Positions 1 through 64,000 of a DNA stretch of 64,000 nucleotides are shown here, piece by piece. The DNA is from an uncultured bacterium (GTDB lineage: Bacteria > Verrucomicrobiota > Kiritimatiellia > PWTM01). The DNA is taken from assembly GCA_938010045.1 (NCBI GenBank), contig CALLFZ010000004.1:92107-156106 (forward strand). Direction: 5' to 3'. The position numbers and the translations under genes were made by a program. The notes beneath the pieces are model-generated. The model searched no databases. It was not told the DNA's origin and worked only from the letters and a program-made list of their open reading frames with translations. How positions within the stretch are numbered: position 1 is the stretch's first letter; every line of letters starts with the position of its first letter.

Positions 1-488
1 CGGTTGTGGCCTCGCGGATCGGCGCCCACGCACAGCGGCACGTCGCTGCGGGCCATCGGCGGAACATCAACCGCCTCGAGGCGGGCCACTTCGCGGCCGT
101 CCACATACAGCGCCATGAGACGGCGCGGCGCACTGAATACACCGCACACGTGGGTCCATCGATCGGCCGTCAACCGCGCAGCAAACCGGCACATCCCCGC
201 GCGATTGAGCAGGCGCAGCGAATTGCTGGGATGTGTGTCGAGCATGTAGCCGAGCTGGGTGCCGGGCACGGACTTGTCGAGGATGCGCCCGCCTGCCGCG
301 TCCATCGGATCCGCGCGGATCCACGCCTCAAGCGTGACCTCGTTGGTGAGATCCAGCACGGGATCCGACACCAGGTAGACCGGCCCCTCCGGCCCCAAGC
401 GGCAACCTTCGTCGGCACCCGCGCGGATCGAAAGCAGGAGAACAACAAACGCGCAAACGCGCATTGTTCGACTGGGCAACGTCGTCAT
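1..488 (-). CDS. Exported LamG-domain protein, N-terminal part only
   Basis: Only the first 162 codons are visible; the gene runs off the left edge. The ATG at 488 has AAGGTGG about 7 nt upstream. An in-frame ATG at 464 opens directly on a signal peptide (MRVCAFVVLLLSIRAGA) and is a possible alternative start. After the signal come features of a LamG/concanavalin A-like jelly-roll domain: NEVTLEAWIRADP, GGRILDKS, a WTHVCGVF strand and LYVDGREVAR. In this phylum such domains usually bind carbohydrate or sit at the N-terminus of large secreted proteins; the rest of this protein cannot be judged. It is probably surface-exposed or periplasmic. The domain call is fairly secure; the overall function is unknown. 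Confidence 0.75.
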   Translation of the reverse strand, partial: MTTLPSRTMRVCAFVVLLLSIRAGADEGCRLGPEGPVYLVSDPVLDLTNEVTLEAWIRADPMDAAGGRILDKSVPGTQLGYMLDTHPSNSLRLLNRAGMCRFAARLTADRWTHVCGVFSAPRRLMALYVDGREVARLEAVDVPPMARSDVPLCVGADPRGHN

Positions 489-1073
489 CGTGTCCACCTT
501 GAGAGTCGGCGATCGAATCCAGAGTATCCCGCCGACGGTTGTCGAACAAGGAGCGGCCACAAGTCCAAAGCGTCTCCGCGTTCGACTTCGAATCGTTCAC
601 ATCCGCCGCGTCCTCCCCTCTCGGCTGCACCGGCAGGCGTCGAAGAGACGAGTAGTCTGGCCAAGCTTGACCAACAGGCGGTCCGGTGGATAGGTCGAGG
701 TTCGGGGCGGGCCGTGCAGGCCGGGCCGTGTGCAGGTCGGCGGGCTGGCCGGGTCAGGATCTATCTGATTCCGCTACATAGCCCATTTGCCATTCGAGCT
801 GTAACGCTGTTCACGTGATCAAAACAAAGCCCGATTTGGGGTGGGGCCGTACAGGGCATCCTAGCGAACATAACGAGGCTAGAGTTATTCGCAACATTAT
901 AGGTTTTCGGCAGAATCATCATTTGAGTTTTCGGGCGGAGGGGACCCCGGATCCGATGCCCGAATCAGCCGCACCTGACGGCGACGGCGGGCCCTGGCGC
1001 TTTGCCCTGAGGGAACCTTGCGCTTGGGCCTGCGCTTGGGCCTGTCCCCAATCACGGACGAGGGCAGCGATCC
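489..1073. other. Intergenic region with short direct repeats and a REP half-end
   Basis: No convincing gene on either strand. A 12-nt direct repeat (GCGCTTGGGCCT) occurs twice in tandem at about 1019-1042. It runs straight into CCTGTCCCC (1042-1050), which matches the right end of the REP-like element that follows at 1074-1140. A short imperfect direct repeat of GGGCCGTG also occurs near 709-731. The stretch 780-940 is AT-richer than its surroundings and could carry the promoter for the LamG gene, but I could not fix one. Confidence 0.4.
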
Positions 1074-1140
1074 GGGGACAGGCACCCGGCAATTGCCTTA
1101 GGTCTCCCGCGCCCACTGCGCCCAGAGAGGTGCCTGTCCC
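1074..1140. repeat. REP-like palindromic element, copy 1
   Basis: A 67-bp element bounded by GGGGACAGGCACC on the left and GGTGCCTGTCCC on the right, which are inverted repeats of each other. Its interior matches copy 2 (3350-3417) closely along the whole length, including GGTCTCC, GCGCC, ACTGCGC and CAGAGAGGTGCC. It lies just beyond the broken REP-associated transposase (1174-1455), as expected for RAYT-mobilised REPs. Confidence 0.8.
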
Positions 1141-1173
1141 GATGACGATTCCATGGCGGCTGGCGCGAGGCGA

Positions 1174-1455
1174 CTATCGCCGAGTGCCCGGCCGACAGTA
1201 CGTGCCTGTCCCCATCACCCCCATGGCCTGACTCGCGTTCGTCCGTGGTGTCGAAATCAGCAAGTGATCGAGGTCGTTTATCCGCACGTCTACGTGCAGC
1301 CGCACACCCAATCGCTCCGTCATCTCAGCCAGTAGCTTGAGTAGGTGCTCACGATCTCGATCGTCGCCGAAGATCGGCGGCCGGTTGATTCTCCGTGCCG
1401 TTACGGAATACCAGCCGGCCGCAATATTGATTCTCAAAGGCCCCACCCCCCACAC
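1174..1455 (-). pseudogene. Truncated REP-associated tyrosine transposase (RAYT, Y1_Tnp)
   Basis: The 93-codon frame begins like a RAYT: PLRI...GWYSVTARRINR, then FGDDRDREHLLKLLAEMTERLGVRLHVDV and HLLISTPRTNASQAM. Intact proteins of this family usually run to 200-300 residues, with a catalytic HUH motif in which the histidine pair sits in an HYHLL-like stretch. Here that stretch reads LDHLL, so one histidine is lost, and the catalytic tyrosine region is absent. Similarity stops near 1228, where the frame runs into a REP half-end (1202-1213). The gene is almost certainly dead; the 5' end also abuts the DUF6288 relic. The family normally moves or maintains REP palindromes, which matches the repeats found here. 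Confidence 0.7.
1202..1213. repeat. REP right-end sequence at the break of the RAYT relic
   Basis: GTGCCTGTCCCC, identical to the right terminus of the full REP copies. It lies exactly where RAYT similarity ends, so the transposase probably lost its 3' half at a REP boundary. Confidence 0.55.
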
Positions 1456-2072
1456 TTTATTCTCAGTTTCCTCCGCCCATCAGCCCACAGGTAATGTCGA
1501 GACGTGACTCCACCACCACCCGGCAGATACGCGTCGTTGCCGGTGGAGAGAAGCAACAGGCGCCTCAACGCGGCGGGAATTCCGCTGCCCTCGTCGTTGG
1601 AATCACGGGCCTTTTGCAGGGACTGCGCGTAATACTCGGCGGCGTGCCGAACGATCGCCTCCGATGTCTTGCAGTTCCACGGCCACGTCGGGCTGTCCGC
1701 GCCGAGCACGGGGATGACCACCGTGACCGGATCTTTGCCTTCCACTTCGAACACCAGCTTGCCGTCGTTCGCCTCCGCCTCCGTCAATGCCCTGCCGAGG
1801 GGCGTAAAGGGGTTGAGCCTACCAACGCCTTGCCGTGGACGCCGGTGATGAGTCGTCTTTGGCGAATTTGCCCTCGGCCGGACTTTCCGGCACGGTGTCC
1901 TCGACCTTCAGAACGCGCCGGGATAGATGCGCAGCTTGAGGCCCGTCACGCCCACTTCGCCGAAGTGCCGCTCCTTCGCTGGATCCGGCCGCAAATGATA
2001 CAGCGCCGGCTCGGTGTGGTAACCAGCGGCAACACCGGCGGCGAAAGACAATAGATTCGCGAGCTTCTTCAA
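1434..2072 (-). pseudogene. DUF6288-type (PDZ-like) exported protein, frameshifted and truncated
   Basis: A TTG at 2072 overlaps the stop of the upstream esterase (TTGA) and would start LKKLANLLSFAAGVAAGYH, a signal-peptide-like N-terminus. It continues YHLRPDPAKERHFGEVGVTGLKLRIYPG, then needs two single-base corrections: near 1918, and near 1849 where one base appears lost before ATCACCGGCGTC. With those the frame reads RVLKVEDTVPESPAEGKFAKDD, then LITGVHGKAL, and on into the open stretch from 1787 (KLVFEVEGKDPVTVVIPVLG, TWPWNC, IVRHAAEYYA). I recall this pattern from DUF6288 proteins of Kiritimatiellota and Planctomycetes, with a PDZ-like domain followed by a large repeat region. Only the front part survives; near 1490-1530 it passes into RAYT-adjacent sequence. 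Confidence 0.6.
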
Positions 2073-3208
2073 GGTTGCTCTTGGGCTCTTGTGGTTATGG
2101 GTTTTTCGAGAGACAAAATCGCATCCGCAAACGCCCGGCCCATCAACGCGAAGGTCTTTGCGCAGCCGAGATAATGGAATCCGAAATTCGAGGCGCCCCG
2201 CTCCCAGGCTCGCGCCTCCTCCGGCGAGATGAGTTCCGCTTCGAATTTCTTCATCTGACGGTCAGCCTCCTCCTTCGTCAGCTTGCCGGCTTCGACCTCC
2301 TTGTTCAGCTTGCGACGCTTGTCCGCGACTTGTCCGCGCTTCACCTCGATCGCGCCCAGCCGCTCATCCCAAAACGGGGCGGTCTGCACGGCGACGACGC
2401 GGCCCTTGAACTCCGGCAGCGCCGCCGGCGCCGCCATCGCCTCGCGGAAATTGGCGTGAATCGGGCTGACCTGCATTCCGCCCACGCCCATCACGCCGAT
2501 CACGAACGGCATATCCGGCGCGTTCAAATCCGTACGAACATCGCGGATAAACTGCGCCAAGAGATCGCTGTACATCGCGTATCCGCCCGGCTCGGCCCGC
2601 TTGGGGTAGGTTTTTGAATCCACCATATCGTTCCACCCTTGCAGCCAAACAAATCCGGCGATCTCATAGCCCTGTTTTGCTTCGTAATCTGGGATGACTC
2701 TTGTAATGTCCCTCAACACCATCCGCACATGGTTGATCATTGCTCGGTAGGATGGCCCAGCTTCACCGGCGCTCGGCGGCCGAAAATCCTTGTGCAGCGA
2801 TTTGCCGCCCCACGCCGTTTTGATCAGCAGGATCGGTTGTTGGAGTTTCTCCTCCAGGCGTAGGCCGAACGTGTACTCCGGTCCGATTTTCGTTCCGCCC
2901 TTCAGGGCCCCGTAGCCTACCGTCAGCTTGCCGGTCTTCTCCGTGTCCTCGTCGGTGAGGTACGAAATCCACACGCGTTCGCACACTTTCGGCGTGCCGT
3001 CGGGGTTGCGCATCCACGCCAGCAGCGGCGCTGTCGACGGATCGTCGCCGATATAGTCGAAGGTCTCGACCTTCGCGTGGCCCTCCATGTTCGACTGCCC
3101 GGCCAGGATGAAGACCTTGACCGGCGCGGCTCCCGCCGCGCCCGGAAAACTCGCCGCGCCCAGCGCGCACGCGCCGAGAATGGCCCCAAAAGGATGATGC
3201 TTTTTCAC
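2069..3208 (-). CDS. SASA-domain carbohydrate esterase (sialate O-acetylesterase-like)
   Basis: A 379-residue protein of the SGNH/GDSL-related SASA family (formerly DUF303), which removes O-acetyl groups from sugars. The GTG at 3208 has GGGAGA a few bases upstream and opens a signal peptide (GAILGACALGAASFPGAAGAA); longer starts would put about 28 extra residues before it. The nucleophile motif is FILAGQSNMEG, with Ser39. Further family features are the Gly-rich AWGGKSL and GFVWLQGWNDM, the block that normally carries the conserved Q-G-E/N-D signature. The enzyme is probably exported and deacetylates polysaccharide, in line with the sulfatases elsewhere in the window. The broken DUF6288 gene follows with a TTGA overlap, so the two once formed an operon. 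Confidence 0.85.
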   Translation of the reverse strand: MKKHHPFGAILGACALGAASFPGAAGAAPVKVFILAGQSNMEGHAKVETFDYIGDDPSTAPLLAWMRNPDGTPKVCERVWISYLTDEDTEKTGKLTVGYGALKGGTKIGPEYTFGLRLEEKLQQPILLIKTAWGGKSLHKDFRPPSAGEAGPSYRAMINHVRMVLRDITRVIPDYEAKQGYEIAGFVWLQGWNDMVDSKTYPKRAEPGGYAMYSDLLAQFIRDVRTDLNAPDMPFVIGVMGVGGMQVSPIHANFREAMAAPAALPEFKGRVVAVQTAPFWDERLGAIEVKRGQVADKRRKLNKEVEAGKLTKEEADRQMKKFEAELISPEEARAWERGASNFGFHYLGCAKTFALMGRAFADAILSLEKPITTRAQEQP

Positions 3209-3897
3209 CGTACGTTCCCGTTCTCCCAAATTTGTTTCTCTCTCGACGCCGACAAGCGCACGCGCGATCGCGCGCTTTGGACATACAAACATAGCGACAA
3301 ACGCATGTCGAATTGCGGCTCGTGTATTCGAGTTTCAGCGGTGCGATCTGGGGACAGGCACATGGCAGTCGCTTGGGGTCTCCTGCGCCGACTGCGCTCA
3401 GAGAGGTGCCTGTCCCCAACGGCCTCTCTCCGGCGGAGGAGCGCCGGAGTTGCAGGGGGAGGAAACCGTCTGGCCAGCCCTGCGCGCTGAAAAGGCGGCC
3501 TCACGGCTCGCGGCCTTCGGCATGCCCGAATCGTCCGACCGCCCGCGCTTCGATTGCGCGCGTCGGGAAAGTCGTCGAGGCGATCCCGACCGAAGTGCGA
3601 GGTGATGTAGCCGAAGTTCATGCGGTCCTTATCCACCGCGTCCCTACCCGCGTTCAGGCCTGAGTGGTCGAAAATTCTTTTTTGGGGGGAAGTGGCGAGA
3701 AAAACCTGCGAATGGCGCGGGGCGGTGGGATTAACGATGTTCGCCTCCCTCCGCCGACGCCGTTCTGTGCTGCTCATTTTCCACAACAGCGCAATTCGCT
3801 CCCAATCCTAGGGTGAAGATTGACACCCCGAGTGGGTGTATGGTGAACTCATGCTTTGGATAACGGGCTGTAGAACGCAGATTGAGGATTGGGAATT
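3209..3897. other. Intergenic region holding REP copy 2
   Basis: No gene I can support. Besides the REP-like element at 3350-3417 it contains an AT-richer stretch (3660-3900) before the small basic protein gene. TTGACA at 3820-3825 is followed by a small hairpin (CACCC/GGGTG, 3824-3838), but no well-spaced -10 box could be assigned. Several open frames on the minus strand (3205-3786) lack family motifs. Confidence 0.35.
3350..3417. repeat. REP-like palindromic element, copy 2
   Basis: A 68-bp element with ends GGGGACAGGCAC and GTGCCTGTCCCC. It is homologous to copy 1 over its full length and in the same orientation, including the flanking GATC. It lies about 140 bp upstream of the esterase start. 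Two full copies plus stray ends close to a transposase relic fit a REP/REPIN family. Confidence 0.8.
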
Positions 3898-4053
3898 ATG
3901 TCCGCACATTCAAGTTTGAGGATCGGCGGCAAGACCATGGCGAAGCGCAACGTGCTGAAGCGGTTCGAGCGGATTGACGCGCTCATGCGAGCGGGCAAAT
4001 GGAAGCCGGGCGACCGTGCCCTCGGACTGCCCAAAACCAAACCGACCGCCTGA
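3898..4053 (+). CDS. Small basic protein of Chlamydiae/Verrucomicrobia type
   Basis: A 51-residue lysine/arginine-rich protein starting at ATG 3898, with GAGG about 10 nt upstream. The order MSAHSSLR..., KRNVLKRFERIDALM, GKWKPGDRALGLPKTKP matches the small basic protein family I know from Verrucomicrobia, Chlamydiae and related phyla (TIGR04137, as I recall it). Its biochemical role is not established; size, charge and adjacency to an rRNA pseudouridine synthase suggest an RNA- or ribosome-associated job, but that is inference. It overlaps or immediately precedes the next gene, so translation of the two is probably coupled. The family is a strong phylogenetic marker for the source organism. 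Confidence 0.85.
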   Translation: MSAHSSLRIGGKTMAKRNVLKRFERIDALMRAGKWKPGDRALGLPKTKPTA

Positions 4054-4876
4054 CATTCGGCTCCAGCGATTTCTAGCGCAATGTGGCGTCGCGTCGCGAC
4101 GCGGCGCCGTCGAGTGGATTCGCGCCGGTCGAGTGATGGTCAACGGCCGGCCGGTTCTGGAGCCGGGCGCCCGGGTGGATCCGGCGAGGGACGACATCCG
4201 CGTGGACGGGCGCCGGCTGCGTCCGCAGCCTCGGCACTACCTCCTCTTGAACAAGCCCCGTGGTGTGCTGTGCACGTGCCGAGACCCGCAGGGGCGCCGG
4301 ACGATGCTCGATCTTCTGCCGCGCACGTTGGGCGTCCGCCTGTATTCGGTGGGACGGCTCGACTGGGACAGCGAGGGACTCTTGCTGCTCACCAACGACG
4401 GCGAGTTGGCGGCGCGGCTCATTCACCCGCGGTACCATGTACCCAAAGTGTACCGGGTGCGGACCGATCGCCCATTGCCGCGTCCTTGGCTCGCGAGGTT
4501 CATCACGGGGATCGAGTCGGAGGGCGAGCGGCTGCGCGCAGTCCGTGTGCGGCCGCTCGCCGCGGGGCGGGCGGGCGCGGAGTACGAGATCGAGTTGATC
4601 GAAGGACGAAATCGTCAGATTCGTCGCATGGTGGACTGTGCGGGCCGGCGAGTGGTTCGCCTCGTGCGGACGCGGATCGGACCACTCACGCTTGAGGGGC
4701 TCCTGCCGGGCCGATGGCGGCGCCTGAGCGACCGCGAGCTCGAGGCACTGCGGCGAGCGGCCGGCCTCAGCGCGGGTGCAGCACGAGGAAATGCTCCCGA
4801 ATGTAGCGCGCCGCATCTTCGAGCGTTGGAAGAATCTTCGTGCAGTACTTCACCATCCACGGGCTGCACTCCTTAA
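4016..4876 (+). CDS. rRNA pseudouridine synthase (RsuA/RluB/RluE family)
   Basis: Converts a specific uridine in rRNA to pseudouridine. An N-terminal S4 RNA-binding domain (LQRFLAQCGVASRRGAVEWI, GRVMVNG) is followed by the catalytic domain with YLLLNKPRGVLCT, the active-site block VGRLDWDSEGLLLLTND (catalytic Asp in GRLD) and IELIEGRNRQIRRM. The start is unclear. The family normally begins right at (M)RLQRF, but the codon there is ATT (4055-4057), one base after the small basic protein stop. In-frame alternatives are GTG 4016 (used here) and ATG 3974, which would overlap the upstream gene by 38 or 80 nt. The last ~35 residues are not family-like and lie over the 3' end of the convergent next gene. 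RsuA, RluB or RluE specificity cannot be assigned. Confidence 0.85.
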   Translation: MPSDCPKPNRPPDIRLQRFLAQCGVASRRGAVEWIRAGRVMVNGRPVLEPGARVDPARDDIRVDGRRLRPQPRHYLLLNKPRGVLCTCRDPQGRRTMLDLLPRTLGVRLYSVGRLDWDSEGLLLLTNDGELAARLIHPRYHVPKVYRVRTDRPLPRPWLARFITGIESEGERLRAVRVRPLAAGRAGAEYEIELIEGRNRQIRRMVDCAGRRVVRLVRTRIGPLTLEGLLPGRWRRLSDRELEALRRAAGLSAGAARGNAPECSAPHLRALEESSCSTSPSTGCTP

Positions 4877-5186
4877 AGGGGAAGGGCGAGAAGGCAATCA
4901 CGAACTTGTGCAGCACGTGGGCGGCGTAGAACACCTCCATCGCGGTGCCGATGGAGGGTTTGCTGTAGTTGACCAGAATGATGTCGGCGTCGCGCACGTC
5001 CTGCAGATCGAACTCGACGATCTCGTTCGCACTGTCGACCTCACGGTCCTTGAAGTTGCGCCGCATCGGATCGAGGAGCGAAAACTCGCGGCCGAGCAGT
5101 TCGAAGGCGCGCTCGCGCCACGCGCGCGCATGTCCGTCCACCTCGTCCATGATGGGACCGCACAGATAGATCTTTTTGCGTTCCAT
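4767..5186 (-). CDS. Nucleoside 2-deoxyribosyltransferase-like protein
   Basis: A 139-residue protein of the nucleoside 2-deoxyribosyltransferase fold, which exchanges bases on deoxyribonucleosides or hydrolyses nucleotide N-glycosidic bonds in salvage or house-cleaning. Signatures are IYLCGPI at the start, DADIILVNYSKPSIGTAME with the conserved catalytic Glu, and an internal LLDPMRR. The ATG at 5186 has GGAGG 5 nt upstream and is preferred over the in-frame TTG at 5198. The 3' end overlaps the convergent pseudouridine synthase by 110 nt. The substrate cannot be told from sequence. Confidence 0.75.
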   Translation of the reverse strand: MERKKIYLCGPIMDEVDGHARAWRERAFELLGREFSLLDPMRRNFKDREVDSANEIVEFDLQDVRDADIILVNYSKPSIGTAMEVFYAAHVLHKFVIAFSPFPFKECSPWMVKYCTKILPTLEDAARYIREHFLVLHPR

Positions 5187-5243
5187 ATTGTCCTCCAAGG
5201 GAGGTTCGGGCCAGTGGGTCCGAATCGCCTCGGGCGCGGACTC

Positions 5244-7112
5244 TCAGTCAGCGCGGACGGGAGCGCCGGGCAGACCTAGCTCGGCCGCATATGGCATCGA
5301 GGGGCCGAGCCGGCGAGCCAGTGCCACGGCCTCATCCCGGTATCGCGGGTCCCGGGTCCGAATATGTTCGCCGACGAGCCAGGCGAGTTTTTGCCGCACC
5401 CACGAATCCCGAAGCTGAGGACTGCCCGGCGCCCCTGACCGCAGGTTGAGACCGAACACCATATCGTAGGAGTTGGTCCCGGACCGACCAAGAATGCGCA
5501 CGCCCGCTTCTTCCGCGTCTACTGGCACACGACCGACGACCGTGAGAGGGCGATCGAGGTAGAGGTGGGTCAGAAGTTTCGGATAGATCTCCGTCTCGTC
5601 CACGCCCGACCAACGGTGGGATAGCTCAGTCAACACCGGCCGGCTGACTTCCTGGACGAAACTGGCGAGTTCCGACGGGATCGCGTTGAGATCCCGGACG
5701 ATTCGCGAGGCGCCGCGGTTTTTCTGGCTCAAAAAGTCCAGCAGGAAGCGGTTGACGTTCTGGCCGGCGCCGAATGAAAAGACCGAAACGCGGCCTCGGT
5801 TGGCGTCGGAAAACCGCTGGATGATCTCGAAGTTGTCCTGCAACCCCTTGGTGGGGCGTCCGTCGGAGATCATGATGGCAATGACAGGACGGGCGGGATC
5901 AAACGGTAAGGCTTTGATTGCGTCCAAGGCGGCGTAGATGTCGGTCATGCCGCGGGATTCCATTTGTTCGATGAACCATCCGCCTTGCGCCAGCTCGGTG
6001 GGACGCGCGGGGGCCCAGTCATCGAAACACCGGGCGATCACGTCGCGAAACGCAATCAGATTGAAGCGATCCGCGGGTTGGAGGAGGCGGAGCGACGCAT
6101 GGAGCCCCTGCCGGCAAGCGCGGACCCTGGGGGTGGTCATGCTCGCGGAACAGTCCTGTACAAACAGAATGTCGCGGGGCAGCGGCGGCAGAACCGTCTC
6201 GGAGGCGCGGCGAATATCCACCTGAAAGTAGCGCGCGCTGGGCTCGTCGGGCGGCGTCCAGGTGGCGAGGTCGAGCCGGAGTAGGTGTTCGATCGGGGGC
6301 ACGCCGGTGACGTCGGGCCCGCGTTCGCGGACCGCGCCCGCGACTTCGAGGGCCGGCGCGACGGTGGGAGCCATGGGCGGCTGCGTCCCATCGCCGCTGC
6401 CGGACTTTGTCGGGACGGGCAAGGGCGGAGGCGGCGGGGGCGCCATCGGCGGCGGCTCCGGGACGGCCGGCGCAGTTGGCGATCGTTGACTTGCGCCCTC
6501 GGGGCCCGGTGCGGCGCGGCCGGTTCCTGCCGCGATGCCGACCGGGCGCGGCGGCGCGGCCTCCGGATCCAGCAGGGCGGGCGGGATCACGTCCGGCGCG
6601 CGCGCGGATCGCTCCACGGCCGACGCGACGCGGCGAGGCAGCGCCGCCATCTCGTCAGGGATGAGCCCGTCGGGGATCTCGATCCGCTCCATTCGGGGCA
6701 TCCACGCGCGCAGGTCCTCGGCGGAGGCAGGCCGAAGCGGAGGTTCGTCGGCCGGCAGAACAGCCGAGAGATCCGGCGCCAGCCGAGACGGGTCGGAGAT
6801 CGTCGCGGCGGGCGGCGGCACTGCGACCAGTCCGAGGCGCTCCGGTTCGAAGGGCGTCACATCCACTGGGGCGGGCGCCGCTTCGGGCCGCACGCTGTCC
6901 ACTCGCACCGACCGCGCTGGCGCTACGGGCGTCCAGACGGGCGCCGCCACCGGAATGGGCGGCAGCTCGAGAGCGGCCAGCCAGTGCAGCGCGAACGACA
7001 CCCCCACGGCGATCCAGCCCAGCGCCAGCCGCTGACCGCGTTTCGGCGGCTGAAGCAACCATTCGTTGTTGACGACCACCGCGGCCATCGCGCGCCCCCC
7101 GCGCTCAATCAA
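5244..7112 (-). CDS. Membrane-anchored von Willebrand factor A-domain protein with Pro-rich linker
   Basis: About 622 residues. One N-terminal membrane segment ([20 protein letters not shown], residues ~29-48) is followed by a long Pro/Ala-rich linker to ~270, including a run of prolines near residue 225. Then comes a VWA domain with an intact MIDAS site (DCSASM), [11 protein letters not shown] and ISDGRPTKG. Such proteins bind metal ions and mediate protein-protein contacts in the periplasm; no enzymatic role is implied. The TTG at 7112 overlaps the rho stop codon (TTGA). An ATG at 7088 behind a G-rich stretch is an equally plausible start. It is last in the minus-strand run, so expression probably depends on reading through from rho. 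Confidence 0.75.
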
Positions 7113-8614
7113 CCTTGCAACGATAGCAGAAACTCGATGTTGCTGCGGGTCTTCTTGAGCCGGTTGATCAGCAGCTCCATCGCCTCCACCGGCGGGACGC
7201 CGTTCAGTGCTTTCCGCAGAATCCAGATCTTCTGGAGCTCCTCGGGATGCAGCAGCAGCTCCTCCTTGCGGGTGCCGGACTTCTCGATGTTGATCGCCGG
7301 GAAGATGCGCTTGTCCACGAGATTGCGGTCGAGCCCCAGCTCCATGTTGCCGGTGCCCTTGAACTCCTCGAAGATCACCTCGTCCATGCGGCTGCCCGTA
7401 TCAATGAGCGCGGTCGCGATGATCGTGAGACTGCCGCCGCCCTCGATGTTGCGCGCAGCTCCGAAGAAGCGCTTCGGCTTGTGCAGCGCGTTCGCGTCCA
7501 CGCCGCCGGAGAGAATTTTGCCGCTGTGCGGCTGTAGCGTGTTGTAGGCGCGCGCGAGGCGCGTGATGCTGTCGAGCAGGATCACGACGTCGCGGTTGCA
7601 CTCCACCATCCGCTTGGCCATTTCGATCACAATTTCGGCCAGCTGCACGTGTCGCTCCGGCGGCTCATCAAAGGTCGAGCTGAGCACCTCGGCCTTTGTG
7701 TTCCGCTGCATGTCGGTGACTTCTTCCGGACGCTCGTCAATCAGCAAGATGATCAGTTTCACGTCCGGATTGTTCGCGGAGATGCTGTTCGCGATCTCCT
7801 GCAGCAACACCGTCTTGCCAGTCCGGGGCGGCGCGACAATGAGCCCGCGCTGTCCCTTACCGATCGGCGTCAGGAGGTCCATCACGCGCATCGAGATGCT
7901 TCCGCCCGGGCGCTCCAGCACGAGCCGTTCGTTCGGGAAGAGCGGCGTGAGATTCTCAAACGGCACCTTGGAGCGGGCCTTTTCGGGCGCATCGCCGTTG
8001 ATGCGTTCGACGCGCAGCAGCGCAAAGAAGCGCTCTTTTTCTTTCGGCGGACGGATCTCGCCCTCGACGTAGTCGCCCGTGCGCAACCCGAATCGGCGGA
8101 TCTGCGAGGGCGACACGTAGATATCCTCCGGGCACGGCAGGTAGTTCGAGAGCGGCGAGCGAAGGAATCCGAAGCCGTCCGGCAGGATTTCGATCACGCC
8201 GCGCCCCAGCATTGTGGCGTTGCGTCGCCCGCAGGCCTTCAGAATCTCAAAGATCAGCTCGTGCTTTTGCAGTGCGGCGAAGTCCTGCAGCCCGCACTCA
8301 TACGCGAGCGAATGCAGCTCGGGCACGCTCCAGCTCTGGAGTTCGTAGAGGCGGATCACGGTGCCCAGCGAGGGTTGCGACGATGAGGACGAGGGCGGCG
8401 CCGTGTCTGCCGCTGGCGGCTCCGCAGCGGGAGCGGCAGGTGGGGGCGGCGCCTCAACGGCCGCGGCGGACTCTGCGGGGGCCGGCGGCGCGGGGTCGGC
8501 CGGCGACGCCTCGGCGGGCGCGGATTCAGGCGCCGCAGCCACCTCCGGTGGGCGCGGCGAACGGGGCGGGCGCCCGCGACGACGGTGATGAGAAGTCATC
8601 GGTTGCTCGGACAT
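7109..8614 (-). CDS. rho: Transcription termination factor Rho
   Basis: Hexameric RNA helicase that ends transcription. The 501-residue protein is longer than the usual ~420 because of an Ala/Pro-rich N-terminal extension of about 85 residues, common in high-GC phyla. Features in order: N-terminal helical bundle ([22 protein letters not shown]), cold-shock RNA-binding domain ([15 protein letters not shown]), Walker A (VAPPRTGKT), Walker B region ([15 protein letters not shown]), the Q/R loop ([20 protein letters not shown]) and a complete C-terminus. The ATG at 8614 follows GAAGGAG; upstream in-frame codons lie inside coaE and are rejected. It starts 4 nt after coaE ends and overlaps the VWA gene by TTGA. 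Confidence 0.97.
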
Positions 8615-8618
8615 GGGG

Positions 8619-9227
8619 TCAATCTCCTTCCTGCTGCCACTTCGTCCACCAGCGACGGACCGCCCGCGCCAGTTCTGCACGGGTGCCATTGTTCATGATG
8701 ACGTAATCCGACGCGCGGCGCTTACGCCACAGCGGCCACTGCGCGGCCAGGCGCCGCCGCGCCTCCGCCGGACCGATTCCGCGGCGGCGCAACCGCTCCA
8801 ACACGGTCGGCCGGTTTGCGGCGACACACAAAACAACATCGAATGTACCTTGAATTCCGGTTTCAAACAATAGCGGCACGATCGCCGCGACCGCGGGCGG
8901 CCGTTCGCGTGACATTCGGCGCATCCACTCGCGCATTTCCCGGAGGACCGGCGGGTGAAGGATCGCCTCAAGCCTGCGCCGTTGCGCCACGTCGCGAAAC
9001 ACGAGGGCGGCGAGACGGTCGCGAGCGATCGAGCCATCCGGGCGCAGCACGGCGGGGCCGAATCGCCGGGCGATGGCCCGCACTTCCGGCGTGCCCGCGC
9101 GCAATCGCCGGTGAACCGCCTCGTCGGCCTCCCACACCGGGATGCCGAGGCGGCGCAGAATGCGTCCGACCTCGCTCTTGCCGCAAGCAAGACCGCCGGT
9201 GATTCCGATTCTTCGAGGACGTCTCAT
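8619..9227 (-). CDS. coaE: Dephospho-CoA kinase
   Basis: Catalyses the last step of coenzyme A synthesis, phosphorylating dephospho-CoA. 202 residues, the usual length. The P-loop is [15 protein letters not shown], followed by [19 protein letters not shown] and PLLFETG, all typical for the family. The ATG at 9227 overlaps the stop of the upstream glycosyltransferase (ATGA). Earlier in-frame codons sit inside that gene and give a low-complexity Arg/Gly extension, so they are rejected. Confidence 0.95.
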
Positions 9228-11284
9228 GGCGGACCCAACGGGCGGGTGCCCTGGAACCCGCTCGCGCGCAACGCCTCGATGCGCGAAAACAGCAGACGGC
9301 ACTGCGGGTGGTTCGGCATGCGGCGGAACACCTCGACGGCCGCGGCCTCGGCCTCGGCCAGATTGCCGCGCTCGAGCGCGGCCTGGGCGCGGGCCGCCCA
9401 GCCGTCGGCCGCCTCCTCCTCGGCGGCCGGCAGCAGACGAAACACGCGGTACTTCGCGTTCGCCCATTCGAGACGGAAGCGCAGCAGCCGTGTGGGATCG
9501 AACTCGAAGGCGCGCGCGGGAGCCGAATCGGGCGGATCGAGGGCGTTCACCATGTAGCGCAGCGTCAACTCGGGATGACGGGTCGTGAATTCACCCATCG
9601 AGTAGACGAACCAGCGTGCGCCCAATCCCTCGGCCCAGTCCCGGAGCTCTCGCTCCGTGCCGAGGAACAGAAGTCGGGCAAAGGTTTCGACCCGGCGGCG
9701 GACTTCGGGCGATTCGAACTTCGGGTGCATCAGGATCGGGCATCGTCCGTAGGCCAGCACAGTGGGGCTTGTCTGAAAATTGGCGAGCACCGGATCCGGC
9801 GCAGCATTCCGCCGCAGCCATTCCCCGAGTTCATCCAGCTCCGCGTACATCTCGCCCGTACGCCCCCACTCTGGCGCCCCGCCGATCGTGACCCCGGCTT
9901 CGGCGAGACCGGCCAGCGCCAGGGCGGCCATAACCGCCGCGCGGGCAGCGGGGCGCGCGGTCGCGGCCGCCGCCAGCCACACGCCGCTGACGGCGGCCGC
10001 GCTCAGCGCCGCAAACACGCAGAAGCGCACAAACAGGACAAACATGACCATTGAAACCGCGTGCGCGAACAGAAGCCCAGAAACTCCGGGGAACTGGAAA
10101 CGAAGATCGCGGCGGCACCGGTACAGTACCACCGCGCCGATCATTGTCAACGGCAGCGCGGCGGGAAAGAGCGTTGTCAACAGCCGCAGATCCGCCGAGT
10201 GCAGCGCTGGGGTCCACAGGATCCGCTGTTCGAAGGTGAGACGGGTCGGGTCCGCCGGCTTGCGGTTGGCGTACCGAACTTTCGCGGCGACCAGCGACCC
10301 GAAGTGGCCATACGATCCGGACCAGCGCACCGACCCCGCCCATGCCACGCATCCGACCAGCAGCGCCGCGGCGAGTGCGGCCCGGAGTCGCTGTCCGCGG
10401 GGCAGTCGGCCGAACATGGTGACCGCCACGAGGGCCGCCCACAGCGGCCAGACCGAGGGCGACGCGATAAGACCATGCGCCCGGTGATAGGGGCTGAGCG
10501 CGGCCGCGAGTGCGACGCCGGCAGCGATCGCTGCGAGAGGCCGTACGCGCGGCTCGTCGCGGCCAAACGGGTCGCGCCACCAGTCGAGGCTGAGCAGCAA
10601 CCCCTCGATCGCGACGACGTACTGCACCAGATCCCACGTGGCCAGTGCGATCGCGATCGTGAGCGCCGCCGCCACCCATCGCGCCGCCTCGCGGCGGCCG
10701 CCGCCCAGGGGCCCGGCCATCAACGCGAGGTGCGCGACGACCCATGGCTGCGCGAAGTTTTCGTGAGAGATCTCCTGGCCGGTCGAGCGAATCACAGCGG
10801 CGAGAGAGACCGCATGGAGCAGGCCCGCCGCGAACCCTGCCGCCCACGATCCCGTGAGCCGGCGCAGCCAGATTGCGACGAGGGGCGGCGTCAGACAGAA
10901 CCAACCCACCGTCACCCATCGAATTCGGTCGGTGAGCGTGATGTGGGAGGGAAACCATCGGCACAGGGCCGCATAGACATATTCCGCGCCAACCGTGTCA
11001 TCGGCGAAGGTCCGCACACCGTGCGGCACCAGCAGGTCGCGGTCCACCGCGGGCAGTCCCTGCCCCGCATAGATCATCCGGATGGCGCGATAGCTGAGCG
11101 CGCTTTCGAGCGTGAACGGGAGAGGACGCCCACGGTCGGGCAACTGGAACTCAACCACGTGGCGCCGAACCGCGACCGCGCCGACCCACAACCCTGCGAG
11201 CCCCACGCCGATCACGACCGATCGTGCCCGGCGCACCCACAGCGCCGGCGCGCGTACGCGCGGAGCGGCCGCCGCGGAGTCCAT
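9224..11284 (-). CDS. GT-C type membrane glycosyltransferase (STT3/PMT-like)
   Basis: 686 residues with about 11-13 predicted membrane helices up to residue ~470, then a soluble C-terminal part ending in one TPR-like repeat (AQAALERGNLAEAEAAAVEV). The first luminal loop carries acidic residues (FTLESALSYRAIRM, FADDTVGAEYVYAAL), similar in style to oligosaccharyltransferase/dolichyl-mannosyltransferase GT-C enzymes, which take sugar from a lipid carrier and act on the outer face of the membrane. Donor and acceptor are unknown. The ATG at 11284 starts 2 nt after the exonuclease stop; a longer frame would run into that gene. It overlaps coaE by ATGA. Confidence 0.65.
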   Translation of the reverse strand: MDSAAAAPRVRAPALWVRRARSVVIGVGLAGLWVGAVAVRRHVVEFQLPDRGRPLPFTLESALSYRAIRMIYAGQGLPAVDRDLLVPHGVRTFADDTVGAEYVYAALCRWFPSHITLTDRIRWVTVGWFCLTPPLVAIWLRRLTGSWAAGFAAGLLHAVSLAAVIRSTGQEISHENFAQPWVVAHLALMAGPLGGGRREAARWVAAALTIAIALATWDLVQYVVAIEGLLLSLDWWRDPFGRDEPRVRPLAAIAAGVALAAALSPYHRAHGLIASPSVWPLWAALVAVTMFGRLPRGQRLRAALAAALLVGCVAWAGSVRWSGSYGHFGSLVAAKVRYANRKPADPTRLTFEQRILWTPALHSADLRLLTTLFPAALPLTMIGAVVLYRCRRDLRFQFPGVSGLLFAHAVSMVMFVLFVRFCVFAALSAAAVSGVWLAAAATARPAARAAVMAALALAGLAEAGVTIGGAPEWGRTGEMYAELDELGEWLRRNAAPDPVLANFQTSPTVLAYGRCPILMHPKFESPEVRRRVETFARLLFLGTERELRDWAEGLGARWFVYSMGEFTTRHPELTLRYMVNALDPPDSAPARAFEFDPTRLLRFRLEWANAKYRVFRLLPAAEEEAADGWAARAQAALERGNLAEAEAAAVEVFRRMPNHPQCRLLFSRIEALRASGFQGTRPLGPP

Positions 11285-11286
11285 CT

Positions 11287-12174
11287 CTAGAAAAGCTCCC
11301 TCTGTTCGCTGGGCGGACACAGCGACCGCAGACTGAGCCCCATCAGAAACTCCCGCAGAGCCTCTGTGCGGGCCGGCTGCGGCACCAACGTGGTCCAGAG
11401 CGGCAGCCCGGACACATCGCGGCGAAGCCGGACGATCTCGAGATTCCGCTCCACCAACGGCCGCGCCCCGCGCAGCCGCTCTCGAAGTCCGGGCGGCGCC
11501 ACCTGATCGAGCCGGTCCCACAGTTCGTTGAGCGACGTCACTTGCGAGAGGAGGCGCCGCGCCGTCGTTGGACCGACACCGCGGACGCCGGGCACATTGT
11601 CCACCGCATCTCCCGTGAGGGCCAACAGCTCCGGCACCCTCTCCGGTGGCACTCCGAACATCCGCTCCACGCTCTTGCGGTCGAGCACGGCATCCGGCGC
11701 ATCGGGCCGGATCACTCCGATCCGCTCGCTGACCAATTGCACGAGATCCTTGTCGCCAGTGGCCAGCAACACATGCGCGCCCTCCGCCGTGGCGCGGTCG
11801 GCGAGCGTGGCCAGCACATCGTCCGACTCCTCCCCCTCCTGCCGGATGGACGGAACGCCGGACAGCGCAAGGTACTCGCGGATCAGATCCAACTGCCGCC
11901 GGAGAGGGTCGGGCATCGGCGGGCGCTGCGCTTTGTACTCCGGCAGGAGCGCCCTACGTGAGGCCGGCACGCCGCCGTCGAACACCGCTGCCATGTGGGT
12001 CGGCCTCCAGCGTGCGCGCAGCGCGTTGAGCACGCGGGCAAAGCCGAGCAGCGCGCCGGTCGGCGTGCCGTCGGGTGCGGTCAGCGAAGCCGGCAGCGCA
12101 TGAAAACAGCGGTAGGCGAGGTGGTGCCCATCCAGGAGCAAAAGCACCGGCGCAGAGGCATTTACGGCAGGCAT
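11287..12174 (-). CDS. Stand-alone 5'-3' exonuclease (PolA N-terminal domain type)
   Basis: 295 residues, matching only the flap exonuclease domain of DNA polymerase I. Motifs: LLLDGHHLAYRCFHAL, VFDGGVPASRRALLPEYKAQR, the acidic metal-binding cluster EGEESDDVLATL and LLATGDKDLVQL, and the helix-hairpin-helix region LTGDAVDNVPGVRGVGPTTARRLL. No polymerase domain follows: the frame stops at 11287 and the next gene starts after 2 nt. It probably removes RNA primers or flaps; a full-length polA may lie elsewhere. 90 nt separate it from the secretin gene upstream, so it may be read from the pilus locus. Confidence 0.9.
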   Translation of the reverse strand: MPAVNASAPVLLLLDGHHLAYRCFHALPASLTAPDGTPTGALLGFARVLNALRARWRPTHMAAVFDGGVPASRRALLPEYKAQRPPMPDPLRRQLDLIREYLALSGVPSIRQEGEESDDVLATLADRATAEGAHVLLATGDKDLVQLVSERIGVIRPDAPDAVLDRKSVERMFGVPPERVPELLALTGDAVDNVPGVRGVGPTTARRLLSQVTSLNELWDRLDQVAPPGLRERLRGARPLVERNLEIVRLRRDVSGLPLWTTLVPQPARTEALREFLMGLSLRSLCPPSEQRELF

Positions 12175-12264
12175 CCGCTCACCTCGGATGCGGGCTCAGC
12201 CCGGCGTTCGAGCGCCCCCTGGAGCGGCGGCGTGCCACCGCCACCGGCATGAAACTTCGCGCCC

Positions 12265-15200
12265 TTACGGCTGCGTCGCCTGTGCGGCGCTCCGCCGTGC
12301 CTCGATCTCCTGGAGGCCAGTCTTCGGGGGACGCACGACCGCGCCGGCCGGATCCACCAGCCGCGCGGTGACAAAGATCACAAGGTTCTGTTTCTGGCTG
12401 AACTGTCCCTTGTTGCGGAAGAGCGCGCCCAACACTGGAATGTGACCCAACAGAGGGATCCGGTCGTCGACGTGCGTGGCCTGGTCGCGAATCAGGCCGC
12501 CCATCACGACCGTCTGACCGTCCCACAGCACGATGCTGGTGGTGACGTTGCGGCTCGCGAACACCGGCTGAAGAATCGGATACAAGCCGGCGGGGCCGTA
12601 GTCGATCCATCGCACGAACTCCGCGACCTCAGGCACCAGCGTCAGATCAATCGTATACCCGTCCGGACCGACCGTCGGCGTGACATTGAGGATCACGCCG
12701 ATTTCGCGCGTTTCGAACGAGCCCGGAATGGGCGGACGATAGGCATACGGCGAGAGCGGCGCCCCTGTGATGGGGCTGATGATGGTGCCGAAGCCCGTGC
12801 CGAGGTCGCCCACCGACTGTTGCTCGTATTCGGTCGGATAGATGAGCTCCTCGACGATCTTGATCTGCGCATTCACGCCGCTACGAGTGGTGACGCGCGG
12901 CGATGACAGCAGGTCGATGCCGCCCCGTTGTTCGAGGGCATGGAGGATCACCGTTAACTCCGGATTGGTCAGAATGCTCGACAGGCTGAGGATGTTACCC
13001 GCCATCTGTCCGGCATTCTGCGTAGAGCGGGCGGCCGGCGTAAGCGTGTCGCTGTTGTCAATGAAGTACCGCAGCCCGTGCGTGAAACCACCCGAGCCAA
13101 GGTTCGCGTTCACCTGAACGCGTTCTTTCGCCTCGATCGGACCGGGCCCCTTCTTGTTCGCGATCTCCCACGCGTCGGTGAGGAGCCACTCGAAGCCGAG
13201 CTCACTCAAATCCTTCTGAGCGACCTCGACGAATCTCGCTTCGATCTCGATCTGCTTCGGCACAACATCCAGCGCGGCCAGGATGCGCTCGAAGATCTCA
13301 AGGTTTTCTGCCGTGTTTCGCACGATGAGTTGGCTGATCGCCGGATTGTAGGAAATGGAGGTACCGGGCGGGAATGGGACGCCCATGTCCGAGAAGAACT
13401 TTTTCATGTCCCGCTGCTGGGTGATCTCCACGCCCGCCGTTCCGCCCATCGTGACGAACTCGCCGCGGGAGGCCTGTCGGTCGGTCTCGGTCTTGGTGGT
13501 CACAATCTCGACGATCGAAGGCTGAACTGGGTACAGGCGCGTGACGATCGTCCCCTCGACGGCGCCCCGCGGAGTGATGATGACGGCGTTTTCCTCGATC
13601 CGGTATTTGAGGTTCGCGACCTCGGTGACGTACCGGATGGCGTCGAGCAACGTGACGCGCCGAAGGTTCAGTGTGATGAGGGGAACGCTGGCCGCGCCAC
13701 CAAAGTCGGCCGGTGCCACCGGTGCGGCCTCGGCCGGCGCCATCGCACCCGGAAAGCCCGCGGCGTCGCCACCGGCGGTCGGTTGAGCAGCGAACGGATC
13801 GGCCGGCATCGCCGGCGCCGCGGCCAGCTCGGGGGTTCCGCCTGGCATGTCCAGCTTGAGGATGATGTTCACACCGCCCTGACCGGTCGGGTCGGCCGCA
13901 TCGCTCGCATCCCGCAGGAAGTTGATCACGTCCACAATGTTCGCCTGCCGGAATTCGATCGACGGGATCACGATCGCCTGCATTTTTTCCTGCAGCAGGC
14001 GCGTGGCCTGGCTCGTGCTGACGGCGCCTTCCTTCTTCTGCTCTTGAGGCACGGCCACCGCCGCCCGGAGCGGCGGGTTCCATTTGTCGGCGATGTCCTG
14101 GATCAGATCGATCCGCGTGGCCGCCCGATGGAGCTCGCTCAGTTTGAGCCGACGCTCCTCGATGCGGCGGAGGAGCTTCATCGCGTCGCCGTTGTACGGA
14201 TCGAGCCTCAGCACTTGCGAGAAGAGGCGCTCTGCTTCGTCGTACTCCTCCAACTCGAAGTATTCGCGGCCCTGACGCAGAAGATCGGCCACCGTGCCGG
14301 CCTTCGCGCGAACGAGGTCTCCCCGGCTCAAGGGAACCGGCCGCGCGGAATCTTCTCGGATCACCGCCTCCAAGTCGTCGATGCGCGCCAACCAGCGCTT
14401 CTGATCTGCGATCTGGTCGGTGGTGGGCCGATCCAGCGCTCCCAATCGACTCCGCGCTTCACTCAACGCCTTGAAGGCAGCCTCCCACTGCTCGTTGCGG
14501 CGGGCCGTGCGTGCCGCTTCATACGACATCTCGACCAACCGAAGCGCCGCCTCGTTGCGCCCACGGCGCGCCTGCGCCAGCGCTTCGGTTCGCTCCGGTC
14601 GATCAGGGATCTTCGACATCGCGACCTGGAACTGGTCGAACGCCTTCGAGTACTCACCCAGCCGCATGAATTCCTGGGCGTCCGCCAGTGCCTTCAAACC
14701 CTCGCGCTCTTCGGCCTGACGGCGAACTCGCTCCTGTTCTTCAAGTTCCTTAGGACTGATCTGAGGCTTTTGGGGGACCACAAGGGCCGGTACGGCGGGA
14801 GCCGCCTCCGCGGCAGGTGCCTCGGCCGCGGGCATGGGCGCCTGGGGCGCGGGCGGAGGCTGAGTCTCGCGCAGCAAACGCTCAAGATCCGAGGAGGGTG
14901 CTGCCGGCGTAGGCGCGACGGGCGCGTCCGGCGCAGCCGGCATCACGGGTACGGGTGCCTCAGGCGCGGGCGCTGCCGGAGCTTCGGACGGCGGCATCGC
15001 GGGCGCATCCGGTGTCTCTGACGGAGGCATGGCCGGCGCGGGTGCCTCCGGCGCCGGCGTGGCGGGCGTGTCCGGCGCAGCCGGCATCACGGGTACAGGT
15101 GCCTCAGGCGCGGGCGCTGCCGGAGCCTCAGCCTGCGCCAATTGAATCGGGCGAACGGACTTCGCGGCCGCATCGAGCGAATCCAGAAGACGCTGCAGGT

Positions 15201-15291
15201 TGGATGCATCCTCAGCCATCGCGCCAAGAATTCGCCATGCCGCGATCGCCGCGACAGCCCCTGCCGACACCCACCACGCATACCGTTTCAT
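12265..15291 (-). CDS. Secretin, PilQ-like (Amuc_1098-type pilus outer-membrane protein)
   Basis: 1008 residues. An N-terminal signal or membrane segment (MKRYAWWVSAGAVAAIAAW) precedes a Pro/Ala-rich repeat region (~50-190), a charged helical and TPR-like part (YFELEEYDEAERLFSQVLRL) and two short N-domain-type modules (IEFRQANIVDVINFLRDASD; LRRVTLLDAIRYVTEVANL). The C-terminal secretin domain includes EIGVILNVTPTVGPDGY and the signature RIPLLGHIPVLGALFR. It forms the gated outer-membrane ring of type IV pilus or type II secretion systems. Gene order and neighbours match Akkermansia Amuc_1098-1102. An AAGGA lies close to the ATG. It is separated from the PilP-like gene by 142 nt, so it may have its own promoter. 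Confidence 0.9.
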   Translation of the reverse strand: MKRYAWWVSAGAVAAIAAWRILGAMAEDASNLQRLLDSLDAAAKSVRPIQLAQAEAPAAPAPEAPVPVMPAAPDTPATPAPEAPAPAMPPSETPDAPAMPPSEAPAAPAPEAPVPVMPAAPDAPVAPTPAAPSSDLERLLRETQPPPAPQAPMPAAEAPAAEAAPAVPALVVPQKPQISPKELEEQERVRRQAEEREGLKALADAQEFMRLGEYSKAFDQFQVAMSKIPDRPERTEALAQARRGRNEAALRLVEMSYEAARTARRNEQWEAAFKALSEARSRLGALDRPTTDQIADQKRWLARIDDLEAVIREDSARPVPLSRGDLVRAKAGTVADLLRQGREYFELEEYDEAERLFSQVLRLDPYNGDAMKLLRRIEERRLKLSELHRAATRIDLIQDIADKWNPPLRAAVAVPQEQKKEGAVSTSQATRLLQEKMQAIVIPSIEFRQANIVDVINFLRDASDAADPTGQGGVNIILKLDMPGGTPELAAAPAMPADPFAAQPTAGGDAAGFPGAMAPAEAAPVAPADFGGAASVPLITLNLRRVTLLDAIRYVTEVANLKYRIEENAVIITPRGAVEGTIVTRLYPVQPSIVEIVTTKTETDRQASRGEFVTMGGTAGVEITQQRDMKKFFSDMGVPFPPGTSISYNPAISQLIVRNTAENLEIFERILAALDVVPKQIEIEARFVEVAQKDLSELGFEWLLTDAWEIANKKGPGPIEAKERVQVNANLGSGGFTHGLRYFIDNSDTLTPAARSTQNAGQMAGNILSLSSILTNPELTVILHALEQRGGIDLLSSPRVTTRSGVNAQIKIVEELIYPTEYEQQSVGDLGTGFGTIISPITGAPLSPYAYRPPIPGSFETREIGVILNVTPTVGPDGYTIDLTLVPEVAEFVRWIDYGPAGLYPILQPVFASRNVTTSIVLWDGQTVVMGGLIRDQATHVDDRIPLLGHIPVLGALFRNKGQFSQKQNLVIFVTARLVDPAGAVVRPPKTGLQEIEARRSAAQATQP
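14926..15126. repeat. Two 57-nt copies inside the secretin gene
   Basis: Positions 14926-14982 and 15070-15126 are the same 57 nt with a single base difference. They lie 144 nt apart in phase and encode the repeated peptide APAAPAPEAPVPVMPAAPD. Near-identity at third codon positions indicates recent internal duplication or conversion in the Pro/Ala-rich linker. Confidence 0.85.
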
Positions 15292-15375
15292 AACGCGTCC
15301 TTACCTCCGACCCCGGCCAGCTCTCTCGCGGCCGACGGCACGCCACCTCGCCCCGCACGACCGTGCCACATTGGG

Positions 15376-15407
15376 ATTATCGTGTCCAAGCTTTCCGCTG
15401 ATGTCAA
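15376..15407 (-). promoter_or_regulatory. Possible sigma-70-like promoter for the secretin gene
   Basis: On the minus strand TTGACA (15402-15407) is followed after 20 nt by GATAAT (15376-15381). The spacing is longer than ideal, so this is tentative. It lies in the only sizeable gap of the pilus locus, upstream of the secretin start. Confidence 0.3.
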
Positions 15408-15433
15408 CGCGCAATGCCGTTCACCCATCACCG

Positions 15434-16546
15434 CTACTGCAGCGCGCCCGGCCCGGCCGGCGGCACGAGCGGCGCGGCCGGCGCCGGTGGGGAAACCGGC
15501 GGAGGAACGGCTGGCGCGTCCGGCCCGCCCAAGGGCGCGCTCATTCGCAACCGCATCTCCGCCTCTTCCTGCGCCGTCGGCAGCGTCACGATGTACTCTT
15601 CCTTCGTGCCCTCACTCACAAGGCGAGCCGACTGTCGATCGCGCGACACTTCCACCACGCGGGCCGTGAGCCCACGCAGCGTGAAGGTGTCGCCCACACG
15701 GCATTGCAGGTTCGTGCCGTCCAGCAGGAACACCAACTGGAGATTGAGCTGGTCATCGTCAATGACGCGGCCGCGCTGCAAACGGCGCACCGCGTCGCCG
15801 CGCTGCAGAACGAGCGTATCGGCCGCGCGATCGTAGTGCTCCACGCGGTATCCCTCGATCACATCGCCAATCTTCGCGAAGTAGGTGCGTTCCAGCGTGC
15901 GCGCGTTGAGCTGATAGCGCTCATCCGTCTCGCTCAGCCTCTGCACCGCGACGAACCGGAGCTTGAACGGGGTGGTCCAGACGCGGCGCAAGCGCAATTT
16001 GCCGAGAATCGAGGGCATGCTCTGCGGATCTCGCGGATCCGTGCCGGCTCGATATTCCTCGAGGTTCGAGAAGCCATCGCCATCCAGATCCAGGCGCGCG
16101 TCATCCGGGTTGTAGGGATCCAGCCCGTGCGATTCCTCCCACGTGTCGGGCATGCCATCCAGGTCCGAATCCACGTCCTTGTCCGGCGGCGGAGGCTGCT
16201 CGGCCTCGCAGAACGGGCACTTCCGCGCTGCGTACTCGATCCATTTTCCGCACTGGATGCAGAACACGCGGATCTCGCTCACGAAAAACCGATTGCTCGA
16301 CTCACCGACGCGGACGGGATTGGCCAGGCGCGCCAGCGCGTTCGAGTAGGCGGTGAAATCAAGATCGTGAAAGGCCTGTTGCGCCCGCGGGGTCACCGGC
16401 CGATCCGCGTCGCGGAGCGTGTTCTCGGTTCGTTCGATGTGCAGCGCCAGAAACGCGCTCGATCCGCCCAGCGCCAGCAGCATCAGCGCCAGCGCCACAA
16501 GATCGTAATGCTGGGCCACCCAGTTCAATTGCGTCGGCCACTTCAC
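15434..16546 (-). CDS. PilP/GspC-like protein with zinc ribbon and TSP3-type repeats (Amuc_1099-like)
   Basis: 370 residues. GTG at 16546 overlaps the previous stop (GTGA). There is one N-terminal membrane helix (LVALALMLLALGGSSAFLAL). A zinc-ribbon pair (FCIQCG at ~95 and CPFC at ~110) is followed by calcium-type thrombospondin-3-like repeats (DSDLDGMPDTWE, DLDGDGFSNLEEY). The C-terminal half has two beta-rich HR-like segments (KIGDVIEGYRVEHYDRAADT; VGDTFTLRGLTARVVEV) resembling PilP/GspC domains that contact the secretin. It probably links the inner-membrane complex to the secretin encoded next. The zinc ribbon and TSP3 insert are unusual for PilP. Family naming by gene order is confident; the PilP analogy is inference. 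Confidence 0.75.
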   Translation of the reverse strand: MKWPTQLNWVAQHYDLVALALMLLALGGSSAFLALHIERTENTLRDADRPVTPRAQQAFHDLDFTAYSNALARLANPVRVGESSNRFFVSEIRVFCIQCGKWIEYAARKCPFCEAEQPPPPDKDVDSDLDGMPDTWEESHGLDPYNPDDARLDLDGDGFSNLEEYRAGTDPRDPQSMPSILGKLRLRRVWTTPFKLRFVAVQRLSETDERYQLNARTLERTYFAKIGDVIEGYRVEHYDRAADTLVLQRGDAVRRLQRGRVIDDDQLNLQLVFLLDGTNLQCRVGDTFTLRGLTARVVEVSRDRQSARLVSEGTKEEYIVTLPTAQEEAEMRLRMSAPLGGPDAPAVPPPVSPPAPAAPLVPPAGPGALQ

Positions 16547-17631
16547 GGTGCCGCCTCCCCGGCCGAGGCGTCCGGCCGCCGGAAACTGTAAACGTCCACC
16601 TGCATGCGCACACGCAGCGTCTCGGTCATGCCCGCGACGGTCCTTTCCTCATGCTTCAGCGGTCGCCGGGCAGGAGTCCCCATTGGGCCGGGAGCGACGG
16701 TCGCTGGCGGCGCAACCGCGAGCGGTTGGCCCGGCCCCCGGGCGGTCGGCTGCCCCAGTGCCATGGCCTCGTCGTACGCCATCGCCGCCGCCCCGGCCGC
16801 GCCCACCCCCTCCGGCGCGCGGCGCGTACCATCGGCGGGATTGTAGGGCGCCGGGCGCGGCGCGTCGTTCCAAACGTCAATGTCCGAGATCACGCAAAAC
16901 ACCGGCAACGCAGGCAACAAGTCGAGCACCGCCCACAGCGTATTCTCCTTCGCGCGGAACTCATAGATGAGTCGCTCGCGCACAAACAGGTGCTCGGGAT
17001 CCTCTACGTATCCGAGCGCCGGACCGCCCGCCGGCCCGCGTTGCTCCACCGGCTCGTTGAACCGCGACACCGCGCCCTCCGCACCCGGCCGAGCCTCCTC
17101 TTCAAACACGTGCCGCTCGATCGAGACAATCTCCCGGATCTTCGCCGAGAAGATCGCGCGGGTGATCGTCTCGACCGCGTGAATCTGCCGCGCGAGCCGC
17201 GGGATATCCTCCTTGTTCGGAAGCTGCCCCCGCGCGTATCGGTCGAACCCGTACATGAACCGGTCGGGCACCGTGACATTGTTCGACACCGCCGACAGGT
17301 TCATCGAGCCGATCGCCCGCTGGAGCAGAATTGGAAACCGCGCCGGTTCCATCGCGGGAGGAATGTAGGTGCGGCTCAGAAACTCTGCGATGGTGGTTTC
17401 AAAGAACGCCTCGATCCGCGCCTGGTTCGTGGCCGCGCGCTCCACGTTTTCGGCGCTCGGAAACGGTACGCGGTCGACGAGGCGGCGCAGCTCCGCGCGG
17501 GTCGAGGTGAGGTCGCGCGACACCTCGCGGTGCCGCAGCACCGATCCCGCTACCCACAGCGCCAGCGCGACGGCCAGCACCGCCGACACGCCGCCGGCGA
17601 CGATCAACGGCACAAGGGTACGGATCTTCAT
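16543..17631 (-). CDS. PilO-like pilus protein (Amuc_1100-type)
   Basis: 362 residues. ATG at 17631 overlaps the PilM stop (ATGA). The layout is a membrane helix at ~9-30 (LIVAGGVSAVLAVALALWVA), a charged helical or coiled-coil stretch to ~75, an alpha/beta region, a Pro/Gly/Ala-rich linker (~265-325) and a final beta strand (LRVRMQVDVYSFRRP). This is the architecture of PilO and of Akkermansia Amuc_1100. The motif order RAIGSMNL, RFMYGFDRY and the C-terminal VDVYSF parallel Amuc_1100 by eye; no alignment was run. It probably sits in the inner membrane and pairs with the PilN part of the preceding fusion protein. Confidence 0.75.
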   Translation of the reverse strand: MKIRTLVPLIVAGGVSAVLAVALALWVAGSVLRHREVSRDLTSTRAELRRLVDRVPFPSAENVERAATNQARIEAFFETTIAEFLSRTYIPPAMEPARFPILLQRAIGSMNLSAVSNNVTVPDRFMYGFDRYARGQLPNKEDIPRLARQIHAVETITRAIFSAKIREIVSIERHVFEEEARPGAEGAVSRFNEPVEQRGPAGGPALGYVEDPEHLFVRERLIYEFRAKENTLWAVLDLLPALPVFCVISDIDVWNDAPRPAPYNPADGTRRAPEGVGAAGAAAMAYDEAMALGQPTARGPGQPLAVAPPATVAPGPMGTPARRPLKHEERTVAGMTETLRVRMQVDVYSFRRPDASAGEAAP

Positions 17632-19349
17632 AGCGAAATCGGAGTCTTCAGCACCAGCCGGATCGTGAACTCGCGGATGAAATCGTCGCGGCCCTCCTGC
17701 GGCATCGCGGCGATGTCGGTCGTCTCGTCAAAGTACGGCGATTCGCGCAGCCGGTCACGGAACTTCAAGATGTCGGGTTGCTGAACCTTGTCTTTGTAGG
17801 CGTAGCCGGTGATTTCGATCGTCTTGATCTGCCGCGCGGCCTCCGCGGCCTCCGGAGTCGGCGGCGCGCCGGGGGGCGCAAACTCGCCGCCCGCCGCCGG
17901 CGCTGTCCCGCCGGCCGCCTCGGCGCCGGTCAGGGTCGCGAACTGCACAATCCACATACCGTCCAGCAGTCGCGACCGAATGTCGGCGAGGATCTGCGGC
18001 CATAGGGTGGCACGGTCGGGCAACGCGAGCAGCCGGTCCAGCCAGGCGCGGTTCTTCGCGATTGCCTCCTCGCGCTGACGAAGCTGCGACTCCACCGCCT
18101 TCAGTTCCTGGAGGCGACCGCGCAGTTCTCCCAGCCGACCCGCGTTGAGCGACGTGAGCTGGCGCACGCCCGCCCCCCACACACCGAGCAGGAGCAGGCC
18201 CGACACCATCGCCGCGATCAGCGCAGGCTGGCGCCGGCGGAACCTCTCCTCTTTTACATACCGCGGCGGCAGCAGATTGATCTCGATCGGGCAGGTCATC
18301 ATTCGCCGCAGCGCCAGCCCCACCACCTCACCGAGCAGATGCGCGCGCCGCCCGATCTCCTCCGCGTCGATCGTCGGCGCCACCGCGACGCTCTGGAATG
18401 GATTGAAGTAGTCCACCTCGATTTGAAGCTTTTCCTTCAGGAACTCGTCCGTATACGTGATGATCGAGGAGCCACCCGTGAGCAGGGCCAGCTTCGGTTC
18501 GCCGCCCGACTGCTGCGTCCGGTAAAAATTGATCGAGCGCGTGATTTCGCTGTGCAGCCGGGTCATCACCGACCGCACCGTCTTCGACACCTTGTCCGCC
18601 ACCTGGCTGGACGGCGCCTCGTACGCGCCGCCGAGCCCGACGAACGCATGCGTCTTCTTCAATTGCTCCGCCTCGGCGAAGGGCAGGTCGAACTCGCGTG
18701 CGATCTGCTGGGTGATCGCATTGCCCCCCACCGGGATGCTGCGGTTGAACACCCGGTTTTCCTCGATGAAGATCAGGTCCGTCGAGCGGGCACCGATGTC
18801 GATCACGAGCGTGCAGGGCGGCAGCTCGGAGTAGCTATAGCGGACCGCGTTGTAGAGTGCCAGCGGCGCAACGTCCACCAGTTGCGGCCGCAGGCCGGCC
18901 TTCGTCACGACGTCGACCACCTGCTCCACGAGTTCCGCCTTCATCGCGGCGAGCATCACGTCGATCGCCCCGACGCCCGAGCCCAGGAACTGGTAGTCCC
19001 ACACGACCTCGCTGATCGGGAACGGGACGTTCTGCTGCGCCTCGAACTGCACCATCTGCAACACCTTGTCGCGCGACACCGGCGGCAGCTTCACGAACCG
19101 GGAGAAAACCTGCTGACCCGGCACGCTGATCAGCACCGGAAATCCGTTCGGGACGCCGAGGTCCGCCTTCACCTCTTGCAGCATGAGCTGCACGTCCGTC
19201 ATCCGGTGCTCTTCGTTCGCGGGATCGGGGTCCATCTCCCGCACCGCGTAGGTAATCAGCTCGAGCGTGCCCCCCTTGCGCGGCGCGAAGGCGCCGAGCT
19301 TCACACTGCTGGCCCCGATGTCCACCGCAAGGATTGTGTCGGCTCGCAT
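17628..19349 (-). CDS. PilM-PilN fusion protein (Amuc_1101-type pilus complex protein)
   Basis: 573 residues. The first ~330 form an actin-like PilM ATPase: LAVDIGASSVKLGAF, VLISVPGQQVFSRFVKLPP, QFEAQQNVPFP, LVIDIGARSTDLIF and LLTGGSSI. Next comes a PilN start (PIEINLLPPRYVKEERFRR), a membrane helix (ALIAAMVSGLLLLGVWGAGV), a coiled coil and a small ferredoxin-like end (IKTIEITGYAYKD). In classical type IV pili PilM and PilN are separate, with the PilN INLL motif held in the PilM groove. Here the INLLP motif is on the same chain. It overlaps the PilO-like gene and follows the Amuc_1102-like gene by 16 nt. Confidence 0.85.
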   Translation of the reverse strand: MRADTILAVDIGASSVKLGAFAPRKGGTLELITYAVREMDPDPANEEHRMTDVQLMLQEVKADLGVPNGFPVLISVPGQQVFSRFVKLPPVSRDKVLQMVQFEAQQNVPFPISEVVWDYQFLGSGVGAIDVMLAAMKAELVEQVVDVVTKAGLRPQLVDVAPLALYNAVRYSYSELPPCTLVIDIGARSTDLIFIEENRVFNRSIPVGGNAITQQIAREFDLPFAEAEQLKKTHAFVGLGGAYEAPSSQVADKVSKTVRSVMTRLHSEITRSINFYRTQQSGGEPKLALLTGGSSIITYTDEFLKEKLQIEVDYFNPFQSVAVAPTIDAEEIGRRAHLLGEVVGLALRRMMTCPIEINLLPPRYVKEERFRRRQPALIAAMVSGLLLLGVWGAGVRQLTSLNAGRLGELRGRLQELKAVESQLRQREEAIAKNRAWLDRLLALPDRATLWPQILADIRSRLLDGMWIVQFATLTGAEAAGGTAPAAGGEFAPPGAPPTPEAAEAARQIKTIEITGYAYKDKVQQPDILKFRDRLRESPYFDETTDIAAMPQEGRDDFIREFTIRLVLKTPISL

Positions 19350-19365
19350 CGCGCGACTCCCCCGA

Positions 19366-19953
19366 TCACGGCGTCGAGCGCGGCTTCGACATCTCGAACG
19401 CCTCGTAGTCCAGATGGCCGAACGGCGTATCGCGCGGCATCATCACATAGCCATCCTTCGGTGCCAACTGCTCGATCCAACGCCGGTAGTTCTTGTCCGA
19501 GGCCTCCGCGCCCAGCGGCCGCCCCTGCATGCTGAACTCGACCGCATAGCCCTCCACTTTGCCGTAGCGCCGAAGCATCGAGGGATGAATATAGGCGTGC
19601 GCGCGGTGCGTGCCGCGGGCGATGTGGATGAACGTGTCCTCCCCTTTCAGCAACACGAACGGCTCACGGGGATCGTTCGTCTTCATCAGCACGTAGAACG
19701 TGATCTTCAGCTCATCGGTCCAGTCGGGTGTGGTCTCGTAGAGGACCTCGATTTGATACCAGTCGACGCGGTTCGGGTTGAGCGAGTTGTAGTTCTGCGC
19801 CTGGATGCGTGGCGAACGAATGATGCTGCCCGTCACGCGCACCCGCCCGAGCGGATTCAGGCCGGCAGGGGCTTGCGCCACTCCATGAACGGCGGCCAAC
19901 CCCAGCCCGCTGGCCACGATGCCCACCGCCCACCATTGAACGCTTCTCGTCAT
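19366..19953 (-). CDS. Amuc_1102-like pilus locus protein
   Basis: 195 residues, first gene of the pilus-like run. ATG at 19953 follows GGAAGGAG. An N-terminal signal (WWAVGIVASGLGLAAVHGVAQA) is followed by a beta-rich domain with DWYQIEVLYETTPDWTDELKITFYVLM and a C-terminal helix-rich part. I recognise the family by position and by this motif, as in Amuc_1102 of Akkermansia; its role is unknown. Export suggests a periplasmic subunit. A much longer minus-strand frame extends upstream through the GH13 gene but is non-coding. Confidence 0.75.
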   Translation of the reverse strand: MTRSVQWWAVGIVASGLGLAAVHGVAQAPAGLNPLGRVRVTGSIIRSPRIQAQNYNSLNPNRVDWYQIEVLYETTPDWTDELKITFYVLMKTNDPREPFVLLKGEDTFIHIARGTHRAHAYIHPSMLRRYGKVEGYAVEFSMQGRPLGAEASDKNYRRWIEQLAPKDGYVMMPRDTPFGHLDYEAFEMSKPRSTP

Positions 19954-19976
19954 GGCCACGCTCCTTCCCGAACTCG

Positions 19977-20088
19977 CCGGCGACTGCCAGTCTCGCCGGA
20001 GATGATGCCGTGTTCCGCGGCGATTTGCAACGCTCGACCCCGGCTGCGCTCCCGACCCGCCGCCGCGCCGAGTTGCGCCGGCGCGCAA
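19977..20088. promoter_or_regulatory. Divergent intergenic region with two hairpins
   Basis: Between the pilus run (minus) and the GH13 gene (plus). CCGGCGA(19977-19983)/TCGCCGG forms a stem around a short loop ending at 19999. TTGCGC-CGGC-GCGCAA at 20073-20088 is a perfect 6-bp hairpin 48 nt upstream of the GH13 start. Either could be an operator or a 5'-leader structure; no regulator is identifiable. Promoter boxes were not clear. Confidence 0.35.
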
Positions 20089-20136
20089 ATCGGGGTTTAG
20101 TGTCGCGCCGTTTCTGCAGCGGCGGAAATACACGAC

Positions 20137-21402
20137 ATGCGAATCTACAATCTGTTCCCGCGGCTCGCGGGCCGCTTCGATCAGTGGCGCCCCCACCTCG
20201 AGCGCGCGGCCGACCTCGGCTTCGACTGGGTCTACGTCAACCCGATCCATTCGCGCGGCGCGTCGGACAGCCTCTATGCGATCGCGGACCCCTTCACCGT
20301 TGCGCCGGACTTCGCCGCGCCGGGCCGCGGCGCGCCGCTCGATCAACTCCGCGCCGTCCTCGCGGACGGCCGGCGGCTGGGCTTGCGGTGGATGGCCGAT
20401 CTCGTCGCCAACCACTGCGCCGCCGACTCGCCCCTCGTTCGCGCCCACCCAGATTGGTTCCGGTGGACCTCTGCCGGCGAAGTGGAGCACCCTTCCTGCA
20501 TCGATGACGGCCGCGAGGTGGTCTGGCGCGATCTCGCGCGCTTCGACTTCGCCGGCACGCGCGACCGCGCCGGTCTCCTCGCCCACTTGCGCGCGATGGT
20601 GGATTGGCTCATTGACGCGGGCTTCGACGGACTGCGGTGCGATGCCGCTTATCAGGTGCCCCGTGAGATCTGGTCCGATCTCATCGCCCACGCGCGCTCC
20701 CGCCGGCGTGACCTGGTCTGGGTGGCCGAGACCCTCGGCTGCACCGTAGACCAGACCCTCGAAACCGCCCGCGCGGGGTTCAATCTCGTCGTGAACAGCG
20801 GAAAGTGGTGGGACTTTTCCTCCGCGTGGCTCATCGCCCAATACGATCTGATCCGCCATGTGTGTGGTTCGATCGGCTTTCCCGAAAGCCATGACACGCC
20901 GCGCCTGTTCGAAGAAACGGGCGGTTCCGTCGCCGCCCAGCAGCAGCGCTACCTCTTCGCCGCGCTGTTTTCTTCCGGCGTCCTGATGCCAATGGGCTAC
21001 GAGTTCGGCTTCCGGCGCCGCCTGCACGTCGTCGAGACGCGCCCCTCGCATTGGGAACAACCGTCCGCCGACCTGCGCGAGTTCATCCGCCGCACGAACG
21101 CCGTGAAACGAAGCGCGCCCGTGTTCCAAGAGGATGGGCCGCTGCAAATCATCCCGGTGGACAACCCCGCGGTGCTCGTCATGTGGAAGGGGTCGCTGAC
21201 CTGCCGCCAGGAGGGAATTCTCATCCTGAACAAGGACATTCGATCCCGCCAGTGGTTCCGAACCCCTGCGCTGCGCCACTGGGTGCAGTCGGGCGCTCCC
21301 CTGCGCTGCGTCTCGCCCGAGAACCCGCTGGACTATCTGGCCGAGCCCTTCGAATACGAGCTACGCCCCGGCGAAGGCATCGTGTTGCTGGCCAACCGCT
21401 GA
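20137..21402 (+). CDS. GH13 alpha-amylase family protein, GlgE-like catalytic domain
   Basis: 421 residues. A TIM-barrel GH13 domain starts almost at residue 1 (IYNLFPRLAGRF, WVYVNPIHSRGASDSLYAI). The nucleophile is the Asp in GFDGLRCDAAYQVP and the acid/base the Glu in VWVAETLGCT; IGFPESHDTPRL carries the transition-state Asp. These blocks, and NSGKWWDFSSAWL, resemble GlgE maltosyltransferases, which extend alpha-1,4-glucan from maltose-1-phosphate. GlgE is usually ~650 residues, so the N-terminal and insert domains are missing. No signal peptide, so cytoplasmic. A glucan-active enzyme is secure; maltose-1-phosphate specificity is only suggested. Confidence 0.75.
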   Translation: MRIYNLFPRLAGRFDQWRPHLERAADLGFDWVYVNPIHSRGASDSLYAIADPFTVAPDFAAPGRGAPLDQLRAVLADGRRLGLRWMADLVANHCAADSPLVRAHPDWFRWTSAGEVEHPSCIDDGREVVWRDLARFDFAGTRDRAGLLAHLRAMVDWLIDAGFDGLRCDAAYQVPREIWSDLIAHARSRRRDLVWVAETLGCTVDQTLETARAGFNLVVNSGKWWDFSSAWLIAQYDLIRHVCGSIGFPESHDTPRLFEETGGSVAAQQQRYLFAALFSSGVLMPMGYEFGFRRRLHVVETRPSHWEQPSADLREFIRRTNAVKRSAPVFQEDGPLQIIPVDNPAVLVMWKGSLTCRQEGILILNKDIRSRQWFRTPALRHWVQSGAPLRCVSPENPLDYLAEPFEYELRPGEGIVLLANR

Positions 21403-21580
21403 TCCGTCCGCGGCGACGGCCGATCCGCAACGATCTCCGGCTGCGTTGAACGTTTCCCAGCCGCCGGTGTCAGAACCGGAGGATCGCCCCGGTGGGGGCC
21501 GTGGGGTTCCCACCGTTGAACAGGCAGTGACGAGGGGCCGCCCCGGGCGGCCGGCGGCTCCAGAAAGGATGTGGGCAACG

Positions 21581-22435
21581 ATGAAGGGCATGTGGAGTTG
21601 GCTTGGCGCGGCCGCCGCAGCCCTGCTGGCGTCCGGCACGGCCGCGCGTGACGTCGCCTACCTCGGCGTCGCGACAGAACCGGTGAGTCCCGCCATCGGC
21701 CGCCACCTCGGCTTCGGCGAGGGCGTCGGCATCGAGGTGGTTCACGTCGACACCGCGGGAGCTGCGCGGGGCGTTCTCGAGGAGGGCGACATCCTCGTTC
21801 GATTCAACGATCAGTTGCTCGTGAATCACGAGCAGCTCGCGGTGCTCGTTCGCCGGCAGAAACCTGGCGATAAGGTCACACTGACGTTCTACCGCGAGGG
21901 CCAGAGCCGCTCTGCAGAGGTCAAACTGGGCAAGATCGATGATCAGCGTCTGGCGCCCATCCCGCGCGGAGGTGCCGGCGGGCTGCCCGGCGGGCAATTC
22001 GGCTGGCCCCCCGACGCGCTGCGTCGCTGGATGGAGCCGTTCGAGAACCGTGCGTGGCGCCCCTTCAGCCGCCGCTGGATGGCGCCGGAGAATGAGGACG
22101 AAGATGAGCCGGAGGCCTCTCCTCCTCCTCGCGCGGATCTCCGAATCCAAACCCACAGCTCGGCCGTTATCAGCGAGTCCCGCGATGGGGTGAACATCAC
22201 CGTCAGCGTGCGGGACGGTCATCGCACGGCGAAGATCGTGAAGGAGGGACAGGTGGTCTTCGAGGGCCCAGTGAATGAGGATGCCGAGCTCGCGAAGATT
22301 CCGGACGAGTACCGCGATCGCGTCTCCGAGATGCTCCGGCGCGTACGCATCGAAGTGCGCTCGTCGGGGACCTCCGAGCCGTCCGAAAAAAAGTCTCGCG
22401 GTGGGGCTGGACTTCGTCGCGGGAACGTCCTATAG
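21581..22435 (+). CDS. Exported PDZ-domain protein
   Basis: 284 residues from ATG 21581, which opens on a signal peptide (MWSWLGAAAAALLASGTAA); an AAAGGA sits 11 nt upstream. An ATG at 21569 is possible. Residues ~25-120 form one PDZ domain (YLGVATEPVSPAIGRHLGF, GIEVVHVDTAGAARGVLEEGDILVRFND, KVTLTFYREG). The rest is acidic and Pro-rich, ending in a helical tail. There is no protease domain, so it is not a DegP-type enzyme; it probably acts as a periplasmic adaptor. A strong terminator follows at 22457. Confidence 0.75.
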   Translation: MKGMWSWLGAAAAALLASGTAARDVAYLGVATEPVSPAIGRHLGFGEGVGIEVVHVDTAGAARGVLEEGDILVRFNDQLLVNHEQLAVLVRRQKPGDKVTLTFYREGQSRSAEVKLGKIDDQRLAPIPRGGAGGLPGGQFGWPPDALRRWMEPFENRAWRPFSRRWMAPENEDEDEPEASPPPRADLRIQTHSSAVISESRDGVNITVSVRDGHRTAKIVKEGQVVFEGPVNEDAELAKIPDEYRDRVSEMLRRVRIEVRSSGTSEPSEKKSRGGAGLRRGNVL

Positions 22436-22456
22436 TAGAGCGCAACCATTTCCACG

Positions 22457-22509
22457 GGGCGGGCCGTCAGTCCCCTCCTCCTCCCTCCAACGGCCCGCCC
22501 TTTTCTTTT
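22457..22509 (+). terminator. Rho-independent terminator after the PDZ gene
   Basis: Perfect 11-bp stem GGGCGGGCCGT (22457-22467) with ACGGCCCGCCC (22490-22500), a 22-nt C/T-rich loop and TTTTCTTTT directly after. It lies 22 nt past the PDZ stop and marks the end of that transcript. Confidence 0.85.
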
Positions 22510-22647
22510 GCCTGACGTCGTCCCGGACCCGTCCCTGCGGCGGTCCCTTCGCTCCAATCGAGCCACCCTCCGCCGCTCGCCCAGCCGTTTGACGCACCCC
22601 GCCCCCACGCCCATCATACGCCCCAGGCGGAGCGATCCGCGGAACGC

Positions 22648-23127
22648 ATGAACGACTCCCGTGGTCCCATCGAGATCCACGCTGACGGCATCGACGTGGC
22701 CGCCGTCGTCGCGGACATTCAACGGACAGTGGACGCGCGCATCGCCGCGGGCGAGTTTGACGACGCCCGCGTCGCGCGGGCCGAACGCCTCATGCTCGCC
22801 CAACTGCCGAAGGACGGCGCCAGCGTCTCGCACTACCTGCGCGGCCTGCGTGACGCCGTCGAGGTGGACATCGGCGACTTCGAGATTCGAGAACGCCGCG
22901 TACGGTGGGCGCCGGTGCTGGTCCGATTGAAGCGTTGGATTTGGACGTTGCTCAAGTTTTACACCTACCGGCTCTGGTCCCAGCAAAACGAGATCAACAG
23001 CGCGCTCGCGGCCGGCCTCGAGGGGCTCGACGAGCAGATGGCCGAGCGATTGCGCCGTCTCGAGGAGCGCGTCGCCGAGCTCGAGCGGCGGATCGGACCG
23101 CCCTCCGATGGCGGCACTCCGCGCTGA
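22648..23127 (+). CDS. Hypothetical coiled-coil protein preceding glycosyltransferases
   Basis: 159 residues, not assigned to a named family. An N-terminal acidic part (IDVAAVVADIQRTVDARI) is followed by a basic/aromatic stretch (WAPVLVRLKRWIWTLLKFYTYRLWSQQNEIN), possibly membrane-associating, and a C-terminal coiled coil (LDEQMAERLRRLEERVAELERRI). It ends 1 nt before the first of two glycosyltransferase genes, so it is probably in the same operon. The pattern suggests a membrane-attached scaffold or a short partner of glycan assembly, which is inference. Confidence 0.6.
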   Translation: MNDSRGPIEIHADGIDVAAVVADIQRTVDARIAAGEFDDARVARAERLMLAQLPKDGASVSHYLRGLRDAVEVDIGDFEIRERRVRWAPVLVRLKRWIWTLLKFYTYRLWSQQNEINSALAAGLEGLDEQMAERLRRLEERVAELERRIGPPSDGGTPR

Positions 23128-23128
23128 G

Positions 23129-24295
23129 ATGGCCGCTCCGCGCTCCATCGCGGTGGTCGCGCCGCGCCACGTCGCCGACGGCGCGGCGGTCGGCGGCGCC
23201 GAAACGCTGCTGGCCGCGCTCGCGCGCCGACTCGCGCTCCGGAGCGCCCGCGTTCGCCTCCTCGCCACGTGCGCGGTCAACCACTTCACCTGGGCCAATG
23301 AGCGGCGCGCCGGCCGCATGCGCGACGGGCCGCTCGAGGTTGAGCTATTTCCCGTCGACGCGCGCGACGCGGAGCGACACCTCGCGCTCCAGCAGCGCAT
23401 CGGACGCGGCGAGCCCCTGAGCGACGCCGAAGAGGCCGCCTGGCTCGCGAACAGTGTTCGCAGCCGCGCGCTGATCGACCACCTGCGCGCCGCGGACTAC
23501 GATCGCGTGATTGTCGGTCCCTACCTGTTCGGGCTCACCGCGGACGTCGTCGGGGCGTGTCCCGATCGCGCGCTGCTGGTGCCCTGCCTGCACGACGAAC
23601 CGTTCGCGCGGCTGCGCGCGATCCGCTCGATGTTCGCGCGCGCGCGTGGATGCCTCTTCAATAGTGAGCCCGAGATGGCTCTGGCGCGACGACTCCTCGG
23701 GTTCGACCCCACGCGCGGCCGCGTCGTCGGGATGGGCATCGAGCCGTTCGAGGCCGATCCCACCGCGTTTGCGGCCTCGCGCGGGCTCACCGCCCCCTAC
23801 GTGATCTACAGCGGCCGGCGAGAGGCTGCGAAGGGCACGCCCGCCTTGATCGAGTACCTGCGGACCTTCCGCGAGCGCAGCGGCCTCGACGTGCGGCTCG
23901 TGCTCACCGGCAGCGGGCCGGTGGACCGTGTGCCGTTCGTGCTCGATGCGGGCGTGCTGCCGGAGCACGAGAAGCGGGAGGCCATGGCCGGCGCCCGCGT
24001 GTTCGTGCACTCGTCGCGCCTCGAAAGCTTCGGCATCGTGCTGCTCGAATCGTTCATGGCGCGCGTGCCCGCGCTCGTGCCGGCGGGCGGCGAGGTGCTG
24101 CGCTGGCAGTGCGCGCGCGCCGGAGCGGGCCTTTGGTATCGTCACTATCCCGACTTCGAGGCCGCGCTCCACCGGCTGCTCCGCGACGAGCCGCTCCGGC
24201 GCACGCTCGGCGCGCAGGGGCGTCGCTACGTCGAGCGCGAATACTCCTGGGACGCAGTCGAGGCGCGCCTCAACCGCGCGCTGGAGGAACTGTGA
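23129..24295 (+). CDS. Family 4 glycosyltransferase (GT-B)
   Basis: 388 residues. N-terminal Rossmann part with AVVAPRHVADGAAVGGAETLLAALARRL (acceptor side), C-terminal domain with VIYSGRREAAKGTPALIEY and the donor-binding block VHSSRLESFGIVLLESFMARVPALV, which contains the E-x7-E motif. It transfers a sugar from a nucleotide donor to a lipid- or polysaccharide-linked acceptor on the cytoplasmic side. ATG 23129 lies just after the previous stop; ATG 23108 in the same frame would overlap it by 20 nt. The final GTGA is shared with the next glycosyltransferase. Confidence 0.8.
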   Translation: MAAPRSIAVVAPRHVADGAAVGGAETLLAALARRLALRSARVRLLATCAVNHFTWANERRAGRMRDGPLEVELFPVDARDAERHLALQQRIGRGEPLSDAEEAAWLANSVRSRALIDHLRAADYDRVIVGPYLFGLTADVVGACPDRALLVPCLHDEPFARLRAIRSMFARARGCLFNSEPEMALARRLLGFDPTRGRVVGMGIEPFEADPTAFAASRGLTAPYVIYSGRREAAKGTPALIEYLRTFRERSGLDVRLVLTGSGPVDRVPFVLDAGVLPEHEKREAMAGARVFVHSSRLESFGIVLLESFMARVPALVPAGGEVLRWQCARAGAGLWYRHYPDFEAALHRLLRDEPLRRTLGAQGRRYVEREYSWDAVEARLNRALEEL

Positions 24296-25380
24296 GCGCG
24301 CGCTCGCTCCATCAGTTCGTCGCGGGCTTCAATCTCGGTGACGCGATCAGCCACGAGGCGCTGCTGATCCGCCGACTCGCCCGCGCGCGCGGCCTCGCCT
24401 CGGAGATCTGGTGCGACCCCACCCGCGTGCCGCCCGAGCGCCGCGGCGAGATCCGCGACCTCGCGCGCGCGCGCGCCGAGCTCGGCCCCGACGACGTCGT
24501 TCTCCTGCACCTTTCGATCGGCTCGCCCGCGAATGACGTCTTCGCAACGCTGCCCGTCCGCCGCGCCATCCTCTATCACAACATCACGCCGCCGCACTGG
24601 TTCCGCGGCCTGCGCGATTCGATCGCCCGCCAGCTTGCGCTCGGGCTCGCCCAGGCGCGCGCGCTCGCCGGCGCCGCCGAGGTCGTGCTCGCGGATAGCT
24701 CCTTCAACGCCGCCGAACTTCGTGCCATGGGATATCCGCGGGTCGAGGTGTTTCCGCTCGCGCTCGACTTCGAGCAGATCCTCACGCCGCCCGATCCCCG
24801 CCGTCTCGCCGAATGGCGCGACGGCCGGCCCAACGTGCTCTTCGTCGGCCGGGGAGCGCCCAATAAGCGAATCGAAGACCTACTCGCCACCGTTCACTAT
24901 CTCCAGCGCTACGTGGAGCCCGCCGCTCGGCTCCTCCATGTCGGCTCCTGGGCGGGCACCGAGCTCTACCTCGGACGGCTGCGCGCGAAGGTGCGCGAAT
25001 GGGACCTTCGCGACGTCGTCTTCACCGGCGCGCTGCCGCAATCCGCCCTCTCCGCCGCCTATGCCGCCGCACGTGTGTTCCTCTGCATGAGCGAGCACGA
25101 GGGCTTCTGCGCGCCGCTGATCGAGGCGATGGTTCACGACGTGCCGGTCGTCGCGTTCGCGGCCGGCGCCGTGGAAGAAACGTTGGGCGGTGCGGGCGTG
25201 CTCGTGCGCGAAAAGCGATTCGACCTCCTCGCGGAATTGATCGGCCGAATTCTGCGCGACACCCCGCTGCGCACCGGTATCGTCGAGCGCCAGCGCCGCC
25301 GAGTCGCCGAACTCCGCCGGCGCGACCCGGCCGCGGAACTCTGGTCGCACCTCGACCCGATTCTCGGGCCGCCGCACTGA
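24292..25380 (+). CDS. Second family 4 glycosyltransferase (GT-B)
   Basis: 362 residues from GTG 24292, with GGAGGAA just upstream and a GTGA overlap with the preceding gene. N-terminal half LHQFVAGFNLGDAISHEALLIRRL; C-terminal half NVLFVGRGAPNKRIEDLLATV and FLCMSEHEGFCAPLIEAMVHDVPVVAFAAG, the GT4 donor site with E-x7-E. It resembles glycosyltransferases of cell-surface polysaccharide loci. Acts with the preceding enzyme, probably on successive sugars. A longer frame upstream lies inside the neighbour and is not used. Confidence 0.8.
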   Translation: MSARSLHQFVAGFNLGDAISHEALLIRRLARARGLASEIWCDPTRVPPERRGEIRDLARARAELGPDDVVLLHLSIGSPANDVFATLPVRRAILYHNITPPHWFRGLRDSIARQLALGLAQARALAGAAEVVLADSSFNAAELRAMGYPRVEVFPLALDFEQILTPPDPRRLAEWRDGRPNVLFVGRGAPNKRIEDLLATVHYLQRYVEPAARLLHVGSWAGTELYLGRLRAKVREWDLRDVVFTGALPQSALSAAYAAARVFLCMSEHEGFCAPLIEAMVHDVPVVAFAAGAVEETLGGAGVLVREKRFDLLAELIGRILRDTPLRTGIVERQRRRVAELRRRDPAAELWSHLDPILGPPH

Positions 25381-25423
25381 TCCGCGGTTCGCGCCCGTGC
25401 CGGCGCTCCGCTACGTTGATGCC

Positions 25424-27247
25424 ATGGCCGGCGAGACGCGGATCCGACTGCTCGACGACGCCGTGATCAATAAAATCGCGGCGGGCGAGGTGGTCGACCG
25501 CCCCGCCTCGGTCGTCAAAGAGCTCGTCGAAAACTCGCTCGACGCCGGCGCTCGCCACATCGAGGTGGAGGTCGTCGCGGGCGGCCGCACGTTGATCGCA
25601 GTGACCGACGACGGCGAAGGCATGTCGCGCGACGACGCTGTGCTTTCCATTGAACGCCACGCAACCAGCAAGATCCGCGACGTCGCCGATATCGAACGCA
25701 TCGCCACGCTCGGCTTCCGGGGTGAAGCACTGGCGGCAATCGCGGCGGTCACCCGGCTGACGCTTCAAACCGCGCGGCGCGGCGATCCCGAGGGCACCGA
25801 GCTGGTCGTGCACGGCGGGCGGCTGATGGATGTCAAGGTCGTCGGCGCTCCGCCCGGCACGCGGATCGTCGCGCGCAACCTCTTCTTTAATGTGCCCGCC
25901 CGGCGCCGCTTCCTGCGCACCGAGGCCACGGAACTGGCACAGGTTCGTCTCACGCTGCTCCACTACGCCCTCTCTCACCCCGCCGTGGGACTTCGGTTTG
26001 TCGCCGACGGACGCGAAATTTGGCGGCTGGGCCCGAACGAGTCGCTCCATGACCGGCTCACAGCGCTCTACGGCGAACCCGTCGCCGCCGCCCTGCGCCC
26101 CATCCACGGCGGACGTGGGGCCGTCCGCATCGACGGATGGGCTGGCCTGCCTCAAACCAGCCGCGCCGACCGTGCCGAAATCCACCTATTTGTGAACCGC
26201 CGCCCCGCCGGCGCACCGGTGCTGCAGCATGCGCTGAACGAGGCCTATCAAACGCTCCTGCCCCGCGGCCGCTACCCAATGGTATTTCTCTTCATCGAGC
26301 TGCCGCCGGACGAGGTGGATGTGAACGTCCACCCCACGAAACGCGAGGTGCGGTTCCGGCGGCCCGGCGACGTGCGTGACGCGGTGATCGAGTCCATCCG
26401 CGCGGCCCTCGCCCGCCCCGCCACCGACGCGCCTCCCTCCCCGTCGCCGGCCGCGGCACCCGAGCCGCCCCCCGCATGGACGGCGCCGACGCTGTCGATC
26501 CCCGACCTGCCGCCCGCCCGCGCATTCGTGTATCCGCGCTGGACGCCGCCGGCACCCGACGGCGCGCCGCTATCGTCGGCGGCCGTCGCGCCCGGCACGG
26601 CCGTTCCACCCACCCCCACCGAGGACCGATCGTCGCCCTCCGGCGGCGCCGCGCCCTCGCCGGCACCGTGGAGTTGGTGCAGGGTGATCGGTCAGATCGG
26701 CGGCCTCTTCGTCGTGCTCGAAACCGAAGACGGACTCGTGCTGATGGACCCGCACGCCGCGCACGAACGCGTCCTCTACGACCGGCTCATGCGTGAGACA
26801 CTCTCCGGCCACGTACGCTCCCAGCCCCTCCTGATGCCGGACACCGTCGAGCTCGGCCCGCACGACGCCGACGTCGTCCGCGGCGCGTTGCCGGCGCTTC
26901 GCGAGATGGGATTTGGCGTCGCTGAGTTCGGCGGCGACACCTTCCTCGTGGACGCCGTGCCCGCGGTGCTCGGCGAGATCGCGCCGAGCCGCCTGCTCGC
27001 CGAGATCGCCGCCTCGATCGAACGCGGCGGCGCGCGCCGCGGAACCGAGCGGGGGCTGCACGATCGCATCGCCACCGCCGCCTGCCGCGCCGCGGTCAAG
27101 GCGCGCGATATTCTCAAGCTCGAGGAAATCGAACGGCTCGTCGTCGAGCTCGCCCGCACCGAGATGCCCTACACCTGCCCTCATGGCCGGCCGACCCTTC
27201 TCCACTTCGACTTCGCCGAGCTTCGCCGCAAGTTCGGCCGCACCTGA
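25424..27247 (+). CDS. mutL: DNA mismatch repair protein MutL
   Basis: 607 residues; couples MutS mismatch recognition to strand incision. The GHKL ATPase is complete: INKIAAGEVVDRPASVVKELVENSLDAGA, DDGEGM, RHATSKI, GFRGEALAAI. A Pro-rich linker (~335-425) precedes the C-terminal dimerisation domain. That domain has DPHAAHERVLYD, ACRAAVKA and CPHGRPTLLHF, matching the zinc/endonuclease motifs of MutL from bacteria lacking MutH (the first reads DPHA rather than DQHA). A nicking MutL is therefore likely. ATG 25424 (MAGETRIRLLD) is preferred to the GTG 27 nt upstream. Confidence 0.95.
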   Translation: MAGETRIRLLDDAVINKIAAGEVVDRPASVVKELVENSLDAGARHIEVEVVAGGRTLIAVTDDGEGMSRDDAVLSIERHATSKIRDVADIERIATLGFRGEALAAIAAVTRLTLQTARRGDPEGTELVVHGGRLMDVKVVGAPPGTRIVARNLFFNVPARRRFLRTEATELAQVRLTLLHYALSHPAVGLRFVADGREIWRLGPNESLHDRLTALYGEPVAAALRPIHGGRGAVRIDGWAGLPQTSRADRAEIHLFVNRRPAGAPVLQHALNEAYQTLLPRGRYPMVFLFIELPPDEVDVNVHPTKREVRFRRPGDVRDAVIESIRAALARPATDAPPSPSPAAAPEPPPAWTAPTLSIPDLPPARAFVYPRWTPPAPDGAPLSSAAVAPGTAVPPTPTEDRSSPSGGAAPSPAPWSWCRVIGQIGGLFVVLETEDGLVLMDPHAAHERVLYDRLMRETLSGHVRSQPLLMPDTVELGPHDADVVRGALPALREMGFGVAEFGGDTFLVDAVPAVLGEIAPSRLLAEIAASIERGGARRGTERGLHDRIATAACRAAVKARDILKLEEIERLVVELARTEMPYTCPHGRPTLLHFDFAELRRKFGRT

Positions 27248-28070
27248 TCGGCTCGCCGGTCCCGGCGGCCTTGAGCACCGGCGGCGACGGACGCGCCCCA
27301 CCTTCCCTTCTGGTCACCGACCGCAGCCACAACGATCGGGCTGTCGCCTTGCGTGTTCAGCGCGGCGGTGAGACTACGGCGACCCGTGAACGCCGGCACC
27401 GCGTGGGCTGGCATCGCGTGGACGTACCGCGGAGCGAAACGGAGGGGTGAGGCGCAGCGCACACGGGGCCCGCGAAAGCCAGGACTATCCGCGGATGTAC
27501 CCGACTGACCTTCGTCCACGCCTCGCTCGATTTCCTCACTCCCACTCAGATCCGCTGGACACGTCCCCGATCACCTGCCTGGTTCCTGGTTCCCCACCAC
27601 CTCCACCTCCATCACCCCACGCTCGCGGCTCGTCGCCTCGGTCGTGGGCCTCCGAGTGCCGCTGGATTCCCGGGCCATCCGGCACATCCACGTCTAGCCG
27701 ATCCTTCGCGATCTCCACGGCGGCCTCGAGGATCGTGTCCGCCACGGTGGTGCTCGCGCCGGAACTGCGAAACGGTGTCATCTTTGAGGTGACGCTCTGG
27801 CAACGGTTTGAGTCCCCACCGAAGAGCGGCGCCGGCCAATCCAGCGACGCACGGACGGCGGCGGTCGGTGGGCGGCACCCGACGCAGCGCGGCACCGCTG
27901 GAAATCTCCGAGGAACGGAAGAACGCCCACAACCGATGCCGCACCCACCCCGAATCTCTCCCTCCGCGGCCTACCCACGACAGTGCCGCCGGCGTGCAGA
28001 GGGCGGAAGCGGCTTGCGGCGCCGCGCCGAGACCGCCACGATGGGATCACAGCACAACAAGGAGGTGCGT
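27248..28070. other. 823-bp region without a supported gene
   Basis: Nothing convincing on either strand. The stretch contains scattered remnants: a minus-strand frame at 27536-27895 with a helix-like segment (TVADTILEAAVEIAKDRLDV) but no family I recognise, and a plus-strand frame continuous with the downstream methyltransferase. The composition is ordinary. It ends with the strong ribosome site of the methyltransferase. Probably an eroded gene plus leader. Confidence 0.35.
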
Positions 28071-28781
28071 ATGAGAGCGGGCAACCGGTGGTGGTGGACG
28101 GCGGCGGCGCTAGCCGCCTCGCTCGTGGTGGGTTCTGCCCAAGACGCACGGCGACCCGATGAGGGCCCCGGCGGAGCCGTGCGGCCGCGCGTCGAGTTCC
28201 GTGCGCGAACACTCCCGAACTCGCCGACCGAGGCAAAGATCCTCGAGGTATTGGATGACATGTTCCGCAACCAACGGCGCGGCAGCATGAGCGTGCCGCC
28301 CGAGGACGGCCGGATTCTTCGGCTCCTCACCGAGGCGATTGGCGCGAAACACGTCGTCGAGATCGGCACGTCGGTAGGCTACTCGGGACTCTGGATGGCG
28401 CTCGCGTTGACTTCGACCGGCGGAAAACTGACGACGTTTGAGATTGACCCCGGCCGGGCGGCCCGGGCGCGCGAGAACTTTGCGCGCGCGGGTGTCACGA
28501 ACATCGTGACGATCATCGAAGGAGACGCGCACACCACCGTACAACAGATCCAGGATTCCATTGATCTGCTCTTCTTGGACGCCGACAAGGAGGGATACAT
28601 TGACTATTTGAACAAGCTGCTGCCGCTGGTGCGCCCGGGAGGTTTGATCGTAGCGCATAACATGACCGAGCGGATGGCCCACCCACCCTTTGTGCAGGCG
28701 ATCACCACGAATCCGGCGCTCGAGACGATCTTCATCAACCTGGAGACCTCCGGCATCGGCATCACGATGAAGAAGCGCTGA
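28071..28781 (+). CDS. Exported O-methyltransferase (COMT/CCoAMT family 3)
   Basis: 236 residues from ATG 28071, with a canonical AAGGAGGT 5 nt upstream. The mature part is a class I SAM methyltransferase of the catechol/caffeoyl-CoA type: VEIGTSVGYSGLWMALAL (SAM motif I), TTFEIDPGRAARAREN, LLFLDADKEGYIDYLNKLLPLVRPGGLIVAHN. It is preceded by a clear signal peptide (WWWTAAALAASLVVGSAQ). SAM is cytoplasmic, so an exported SAM enzyme is odd: it may use the N-terminus as an anchor, or act on a substrate at the membrane. The permease starts 1 nt after its stop, so the two are coupled. Confidence 0.8.
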   Translation: MRAGNRWWWTAAALAASLVVGSAQDARRPDEGPGGAVRPRVEFRARTLPNSPTEAKILEVLDDMFRNQRRGSMSVPPEDGRILRLLTEAIGAKHVVEIGTSVGYSGLWMALALTSTGGKLTTFEIDPGRAARARENFARAGVTNIVTIIEGDAHTTVQQIQDSIDLLFLDADKEGYIDYLNKLLPLVRPGGLIVAHNMTERMAHPPFVQAITTNPALETIFINLETSGIGITMKKR

Positions 28782-28782
28782 G

Positions 28783-30132
28783 ATGACCGGCGGGCCGCGT
28801 CGCGAGCTATCGTTAACGGACGCGACGGCGCTGATTGTCGGCGTCATCGTCGGCGTCGGCATATTTCAGGTGGCGCCCGAGGTGGCGCGCGGAACGCCCG
28901 GCGCGGCGGCGATGCTGGGGTTGTGGGCCGCGGGCGCCGCGATCTCCTGGTGCGGCGCGACGGTGTACGCGCAGCTGGCTGCCGCCCACCCCGAGGGAGC
29001 GGGCGGCGATTACGTGTATTTGACGCGCGCGTACGGACCAGCGGGAGGCTTCCTGTTCGCGTGGCTGCTCACGGTCGTCGTGCGACCCGGCGACATTGCC
29101 GTGATGGCGTATGCGTTCGCGACGTATGCGTCGGCGGCGTGGCGCACGGTGACGGGCGGCGAGGGACCGTCACCGGCCGTGCTCGCGGCGGGCGCGGTCG
29201 CGGCGCTGACGGCGATCCATTCTGCCGGCGTGCGGCTCGGCACGCGGACCCAGAACCTGTTGACCGCGCTAAAAGTCGGCGGACTGCTCATGGTCATCGT
29301 GTTGGCCTGGAGCGCGATCCCGCCCCGGGCGCCGACCCCTGCGCCACCGCCGCCTCTGCCAATGGCCGTGGCGATGATTCTCGTCTTATTCTCGTACGGC
29401 GGCTGGAGCGAGATTGCGTTTGTGGTGGCCGAGGTGCGGGAGCCGCGTCGCGTGGTTCCCCGCGCGCTGGCGCTGGGGATCGGCAGCGTCGCGGCGCTCT
29501 ACCTGTTAGCGAATGGCGCGTTCCTCCACGCCTGCGGCGGTTGGGCGGGACTGGCTGGCGCACGGGCCGTGGCGGCAGAGGCGACGGATCGCGCGGTGCC
29601 GGGCGCGGGGGGCTGGGTGGCAGCGTTGATCGCGCTCTCCGCATTGGGCGCGGTGCACGCGCTCGTGTTCACCGGCGCGCGCGTACCGGCCGCCGCCGGG
29701 ACGGACCACCGACTGTTTCGACCGTTGGCGCATTGGTCCCTGCGGTCCGGCGCGCCCGTGCGCGCGCTGGTTCTGCAAGGCGCGTTGGCCATCGCACTCG
29801 TGTTGGCCATGGGATCGTTCACGGAAACGCTCCTCTATACGGCCGCGCCGGTGTATGCGTTTCAGACCGCCACCGCGCTCGCGCTGCCGGTGTTACGGCA
29901 CCGAGCGCCGGACCGATGGAACGCCGTCCCACGCTGGGGGCATCCATGGACCACACTCGCCTTCGTCGCGGCGTGCGTGTTTCTCGTTTGGCGGGCTGTG
30001 CTGTACCGACCGCTCACCGCCCTCGTCGCGCTGGGCCTTGCGGCGCTCGGTTGGCCGGTCGGAAGATGGTTCGACCGCAGTTCCCGAATCGCTTCCGCTC
30101 CATCGAGAGAACCGATCGTTGGCTCGGGTTGA
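28783..30132 (+). CDS. Amino acid/polyamine permease (APC superfamily)
   Basis: 449 residues with about 12 membrane helices. The first helix carries the family substrate-binding pattern (ALIVGVIVGVGIFQVAPEVA), and helix 3 has GGDYVYLTRAYGPAGGFLFAW. Typical APC transporters import amino acids with protons; the substrate here is unknown. It starts 1 nt after the exported O-methyltransferase, which is unusual and suggests joint function. Between it and queA are 69 nt. Confidence 0.8.
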   Translation: MTGGPRRELSLTDATALIVGVIVGVGIFQVAPEVARGTPGAAAMLGLWAAGAAISWCGATVYAQLAAAHPEGAGGDYVYLTRAYGPAGGFLFAWLLTVVVRPGDIAVMAYAFATYASAAWRTVTGGEGPSPAVLAAGAVAALTAIHSAGVRLGTRTQNLLTALKVGGLLMVIVLAWSAIPPRAPTPAPPPPLPMAVAMILVLFSYGGWSEIAFVVAEVREPRRVVPRALALGIGSVAALYLLANGAFLHACGGWAGLAGARAVAAEATDRAVPGAGGWVAALIALSALGAVHALVFTGARVPAAAGTDHRLFRPLAHWSLRSGAPVRALVLQGALAIALVLAMGSFTETLLYTAAPVYAFQTATALALPVLRHRAPDRWNAVPRWGHPWTTLAFVAACVFLVWRAVLYRPLTALVALGLAALGWPVGRWFDRSSRIASAPSREPIVGSG

Positions 30133-30201
30133 CGGCCCGCGCCCGCGACCTGCGAACACCGACCCGGCGGCTCCCTCGCGGATTGCGCCGCCCCCGTCCT
30201 G

Positions 30202-31284
30202 ATGGTTGGATACGCCCGCGTGAAGGTGAACCTGCGGACATCCGATTTCGATTACGAGCTGCCGCCCGAACTCATCGCGCAGGAGCCGATCGAACCGCGC
30301 GACGCGTCCCGCATGCTCGTGCTGGAACCTGGCGGCCAACTCCGCCACGAAATCGTCCGCGATCTCCCCATGCATCTGGCGCCGGGCGATGTGATGGTCG
30401 TGAACAACTCCCGTGTGATCCCCGCGCGAACCTGGGCCCGGCGCCTGCCCACCGGCGGCCGCGCGGACATCCTCTGGGTCGAGCCGCGCGATGACGGCTG
30501 CTGGTTGGCCCTCGTGCGGACCCGGCGCCCTGTGAACCCTGGCGACCGGTTGGCGGTCGGCGAAGCGATCGCGACCGTGGTCGGTCCGCGGCAGCCCGAC
30601 GGCACGCTCCCTCTTGCGCTCGAAGGCGGCGGCGATGTACTGGAGCTGCTTGAACGCGAGGGGCACACCCCGCTGCCGCCCTACATCCGACGCGGCGTGG
30701 CGACAGCCGCCGATCGTGAGCGCTACCAGACCGTGTACGCGCGCCCGCCGGGCTCCGTCGCCGTACCCACCGCTGGTCTTCATTTCACACCGGAGCTGCT
30801 CGAGGCGCTTCGCCAGCGTGGCGTCGAGATCGTCGAGTTGACCCTGCACGTCGGTCCCGGCACATTCCGGCTCGTGCACGAGGAGGACCCCTCGCGTCAC
30901 GTCATGCACACCGAGCGATACGAGATCCCCGCGGCCACCGCCGGCGCCGTCAATGCCGCGTTGCGCGACGGCCGCCGCGTGCTCGCGGTCGGCACGACGG
31001 TCATCCGCGCACTTGAGAGCGCCGTGGGACCGGACGGGCTCGTGCGTCCAGGCCCCGGTCGTACCAATCTCTTCATCCGACCGCCGTACCGGTTCCGCAC
31101 CGCGACCATGCTGCTCACGAATTTCCACTGGCCCCGCTCAACGCTGCTGATGCTCGTGTGCGCGTTCGGTGGCCGCGAGCGCGTGCTCGACGCCTACCGC
31201 GTCGCAGTCCGGGAGCGATACCGCTTCTATAGCTACGGCGATGGCATGCTGTTGACCGCGCCGCAGGATCCGGCCCGCGCTTGA
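30202..31284 (+). CDS. queA: S-adenosylmethionine:tRNA ribosyltransferase-isomerase
   Basis: 360 residues, the usual length. Makes epoxyqueuosine in the wobble position of tRNAs for Asp, Asn, His and Tyr. Family blocks: FDYELPPELIAQEPIEPRDASRML, VNNSRVIPAR, SVAVPTAGLHFTPELL, VELTLHVGPGTFRLV, MHTERYEIP, LLTNFHWPRSTLLMLVCAFGG. ATG 30202 has no strong ribosome site; GTG 30220 is an alternative. No tgt or queC-F nearby and no queuosine riboswitch seen. Confidence 0.95.
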   Translation: MVGYARVKVNLRTSDFDYELPPELIAQEPIEPRDASRMLVLEPGGQLRHEIVRDLPMHLAPGDVMVVNNSRVIPARTWARRLPTGGRADILWVEPRDDGCWLALVRTRRPVNPGDRLAVGEAIATVVGPRQPDGTLPLALEGGGDVLELLEREGHTPLPPYIRRGVATAADRERYQTVYARPPGSVAVPTAGLHFTPELLEALRQRGVEIVELTLHVGPGTFRLVHEEDPSRHVMHTERYEIPAATAGAVNAALRDGRRVLAVGTTVIRALESAVGPDGLVRPGPGRTNLFIRPPYRFRTATMLLTNFHWPRSTLLMLVCAFGGRERVLDAYRVAVRERYRFYSYGDGMLLTAPQDPARA

Positions 31285-31763
31285 CGAGCGGGCGTTCGTC
31301 ACCGGCCCGCACGGGGCCAGCGGATGCGGCTGCCCCATCTCGGCGCAGCGGCCCGCCGATCGGCCGGCCCTGTTCCTTGCGCCTTGCACGCCGCCTCGGG
31401 CAGCCACCGCGGCGCAGCAACGGGGCGTGGACGTGCGCCCGACGCCGAAACCATGGCCGGGTGGCCATCAAAACCAACGCCGGCGCACCTCCGTTGTGGG
31501 TCGGCGGGACAAGCCAACTACACGCGGCGGCGTCGGCTCTGGTCCGTGAGGTGGTGCTCACCTGCCACACGGTCGTTCGCGGGCGTCCTTGATGGGGAGG
31601 CCGATCCGCACGTTGGGTCCGACGCGGACCGCCCGGTGGTGACGGGTCCGCGTGGGTTCGCCGCGGTCGGACCTCGTGGCGGTCCGAACGAGTTGCGCCA
31701 CCGCGATCCCTCCGGCATACTCTCGCGCCCTTTTCCCGGCGTGCCGGAGTTCAGGACGATCAC
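31285..31763. other. Intergenic region before the EF-G gene
   Basis: 479 bp with no gene I can support; open frames here are low-complexity Arg/Pro/Ala. There are no obvious hairpins or repeats. It probably contains the fusA promoter, which I could not locate. No S12 or S7 ribosomal protein gene is present, so the usual str operon context is missing. Confidence 0.4.
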
Positions 31764-33845
31764 ATGAGAACCATCGAACTTTCAAAGGTGCGGAACATCG
31801 GCATCATGGCGCACATTGATGCCGGCAAGACCACCTGCAGCGAACGAATCCTCTACTACGCCGGCAAGACCCACAAGGTCGGCGAAGTGCATGAGGGCAC
31901 CGCGGTGCTCGACTGGATGCCGCAAGAGCAGGAGCGGGGCATCACCATCACCGCGGCCGCGACGACCTTCGAGTGGCGCGGGCACCGCATCACGCTGATC
32001 GACACTCCCGGCCACGTCGACTTCACCATGGAGGTGGAGCGGTCGCTCCGCGTCCTCGATGGCGCGATCGCGCTCTTCTGCGCGGTCGGCGGTGTGCAGC
32101 CCCAATCCGAGCGCGTCTGGCGCCAGAGCGAAAAATACAACGTCCCGAAGATCGCGTTTGTGAACAAAATGGACCGCGCCGGGGCCGATTACGTCCGGGT
32201 GGTCGGCGAAATCCAAGAGGAGCTCGGCGCCAACGCGGTGCCGGTCGTGATTCCGATCGGGGCCGAAGACCGATTCGCCGGCATCATCGACCTGGTGACG
32301 ATGAAGGCGATTTACTACCCCGAAGAACGCCTCGGCCGGGATTATTACGAGACCGAGATCCCGCCCCAACACCTCGAGGAGGCCCGCCGCTGGCGCGCCA
32401 ACCTCGTCGAAACATGCGCCGAGCAGGACGACGCGATGCTGGCCCGATTCCTCGAACGCGGCGACCTTGACGAGCACGAGATCCAGACGATCCTCCGCCG
32501 CGCGACGATCGCGCGCCGCGTTGTGCCGGTCTACTGCGGCTCGGCCTTCCGCAATAAGGGCATCCAGCGGTTGCTCGACGGCGTCGTGCGCTGCCTCCCG
32601 GCGCCGAACGAGATTCCGCCGATCATCTGTGCGCGCGAGCCCGACGTGAACGTGCGGAACCCGAGCGACGATGACCCCTTCTCCGCGCTCGCGTTCAAGG
32701 TGGTCGCCGACCGCCACATGGGCAAACTCACCTACCTGCGCGTCTACTCCGGCAGTGTGCGGGCCGGCGATACCGTCCTCAACAGCACCCGCGACCGCCC
32801 GCAGCGCGTCGTCCGGCTCTTCCGCATGCACGCCAACCGGCAGGAATCCATCGAATCCGCCCACTGCGGCGATATCGTGGCCGCGGTGGGACTCAGCGAC
32901 ACGCGCACCGGCGATACGCTGTGCCATGCAGATCATCCGATCCATCTCGAGGCGATCGAGTTCCCGTCGCCCGTGATGTCCATCAGCATCGCGCCCGAGA
33001 GCCGCGCCGACGCGGACCGACTCGGCGAAGCACTGCATCGCCTCGCCGACGAGGACCCGACCTTCGTCGTCGGCTACAACGCCGAAACGCACGAAACGGT
33101 CGTCTCGGGCATGGGGGAGCTGCACCTCGACATCATCGTTGACCGTCTGAAACGCGAGTACAACGTTGCGGCGAAGGTCGGACCGCCCGAGGTCGCCTAC
33201 CGCGAGACGATCACCGAGCCGGCCGAAGGCTCGTACAAGCACGTGAAGCAGACGGGCGGCCGCGGGCAGTATGCTCACGTCGTGATGCGGATCGAGCCCA
33301 CGGCGCCGGGCGAGGGCTTCGAATTCGTGAACCGCGTCACGGGCGGACGCATTCCGGCCGCCTACATCCCCGCCGTGGAAAAAGGCGTGCTGGCCGCGAT
33401 GAGCGCCGGGCCCGCGGCCGGCTACCCGGTCGTGGACGTGCGGGTGACGCTGCTCGACGGCACCTACCACGAGGTGGATTCGAGTGATCAGGCCTTCCAT
33501 GAGGCCGGCCGCGCCGGTTTCGTTGAGCTCTACCAGCGGGCCAGCCCCGAACTGCTCGAACCCGTGATGTCGATCGAGGTCGAAACCCCTGAGGACTACA
33601 TGGGCGCGGTGACCGGCTCCATCTGCTCGCGCCGCGGCCGCATCGAGGGTATGGACGCCCGCGGCGACACCCGCATCATCCGCGGCCTTGTGCCCCTTGC
33701 CGAAATGTTCGGCTACGCGGGCGCGCTGCGAACGCTCACCCAAGGCCGCGCCGCATTCACGATGCACTTCGAGCACTACGAGGCCGTCCCGGCCGCGCTC
33801 GCAGAAGAGATCATCCGCCAAGCCCGAGAACGACGACGGCGCTGA
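31764..33845 (+). CDS. fusA: Translation elongation factor G
   Basis: 693 residues, full length. GTPase that drives ribosomal translocation. G1 [18 protein letters not shown], switch [25 protein letters not shown]4 [11 protein letters not shown]5 GSAFRNKG are intact. Domain IV has the [15 protein letters not shown] block and domain V ends in [11 protein letters not shown]. It is isolated from rpsL/rpsG/tuf, so the genome may hold a second copy; this gene could be a paralogue with a specialised role. Start and motifs are clear. Confidence 0.95.
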
Positions 33846-33937
33846 ACGTGAGCGCGGCTCGCGCACCGGACCCCCGACCGGTCCGCTGAGGTCCTGCACC
33901 TGAACTGCCCCACCCCGAGGAGTCACTCGTCTCCGCA

Positions 33938-34711
33938 ATGCATCCTCAACCCATCCGAATCATGCCGTGCCTTGATCGGAAGGACGGCCGCGTCGTGACG
34001 GGCGTTCCCTTCGTCGACCTGCACGATGCGGGCGCCCCCGCGGAGTGCGCCCGCGCCTACGGCGCCGCCGGCGCTGACGAGCTCGCGATGCTGGACATCA
34101 CGGCGACGATCGAGAACCGCCCAGTCCGGCTGGACGTCGCCCGTCGCGGAGCCCGAGGGGTGACCGTCCCCTTCACCGTCGGTGGCGGCATCCACGACGT
34201 CACCTCCGCCGCGGAGGTGTTCGAGGCCGGCGCCAGCCGCGTCTCCATTGGCTCCGCCGCCGTCCGCCAGCCCGCGCGGATGTCCGAACGGATCCGTGAA
34301 TGCGGCCCCGACCCCGTCGTCGCGACGATGGATGTGGACGCAATCTCAGCGCGGCCATCCGGCGATGAGGCCGATGTGGATGGCGGCCGGACGCCGGTCG
34401 GGCTCGATGCGGTCGAGTGGGCGAAGCGCCTCGCCGCGGAAGGCGTCCGGATTCTACGGCTGACCAGCAAGGCCGGCGACGGCGCGCTCACCGGGTATGA
34501 CCGTCCGCTGATCCGCGCGTTGGCCGCGGCGGCGCCAGAGGCGGAACTCGTCGCCTCGGGCGGCGCGGGCGAGCTTCGCCACTCTCTCGAGGTCGTCGAG
34601 GCCGGCGCAACGATCCTGCTTGCGGCCTCGGTGGTTCACTTCAACCGGATCTCGATTCCAGCGCTGAAGCGATATCTTCGCGAGCAGGGCGTTCCGCTCG
34701 CGTCGGGATGA
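33938..34711 (+). CDS. HisF-like cyclase, divergent
   Basis: 257-residue TIM barrel closest to HisF, the cyclase subunit of imidazole glycerol phosphate synthase (histidine pathway). Catalytic Asp residues are both present: MPCLDRKDGRVVTGV (Asp13) and VVATMDVDA (Asp132). VGGGIHDV, SIGSAAV and VASGGAGELRHSLEVVEAGAT fit the phosphate sites. The loop usually reading LTSMDRDGTKDGYD here is LTSKAGDGALTGYD, and the Asp132 segment is also altered. No hisH or other his genes adjoin it. Either a solitary HisF or a relative such as the WbuZ amidation proteins. Confidence 0.75.
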   Translation: MHPQPIRIMPCLDRKDGRVVTGVPFVDLHDAGAPAECARAYGAAGADELAMLDITATIENRPVRLDVARRGARGVTVPFTVGGGIHDVTSAAEVFEAGASRVSIGSAAVRQPARMSERIRECGPDPVVATMDVDAISARPSGDEADVDGGRTPVGLDAVEWAKRLAAEGVRILRLTSKAGDGALTGYDRPLIRALAAAAPEAELVASGGAGELRHSLEVVEAGATILLAASVVHFNRISIPALKRYLREQGVPLASG

Positions 34712-34832
34712 TCCGCGCGCCCGCTGCACCGCGTGATCTCTTGCATTCGAATCATCGCGGCGCGTATGATCGCACCGTGACTCGCGGCAGTCACATGCGG
34801 GATCACCGCGCCGACAGTCCTCGGAGATCGGC

Positions 34833-35537
34833 ATGGCGACCGGCGATGCTTCCGTCGATTCCGTGAACGGTATGGTCTGGCTCGCCGGCCTCGCGCCGGG
34901 CGTTCTCGGCTTCCAATGGCAGGTGTCGCCCTCCCTGTGGTCCAATCTGCTCGACACGGATCCGCACGGGATGCTGGCGCTAACGCTGCGCCGTGGTCGT
35001 CAGGACGCGGGCGCCGCTGCGTCCGGCGCGCTGGTGATGCTCGACCAGGGACAGGCGGGCTTCCGCCGAATCGCCGTCGATCCTGGCATCTATCACGGCG
35101 ACTTCGGTTGGCTATGCGGTTCGGGCGAGCTGCTCCTTCTCGCCACGGTGGGCCCGGCCGCCCCGCCGCCCGCGCGGCCGGCGGACGACCCTTCGCTGGT
35201 TTTGATTCATCCGGCCGGCGCCATCTGCCCTGCGCCGGCGCCGCGCCGGCTGGAAGCCGGCGCCCCACCCATGGTCCGGCTGCGCGCTCATCGAACATTC
35301 CCGCGAGTTCGACTCGCCCCGGCACATATCGCGACCGCTCGGGCCCCCGCCGAGACGATGGCCACGGGTGCCGGTCCCGTCCAGGCATTCTGGGCCGCGC
35401 GCTCCCGGCCGGAGCACCAACCCCCGATCGCGCCGGAGATGCGGGGCGATGCATGGCGGGCTTCGGGCGCCCATTCCCTGCCACCGGACGTGGGTTGGCC
35501 CGAACCCGGCCCGCGAAAACCGGCAGGAGCGGCGTGA
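34833..35537 (+). CDS. Unknown protein at the head of the glycogen operon
   Basis: 234 residues, no secure family. The first ~110 residues look folded (GFQWQVSPSLWSNLLDTDP, GFRRIAVDPGIYHGDFGWL); from ~115 on the chain is Pro/Ala/Arg-rich and probably disordered. The WQVSP start and later GDFGWLCGSGELLLLATV faintly recall DUF4912 domains, which often precede GH57 enzymes in related bacteria; this is a weak guess. Its stop overlaps the GH57 start by 1 nt, so it belongs to the same transcript. ATG at 34833 is preceded by CGGAGATCGGC. Confidence 0.55.
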   Translation: MATGDASVDSVNGMVWLAGLAPGVLGFQWQVSPSLWSNLLDTDPHGMLALTLRRGRQDAGAAASGALVMLDQGQAGFRRIAVDPGIYHGDFGWLCGSGELLLLATVGPAAPPPARPADDPSLVLIHPAGAICPAPAPRRLEAGAPPMVRLRAHRTFPRVRLAPAHIATARAPAETMATGAGPVQAFWAARSRPEHQPPIAPEMRGDAWRASGAHSLPPDVGWPEPGPRKPAGAA

Positions 35538-37030
35538 TGGCGCCCGCGCATCTGGCTATCGTTCTGCACGCTCACCTGCCCGATCTTCGGGGGGGCGGCG
35601 AACCGCAGCAACGCTGGTTCTTTGAGGCCATCGCTCAGAGTTACCTTCCTCTGCTCGATGTGCTGGAACGCTTGGAGCGGGACGGCATACCGGCGCGACT
35701 GGCCATCTCGGTCTCTCCAACGCTGGCCGCGATGCTCGATGACTCCTCCTTGATGGAGCGCTGCGCGGCCCACCTGCACGCGCTCGCCGCATTGGCGCAC
35801 GAAGAGATTCGTCGGCACGCGTGGGATGTGCGGCTCCAGCGGCTCGCCGCCCACTGGCACTCGTTCTACTCGAAGGCCTTCGAACAGCTAGATCGGCGCG
35901 AGGGGCGGCTGCTGCCGGCGCTCGCGCGATTGGCCCACCACGGCCGGATGGAGCTGCTCACCACCGCCGCGACCCACGGCTACCTACCCCTGTTGGCCGC
36001 AGTCACCTCGGCCGCCGAACGGCAAATCCGCCTCGGCTTGGACGCCCACCGTCGGTGGTCCGGCCAAGCCCCCTCCGGGTTCTGGCTGCCCGAGCTGGCA
36101 TGGTCGCCGGCACTCGAACCCATGCTGCGGGCAGAGGGCGTTTCGTGGACCTGCGTCGACGCACACGCGGTCGTCTTCGCCAACCGTCGCCCTTGGGCCG
36201 GCACATTCGCACCGATCGCCAGCCCCGCCGGCCTTGTGGCCTTCCCCAGAGACGCTGAACTCTCGCGCGCCGTCTGGAGCGCCCACGACGGCTACCCCGG
36301 CGCCCCGTGGTATCTCGAATACCACCGCGACATCGGTTGGGAGCGCTCGGCCGAGGAGCTGGGCGCCGTGGCGTGGCCGGCCGGTCTGCGGGGGCCGGTC
36401 GGCATCAAGTATCACCGTGTCACCGGCCCGACCGAGGATAAGGCCATCTACGAGCCGGATCGCGCCGCCGCGCTCGCCCGCGCGCACGCCACGGACTTCG
36501 TGCGGCGCGCCTGCGAACGCGCCGCCCGCGCCGCCGTCGCGATGGACCGCCCCCCGTTGCTCGTTGCGGCGTTCGACGCGGAACTCTTCGGCCACTGGTG
36601 GCACGAAGGACCGCTCTGGCTCGAATATGTGCTGCGTGGTCTGGCCGCCACCCCCTGCCTCCACGCCATCACCCCCACAGAGTACCTCGAGCGCCATCCG
36701 TGGCTCCAGTGCGCCATGCCCGCCGAGTCGAGCTGGGGCGACGGCGGCGGCCATGCCACATGGTGGAACGAAACGACCGCCCCAATGTGGACCTGGCTCC
36801 ATGAAGCCGCCGCCCGCCTCGAACGCGAGGAACGCCAGCGGCACACCCGACCCCCCCCCCATCGGCTGGTCGAGGCCTCCAGCCATCTTCTGCAGGCGCA
36901 GGCCTCGGACTGGATGTTCATGCTGTCCCGGGGCACCACACCCGACTACGCCCGCGTACGATGGCAGCGCGCCGTCCGCGGCTTCGAACAGGCAATGAAT
37001 GGGGCGCAGTCCCCACACGGGGGAGAATAA
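35537..37030 (+). CDS. GH57 1,4-alpha-glucan branching enzyme
   Basis: 497 residues. Makes alpha-1,6 branches in glycogen. Family marks: LAIVLHAHLPD at the start (GH57 motif 1), GFWLPELAWSPALEPML with the nucleophile Glu, AAFDAELFGHWWHEGPLWLEYVL with the acid Asp, and the C-terminal helical DUF1957-type domain ending SSHLLQAQASDWMFMLSRG. ATG 35537 overlaps the stop of the previous gene; the frame is open further upstream but out of family there. Glycogen synthase follows after 5 nt. Confidence 0.9.
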   Translation: MAPAHLAIVLHAHLPDLRGGGEPQQRWFFEAIAQSYLPLLDVLERLERDGIPARLAISVSPTLAAMLDDSSLMERCAAHLHALAALAHEEIRRHAWDVRLQRLAAHWHSFYSKAFEQLDRREGRLLPALARLAHHGRMELLTTAATHGYLPLLAAVTSAAERQIRLGLDAHRRWSGQAPSGFWLPELAWSPALEPMLRAEGVSWTCVDAHAVVFANRRPWAGTFAPIASPAGLVAFPRDAELSRAVWSAHDGYPGAPWYLEYHRDIGWERSAEELGAVAWPAGLRGPVGIKYHRVTGPTEDKAIYEPDRAAALARAHATDFVRRACERAARAAVAMDRPPLLVAAFDAELFGHWWHEGPLWLEYVLRGLAATPCLHAITPTEYLERHPWLQCAMPAESSWGDGGGHATWWNETTAPMWTWLHEAAARLEREERQRHTRPPPHRLVEASSHLLQAQASDWMFMLSRGTTPDYARVRWQRAVRGFEQAMNGAQSPHGGE

Positions 37031-37035
37031 CAGCC

Positions 37036-38508
37036 ATGTTCATCATTCAACTTGCCTCCGAATGCGCTCCCATCGCGAAAGTTGGGGGCCTCGCGGATGT
37101 CGTCTACGGCCTATCGCGCGAGCTCGAAATCCGAGGCAATGCGGTCGAGATCATCCTGCCCAAGTACGACTGTCTCCGCTACGACCGAATTTGGGGCCTT
37201 CACGAGGTTTACCGTGATCTCTGGGTGCCGTGGGAGGGCGGTGCCGTCCACACCACCATTTGGTTCGGATTCGCTGAGGGCCGCAAATGCTTCTTCGTGG
37301 ATCCGCACTCCCACCACAACTTTTTCAACCGCCGAACCTTCTACGGCCACGGCGACGACGACCGCCGCTTCGCGTTTTTCTGTAAGGCCGCGCTCGAGTT
37401 CATGCTGAAGAGCGGCAAACACCCCGAGATCATCCACGTCCATGACTGGCAAACCGCGCTCGTGCCCGTGCTGCTCTACGAAATCTATCAGAACATCGGG
37501 ATGCGCCATCCGCGCGTCTGCTTCACACTGCACAACGTCCGCCACCAAGGCGTCACCGGACCGCACCTGCTATGGTCCGTTGGTCTCGGCCGCCCGGAGT
37601 ACTTTCTCCACCCGGACCGCCTCGGCGACGATCACCACCCCGGCGCACTGAACCTCATGAAAGGCGGCATCGTCTACTCGAACTTCGTCACCACCGTCTC
37701 CCCGCGCTACGCCCACGAAATCCGCTTCACCGAGCAGGGCTGCGGCCTCGGCCACACGTTGTGGAAACATCACGCGAAGTTCGGCGGGGTGCTGAACGGC
37801 GTGGACTACGACGTATGGAACCCCGAGATCGACCCCCACATTCCGGTCCGGTATGGCCCGGCAACGGTGGAGCGGAAGTACGAGAACAAGACCGCGTTGC
37901 GGCGACGCCTCTGGCTGCGCGACCGGTTCTGCCCGGTGGTCGCCTTCATCGGCCGGCTCGACCACCAAAAGGGCGTGCCGTTGATCCGCCATGCGCTCTC
38001 GTGGTGTCTGGCCAACGGCGCGCAGTTTGTATTGCTCGGCTCAAGTCCAGACCCGGCCATCCAGCATGAGTTCCAAGAGCTGAAGCGACACATCAACGAC
38101 AACCCCGATTCCCACCTGGAATTGGCACATAACGAGGAGCTGGCGCATCTGATTTATGCTGGCTCTGACCTGCTCATCGTGCCGAGCCTCTTCGAACCCT
38201 GCGGCCTTACGCAAATGATCGCGATGAAATACGGCACCGTGCCGATCGTCCGCGAAGTCGGCGGTCTGGCCGACACAGTCTTCGACGTGGACTACTCCGA
38301 CCGTCCCGCCGAGCAACGAAATGGCTACGTGTTCAAGACGTTCGACCATGGCGGCATCGAATCGGCGCTCGTGCGTGCGGTCGGCCTGTGGAATCACTAC
38401 CCCGACAAGTTCCGGCAGGTCATGCTCCAGGCCATGGCCTGCGATTACTCTTGGAGCGAGCCTGGACGCCACTACCTCAACATCTACGAATACATCCGCG
38501 ACAAGTAA
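37036..38508 (+). CDS. glgA: Glycogen/starch synthase
   Basis: 490 residues, family GT5; polymerises ADP- or UDP-glucose into alpha-1,4-glucan. N-terminal acceptor side: IQLASECAPIAKVGGLADVVYGL with the KVGGL motif. Middle: HVHDWQTALVPVLLYEI, GGIVYSNFVTTVSPRYAHEI, GVLNGVDYDVWNPEID. Donor site: FIGRLDHQKGVPLI and PSLFEPCGLTQMIAMKYGTVPIVREVGGLADTV. ATG 37036 lies 5 nt after the GH57 stop with GGGAGAA upstream. Works directly with the branching enzyme. Confidence 0.95.
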   Translation: MFIIQLASECAPIAKVGGLADVVYGLSRELEIRGNAVEIILPKYDCLRYDRIWGLHEVYRDLWVPWEGGAVHTTIWFGFAEGRKCFFVDPHSHHNFFNRRTFYGHGDDDRRFAFFCKAALEFMLKSGKHPEIIHVHDWQTALVPVLLYEIYQNIGMRHPRVCFTLHNVRHQGVTGPHLLWSVGLGRPEYFLHPDRLGDDHHPGALNLMKGGIVYSNFVTTVSPRYAHEIRFTEQGCGLGHTLWKHHAKFGGVLNGVDYDVWNPEIDPHIPVRYGPATVERKYENKTALRRRLWLRDRFCPVVAFIGRLDHQKGVPLIRHALSWCLANGAQFVLLGSSPDPAIQHEFQELKRHINDNPDSHLELAHNEELAHLIYAGSDLLIVPSLFEPCGLTQMIAMKYGTVPIVREVGGLADTVFDVDYSDRPAEQRNGYVFKTFDHGGIESALVRAVGLWNHYPDKFRQVMLQAMACDYSWSEPGRHYLNIYEYIRDK

Positions 38509-38530
38509 CCCACCCGAGCCCACCGGGATC

Positions 38531-38562
38531 GCGCCCAAGCGCGGGCGCAAAATTTTAAAATT
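38531..38562 (+). terminator. Likely terminator after glgA
   Basis: GCGCCC (38531-38536) pairs with GGGCGC (38543-38548) across a 6-nt loop, followed by AAAATTTTAAAATT. It is 22 nt past the glgA stop. The stem is short and the T-tract interrupted, so intrinsic strength is uncertain. Confidence 0.5.
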
Positions 38563-39783
38563 AGGCCGGGATAACGGAGGCGCTGCTCGTGACGCGATCC
38601 CCGCCGCTCCATGCGCAGCCCTGTCGCGTGCCGCCTAGGCCTCGTTGCTCGGTCCGTCAGACCCGCAAACCCGGCAAGATCCCTGCGGACAGGCTCCTGC
38701 GACGGCCATTGGGGACAGGCACAGAATCGGCGGGGGGCGACGCGGCGAGCCGGCAAGGACGGCCGGGCCAAGCGCTACGGCCTGCCACCGCCATGACATG
38801 CCGGAATCCGATTCGGGGGAACACCCTTGCCTGAAAACTCAAACACTTAGATGTGCCCCGGCGCGCAGGTCAGCCCATCAGAATGACTGCTTCGCCCGGA
38901 CAACCACTCGCCCGACCCTGTTGGACAACTCCAACACCACCGCGGCCCGTTCGTGCGATGACATCGCCCTGGGCTTCTCCAACCCCCGTTCTCAAGTCCT
39001 CCGACACCTCAACCGCATACGTCCGGCCGCTGCTCACACACCAGCCACCTCCCCCACCGCCTGCACGCCGTTCGACCGAACTACCTCCGTCATGTTCCAC
39101 CGCGGAGGCGACCACGGCGCCAGCGTCCAATCCCCATAGGGGGTACCCATCGGAGTCTGTGGCACATGATACCGTGGACGATTCAACGTGGATCCTTGCG
39201 TCCAATCAATTAGGGCGGATGTGTTCCTCGTGTCCGCGGCAACTACCGCGCCCGATTAAAGGCCACGCACTTAGTTCCAACGAATCCTCCGGCCATCAGG
39301 GATAGACATGTGGATGTTGGCCGCCGCGCGGTGCAGCGCGGGTGGGCAGGCCGCATGGGTCCACCGAGGCACCATCTACGCCCGGTGTGGGCAGCGATCG
39401 GCCGTGCCGTGTGTGTGTTCATGGTCGTGTGCATGCTGGTTGGGGCACAATGATGTCGCGCCGCGCTGAGGGCCGCCCCAGGCCCAGCGCTCTCGCGCGC
39501 GTGTAGGCGGGGGTGTTCGCTCCGCGGTCGCCGCGGCGAACACCCGGCGGGTCAGGCCGCCGCATTCGTGCGCAGGCAGCCGAACCGCCGGTGCCGCGTC
39601 GGCTCTCGGCTGCGAAAAGGGATTGCCCATCGCATTCGCACTGGTGGGCATCGGTCGAACCGGAGGCCCTTTCTGGCCATTTTGTCCAACACGAGACGAC
39701 CGAAACCGACACGCGGATTGCTCGATGCGGGGAGGACTGGAGTGTCCGGACTCGTGGCCGCGAGAGGGTGGGTCGGCACGGAA
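38563..39783. other. 1.2-kb gene-poor region with possible relics
   Basis: No complete gene. A REP end lies at 38711-38722. On the minus strand, 38870-39205 reads through with a GRTYAVEVSEDLRTG segment, resembling the C-terminal beta domains of secreted verrucomicrobial proteins; this may be a decayed fragment, but there is no proper start or signal. Otherwise only low-complexity frames. Confidence 0.35.
38711..38722. repeat. Single REP left-end sequence
   Basis: GGGGACAGGCAC, identical to the left end of the REP copies at 1074 and 3350. A related GCGGACAGGCTCC lies 17 nt upstream. No matching right end follows, so it is a solitary or decayed end 35 kb from the others. Confidence 0.55.
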
Positions 39784-41694
39784 TCAGGAGAACTCGATCC
39801 GGAAGCTGATCACGTCCTCGCTCGGGGTCGCGGTGACCTTGTGCTGGCTCTTCTGGAACACGCGCTGCATCGCGCGGTTGTCCTTGAGCACCTCGGCGGT
39901 GAACCCGGCGATACCGTTGCGTTTCGCAATCGTCTCGAGATGCCGCAACAGGAACGTGCCGATGCCACGGTTCTGCCAATCGTCCCGCACAACGAAGGCG
40001 ACCTCGGCGTAGTTGGTCTTCTCGTCGAGGTAGTACCGGCCGACGGCGACGATCTCCTCACCATGGGCGGCGGGCAGCGTCGCGACGATCGCGACGTCGC
40101 TGCGGTGGTTGATGAATACGAAGTTGTGAAACTCGCGGCGCGGAATGTGGTAGGTCCGCGTCATGAAACGGTAGTACATCGTCTCTTGCGAAAGCGCATA
40201 GAACAGTTCGCGCATCCGCGGCTCGTCGGTGGGATGAATCGGCCGGAAGGTGATCTGCGTGCCATCCTCGAGCAGCATCGAGGTGCGGAACTGCGGCGGG
40301 CCGACGACGATCTTCCCCTCGATGTCCTTCATATCCGGCCGCAGGTAGCGCGCCTCGATCGCCTCGCGCAGCAAGTCGGCGCGGAAGTCGGGATGCGCGA
40401 TCGCGATCAGGGCGATGGCGCGTTCCTGGATGCTTTTGCCGTGCAGGTAGGCCACGCCGTATTCCGTGACGACGTAGTGCACGTCGCCGCGTGTCGTCAC
40501 GACCCCGGCGCCGGGCGTGAGGCGCGTGACAATGCGCGAGACGCGGCCCTCGGGCGTCTCGGCGGTCGAGCGAAGCGCGATGATCGCCTTGCCGCCCTCG
40601 GAGCGTGCGGCGCCACGGTTGAAGTCGAGCTGGCCGCCAATGCCGGAGTAGAACCGCGTGCCGAGCGAGTCGGCGCACACCTGGCCGGTGAGGTCGACCT
40701 CGAGCGCGACATTCACGGCGACCTGTCGGTACTGCCGACCGATGATCTCGACGTCGTTGACGTACTCAGTGGGGTGAAACGCAAATTTGGGGTTGTTGTG
40801 CACGTAGTCGTAGAGGCGGCGGGTGCCGAGGCAGAAGCTCGCGACGACCTTGCCGCGGTCGAGCGTCTTGTAGGCGCCGGTTACCGCGCCGGACTCGATG
40901 AGGTCCACCATCGAGTCGGTGAACATTTCGGTGTGGATGCCGAGGTCTTTCTTCGTCTTCAGAGCGTCCGCGACGGCTTGCGGAATGCCGCCGATACCCA
41001 GCTCCACCGTCGAGCGGTCCTCGATCAGCGCGGCGACGTAGTCGGCGATCCGGCGGGTGGTCTCGTCCGGCTCGGGCGGTACGAACTCGACGAGTGGGGT
41101 GTTCACGGGCACAAGCACGTCGAGGTCGTGGATGTGCAGGAAGCTGTTGCCGAGCGTGCGGGGCATGTTCGGGTTGATCTGCGCGATCACGAGCCGCGCG
41201 TTTTCGGCCGCGCTTTTCACAATGTCCACCGAGATCCCCAGGCTGCAGCGGCCGTGCTCATCGGGCGGCGAGACCTGGATCAGCGCGGCGTCCAGCGGTA
41301 GCCGTCCGCTCGAGAAGAGTTTCGGAATGTCGGAGAGGAAGATCGGAGTGTAGTCGCCCAGGCCCTCCTGAATAATGCCGCGTACGTTGGCCGCGATGAA
41401 GAAACTGTTCACGCGAAACTTCTCGGAGAGCTCACGGTTCGCGTAGGGCGCGTCGCCGAGGGTGAGAAGATGCACAACCTCGACATCGAGCAGATCCCCG
41501 CGTGCGGCCATCGCGCGCACCAGTTCCAGCGGCTGCGCGCAGCCGGTGCCGACGAAGATGCGCTGTCCCGGACGGAGCCGACGGACGGCCTCCTCCGGTG
41601 TCGCGCACCGATCGCGATACTTCTCGATCCAATCCGCATCCCAGGCGGGCGCGGAAGCGGCGGACGAAACCGAAGCGGAGGAATTCGTGTCCAT
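39784..41694 (-). CDS. Acetyl-CoA hydrolase/CoA-transferase fused to a GNAT acetyltransferase
   Basis: 636 residues. The first ~440 are an acetyl-CoA hydrolase or 4-hydroxybutyrate CoA-transferase type enzyme: GQRIFVGTGCAQPLELV, ALIQVSPPDEHGRCSLGISVD, ELGIGGIPQAVADAL, GIHTEMFTDSMVDLI, VVTTRGDVHYVVTEYGVAYL. From ~475 a GNAT domain follows (FRPIHPTDEPRMRELFYALS, DDWQNRGIGTFLLRHLETIAKRNGI). The fusion arrangement is known in other bacteria; the GNAT part may acetylate lysines of acyl-CoA enzymes. It starts 2 nt after the acyl-CoA synthetase gene, implying joint control of acetyl-CoA and acetate flux. Confidence 0.85.
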   Translation of the reverse strand: MDTNSSASVSSAASAPAWDADWIEKYRDRCATPEEAVRRLRPGQRIFVGTGCAQPLELVRAMAARGDLLDVEVVHLLTLGDAPYANRELSEKFRVNSFFIAANVRGIIQEGLGDYTPIFLSDIPKLFSSGRLPLDAALIQVSPPDEHGRCSLGISVDIVKSAAENARLVIAQINPNMPRTLGNSFLHIHDLDVLVPVNTPLVEFVPPEPDETTRRIADYVAALIEDRSTVELGIGGIPQAVADALKTKKDLGIHTEMFTDSMVDLIESGAVTGAYKTLDRGKVVASFCLGTRRLYDYVHNNPKFAFHPTEYVNDVEIIGRQYRQVAVNVALEVDLTGQVCADSLGTRFYSGIGGQLDFNRGAARSEGGKAIIALRSTAETPEGRVSRIVTRLTPGAGVVTTRGDVHYVVTEYGVAYLHGKSIQERAIALIAIAHPDFRADLLREAIEARYLRPDMKDIEGKIVVGPPQFRTSMLLEDGTQITFRPIHPTDEPRMRELFYALSQETMYYRFMTRTYHIPRREFHNFVFINHRSDVAIVATLPAAHGEEIVAVGRYYLDEKTNYAEVAFVVRDDWQNRGIGTFLLRHLETIAKRNGIAGFTAEVLKDNRAMQRVFQKSQHKVTATPSEDVISFRIEFS

Positions 41695-41696
41695 AG

Positions 41697-43793
41697 TCAG
41701 GAACGGGGTTGAAGAGTGAATCGGGCGTCGGCGGCGACCGACACGCCACCCACCGGCCCGACGATGAACGGATTGATGTCCATTTCGCGGATTTCCGGGA
41801 AATCGGTCACGAGTTGGCTGATGCGCTGCAGGCCCTCGGCGATGGCGTCGACGTCCACCCGGGGCTGGCCGCGCACGCCGCGGAGAAGCGCGTAGGAGCG
41901 GGTGCTCTCCAACATCTGTCGCGCCTCCTCGCGCGTGATCGGCGCGATGTGGAAGGTGACGTCCTTCAACACCTCGACGAAAATGCCGCCCAGGCCGAAC
42001 ATCAGCATCGGACCGAACTGGGGGTCGCGCGTCATGCCCAGGATCACTTCTCGGCCGCGCGGGCACATTTTTTCGACGTAGACGCCGTCCAGCCGCGCCT
42101 CCGGCACCCGCTGACGAATGCGTAGCATCATCAGGTCGAACGCGTCGCGCACGGCGTCGGCCGAGTCGAGGTTCAGCCGCACACCGCCGAGGTCGGACTT
42201 GTGGATGATGTCCGGCGACACGATCTTCATGGCCACCGGAAATCCGATGCGCTCGGCGGCCTCGACGGCCTCCTCGCGGGTGAGCGCATGGAAACCGGGC
42301 GGCACGTCGAACTCATATGCCCGCAGAATCTCCTTCGCGGCCACCTCGCCGACCTGGAGCTGGTTCATGCGAATCTGGCGATTGATGATGCGCTCGGCGC
42401 GGCGGCGGTTGACCGGGAAGCGCGCGACAACACGCGGCGGGCGGGCGCGCCACTGCGCGTACTGGCGCATCGCCCAGAGCGCGGCGACCGCGCGCTCGGG
42501 CGAGGGATAGTGCGGAATGCCGTCCCGCATAAACATTTCGACCGCCGCGGCGACGTCCTGGCCGCCCATGAACGACGCGAGCACGGGCTTGCGGCGGTCC
42601 GCGGCGCGCACAACGGCTTCGGCCGTCTCGCGCACGCGCGTGACCGCCTGCGGCGTGAGCAGCACGACCACCGCGTCCACGGTTGGATCGGCCAGCGCGG
42701 TTCGAATCGCCATCTCGTATCGTTCCGGATCCGCGTCGCCGAGCACGTCGATCGGGTTCGCGACGCTGGCCGCCTCGGGCAGGTGCGGCCGCATGGCCGC
42801 GCGGCTCTCCTCCGTGAGCGGGCTAATCTCGAGCCCCATCTGCTCGACGGCGTCGGCGGCCATGATCCCAGGGCCGCCGGCGTTCGTGACGATCGCCACG
42901 CGCGAACCGGTCGGCAGCGGTTGCATCGTGAAGGCCATCGCGTAGTCAATCATCTGTTCAAACGTCTCGGCGCGGATCACCCCAGCCCGCCGGAAGGCAG
43001 CACCATAAGCGATGTCGGCGCCGGCCAGGCTGCCGGTGTGCGACGAGGCCGCGCGCACGCCCGCCTGGGTCACGCCGGACTTGAAAATAATAACGGGCTT
43101 GCGCGACGCGGCGCTCTCGGCGGCGCGGATGAACTTGTCGCCATCCATGATGCTCTCGAGATAGCCGACGATCACGTTCGTGTCGGGATCAGCCGCGAGC
43201 GCTTCGAGCAGGTCGTTCTCATCCACGTCGGCCTTGTTCCCGAGGCTGATCATGCTCGAGATGCCGAGCCGGTGGAGCGCCGCGTAATCGAGGATCGCCG
43301 ACATGAGCGCGCCGGATTGCGACATGAACGAGATGTGCCCGCGCGCGGGCCAGATGTTCGCGAAGGACGCGTTGAGCTGGTGCGCCGTGTTGAGGAGACC
43401 CAGGCAGTTCGGTCCGACGAGCCGGACGCCGCGCGCTCGGCATCGCTGCACCAGCTCGCGCTCCTGTTGCGCGCCCTCCGCCCCCGTCTCTTTAAACCCC
43501 GCCGTGATCACGATCAACGCCTGCACACCGGCGGCGAGGCAATCATCGACCGCCGCCATCACGGCCGGTTTCGGAACCACGAGGACGGCCAGATCAACCG
43601 ACTGCCCGTAGTCACGGAGGCTCGGGTAACAGGTCCGGCCTAGGATTTCCTTCGCGGTCGGATTGATCGGCACCAAGGGACCGCGAAAGCCGCAGTTGAT
43701 CAAGTTAGCGAGAATACGGTTGCCGACCTTGTCGGGCGATTTTGAGGCGCCGACAACGGCCACCGATTTCGGCGAAAATAACGCGTCCAGCAT
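41697..43793 (-). CDS. ADP-forming acetate/acyl-CoA synthetase, alpha-beta fusion
   Basis: 698 residues. Interconverts acyl-CoA, ADP and phosphate with acid, CoA and ATP. CoA-binding part: MLDALFSPKSVAVVGASKSPDKVGN, VGPNCLGLLNT, SFMSQSGALMSAILDYA. The phospho-histidine loop is SSHTGSLAGAD. The C-terminal ATP-grasp domain has FPVAMKIVSPDIIHKSDLGGVRL and the tail EMDINPFIVG. Both subunits are on one chain. ATG 43793 has AGAGG 11 nt upstream; longer starts give Arg-rich, unlikely N-termini. First gene of the pair with the CoA-transferase. Confidence 0.9.
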   Translation of the reverse strand: MLDALFSPKSVAVVGASKSPDKVGNRILANLINCGFRGPLVPINPTAKEILGRTCYPSLRDYGQSVDLAVLVVPKPAVMAAVDDCLAAGVQALIVITAGFKETGAEGAQQERELVQRCRARGVRLVGPNCLGLLNTAHQLNASFANIWPARGHISFMSQSGALMSAILDYAALHRLGISSMISLGNKADVDENDLLEALAADPDTNVIVGYLESIMDGDKFIRAAESAASRKPVIIFKSGVTQAGVRAASSHTGSLAGADIAYGAAFRRAGVIRAETFEQMIDYAMAFTMQPLPTGSRVAIVTNAGGPGIMAADAVEQMGLEISPLTEESRAAMRPHLPEAASVANPIDVLGDADPERYEMAIRTALADPTVDAVVVLLTPQAVTRVRETAEAVVRAADRRKPVLASFMGGQDVAAAVEMFMRDGIPHYPSPERAVAALWAMRQYAQWRARPPRVVARFPVNRRRAERIINRQIRMNQLQVGEVAAKEILRAYEFDVPPGFHALTREEAVEAAERIGFPVAMKIVSPDIIHKSDLGGVRLNLDSADAVRDAFDLMMLRIRQRVPEARLDGVYVEKMCPRGREVILGMTRDPQFGPMLMFGLGGIFVEVLKDVTFHIAPITREEARQMLESTRSYALLRGVRGQPRVDVDAIAEGLQRISQLVTDFPEIREMDINPFIVGPVGGVSVAADARFTLQPRS

Positions 43794-44177
43794 GGCTGCG
43801 AAAACCTCTGTGCCGTCTTTACGCCGTTGGGCCACGCCCACCCCCACCCGCATCCTTCGACATTCACCGATGGGAGACCGTGATGACGAGCCGGAACGAC
43901 GAGCGCAGCAGAGAGTATCAGTTTTGACCACCCTCCTTCAAGCGGCGCGGTGCTCATCCGCCGGAGTGGTGGCGGCGAGGGCACCCCCGCCGATGGCCTG
44001 CGCCTTCGCCACGGCGGGGTCGCCGACGTTGGGCTCCCGCGTCGCTGACACCGGACAGCGAGACGCGTCGGGCCACCGTGCGGTTCGCCGCGCCCGGCTC
44101 TGAGAAATCTCCCCTGCCGAGGAACATGACGGTGCGGATGCGATTGGACCCGCCGCCACCCACCTGCGCCGACCGGC
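43794..44177. other. Intergenic region, 384 bp
   Basis: No supported gene, repeat or hairpin. Minus-strand frames here (43938-44163) have no family motifs. Probably the leader of the acyl-CoA synthetase pair and the 3' end of the TIM-barrel transcript. Confidence 0.4.
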
Positions 44178-45092
44178 TCAGCCGGCCGCATCAGAGAGCC
44201 AGCGCCGCAGCACCGCGAGGTCGCTTCGGATCGCGGCGACCAGCCGCTCGCGGGTGTTGGGCTCGCCGCGGGCCCAATCGTATTCGATGTGCAAGGAGAT
44301 CGGCGCCTCGAGGCCGAGCCGCTTCAGGCGGGCGAACACGGCGGTGCGGCCCAGCTCGCCCTCGCCGAGGGGGACCATGTCGCGCGGCCGGCGGACGTCC
44401 TTGACATAGGCCACGCGGACCCAGGACGCGAGCCGCTCAAACTGCACCGCCCAATCGTCACCATGGGTGATCAGCGCGTGGCAAAGGTCGAACGCCAGGC
44501 CGATCTCGTCCGGCTTGAAGCCCGCCAAGAGGCGCTCCATTTGCCCCAGGTCGCCGCCGACAAACGCGCCGGAATGGTTTTGAATGACGCCGGTGATGCC
44601 GAGTTGACGATTGAGCGCAGCCAGCTCCGTCAGGCCGGCACGGATCGAATCGAGGTCCGGCGCCGAACCGTCCTTCGGAGTGCGCCAGTAGCCGGTGCGG
44701 TACCAGCGCACGCCCAACGCGCGGGCGACGCGCAGGACCGTCTCGGCGTGCGGCGAATCGGGGCTGACAATGTGGGTGGTGAGCAGAGCGAGCTGGCGAC
44801 CTCGGCGGCGCAACGCCTCGGCGTAGCGCGGCAGATCCTCGGCGGCACGCTCAGGCTCGATCTCGCCGCCCGGACGCACCGGACAATCGACGCCATCGAG
44901 ACCGGCCTGCTCCGTGAGCTCAGCGGCCCGCTCGAAGTCGAGCTTCAACTCCTGATACACCTTGCTGAAGATGACCACCGGCGGCGGCCACCGCAGCGCG
45001 CCCAGCGAGGGGCGGACCGCCGCGGCCGAAAGACCGGCCAGGGTGTGGGCAAGAAATGAGCGGCGCGTGATCGGCGATGGACTGTGGTTCAT
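44178..45092 (-). CDS. Tat-exported sugar isomerase/epimerase-like TIM barrel
   Basis: 304 residues. N-terminal twin-arginine signal (ITRRSFLAHTLAGLSAAAV) sends a folded protein to the periplasm. The mature part is an AP-endonuclease 2/xylose-isomerase-like TIM barrel (AAELTEQAGLDGVDCPVR, GVIQNHSGAF, IGLAFDLCHALITHGDDW, ISLHIEYDW) with metal-ligand His/Glu/Asp positions. It probably acts on a sugar released outside. ATG 45092 is 50 nt after the thioredoxin-like gene, same strand. Substrate unknown. Confidence 0.8.
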   Translation of the reverse strand: MNHSPSPITRRSFLAHTLAGLSAAAVRPSLGALRWPPPVVIFSKVYQELKLDFERAAELTEQAGLDGVDCPVRPGGEIEPERAAEDLPRYAEALRRRGRQLALLTTHIVSPDSPHAETVLRVARALGVRWYRTGYWRTPKDGSAPDLDSIRAGLTELAALNRQLGITGVIQNHSGAFVGGDLGQMERLLAGFKPDEIGLAFDLCHALITHGDDWAVQFERLASWVRVAYVKDVRRPRDMVPLGEGELGRTAVFARLKRLGLEAPISLHIEYDWARGEPNTRERLVAAIRSDLAVLRRWLSDAAG

Positions 45093-45142
45093 GGAACCAG
45101 TGTAGAGATGGCCGGCGGCTCCACAAGCCTCCACGCCATCGC

Positions 45143-45730
45143 TCAGACGAGGTCGCACGCCTCGGGAGGCATCCACGTGAAGGGTTGTCCGGCCCACTTG
45201 ATGTTGCAGCCGATCGGGTTCGTGAGCGGGACCCGGACCGGCCGGCCCTCGAGATGATCCTCCAGCGCGTTGGCCAGATCGTTCACGGTGATGCGCGACG
45301 GATCTCGCGGAGAATCCACGCCGCGGCCGCAATCGATGAGGCGTCGGTCGAGGTCGAACACAAAAAAATGCGGCGTGCGAAGCGCACCGTAGGCGCGGGC
45401 GACCTCCTGCGTTTCGTCGCGCAGGTACACCCACGGGAAGCGATACCGATTCATCCGCTCGACCATGTAGGGCACGTCGTCCTCGGGGACGGTCTGGGCG
45501 CTGTTCGAGTTGATGCCCACGAAGCGAACTCCCCGCGGCGCGAAGCGCTCGGCGGTCTGGCGCGTGATCTCGTCGGACCCGATCACGTAGGGACAGTGGT
45601 TACAGGTGAACAACACGACGAGCACCGGTGCGTCGCGGAAATCGTCGAGCGACCAAGTCCGACCATCGGTGCCAGGCAGCGTGAACGGTGGAGCCTTTGA
45701 ACCCAGCGGCAGCGTGAACGGCATCGCCAT
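45143..45730 (-). CDS. Thioredoxin-like redoxin (AhpC/TSA-type)
   Basis: 195 residues. Thioredoxin fold with [23 protein letters not shown] and the active-site CxxC in [32 protein letters not shown] is the cis-Pro region. No signal peptide, so cytoplasmic. It may be a peroxiredoxin or disulfide reductase. AGGAG sits 3 nt before ATG 45730 and 9 nt before ATG 45724, so the second is the likelier start. In an operon with the Tat-exported isomerase. Confidence 0.8.
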
Positions 45731-45821
45731 GATCTCCTGATTGAGTGCAACGACCTACGTGCGAGCCATCGGACTGCAAGGGCGGAGGGACGGGCGAGAC
45801 GGAACCGTGCGCCGCGGGGAT

Positions 45822-47462
45822 TTAGGGGCGGCCCGCCGCGGCGAATTCCTCCTCGCTCAGAACGCCGTCGTTGTTCGTATCAAACCGGCCGAATCGGCGC
45901 TGGCCTTCCGCAGGGTCGGGAAACCGGTCGAGAAACTCCTCCAGCGTCATTCGACCGTCGCCATCGCGATCCTTTTTGCGGAAGATTTCGCGTCGTTCGA
46001 CCATCTTCGCCGAATCGGTGGCCAGGGCGGACTCGAAGGGTGTGCGCATCGCGGCGACCCGCCGGCGTGTTTCGCTGGGAGGCAGCGACTCGACCCAGGC
46101 GCGCAGCCGGGCCAGCAGATTGCTCACGATGATCGGTTCGGCGGCGGCGAGATTTCGGGTTTCGCCGGGATCATCGGGGATACGGTACAGTTCGACACCG
46201 GAACCGTCGTGGTGCGCGAACAGCTTCCAGGAGCCGGACCGGATGGCGAGCGGCGGCGGGAGGTAGTCCTTTTCGCCAGCCACGCGGAACAACCACTCCC
46301 AGTGCAAATCGGTGCGGCGCGGCCGGACGGCGCCCTGCCAGATGTCGCTGACGTCCTCGCCGTTACCCCTTTGATCGGCGGGGATCTCGACGCCCGCCAG
46401 CCGGCAGATGGTCGGTAGCCAGTCGAGCCCGCTGAGCACGCATTCGCGGTCCACACGGCCGGCCGGAACGCGGCCGGGCCAGCGCAGGAGGCCGAGGGTC
46501 CGGATGCCACCCTCGTAGGCGCTGCGCTTTCGAGCACGCAGAGGACCCGTCGAACCGACACCGGCGTTCGAGGCGTTCGAGACGTGGTAGTCCTCGGGGC
46601 CGTTGTCGCTGCTGAAGAAGAATACTGTGTTCGAGGAAAGCCCCAGTTCGTCCATGGCGTCGAGCAGGCGGCCGAGCTGTGCGTCAAGATCGGTGATGGA
46701 GGCCGCATAGATGCGCATCTGGTTGGTGAGATCGGTCGCGGCCGCAAGGTACCGCTGCATCCACGGCCCAAACGCTGAGTGGTCCGCGACGGGAAGCAGG
46801 TTCGAGTCGACGGCGAGCTGCTCCGGTGTGGGATGCAGCGGCGCGTGGGGCAGCAGCGTCCACGCCTGCACATAGAATGAACGATCGCGGTGCGTGCGCA
46901 GGAAAGCGATCGTGTCATCCACAATCATCGCGGTGGATTTCGCGCGAAAAAACGGATCCCGCTGCGCTGTTTCACCGCCGAGTTGCGGACCCTGGCCGTT
47001 CACGACGCGGCACACGTCGAAGCCGTACGCCGATGGCTCCGGCGCCCCGGACCCACGGCCCAGGTGCCACTTCCCGAAGTGGGCAGTTACGTATCCGGCG
47101 TCGCGCAGCAGACGCGCAACGCTCGGCGCGTTCGTGTCGAGCCAGTGTGGCATGTGCCGCTGTGTGTTCGATTCGCGATCCGAGAGATGGCCGTGGATGT
47201 GGTAGCGCGCCGGCTCGCGGCCCGTGAGGATCGCGGCTCGGCTGGGCGAACAGACGGTTGCGGCGACGTAAAACTGCTGAAACCACGTGCCTTCGCGCAC
47301 GAGCCGGTCAAGTGCCGGCGTCTTGAGATAGGGGTGGCCGGCGAAGGCGGCGTCCGCCCAGCCCTGATCATCGGTGAGCAACAACACGAAATTTGGGCGT
47401 TCGGCCACGCCAGTGGCCACCGTCATGGAAAGAACAAGCATCACGCTACCGACAGTCCGCAT
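45822..47462 (-). CDS. Secreted sulfatase with C-terminal EF-hands
   Basis: 546 residues. Signal peptide (SVMLVLSMTVATGVA), then an S1 sulfatase domain: RPNFVLLLTDDQG (metal site), VCSPSRAAILTG with the formylglycine Cys71, HFGKWHLG, FSSDNGPEDYH. Residues ~495-546 hold two EF-hand loops (DRDGDGRMTLEEF; DTNNDGVLSEEEF), so calcium may stabilise or anchor the enzyme. Hydrolyses sulfate esters, probably on polysaccharide outside the cytoplasm, once the Cys is matured by a formylglycine-generating enzyme not seen here. ATG 47462 has AAGGAG 7 nt upstream. Confidence 0.9.
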   Translation of the reverse strand: MRTVGSVMLVLSMTVATGVAERPNFVLLLTDDQGWADAAFAGHPYLKTPALDRLVREGTWFQQFYVAATVCSPSRAAILTGREPARYHIHGHLSDRESNTQRHMPHWLDTNAPSVARLLRDAGYVTAHFGKWHLGRGSGAPEPSAYGFDVCRVVNGQGPQLGGETAQRDPFFRAKSTAMIVDDTIAFLRTHRDRSFYVQAWTLLPHAPLHPTPEQLAVDSNLLPVADHSAFGPWMQRYLAAATDLTNQMRIYAASITDLDAQLGRLLDAMDELGLSSNTVFFFSSDNGPEDYHVSNASNAGVGSTGPLRARKRSAYEGGIRTLGLLRWPGRVPAGRVDRECVLSGLDWLPTICRLAGVEIPADQRGNGEDVSDIWQGAVRPRRTDLHWEWLFRVAGEKDYLPPPLAIRSGSWKLFAHHDGSGVELYRIPDDPGETRNLAAAEPIIVSNLLARLRAWVESLPPSETRRRVAAMRTPFESALATDSAKMVERREIFRKKDRDGDGRMTLEEFLDRFPDPAEGQRRFGRFDTNNDGVLSEEEFAAAGRP

Positions 47463-47840
47463 CGCGGTCTCCTTCGATCCGGGCCGACGGCCACCGATGA
47501 TGATACGGCAAAGGCCGACTCCGCCCAAACTCACGCCACGACGGTGCCGGCAGGCAACCCGGCCACCGGATGCCCCAAAGACAGGCGTGCGTGAACCCAC
47601 GCCTCTCGAGGGTTGGGTGAGCGGTGCGGTTGAGTTGATGCGCGGCGGCATGCCGACCCATTCTAAATATTAAGATGCGACATCCACTAACGTACTGGTG
47701 ATGAAATCAATGGATCGGAGCGAGTGTCGGTTCATCCGGCGATCGCATTCATGGTCGCCATTGTCGGGCGTGCCCGGCTCGGGTAGAATCGGATCGGTGA
47801 GGGCCGCTCGCCACTCGCGGGCGGCGAAACGCGGTTTCGC
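47463..47840. other. Divergent intergenic region
   Basis: 378 bp between the EF-hand sulfatase (minus) and the MEMO-AMMECR1 gene (plus). The AT-rich part near 47660-47720 (TTCTAAATATTAAGAT) is the most likely promoter area, but no clear -35/-10 pair was found on either strand. Confidence 0.4.
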
Positions 47841-49451
47841 ATGCGACGGGCACTGTCCAGATGGTGGGTGGCCGCACTGGCTGGCAGCCTGGCCGTGGCC
47901 CGGCCGCCGGGAGATATTCCGATGAGCACGAACGCTGCGCCGTTCACCTATACCTCCACGCTGGCCGGCTCTTGGTATACGGCCGACGAGCGGGAGCTCG
48001 CGCGCGAGCTCCGCGCGCGCCGCGAGGCGACCGGCCGCCCGCCGGATGACCTCGTCTCCGCCTTGATCCTGCCCCACGCCGGTTATCAGTACTCGGGCGC
48101 CGTCGCTGCGCACGGCGCGGCGGTGATCGCGGGCCGGCGTTTCTCGCGCGTGATCGTGATGGGGCCAACCCACCGCGTGCCGATGCGCAACGCGGTTGCC
48201 GTGCCCGAGGCCGACGCCTATGCGACCGTGCTGGGCTCGATCCCTATGGACACGGATTTCGTCGGCCGGCTGCGCCGCTACCCTCTCTTCCGCCCCGTGC
48301 GCGGCGCCATGCCCGGCGAGCACAGCATCGAGATCGAGTTTCCGCTGCTGCAGGAAGCGCTCGGCGAGTTCCGGCTTGTGCCGCTCGTCGTCGGGCAGCT
48401 CGACGACGCCGCCGTGACCGAGGCGGCCGCCTGCCTGCGTGCCGAAATCGACTCGAACACCCTCGTTGTCGCCAGCACGGATTTCACGCACTACGGCCCG
48501 CGCTTCGATTACGTGCCATTCACCGGCGCGATCGAATCGAACCTGCGCGAACTCGACCTCGGCGCGTTCGAATTCGTGCGGCGGCGCGATGCGGTGGGGT
48601 TCCGCCGCTACATTGACCGCACCGGCGCGACCATCTGCGGACGCGACCCGGTCGCCGTGTTGCTCGCGATGCTGCCGGAGGATGCCGAAGTCGTGAACCT
48701 CGCCTACGACACCTCGGGGCGGATCACGGGCGACTGGGTGAACTCGGTGAGCTACCTCAGCGCGGCAGTACGGTGCCGCTGGACGCCGAAGCCGCTCGAC
48801 CGGCCCGCGGAAGCGGCGCCTCCGCCGACCGCGGAGGAGGAAGGACCGCTGCCGATTCCCAAGGCCGACCGCGCAGCGCTGCTGTCGCTGGCGCGTTCCA
48901 CCATCCGATTTTTCTTTGCGCACCGCCGCAAACCGACGCCCGCAGACGTCGGGCTGCAGATCACACCGGCGATGCGTCAGGTGGCCGGCGCGTTCGTAAC
49001 GCTCCACAAGCACGGCGAGCTGCGCGGGTGCATCGGTGAGATTCTACCGACCCGTGCGCTCTACGCGGCGGTGATGGACCAGGCCTTGAACGCCGCGTTC
49101 CGCGATCCGCGCTTTCCGCCGCTGCAGGAGTTCGAACTGCCCGTGTGCCAGATCGAAATCTCGGCGCTCGCGGAGCCCCGCCCCATTGCCTCGTGGTCGG
49201 ACATTGTGCTCGGACGCCACGGCATCATCCTGCGCAAGCAGGGACATACGGCGCTCTTCCTGCCCCAGGTGGCACCCGAACAGGGCTGGGACCTACCGAC
49301 CACGCTGCGGCACCTCGCGCTGAAAGCCGGGTTGGGGCCTGACGACTGGCGCACCGGCGCGGAGTTCGAAGTCTTCGAGGCGGTCGTCTTCGGCGAAGAG
49401 GACGGTTCAGCCACCGCGACCACGCGCCGCGATCGGTTGGCCGATCGGTAG
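47841..49451 (+). CDS. MEMO-AMMECR1 fusion (AmmeMemoRadiSam proteins B and A)
   Basis: 536 residues. N-terminal MEMO domain with the three metal-site residues seen in human MEMO1: ALILPHAGYQYSG (His), VIVMGPTHRVPM (His) and TICGRDPVAVLLAML (Cys). The C-terminal AMMECR1 domain follows after ~350 (GAFVTLHKHGELRGCIGEI, DPRFPPLQEFELPVCQIEISAL). In bacteria these occur with a radical SAM protein as the AmmeMemoRadiSam system of unknown function; that partner is not in this window. ATG 47841 gives a signal-like start (WWVAALAGSLAVA) with no ribosome site. ATG 47922 has GGGAG upstream and removes it. Confidence 0.85.
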   Translation: MRRALSRWWVAALAGSLAVARPPGDIPMSTNAAPFTYTSTLAGSWYTADERELARELRARREATGRPPDDLVSALILPHAGYQYSGAVAAHGAAVIAGRRFSRVIVMGPTHRVPMRNAVAVPEADAYATVLGSIPMDTDFVGRLRRYPLFRPVRGAMPGEHSIEIEFPLLQEALGEFRLVPLVVGQLDDAAVTEAAACLRAEIDSNTLVVASTDFTHYGPRFDYVPFTGAIESNLRELDLGAFEFVRRRDAVGFRRYIDRTGATICGRDPVAVLLAMLPEDAEVVNLAYDTSGRITGDWVNSVSYLSAAVRCRWTPKPLDRPAEAAPPPTAEEEGPLPIPKADRAALLSLARSTIRFFFAHRRKPTPADVGLQITPAMRQVAGAFVTLHKHGELRGCIGEILPTRALYAAVMDQALNAAFRDPRFPPLQEFELPVCQIEISALAEPRPIASWSDIVLGRHGIILRKQGHTALFLPQVAPEQGWDLPTTLRHLALKAGLGPDDWRTGAEFEVFEAVVFGEEDGSATATTRRDRLADR

Positions 49452-49778
49452 CGCGGCCATCCGCCGCAAGGGGCCTCGTCGCGAGGCGGGACGGATGCGC
49501 GTTGAGACGGAACGTGGATGAGGGACCGCGCTGCCGTTCCCCGCCACCAGGTCGTTGGAGGCGCGCCGACCGCGCGCCCGAGCGATCCGACCCGAGCGAT
49601 CCGAATCGTCGCGGCGTTCGATGCACCGACGGTGACCGTGATTGGTGCCATCGATCACGACCGACCCCGCCGTGCGGACCGTGTCCGCGCGGCCAGTCCT
49701 CCACTCCGCCGAGACGATGCGCGATTGCCCCTGACCGTGGTCGGCAGTACTGTGGAGGGTCAAGGAGGCCTGATCCAT
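49452..49778. other. Intergenic region upstream of two sulfatases
   Basis: 327 bp with no gene. It ends in CAAGGAGG 10 nt before the sulfatase ATG. TCCGACCCGAGCGATCCGA near 49587 is a short direct repeat of CGAGCGATCCGA. No terminator or promoter identified. Confidence 0.4.
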
Positions 49779-51404
49779 ATGCGTTCTTTCGGACCGAGGT
49801 GGTGGAAGGTGGCGGGGGCGGGCGTGGCCGTGCTCGCGAGCCTGGCGAACGCCGGCCTGCGGCCGAATTTCGTTGTGATCCTTGCCGATGACATGGGCTT
49901 TTCCGACCTCGGCTGTTATGGCGGTGAGATTGAAACGCCTCGGCTCGATGCGCTGGCGGCCCGGGGCGTGCGGTTCTCCCGGCACTACAACACGGCGCGG
50001 TGTTGCCCCACCCGCGCCTCGATCCTGACTGGCCTCTATCCGCATCGTGCGGGCGTCGGCCACATGATGCGTGACGACGGCCTGCCCGGCTACCGCGGTC
50101 GTCTGAATGAGGAGGCCGTGACGGTCGCCGAGGCCTTGGCCGCCGCCGGCTACGTCACGGCCATGTCCGGGAAGTGGCACCTGGGCCAGGCGCACGGTGT
50201 GACGCCCTGGACGCGCGGTTTTCAGCGGAGCCTGAATGCCGCGGCGGGCGGGTTCTACTTCCCCGACTCCCCGCGTGCCCAGTTGTTTCTCAACGGCGAC
50301 GCGATAGCGCCCGATGATCCGAGGCTGCCGCGAAGCTGGTACGCGACGGACCTGTGGACAGACGTTGCCATCCGATTCGTCGAAGAGGCGGTGCAGCAGC
50401 GCCGGCCGTTCTTCCTCTACCTCGCCTACAATGCCCCGCATTTTCCGCTTCAGGCGCCCTCGAATGCGATCGCGCGGTTTCGCGGCCGGTATCTCGAGGG
50501 CTGGGATGCACTTCGCGAGCGCCGCCTGGCACGGCAACGCGAGCTTGGCCTGTGGGCAACACCCCCCGCGCTGTCTCCGCGACCTTCGTCGGTGCGGCCC
50601 TGGGCCGAGCTCGAGCCGGCCGAGCGCGACCGCTTCGACCACCTGATGGCGACCTATGCGGCCTGCGTACACCTCATGGACGCGGCGATCGGACGGCTCG
50701 TCGATCGGCTCGCACAGCTGGGCGTTTTGGACAACACCGCGCTGTTCTTTCTCAGCGACAATGGCGGCAACGCGGAGTCCGGTCCGAACGGCCGCAGCGA
50801 GGGCGATCCGACCACCGCGCGTTCCAACTGGTTCTGCGGTGAGAGTTGGGCGCTGCTCCAGAACACGCCGTTCCGCCGATACAAGCACTACGTCCATGAA
50901 GGCGGCATCGCGACGCCGTTGATCGTCCACTGGCCCGCGGGCATCCGCGAACCGGGCCGGTGGGTGCGGGCACCTTCCCATGTTGTGGACATCCCGGTGA
51001 CCGTGCTCGACCTCGCCGGCGTTTCGTGGCCGCGCGAACACGCCGGCCGCCCAACACCGACGGTGGATGGAGTCAGCCTGCGGCCATTCCTCGAGGATCC
51101 GGCCGTCACACCGCCGCCCCGTCGGCTGTTCTGGGAACACGAGGGCCACGCCGGGGTGCTCGACGGCGCGCTCAAACTCGTGCGCCTCGGCCGGGCGGGC
51201 GCATGGGAACTGTACGACACGGTGGCGGATCCGACCGAAACGCTGAACCTCGCCTCCGAGCGGCCCAATGAGGTGCGCCGCCTGTCGGCGATCTGGGAGG
51301 ATTGGGCCCGGCGCAGCCACGCCCTGCCCGCGCCGGCTGAGAAGGAAGCTCGCCGTCCAGCGGCCCGCCCCCGCGCAAAGCGGGCTGGAGGAGACCGACC
51401 TTGA
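49779..51404 (+). CDS. Secreted sulfatase
   Basis: 541 residues. Signal peptide (VAGAGVAVLASLANA), then S1 sulfatase motifs: RPNFVVILADDMGFSDLG, ARCCPTRASILTG with formylglycine Cys75, SGKWHLGQ, FFLSDNGGNAESG. A long insert (~240-280) and a basic Ala/Arg-rich tail follow. It resembles the sulfatase part of the fusion at 54402 (shared CCPTRA, HFPLQA/HWPLQA and YKHYVHEGG/YKHYLHEGG), so the two are paralogues. ATG 49779 has GGAGG 10 nt upstream. TTGA overlap with the next sulfatase. Confidence 0.92.
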   Translation: MRSFGPRWWKVAGAGVAVLASLANAGLRPNFVVILADDMGFSDLGCYGGEIETPRLDALAARGVRFSRHYNTARCCPTRASILTGLYPHRAGVGHMMRDDGLPGYRGRLNEEAVTVAEALAAAGYVTAMSGKWHLGQAHGVTPWTRGFQRSLNAAAGGFYFPDSPRAQLFLNGDAIAPDDPRLPRSWYATDLWTDVAIRFVEEAVQQRRPFFLYLAYNAPHFPLQAPSNAIARFRGRYLEGWDALRERRLARQRELGLWATPPALSPRPSSVRPWAELEPAERDRFDHLMATYAACVHLMDAAIGRLVDRLAQLGVLDNTALFFLSDNGGNAESGPNGRSEGDPTTARSNWFCGESWALLQNTPFRRYKHYVHEGGIATPLIVHWPAGIREPGRWVRAPSHVVDIPVTVLDLAGVSWPREHAGRPTPTVDGVSLRPFLEDPAVTPPPRRLFWEHEGHAGVLDGALKLVRLGRAGAWELYDTVADPTETLNLASERPNEVRRLSAIWEDWARRSHALPAPAEKEARRPAARPRAKRAGGDRP

Positions 51405-52846
51405 GCACGCGCCGGCGATCACCTCGTCCCTTCATGGTGATCATCGCGCTGGCCGCAGGCGTCCTCTCGGCCGCCCCCACGCGACCTGAGCGCCCAAACA
51501 TTGTTCTTGTGCTCGCGGACGATCTTGGCTGGGGCGATCTCTCCTGTTTCGGTGATCCCGGGATTCCAACGCCAAATCTCGACCGGCTCGCGGCCGAGGG
51601 TCTTCGGTTCCGCCAGTTTTATGTGAATTCGCCCGTCTGCTCGCCCACGCGCGTCGCGATCCTGACCGGGCAGTATCCGCAGCGCTGGCGAATCACGTCG
51701 TACCTTGCCGCCCGCGCCGAAAACTCGGCTCGCGGCATGGCGGACTGGCTGGACCCGTCGGCCCCGTCGTTGGCGCGAATGTTCCAGGCCGCGGGCTACG
51801 CGACCGGCCACTTCGGTAAATGGCATCTCGGCGGCCAGCGCGACGTCGGCGACGCGCCGCTCATCACCGCGTATGGTATTGACGAGTCGCTCACGAACTT
51901 CGAGGGGCTCGGTCCGAGGCTACTCGGCCTGTGCACCGCATTCGACGGCCGCCCGCCGCGTCGCCACGCGCTGGGCAGCGACCGGCTCGGCCGCGGCCCT
52001 GTGGTCTGGTACGACCGCTCGTTGCTGACGGCCGGCTATGTCGGCGGCGCGCTTGCATTCATCGAGCGCGCTGTTGCCGATCAACGCCCTTTCTTTGTGC
52101 AGGTCTGGCCCGACGATCCCCACGGTCCCTGGTATCCACCCCGCGACCGTCGCGGCGACGGTTCGAAACGCGCGCTCTACCGCGGCGTGGTGGAGACGAT
52201 GGACGAGCAGCTCGGGCCGCTGTTCGAACGGCTGCGCCGCCCCGATCTGCGGGAGCGCACGCTTCTATTGTTCTGTTCCGACAACGGCCCCGAAGAGGGC
52301 GCCGGCACGGCCGGTCCGTTCCGCGGCACGAAAGCGACGTTGTACGAGGGTGGCCTACGCTCGCCGCTCATCGTCTGGGCACCCGGCTTTCTGCCGGCCG
52401 GCGCAACCGGCGGCTGGGACGAGGAGTCCGTGATCTGCACATTCGACCTCGCACCCTCGCTCCTGCGGATCGCGGGCATCCCGACCCCCGACGGCGTTGG
52501 GTTCGACGGAACAGATATCTCCGACGCCCTGCTCGGCCGCCGGCGCATTCCGCGCGCGACGCCGCTCTTCTGGCGCCGTCCGCCCGATCGAAACTTCGTG
52601 GACGGCCGCACCCCACCCGCGCTGCCGGACCTGGCGGTGCGCGAGGGACGATGGAAGCTGCTGTGCGAGTACGACGGTTCCGGCCCCGAGCTCTATGACG
52701 TGCAGCACGATCCCGGAGAGACGACCAACCTTGCGGATCAGCATCCCCAACGGGTTCGGCAGCTCGTCGAGGCCGTGCTCGCCTGGCACGCCTCGATGCC
52801 GCCGGATGCAGGTGCGACATGGACCTCTGCCGCCGTGCGCCCGTGA
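51401..52846 (+). CDS. Secreted sulfatase
   Basis: 481 residues from TTG 51401, overlapping the previous stop (TTGA) with GGAGGAG upstream. Signal segment FMVIIALAAGVLSAA; S1 motifs RPNIVLVLADDLGWGDL, PVCSPTRVAILTG with Cys80, HFGKWHLGG, LFCSDNGPEEG, FRGTKATLYEGGLRSPLIV. Exported after signal cleavage. A different subtype from the previous sulfatase by its loops. Its 3' end overlaps the propeller gene. Confidence 0.92.
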   Translation: MSTRRRSPRPFMVIIALAAGVLSAAPTRPERPNIVLVLADDLGWGDLSCFGDPGIPTPNLDRLAAEGLRFRQFYVNSPVCSPTRVAILTGQYPQRWRITSYLAARAENSARGMADWLDPSAPSLARMFQAAGYATGHFGKWHLGGQRDVGDAPLITAYGIDESLTNFEGLGPRLLGLCTAFDGRPPRRHALGSDRLGRGPVVWYDRSLLTAGYVGGALAFIERAVADQRPFFVQVWPDDPHGPWYPPRDRRGDGSKRALYRGVVETMDEQLGPLFERLRRPDLRERTLLLFCSDNGPEEGAGTAGPFRGTKATLYEGGLRSPLIVWAPGFLPAGATGGWDEESVICTFDLAPSLLRIAGIPTPDGVGFDGTDISDALLGRRRIPRATPLFWRRPPDRNFVDGRTPPALPDLAVREGRWKLLCEYDGSGPELYDVQHDPGETTNLADQHPQRVRQLVEAVLAWHASMPPDAGATWTSAAVRP

Positions 52847-53865
52847 CATCCCGGCCAGCTCGGCGACGGATCGTCACCGTGGCGGTTGCTCTTCTGGCGC
52901 CACGGCTGGCAATCGCCGAGGTGGCCGCGACCCCAGACGAGTCCGTTCGCGCGAATGACTGGATTCCCTGCTGCGCGATTCGAAGGGTGCTGGCGCGTCG
53001 ATCGCCCGCGAATCCCCTCATCACACCCGCTTCCTCGCCGAGCCTCGGACGCAACATCAACGGGCCCTCCGTGATCCGCGCGCCGCGGTGGGTGGACCGT
53101 CCGCTCGGACGCTATTACATGTACTTCGCGCATCACGCCGGCCGATGGATTCGGTTGGCGACGGCGGACGATCTGCACGGCCCGTGGCGGATCCACGAGC
53201 CCGGCACGCTGCACCTCGAGCAGGCCGCTCCACTCCGCGGCCACATCGCTTCGCCCGACGTGCATCTCGACGAGACTTGCCGGCGCATCGTGATGTACGT
53301 CCATGGAGACACGCCGGCGGGCCAGCGCACGGTGCGTGCGTGGTCTGCGGATGGACTCCACTTCACCGTCGAGCCCGTCATTCTCGGCCCGTACTACATG
53401 AAGGTGTTCCGCGGGCGAGACCAATGGTATGCGCTCGCGAAGCTCGACAACACCGGCTGGGGCGGCCTGCTGCGATCTCGAGACGGCCGCACGCCGTTCG
53501 AGCTGCGCGGCCCGTTCATTGAGCGGATGCGGCACGCAGCGGTTCTGCGACACGACAACCGGCTGATCGTGTTCTACTCGCGGGTGGGCGACGCGCCGGA
53601 GTCCATTCTCGCCTGCACGGTGGACCTCCGGGGGGACTGGACGCGGTGGACGCCCTCGGCGCCGATCGAAGTATTGAAGCCTGAGATGCCGTACGAGGGG
53701 ATTGAGCATCCGGTGCGACCCTCCACGCATGGCGCGGCGACGGGGGTGCGCCAGCTTCGGGACCCGGCGGTCTTTGAAGAGGATGGCCGCCTCTATCTCT
53801 TCTACACGGTCGCGGGTGAGTCCGGCATTGCGATGGCCGAGCTGGAACTTGAGCTGGAACCCTGA
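52819..53865 (+). CDS. Exported beta-propeller glycosidase-like protein (GH43/GH32-like fold)
   Basis: 348 residues. Signal segment RRIVTVAVALLAPRLAIA. The repeated motifs are those of five-bladed propeller glycosidases: NINGPSVIRAPRWVDRPLGRYYMYFAHH, SPDVHLDETCRRIVMYVHG, DPAVFEEDGRLYLFYTVAGESGIAMAEL. Catalytic carboxylates cannot be assigned with confidence, so it may be a non-hydrolytic relative. ATG 52819 (AGGTG 5 nt upstream) overlaps the sulfatase by 28 nt; GTG 52843 (GTGA overlap) is an alternative. Third gene of the sulfatase operon. Confidence 0.7.
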   Translation: MDLCRRAPVTSRPARRRIVTVAVALLAPRLAIAEVAATPDESVRANDWIPCCAIRRVLARRSPANPLITPASSPSLGRNINGPSVIRAPRWVDRPLGRYYMYFAHHAGRWIRLATADDLHGPWRIHEPGTLHLEQAAPLRGHIASPDVHLDETCRRIVMYVHGDTPAGQRTVRAWSADGLHFTVEPVILGPYYMKVFRGRDQWYALAKLDNTGWGGLLRSRDGRTPFELRGPFIERMRHAAVLRHDNRLIVFYSRVGDAPESILACTVDLRGDWTRWTPSAPIEVLKPEMPYEGIEHPVRPSTHGAATGVRQLRDPAVFEEDGRLYLFYTVAGESGIAMAELELELEP

Positions 53866-54401
53866 GGGGGGCGAGGACGAACCGGGGAGATTCGTGCGGT
53901 TTTGTACTTCCGCCAAAACGGCCGGCCGCCGCTAGCCCGGCCGGTGGTTCGCGCTCGTTCGGATCGGTTCTTCCACATTCCGCTGCCCCCCTCGAGGCCG
54001 AGAGATCGCCGAACGGGCACCTCGATCACCGGTTCAATCGCCGCGCTCTCGATGATCGCCGACCTGGGCGCTTCGGATCCTCGCGGGTTTGCCGTCACCT
54101 CGCCATCCGGGCTCACCTTTCGATGGCTCCGGCCGAGCGTCACCGTAACCGGCCGGGGCGACAGGGGCGTTGAAGCGCGGCACTGGCGCTTTGCACGCTG
54201 TTGCAAGCGAGCGAGTGCCATCGCATGGGCATGGACCGGCCGCCAGAGAACCGAACGCCCTCTGTCCGTTCGGTCTGAGAAGAGCCGGCCGCAACTCGAG
54301 CCATGACGGCCTCTGGCCAGGCGGTTGTTCAACCGTCCACCGTGCGTGCTCTTGCCGGCAGACAGCTGCCAGACGGCGGCCGGGCGAACGGCCCCGCGGG
54401 A
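53866..54401. other. Convergent intergenic region, 536 bp
   Basis: Between two convergent transcripts. No gene supported on either strand. A short stem GTTTTG/CAAAAC lies at 53899-53919 without a T-tract; it could help end transcription from either side. The rest is featureless. Confidence 0.4.
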
Positions 54402-57400
54402 TCACTCGGTCCAGAGCACCGAGTGAATCTCGCGCAGCTCGTCGGTGGACATCTTTCGGACGCGGCGATCATAGGTCAGCAGGCCGTTAAGTTCGCCCTC
54501 GACGTCGGTGGTCTGTGTGTACATGCCGGCCGCAATGCCACGTCGTTGGAGGTCGGCCAGCATCCGGATCGAGGTCACGTAGCGCTTCTTCCATTCTGCC
54601 GCGCTCCTGGGCAGCCCGCCATAACCCCAATTGCGGCCGCGCGGATCCCACATGTGCCCCTCCACCGGGAACCCGTGGCCGCCAAATTCGCCGATCACCT
54701 TGATGTAGGCATCGAACCGGCCACCCCCGCCCAGTTCGAAGGGAAAGCCGGGATGAGGATAGCGGTGTTCGTCCACAATGTGCCCGACGGGCCACCAGTT
54801 GCCGCCGCTGGCCACGTTCACGAGACGCGTCGGGTCGCGGTCCACCGTCCACCGGCCAACCTCGAGCGTCGAGTGTTGTCCCCAGGCCTCGTTGAACGGC
54901 ACCCATACGGTCACCGAGGGATGACTCTCCAGATGCTCGATCATTCCCCCAAGCTCGGCCATAAACTGCCGGTGGGCCCCATCGGGCCAGACCGCGTCCA
55001 CCGGATCCGGGTCGAGCCGCGTCCACTTCGGCTGCGCCCAGGTATCCATGTGGGAGGGGAGATCCTGCCAGACGAGCATGCCGAGGCGGTCGCAGTGCCA
55101 GTAGTAGCGCCGCGGTTCGATCTTGATGTGCTTTCGGATTGTGTTGAAGCCGGCCGCCTTCAGGAACTCGATGTCGAACAGCATGGCTTCATCGGATGGC
55201 GGCGTGAGCAGGCCATCGGGCCACCAACCTTGATCCAGCGTGCCCCAATGAAAAATGGGCCGGCCATTCAGCGCGAATCGCCAGTGGCCGTCGGCGTCTC
55301 GGATTCTTGACACCTCGCGGATGCCCGTATAGGACTCCACCCGATCCTCCCCCGCCTCGATCACGAGGTCGTACAAGGTGGGCGACTCGGGACTCCAAAG
55401 CTGCGGATCGGACACGCGCACCTCGAGGACCGGCGGCGGCCCCTCTGCGCGCGCGACCTCGCGGCCGGCGTGCCGCACCGCGGCACGTATCCGCTCGACG
55501 GTACCGCCGGCGAGGCGCGTCTCGATGCGGACCGTGCCGTCGAGATGCGTTGAAACGCGCAGATGCTCGATGTGAACTGGTGGCGTCTCCTCGATCCAGA
55601 CCGGCTGCCAGATGCCGCTGACGGCCGTATACCAAATGCCGCGCGGCTGCAGGCGTTGTTTGCCGTGCAGCTGATAGCGGCCGGGCGCATCGGTCGCGTC
55701 CTCGACGGCGACGACGAGTTCGTTCGTGCCGCGGCGAATCGCGGCGGTGGCATCGAAGGAGAACGGCAGCCAGCCGCCGATGTGAGCGCCGAGCCGCACG
55801 CCGTTGAGCCACACCTCGGCGCGATAGTCCACCGCTTCGAAGTTGAGTCGGTAGCGACGGCCAGCACGCGGTTCGAACTCAAAGATGCGGCGGTACCACA
55901 GCTGGTCGCGGGGCGTGAAGCGGCGCCCGACTCCCGACAACGCGCTTTCAATCGCGAAGGGCACCCGGATATGCCCCTCCCATGCCGCGGGACGATTGGT
56001 CGGCGCGCGCGGGCGAACGGCAAAGTCCCATATGCCGTTCAGCGTCCACCAGGGTGCGCGGCGAAGTTGCGGCCGGGGATGCTCCGGCCAGGGGACCTCG
56101 GGCACGACCTCCCCCCATGGCGTGCGCATCGGGTTCGGCAATCCGTCCGTCTCAACGTTCCACGAGTGAATCCAACCGCGGAACCGGAACGGCGGCGCAT
56201 AGGAGCCGACCGGGTGCGGACCGCTCGCGCCGAGAAACAGCCCCAGTCCGGGCTCCTCCGGCAGCCAACCCGGAGAGGAGGCGACCAGGGGCGGCCGATC
56301 GCCCACGCGGAACGTGAGCGCGGTGGCGGTGATCTCCGCGCGCAGGGTCACGCGGCCCCGCACGGGCTCGGCCCCGCGCAGCTCAATGAGTTGGCCGCGG
56401 TGTCGCAAGGAAACGCAGGGATGTGCGTTCGCATCGAACCACACCGCCCAGCCGAGGTTGCTGCCGCCGTGCGACAGCACCACGCCGCGGGGCGAGTCGG
56501 ACTCGATCTCGGCCGTCACGCGGACTCCGCGGCCGGCGATGCGCGGAGGTTCGGAGACGCGCTCCGGCAACGGGCCGCGGTCCCCTTTCGGCCAAACGCC
56601 GACGCGTCGCGCCCACGCCATCCACGCCGCCTGCATCGTCTGGAGACGGGCGGGTTCTGCGCGCGCGAGGTCGCGGGTTTCTGTCGGGTCTTCGCTCATC
56701 CGGTAGAGTTCCCAGCGGTCCGAGGCCAGACTGGCCGGTCCCACCAGATCGCGCCCGACGAGCTTCCATTCGCCGTCGTAGAGAGCCGCGTTGCCCTCGT
56801 GCTCGAAGGCGATGGGCACCGCACGGGGGAGGGGCCGCCCTTCAAGACATGGTTTCAGCGAGACGCCGTCGGGCGAAGGCAGCGGCACGCCGTCGCGTTC
56901 GCGCGGGTACGAGACGCCCGCCAAATCGAGCAGCGTCGGCAGGATGTCGAGCACACTCGCCGGTTCGCGGCACCAGTCGGCACGAGGGCGGATGCCCGCC
57001 GGCCAGTGGAGGAAGAACGGCGAGGCCGCCCCACCCTCATGAAGGTAATGTTTGTAGAGCCGGAGCGGTGTGTTGCAGGCCCACGCCCAGGCCTCGCCGT
57101 ACGCGTTGGCCCCCTCGCGGTTCCGCCGCGCCGGATCGCGGAACTCCCCGCGTCCGAGCATTCCGCCCTCGGCGCAGGCGCCATTGTCGGACATGAACAT
57201 GATGACCGTGTTCTCGAACACCCCGATCTCCCGCAAACATGCGACCAGACGGCCGATGTTCCAGTCCATGCGGTCGACCATGGCGGCATAGACGGCCATC
57301 TTTAGCGCCATCTCGTCCTGCTGCTCTGCATCGAGGCTGTCCCATGCTGGAATCTCCGATGGTCTCGGCGGCAGGCGCACGCCCGGCGGCCACAGGCCCA

Positions 57401-58190
57401 GGGCACGCTGGCGCCGCCAGCGCTCCTCGCGGATGCGGTCCCAGCCAACGCGGTACGTGTCGCGATAGTTTGCGATGTCATCTTCGAAGGCCTGCAACGG
57501 CCAGTGCGGCGCGGTGTAGGCGAGGTAGAGAAAGAACGGCCGCCGCGCGCCGCTCGCCTCATCCCGCAGGAACCGGATCGCCCAGTCCGTGAAGGCGTCG
57601 GTGGTGTAGAACTCGCGGTCGGTTGTGCTCTCGGGCCGATCGACGGGTTCGTTGTCGAGGGTGATGCCTCGCGGGTGTTCGGGATAGAAGTAGCGAAGCG
57701 CACCATCAAGGCAGCCATAGAATCGCTCGAAACCTCGCTGCAGCGGCCAGAGCGCAGGGTCGTGCTTCCCCAGGTGCCACTTGCCGGCCATGAACGTCGC
57801 GTAGCCGCCCTCGCGCAGCACCTCGGCGATCGTGACACACCGGTGGTTGAGCCAGCCTTGATAGGCGGGCGGCTCCTCGGACCGCGGCGACTCTTCCGAG
57901 GCGGTCGTCATCCAGCCGATGCCCGTCTGATGTGGGTGGAGGCCCGTCAGCAGCGCGGCGCGGGTGGGGCAGCAGCGAGCGGCGTTGTAGACGCGGGTGA
58001 ACCGTACACCGTCTGCCGCGAGCGCATCGAGGTGGGGCGTCCGGATTTCGCCGCCCATGTAACCTGGGTCCGAAAAGCCCAGATCGTCGGCCACGATGAG
58101 GATAAAATTCGGCGGTGAGGCCGCACGCACGAAGGAAGAAACCAGCAACGAAGCTGCAACGGTCGGGCGGATCCTTCGCTGAGAGGGCAT
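54402..58190 (-). CDS. Secreted sulfatase-GH2 glycosidase fusion
   Basis: 1262 residues in one unbroken frame. Signal peptide (VAASLLVSSFVRAA). Residues ~27-500 are an S1 sulfatase (PNFILIVADDLGFSDPGY, ARCCPTRAALLTG with formylglycine Cys73, AGKWHLGKH, FMSDNGACAEGG). About 540-690 is a beta-rich linker domain (GVVLSHGGSNLGWAVWFD). From ~730 a complete GH2 enzyme follows: sugar-binding domain (RAPWWTLNGIWDFAVRP, YRAEVWLNGVRLG), Ig-like domain, and TIM barrel with acid/base Glu1101 (VPFNEAWGQ) and nucleophile Glu1168 (IGEFGGHGFP). It can probably desulfate a sugar and cleave the adjoining beta-glycosidic bond. Starts 7 nt after the upstream sulfatase; weak ribosome site. Confidence 0.92.
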   Translation of the reverse strand: MPSQRRIRPTVAASLLVSSFVRAASPPNFILIVADDLGFSDPGYMGGEIRTPHLDALAADGVRFTRVYNAARCCPTRAALLTGLHPHQTGIGWMTTASEESPRSEEPPAYQGWLNHRCVTIAEVLREGGYATFMAGKWHLGKHDPALWPLQRGFERFYGCLDGALRYFYPEHPRGITLDNEPVDRPESTTDREFYTTDAFTDWAIRFLRDEASGARRPFFLYLAYTAPHWPLQAFEDDIANYRDTYRVGWDRIREERWRRQRALGLWPPGVRLPPRPSEIPAWDSLDAEQQDEMALKMAVYAAMVDRMDWNIGRLVACLREIGVFENTVIMFMSDNGACAEGGMLGRGEFRDPARRNREGANAYGEAWAWACNTPLRLYKHYLHEGGAASPFFLHWPAGIRPRADWCREPASVLDILPTLLDLAGVSYPRERDGVPLPSPDGVSLKPCLEGRPLPRAVPIAFEHEGNAALYDGEWKLVGRDLVGPASLASDRWELYRMSEDPTETRDLARAEPARLQTMQAAWMAWARRVGVWPKGDRGPLPERVSEPPRIAGRGVRVTAEIESDSPRGVVLSHGGSNLGWAVWFDANAHPCVSLRHRGQLIELRGAEPVRGRVTLRAEITATALTFRVGDRPPLVASSPGWLPEEPGLGLFLGASGPHPVGSYAPPFRFRGWIHSWNVETDGLPNPMRTPWGEVVPEVPWPEHPRPQLRRAPWWTLNGIWDFAVRPRAPTNRPAAWEGHIRVPFAIESALSGVGRRFTPRDQLWYRRIFEFEPRAGRRYRLNFEAVDYRAEVWLNGVRLGAHIGGWLPFSFDATAAIRRGTNELVVAVEDATDAPGRYQLHGKQRLQPRGIWYTAVSGIWQPVWIEETPPVHIEHLRVSTHLDGTVRIETRLAGGTVERIRAAVRHAGREVARAEGPPPVLEVRVSDPQLWSPESPTLYDLVIEAGEDRVESYTGIREVSRIRDADGHWRFALNGRPIFHWGTLDQGWWPDGLLTPPSDEAMLFDIEFLKAAGFNTIRKHIKIEPRRYYWHCDRLGMLVWQDLPSHMDTWAQPKWTRLDPDPVDAVWPDGAHRQFMAELGGMIEHLESHPSVTVWVPFNEAWGQHSTLEVGRWTVDRDPTRLVNVASGGNWWPVGHIVDEHRYPHPGFPFELGGGGRFDAYIKVIGEFGGHGFPVEGHMWDPRGRNWGYGGLPRSAAEWKKRYVTSIRMLADLQRRGIAAGMYTQTTDVEGELNGLLTYDRRVRKMSTDELREIHSVLWTE

Positions 58191-58197
58191 GAGGATC

Positions 58198-59703
58198 TCA
58201 GGGTGGGCCGATCCGTGGGCCCGGCGTCGTCGTCCGCGCCGCCGGCCACACGTGCATGGTTGAGGTGATCTCGCGGTGCAGCGCCTCGAGCCGGCGCATG
58301 AGCTCATCGCGCGGTGCGCTGGGATCAGCGGCGAGATCGCGCGATTCGGCCACATCGTCGGGCAAACGGAACACCGAGATCGAACCCAGCCGAGCCGAGC
58401 GAACGGCCGGCGCGGTCTCCTCCGTGATGTTCGCGCGCTTGGGCAGCACCGCGCCGGTCTCGTCCTCGAGGCGTGCGAGGACCTTCCAGGGGCCGTCCCG
58501 CATCGCGACGCGTTCCTCGTTGATCGCATTGTAATACGCCCAGTACAGCGGTCGGGCGCGCTCGAGGCGGCCGCCGGCGAGCCACCCGCTGAGGTCGGTG
58601 CCGTCGAGCTGCAGGCCAGCGGGCACGGCGGCGCCGGCCAGTCGCACAAAGGTGGGGAGGAGATCGAGCGAGCTCACCGGCTCGTCGCTCACGCGACCGG
58701 GCGTGACGCGGGCGGGCCAGCGCAGGATGCCCGGCACGCGCACTCCGCCCTCCGTGGTCCACAGTTTCATGCCGCGCAACGGACCCGGGGAACCGTAGGA
58801 ACGATTGGCGGTGCGATAGCGGTTGAGGGTCTCCGGGCCGTTGTCGCTCGAGAACAACACCACGGTGTTCGAGGCAACTCCGAGGCGGTCGAGCGCCGCG
58901 ACGAGTTCACCAACCGCGGCATCCATGTTTTCGACATTCGCGAAGTACTGCGCCTCATCCTCGCTGCGCGCGACGCCGAGATAGCCCCGCACGAGGTCGG
59001 GCGGCGAGGCGACCGGCTCGTGCGGCTCGTGAAACGCGACGTAGAGAAAGAACGGCCGGCGTGGATTCGCGCGCTGAACGCGCTCCAGCCATTCGATCGC
59101 TTCCCGCGCGACGAGGCGGCAACTGAAGCCCTTCAGTGGCCCCACCAGCGTGCCGTTGCGAACAAAATTGACGGGGTTTTCGTGGGATGGCTCAGCGTTA
59201 TTCTGGGTCGCGAACCAGTGGTCGAAGCCCGCGTCGTTGGGCTGGGGTTGGTCCGGGCGGTTGAACATCGAGTTGCAATGCCACTTGCCACACAGTGCGG
59301 TCGCATAGCCGGCCGCTTTGAGCAGCGCGGGCAGCGTCACTTCCTCCCGGCGTAGGTGCACCTGATCGCGGGCGTCCGGCCGCGGGAGGGCGCCGGGGCG
59401 CGCCTCCGGGATCCAGTCGAACACGCCGGCACGATTGGGCACGCGGCCGGTGAGGAAGCCGACTCGAGAGGGCGAACAGACCGGCGCGGCGGAATAGCAA
59501 CTGGTCAGGCGGAGGCCGTCGCCCGCGAGACGGTCGAGGTTCGGCGTGCGGATGTGCGGGTGCCCGTAGCAGGCAAGGTCGCCCCAGCCAAGATCGTCGC
59601 ACAGGATCACGACGAAGTTGGGGCGCTCGTCGGCGGAGGCGGCCACGGCGCACGCCAGGACAGCGAACACTGTGGCGATGATGTGGTGTCGGATCGGTCT
59701 CAT
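58198..59703 (-). CDS. Secreted sulfatase
   Basis: 501 residues. Signal peptide (IIATVFAVLACAVAASA); S1 motifs RPNFVVILCDDLGWGDL, PVCSPSRVGFLTG with Cys76, FSSDNGPETLN. The usual GKWHLG block reads CGKWHCNS, a change in the metal/substrate loop. ATG 59703 has GGAGGAAG upstream and overlaps the previous sulfatase stop (ATGA). The fusion gene follows after 7 nt, so they are co-translated in one operon. Confidence 0.92.
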   Translation of the reverse strand: MRPIRHHIIATVFAVLACAVAASADERPNFVVILCDDLGWGDLACYGHPHIRTPNLDRLAGDGLRLTSCYSAAPVCSPSRVGFLTGRVPNRAGVFDWIPEARPGALPRPDARDQVHLRREEVTLPALLKAAGYATALCGKWHCNSMFNRPDQPQPNDAGFDHWFATQNNAEPSHENPVNFVRNGTLVGPLKGFSCRLVAREAIEWLERVQRANPRRPFFLYVAFHEPHEPVASPPDLVRGYLGVARSEDEAQYFANVENMDAAVGELVAALDRLGVASNTVVLFSSDNGPETLNRYRTANRSYGSPGPLRGMKLWTTEGGVRVPGILRWPARVTPGRVSDEPVSSLDLLPTFVRLAGAAVPAGLQLDGTDLSGWLAGGRLERARPLYWAYYNAINEERVAMRDGPWKVLARLEDETGAVLPKRANITEETAPAVRSARLGSISVFRLPDDVAESRDLAADPSAPRDELMRRLEALHREITSTMHVWPAARTTTPGPRIGPP

Positions 59704-61157
59704 GGCTTCCTCCGTGGGCTTCGCTGGCCATCCGAGCCGAACGGCGGCGCCTCGTCCCGCCCGGCCGCACGCGCAACTTCGAGGGCAGCGGGAGTGTCGA
59801 GCGCAGCGCCGGGGTCGCCCTGCTCGGCCATCCAGCGGTCCAGTTCGGCGGCGAGACGGCGGCGGACGTCAGCGCAGGCCGGATCGTCGGCGCGGTTGTC
59901 GAGTTCGTAGGGGTCGGTGTCGGTGTGGTAGAGCTCCTCGGCCGGGCGGCGCATGTAGCGTTCAACCAGCCGCAACACCTCGGGCCGGTTCCACGCGTGG
60001 GCCATCCAGGATGGCCAGTAAGCATTGTGCGGCGCGCCGCCGCCGAGCTGGCCCATCAAGTGTTTTTCAATGTAGAGGCGCTCGGGCGCGAGGTTGCGGA
60101 TGTAGCGCCAATGGCCGTCGGTCACGGTCCGGATTGGATAGGGGGGGCCTTCGGGCAGATTGTTGTGGAGACCATAGGCGAAGGCGCGATGCTCGTCGCG
60201 TTCGCCGCGCAGCACGGCCGCGAAGCTTCGGCCGTCGAGCGGCGGATCTATGGCGGCGGGATCGCCGCCCGCCAGCTCGATCAGCGTCGGGAGAACGTCG
60301 GCGTACTGCACGATCGCCGAGGTGCGGCGAGCGGCGGGCACACGGCCAGGCCATCGCGCGATGAACGCGGTGCGCAACCCGGTGTCCCAACAGGTCCACT
60401 TGTGGCCCGGGAACTGCGAGCCTTGTTCGGAGGTGAAGATCGTCAGAGTGTTCGTGGCGCGGCCCACCTCGTCGAGCAGCGCGAGCAGTTCGCCGAGCTG
60501 ACCGTCCATGTACGTGACTTCGGCGAGGTAGCGTGCGAAGTCCTCGCGCGTTTTCGGCGTGTCCGCGAGAGTCGGCGGCAGCTGCAGCCGGTCGGTCGGA
60601 TAGGCCATCGAGTCACCCATCACCCACGGGACGTGCGGCTCGACCAGCGCGACCACGAGGCAGAACGGCTGCGAGGCGTCCCTCGTGATGAATTCGCGCA
60701 CGCCACTGAGGTCGTGGGGACGGGTGGGATCGCGCGTACAATTGTCATCGAACCCCGCCACCAGTTCGAAGGGAAATACCGAGCGCGGCTCGACATGCAC
60801 TTTGCCCGTCAGTCCCACACGGTAACCGAGCACGCCGAGGTGGTGCGGCAGGCTGCGCGTACCACGCCGGGACGCCGAGTGGTTCCATGCGCAGCCGTTG
60901 CGCAGCGGGAAGAGCCCCGTGTACAGCTCGGCGCGGCACGGCTGGCACATCGCCATGCTCACGTAGGCGCGGTCGAAGGTGAGCCCTTCGCGTGCGAGGC
61001 GGTCGACCGCCGGTGTGCGCGCGTTGCGGCCGCCATACGCGGGCAGGTCGCTGAAGGTGCAGTCGTCCGCCATCACGATGAGCACGTTGGGCCGCTCCGG
61101 CGCCGCGGATGCCAGCGCCGCGGCCGTCGCCCATATGGCGATCCCGATGAGCTTCAC
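59700..61157 (-). CDS. Secreted sulfatase, CxPCR variant
   Basis: 485 residues from GTG 61157 (GTGA overlap with the previous gene). Signal peptide (IGIAIWATAAALASAA). The active-site block is MAMCQPCRAELYTG: Cys71 is the formylglycine residue and the motif position normally Ser/Thr is a second Cys. The next helix reads HHLGVLGYRVGLTGKVHVEP, with KVHV instead of KWHL, and the C-terminal metal block is FTSEQGSQFPGHKW instead of SDNG. Those traits mark a separate sulfatase subfamily rather than decay, since they co-occur in relatives I recall. Substrate unknown. Confidence 0.88.
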   Translation of the reverse strand: MKLIGIAIWATAAALASAAPERPNVLIVMADDCTFSDLPAYGGRNARTPAVDRLAREGLTFDRAYVSMAMCQPCRAELYTGLFPLRNGCAWNHSASRRGTRSLPHHLGVLGYRVGLTGKVHVEPRSVFPFELVAGFDDNCTRDPTRPHDLSGVREFITRDASQPFCLVVALVEPHVPWVMGDSMAYPTDRLQLPPTLADTPKTREDFARYLAEVTYMDGQLGELLALLDEVGRATNTLTIFTSEQGSQFPGHKWTCWDTGLRTAFIARWPGRVPAARRTSAIVQYADVLPTLIELAGGDPAAIDPPLDGRSFAAVLRGERDEHRAFAYGLHNNLPEGPPYPIRTVTDGHWRYIRNLAPERLYIEKHLMGQLGGGAPHNAYWPSWMAHAWNRPEVLRLVERYMRRPAEELYHTDTDPYELDNRADDPACADVRRRLAAELDRWMAEQGDPGAALDTPAALEVARAAGRDEAPPFGSDGQRSPRRKP

Positions 61158-62638
61158 GGCGTGGGCTCTTCGCGTCGCGTGCGCCGGCGGACGCTCGGCG
61201 CCTGCGCACCGCCGGTTTGGATCACCTTCGCGTACTCCCAACGCTCGCGCCACTGCTCGAGGTACGGTTGGTACAACGGCGAATCGGTCCAACGCGTCCT
61301 CGGCGGATCGGGACGCGTGATCCGACCTTCCGGATAGTCACGGCCCTCGAAGCTCGCCTCGACGCTCGCGAGCCATCGCCGCAGCTCCAGCTTCATGCGC
61401 TCGGCCGCCGCAGGTTGCTCACGGCTGAGATCGCGGGTTTCCGCCGGGTCGGTCTCGAGATCATAGAGTTCAGCCGCCCCCTCCGGGTACTTCGGCAGAA
61501 CGAGCTTCCACCGGTTGTCGATCCAGGCCGCCTGCCGCTCGAATCGAAAGCCGATCGGCTTCGGTCGCGACTCCAGTTCGCGCTTGAACAGCGGCACAAG
61601 GCTGATGCCATCCAAGGGTTGGATGAAGGCGTTCGGGGGCAGTCCCACGATGTCCGCAACCGTCGGCGCCAGGTCCATCGTGCATGCGGGAAACGAAGTG
61701 ACGCGGGGTCGGATGACCGACGGCCACTCGATGATGCCCGGCACACGGATTCCACCCTCGTAGAGCGAACCCTTGTGGCCTCGCAATCCGCCGACAGTGT
61801 CGGGGCGAATGTCGGGCAGACCGCCGTTATCACTGCAAAAGACGAGCATCGTGTTCTCGGCGATGCCGAGCTCCCGCAGAGCGGCGCGAAGTTCGCCGAG
61901 GCTGCGGTCCATCGCGACGATCTCGCCATGATGCTGGGCGGAGTTGCTGTCGAGCGATCCGAACGGCGCGCAATCCTGCGGCGCGGCCCGCCAGGGGCTA
62001 TGGGGCGAACCGTACCAAATCAGCATGAAGACAGGCCGGCCGTCCTCCCGATGCTCGCGCAACCACCGAATGGCCTCGGCGACGATGACCTCGGAGGAAT
62101 CGCCGTGGAACGGCTCGATCGTGCCCCGGCGCCCCAGCAATGGATCGCGGTCAACGTAATTCGAGGCAGACACCCACTCCTCGAAACCGAACACGCCAGG
62201 ATTGTACTCGTCCTCCGCAAGCACCGGCACGCCCGGCCCGGCCAGACCGTTCAGATGCCATTTGCCGAAGTGGGCGGTTCGATAGCCCGCCGCCAGCAGC
62301 GCCTGCGCGAGGGTCTTTTCCTGCCGACGCAATGCATAGCCATGAGACAGCGTGCCGCAGCGGTCATGAGTACGGCCGGTCAACACCGTCGCGCGCGTCG
62401 GCGAACACACTGGCCCACCCGCATAGAAACGCTCAAACCGCAAGCCGGCGGCCGCCATCGCGTCGAGGTTCGGCGTCGTCAGGACGGGATGACCCCGATG
62501 GCCAGTCTGCCCCCATCCAAGGTCATCCGCCATCACGAAGATGATGTGCGGACGGTTCGTGCCGAGCGCAATCGGAGCGGCGAACGCCGAGGTGATCATG
62601 CAGATGAACATCCGACCCGCAACCCCAACTGCCCTCAT
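61154..62638 (-). CDS. Secreted sulfatase, first gene of the minus-strand sulfatase operon
   Basis: 494 residues. ATG 62638 with a strong GAAGGAGG; longer frames upstream are non-family. Signal segment MFICMITSAFAAPIALG, S1 motifs RPHIIFVMADDLGWGQTG, PVCSPTRATVLTG with Cys78, HFGKWHLNG, FCSDNGGLPDI, LYEGGIRVPGIIEWP. Four genes (this, 59700, 58198, 54402) are linked by overlaps or 7-nt spacing, so they form one transcription unit reading left. Confidence 0.92.
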   Translation of the reverse strand: MRAVGVAGRMFICMITSAFAAPIALGTNRPHIIFVMADDLGWGQTGHRGHPVLTTPNLDAMAAAGLRFERFYAGGPVCSPTRATVLTGRTHDRCGTLSHGYALRRQEKTLAQALLAAGYRTAHFGKWHLNGLAGPGVPVLAEDEYNPGVFGFEEWVSASNYVDRDPLLGRRGTIEPFHGDSSEVIVAEAIRWLREHREDGRPVFMLIWYGSPHSPWRAAPQDCAPFGSLDSNSAQHHGEIVAMDRSLGELRAALRELGIAENTMLVFCSDNGGLPDIRPDTVGGLRGHKGSLYEGGIRVPGIIEWPSVIRPRVTSFPACTMDLAPTVADIVGLPPNAFIQPLDGISLVPLFKRELESRPKPIGFRFERQAAWIDNRWKLVLPKYPEGAAELYDLETDPAETRDLSREQPAAAERMKLELRRWLASVEASFEGRDYPEGRITRPDPPRTRWTDSPLYQPYLEQWRERWEYAKVIQTGGAQAPSVRRRTRREEPTP

Positions 62639-62881
62639 ACACACCTCCTTCGCACTAGAGGCAGCGAGCCGTCGCAACCGCCACTCTCGAGCGCAACGTG
62701 CAGGATACCGCCACCGTGCCCAAACGGCAAACAAAGGACTGGCGCGGTGCGTCTGGCAACAGAGATCGGAAGGTCCCCCAGTGGTGGACCACCTTCCCCA
62801 CCCGCGGGCGGACTACGCGTCGCGCGCTTGACACCGAGGCGACCTCCGGTAGTGTCGGTGCTCAAAGGAGTTTCAAATCGG

Positions 62882-64000
62882 ATGAACGCATGTCTTGCTC
62901 GCGCGGAGCGGGGCCCCGGCCGCTTGTTTCGACTCTCTCGTGAAATCCACGTCGGGTGGGCCGTCCCATGGCTTGCGGTGCATCTATGGCCCTTCTCTGG
63001 CCTGGCACAGATCACCAGCCACTCCCAAGGGCTCCACGGCTACATCAGCTTCGGTATCGAGAAGCTGCCGCCCGAGGGTGCCTACACCGCCGGCATGGGT
63101 TTTTACGCGGCGGTGTGGCCGCTGATTGACCAGCCGTTGGCCGGTTTTCAAATCGGTCTGCCCAGCTCCTGGATCCTGCCGGACAACGCGGATAACAAAC
63201 ACACGCCGCTGTGCCCGGAGGGAACACGCGCACGTCGTTGGACGGCGCGCGGCCCCACGTGGAGCAGCGTGTTTCAGACCATCGAGGGCGGCCTCGGGTA
63301 TTGGGCCGGCAACCATTTCCGGTATGGTCCGCCCAAGTTCAGCATGAACGGGACGCCCCAGTGCTACGACTACGAGATCGGCTCGCCCGGCTGGTCGTTC
63401 TTCTATAGCAACGAAGCTCTTCCCGACGACCGGCTCGGCATCGCCCAGCTCAGCAATCGGCTGCTGATCCCGCCGGACGGCCTTCCGTTTCAGGGCCATC
63501 CCAACGGCGAGTTTCTGGGGTACACGTGGATGTCGCTGCCGTTCACCGAGCCGACCGCCGACGATCCACCCACGGGCGAACAGAGTTGGACCTGCTTCCT
63601 CAGCGCCGCCAATTTTAAAGGGCCCATCGCCTACTTTATCCCGGAGACTTGGAGCAAGATCGCCAAGCTGTTCAACGAACCTTTCCTGTACGGCCGGGGG
63701 CTCGATGCGCGGCCGGGCATCATGGGCGGCGGCGCCATGGAGATCAACACCGTGCCGCGGTTCGATTCGACAGATGCACAGGGAGTCACCTACACAAAGC
63801 TGCCCAAGCTCCAATGGCCGGTGGACGCCGATGGCCGGGCATATTTGGTGCAAGATGTGACCTATTACTCGAAGGCGGCTCTCTATGACGATTTCAAGGC
63901 GTGGCGCGACGGCGGCCCGCCCTGCTCGGGCCGGTTCGGCCATAAGGGCGCATTCCAACCGAAGCTCAACACACGCACCACCCGCTACGACATGGCCGGC
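62882..64000 (+). CDS. Unknown exported or membrane-anchored protein, 3' end beyond the window
   Basis: 373 codons, open to the right edge. ATG 62882 has AAAGGAG about 10 nt upstream. After a basic N-terminus comes a hydrophobic stretch (HVGWAVPWLAVHLWPFSGLA), probably a signal anchor. The rest is rich in aromatic residues and Gly/Pro (GYISFGIEKLPPEGAYTAGM, SPGWSFFYSNEALPDD, EFLGYTWMSLPFTEP, MEINTVPRFDSTDAQG), like secreted beta-structured proteins of this phylum. I do not recognise the family. Divergent from the sulfatase operon across 243 bp, so it may share its control. An antisense frame over the same region is rejected. Confidence 0.75.
   Translation, partial: MNACLARAERGPGRLFRLSREIHVGWAVPWLAVHLWPFSGLAQITSHSQGLHGYISFGIEKLPPEGAYTAGMGFYAAVWPLIDQPLAGFQIGLPSSWILPDNADNKHTPLCPEGTRARRWTARGPTWSSVFQTIEGGLGYWAGNHFRYGPPKFSMNGTPQCYDYEIGSPGWSFFYSNEALPDDRLGIAQLSNRLLIPPDGLPFQGHPNGEFLGYTWMSLPFTEPTADDPPTGEQSWTCFLSAANFKGPIAYFIPETWSKIAKLFNEPFLYGRGLDARPGIMGGGAMEINTVPRFDSTDAQGVTYTKLPKLQWPVDADGRAYLVQDVTYYSKAALYDDFKAWRDGGPPCSGRFGHKGAFQPKLNTRTTRYDMAG

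Follow-up and report, generated by a model that had tools for sequence, protein, structure and literature searches.

A pseudouridine synthase gene that most likely starts inside the gene for the PVC signature protein in a Kiritimatiellia bacterium

Introduction

Several described systems bear on how the second gene of an overlapping pair might be translated. Expression of infC is controlled through an AUU start, and in prfB a programmed +1 frameshift at the shift site CUU UGA C produces RF2. More ordinary are pairs of genes on the same strand in which the start of the downstream gene lies in or next to the end of the upstream gene, and the available part of PMC10666635 gives overlaps of −4 and −1 as by far the commonest. 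According to the available part of a review (PMC12548453), coupling between such genes is best when the downstream start lies from −4 to +3 nt, and work in E. coli found weak or no coupling at a 25-nt overlap. The same portion of the review describes the coat and lysis genes of MS2, with an overlap of −50, in which the terminating ribosome opens structure, and cites them as an earlier example of a long overlap.

The locus described here encodes two proteins whose families have been defined before. The enzyme belongs with the rRNA pseudouridine synthases of the RsuA/RluB/RluE/RluF group, which it resembles in having an S4 and a catalytic domain and in scoring above the cut-off of the family model TIGR00093, and from which it differs in lying under each single-enzyme equivalog cut-off. 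Its partner is the PVC signature protein, a family for which Lagkouvardos et al. 2014 reportedly described nucleic-acid binding. The representative from Chlamydia trachomatis, CT421.2, has ~53 aa and is restricted to PVC bacteria, and the function of the PVC signature protein was given as unknown, in the available part of Gupta et al. (2012; PMC3444138), which is silent on an adjoining synthase. A literature search at the level of titles, outside which Lagkouvardos et al. 2014 fell, found no published account of the pair formed by TIGR04137, the family model of the small protein, and a synthase.

We have analyzed this pair in a stretch of 64,000 nucleotides from an uncultured member of the Kiritimatiellia (Verrucomicrobiota), referred to as the window, and in related genomes. 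Relatives that carry names place the window in or near this class. From sequence comparison we consider it quite probable that the gene for the PVC signature protein is paired here with a single clear RsuA/RluB-type synthase gene that starts at a nested GUG (position 4016), with neither initiation at AUU 4055 nor a frameshift. While the small protein family and the enzyme family are already known, the long, conserved nested GTG start is unusual.

Results

The features of the locus are collected in Table 1. The small gene runs from its ATG at 3898 to a TGA at 4051–4053 and encodes 51 residues, and its product matches TIGR04137 over the whole length, residues 1–49 aligning with positions 1–49 of the 50 in the profile. 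The model is of the hypothetical equivalog type and carries the name 'small basic protein' and the short name Chlam_Ver_rRNA. The initial annotation had called the small protein an orphan, which was wrong, because the protein scores 82.8 bits against this named family, whose cut-off is 50. We also take CT421.2 to be a member of TIGR04137, on the basis of its size and range. The likeness of the window protein to the PVC signature protein is thus one of family-model match, and its size and range agree with those of the protein in the available part of PMC3444138.

Table 1. Coordinates of the features in and around the gene pair (positions are those of the window).
Feature	Position	Strand	Basis
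Small basic protein of 51 aa, TIGR04137 (PVC signature protein)	3898..4053	+	ATG start; NCBIfam TIGR04137 82.8 bits, cut-off 50
rRNA pseudouridine synthase (RsuA/RluB/RluE/RluF group, TIGR00093)	4016..4876	+	S4, PseudoU_synth_2, TIGR00093; most likely start GTG 4016
Putative GTG start codon	4016..4018	+	made by the R-A codons (CGT GCC) of the small protein
ATT codon proposed initially as a start	4055..4057	+	interpreted as a normal Ile codon at the edge of the S4 domain; ATT in 4/56 overlap loci
Nucleoside 2-deoxyribosyltransferase-like gene, not part of the pair	4767..5186	−	Pfam PF05014 36.2 bits, PF15891 33.3 bits

The small protein is near-universal in the phylum of the window, a TIGR04137 match being carried by 375/383 genomes with an estimated completeness of at least 90 percent as against 0/14 control genomes. 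The eight genomes that lack a match at this level of completeness (G009, G015, G118, G212, G243, G343, G367, and G384) reflect either draft gaps or genuine losses. One further locus, L252 (G404:C75), has its TIGR04137 match in a frame that contains one TAG stop. The AF2 model of the small protein is a single helix (residues 5–32) followed by an extended tail, with a mean pLDDT of 77, and a search of solved structures with its sequence gave no match up to an E value of 10.

The synthase, the only TIGR00093 member above the cut-off in the genome of the window, passes that model with 158.2 bits against a cut-off of 109.3, and both of its domains score above their cut-offs (S4, 44 bits with a cut-off of 22.8; PseudoU_synth_2, 82.7 bits with a cut-off of 26.8). 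The closest solved structures are those of RluB (4lab, 126 bits), RsuA (1ksk, 120), and RluF (3dh3, 117). Since the protein misses the cut-off of every equivalog model (RluB 130.9 bits against 290, RsuA 127.7 against 275, RluF 124.1 against 318, and RluE 87 against 284), no target uridine is assigned to it.

At the junction of the two genes the initial annotation had placed the end of the small gene one base before an in-frame ATT, and these coordinates are exactly correct: C 4054 is the sole base that separates the TGA of the small gene from ATT 4055–4057. This ATT, at which the S4 domain of the synthase begins, shares its frame with IRLQRFLAQCGVASRR and with the open reading frame that ends at TAA 4874–4876. 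Upstream of Ile 4055, where the residues of the synthase frame run from PSDCPKPNRPPD, GTG 4016–4018 lies in the same frame and overlaps the small gene by 38 nt, and the only other ATG, GTG, or TTG in the open frame is TTG 3974. A search of Rfam over positions 3600–5300 gave no match up to an E value of 1.

The two genes stay together well beyond the window. A total of 236 loci were collected and reduced to 209 distinct TIGR04137 loci, which are best-scoring or listed matches and thus a non-random sample in which the class of the window is over-represented, and 79/209 of these have a synthase downstream on the same strand, where adjacency means a synthase within ~620 nt of the stop of the small gene. 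The distance from that stop to the synthase is within 30 nt in 38 of the 79, 31–600 nt in 39, and slightly above 600 nt in two. A synthase was not found adjoining the small gene in the other 130/209 loci, five of which have less than 1.2 kb of downstream sequence. The pair is also present in another phylum, which includes G394 and Candidatus Tritonobacter, where a synthase adjoins the small gene in 13 of 27 new loci. TIGR00093 genes above the cut-off number from one to three per genome in the five genomes that were checked, and therefore the adjacency is not explicable by chance. Hence the random adjacency in relatives that the initial annotation had named as evidence against a link between the genes was not seen. 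The ribosome-linked role that it suggested for the small protein is a fair reading of the locus, because the genes remain adjacent in relatives.

Where spaced synthases adjoin the small gene, they have an ATG, GTG, or TTG of their own, either a little upstream of the S4 domain or at the codon aligned with the ATT of the window. We define as overlap loci those with no ATG, GTG, or TTG from the stop of the small gene to this aligned codon, which was located by tblastn and may be one codon off in places. There are 57 such loci, 36 in a first set and 21 in a later set taken from genomes with a window-like synthase and hence from the same clade. The gap between the stop of the small gene and the ATT position is 1 in 27 of them, 4 in 12, 7 in 14, 10 in three, and 3 in one (L324), which means that the synthase is in the +1 frame in 56/57, L324 being the exception. 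At least 13 gap changes are required on a tree built from 116 synthases, and the start category changes at least 10 times among the overlap loci. The overlap label itself needs three changes and is therefore clustered.

The overlap loci have canonical codons at particular places within the small gene. Three such sites, defined after inspection of the first loci, are the R-A codons of a DRxxG motif (site 1, ~−38), the codon preceding the G of this motif (site 2, ~−32), and the N-V of an RNV motif (site 3, ~−101). A fourth site, the ATT position itself, was added post hoc after three misses. In the first 36 overlap loci, site 1 or 2 is occupied in 29 and site 3, in open frame, in the remaining seven, and any of the three sites is occupied in 36/36 compared with 60/170 comparison loci (129 without a synthase and 41 with a spaced synthase; one locus without the anchor motif was left out, and two close loci that have their own start were treated separately). 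The 20 new +1-frame loci gave 16 with site 1 or 2 and one with site 3, or 17/20 at sites 1–3, and the three misses, L311, L314, and L316, have no start at these sites but GTG, TTG, and GTG, respectively, at the ATT position. An in-frame canonical start is thus present in 56/56 +1-frame loci, 45 of them in DRxxG, eight in RNV, and three at the ATT position (GTG or TTG).

This distribution is far from that given by codon usage. When synonymous codons were shuffled with local usage in 400 runs, sites 1 and 2 were occupied in a mean of 23.2 loci (sd 3.2, maximum 32) against 45/56 observed, and sites 1–3 in a mean of 25.7 (maximum 34) against 53/56 observed. Chance often places an in-frame start at some point within the small gene, as the simulated mean is 41.7 with 55/56 observed. 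The sites are also complementary, in that a start at site 3 or the ATT position is present in 11/11 loci without sites 1 and 2 compared with 8/45 others (Fisher p 5e-7), and the key Arg of the start site is CGT in 32/57 overlap loci compared with 25/198 others (p 9e-11), although these p values ignore phylogeny and the overlap-locus counts are not independent, because the loci are related. For comparison, CGT accounts for 20/180 Arg codons in four genes of the window. Shine-Dalgarno-like 4-mers upstream are hardly commoner in overlap loci (32/57) than in others (98/198), 5-mers of this kind are weakly enriched (18/57 against 28/198), and the predicted RNA structure at the nested start does not distinguish overlap loci (unpaired 0.40) from the others (0.40). 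The GTG at the start site of the window is kept in all four members of the genus (L004, L044, L048, and L052). The start sites, the codon simulation, the complementarity of the sites, the CGT bias, and the conservation within the genus together make GTG 4016 the most likely start of the synthase. The initial annotation had listed this codon, with its long overlap, as the alternative, and it is indeed present in frame.

A deoxyribosyltransferase-like gene lies beyond the synthase in convergent orientation, and the two overlap tail to tail by 110 nt (4767–4876); in L044 it has the same length, whereas it measures 62 nt in L052 and 20 nt in L048. Among 261 oriented loci, 19 carry such a gene downstream on the other strand, L033, L039, L040, and L050 being examples. 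Of these 19, 14 are overlap loci and five have the small protein but no adjoining synthase. The co-occurrence of this gene with the small protein suggests a small conserved block.

Discussion

The initial annotation proposed ATT 4055 as a possible start of the synthase by analogy with infC, such that a ribosome ending at the UGA of the small gene would re-initiate one base downstream on AUU. The +1 spacing does fall within the range of −4 to +3 over which coupled re-initiation is efficient, as given in the available part of PMC12548453, and the gap is exactly one base in 27/57 overlap loci. Moreover, L311 and L316 have GTG at this very position, and L314, where the gap is 4, has TTG, with none of the three having a start at sites 1–3, and in L324 only an ATT is available. 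In this last locus (G452:C320) the TAA of the small gene is in the synthase frame and is followed by CCG ATT before the S4 domain, with no canonical start. Since it comes from a draft genome (~86 percent complete, 520 contigs), it may represent either an assembly error or a true ATT start. The position is otherwise GTC, GTT, ATC, CTG, TTA, TGG, TTC, CCG, or TGC, among others, with ATT in 4/56 loci, and the nearest relative reads GTC. The likeness to infC is that an in-frame ATT is present and nothing more, whereas relatives do not conserve the ATT of the window and the frame offers a canonical start. Initiation at ATT predicts neither preservation of the +1 frame nor starts inside the small gene, and both are observed. 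With GTG 4016 kept in 4/4 members of the genus and 53/56 loci carrying an in-frame canonical codon at sites 1–3, we regard an ATT start as very unlikely.

Two other readings place translation of the synthase further upstream or fuse it to the small protein. That the synthase starts at TTG 3974, with an overlap of 80 nt, or that there are multiple starts, is quite as hard to accept, if not a little harder. TTG 3974 shares the open frame with GTG 4016, and in seven of the first overlap loci the far site is the sole one within the small gene, but it is GTG 4016 that is found in 4/4 genus members, the TTG at −80 being missing from the other three. The least probable reading of all is a programmed +1 frameshift late in the small gene that, as in prfB, would yield a small-protein/synthase fusion. 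It would suit the +1 frame, which is kept in 56/57 loci despite at least 13 changes of the gap, and the lack of a start between the genes in those loci. However, nothing like the stop context of prfB is present, as the stop codon and the sense codon before it differ widely from relative to relative. Frameshifting would need neither the enrichment of canonical starts nor the complementarity of their sites, and no in-frame fusion of the two proteins was found among the loci. Two candidates for such a fusion, L171 (510 codons, to the edge of the locus) and L257 (402 codons), appear to be frames left open by chance, the DNA being GC-rich.

We therefore return to a start at GTG 4016, which resembles coupled overlapping pairs in that both genes are on the same strand and the downstream start lies inside the upstream gene. 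The difference is one of extent, as the overlap here is ~38 or 32 nt, and sometimes ~101 nt, compared with 4 nt in pairs of the NTGA type (−4) or 1 nt in those of the TGATG type (−1). The putative start of the window, at −38, is outside the range of about −4 to +3 for termination-reinitiation, and tight coupling is doubtful because coupling is weak or absent at a 25-nt overlap in the E. coli work covered by the available part of PMC12548453. From these published ranges we infer co-expression from one mRNA rather than tight re-initiation.

We propose that the small protein and the synthase would be read from a single mRNA, with the synthase translated from its own canonical GUG at 4016, in the +1 frame and nested within the final 13 codons of the gene for the small protein. 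Every ribosome that completes the small protein would then pass over the start of the synthase, and therefore synthesis of the enzyme would be tied to, and probably held below, that of the small protein. As judged from the arrangement of the genes, ribosomes on the small gene most likely limit initiation of the synthase. The pair would act in the maturation of ribosomes, with an RNA-binding role for the basic protein and rRNA modification by the enzyme. For the small protein itself, we infer a role in ribosome maturation from its neighbor and its basic sequence. A more far-reaching idea, which we offer tentatively and consider rather unlikely, is that the PVC signature protein acts with the RluB/RsuA-like enzyme as a ribosome-assembly factor peculiar to its clade. 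The nested start of the Kiritimatiellia would then be a dosage device, in which a low, fixed ratio of enzyme might be set by the ribosomes translating an abundant basic protein, with the start codon having moved over a long evolutionary time among alternative sites within one and the same overlap.

The long out-of-frame nested start appears to have been kept over a wide evolutionary range even as the start codon changed its place, and nested starts of this type can lead readers as well as gene-calling programs to choose unusual start codons, ATT among them. The interest of the pair lies in the link between the PVC signature protein and rRNA modification, as this protein marks a superphylum and its linkage to one rRNA-modifying enzyme points to ribosome maturation.
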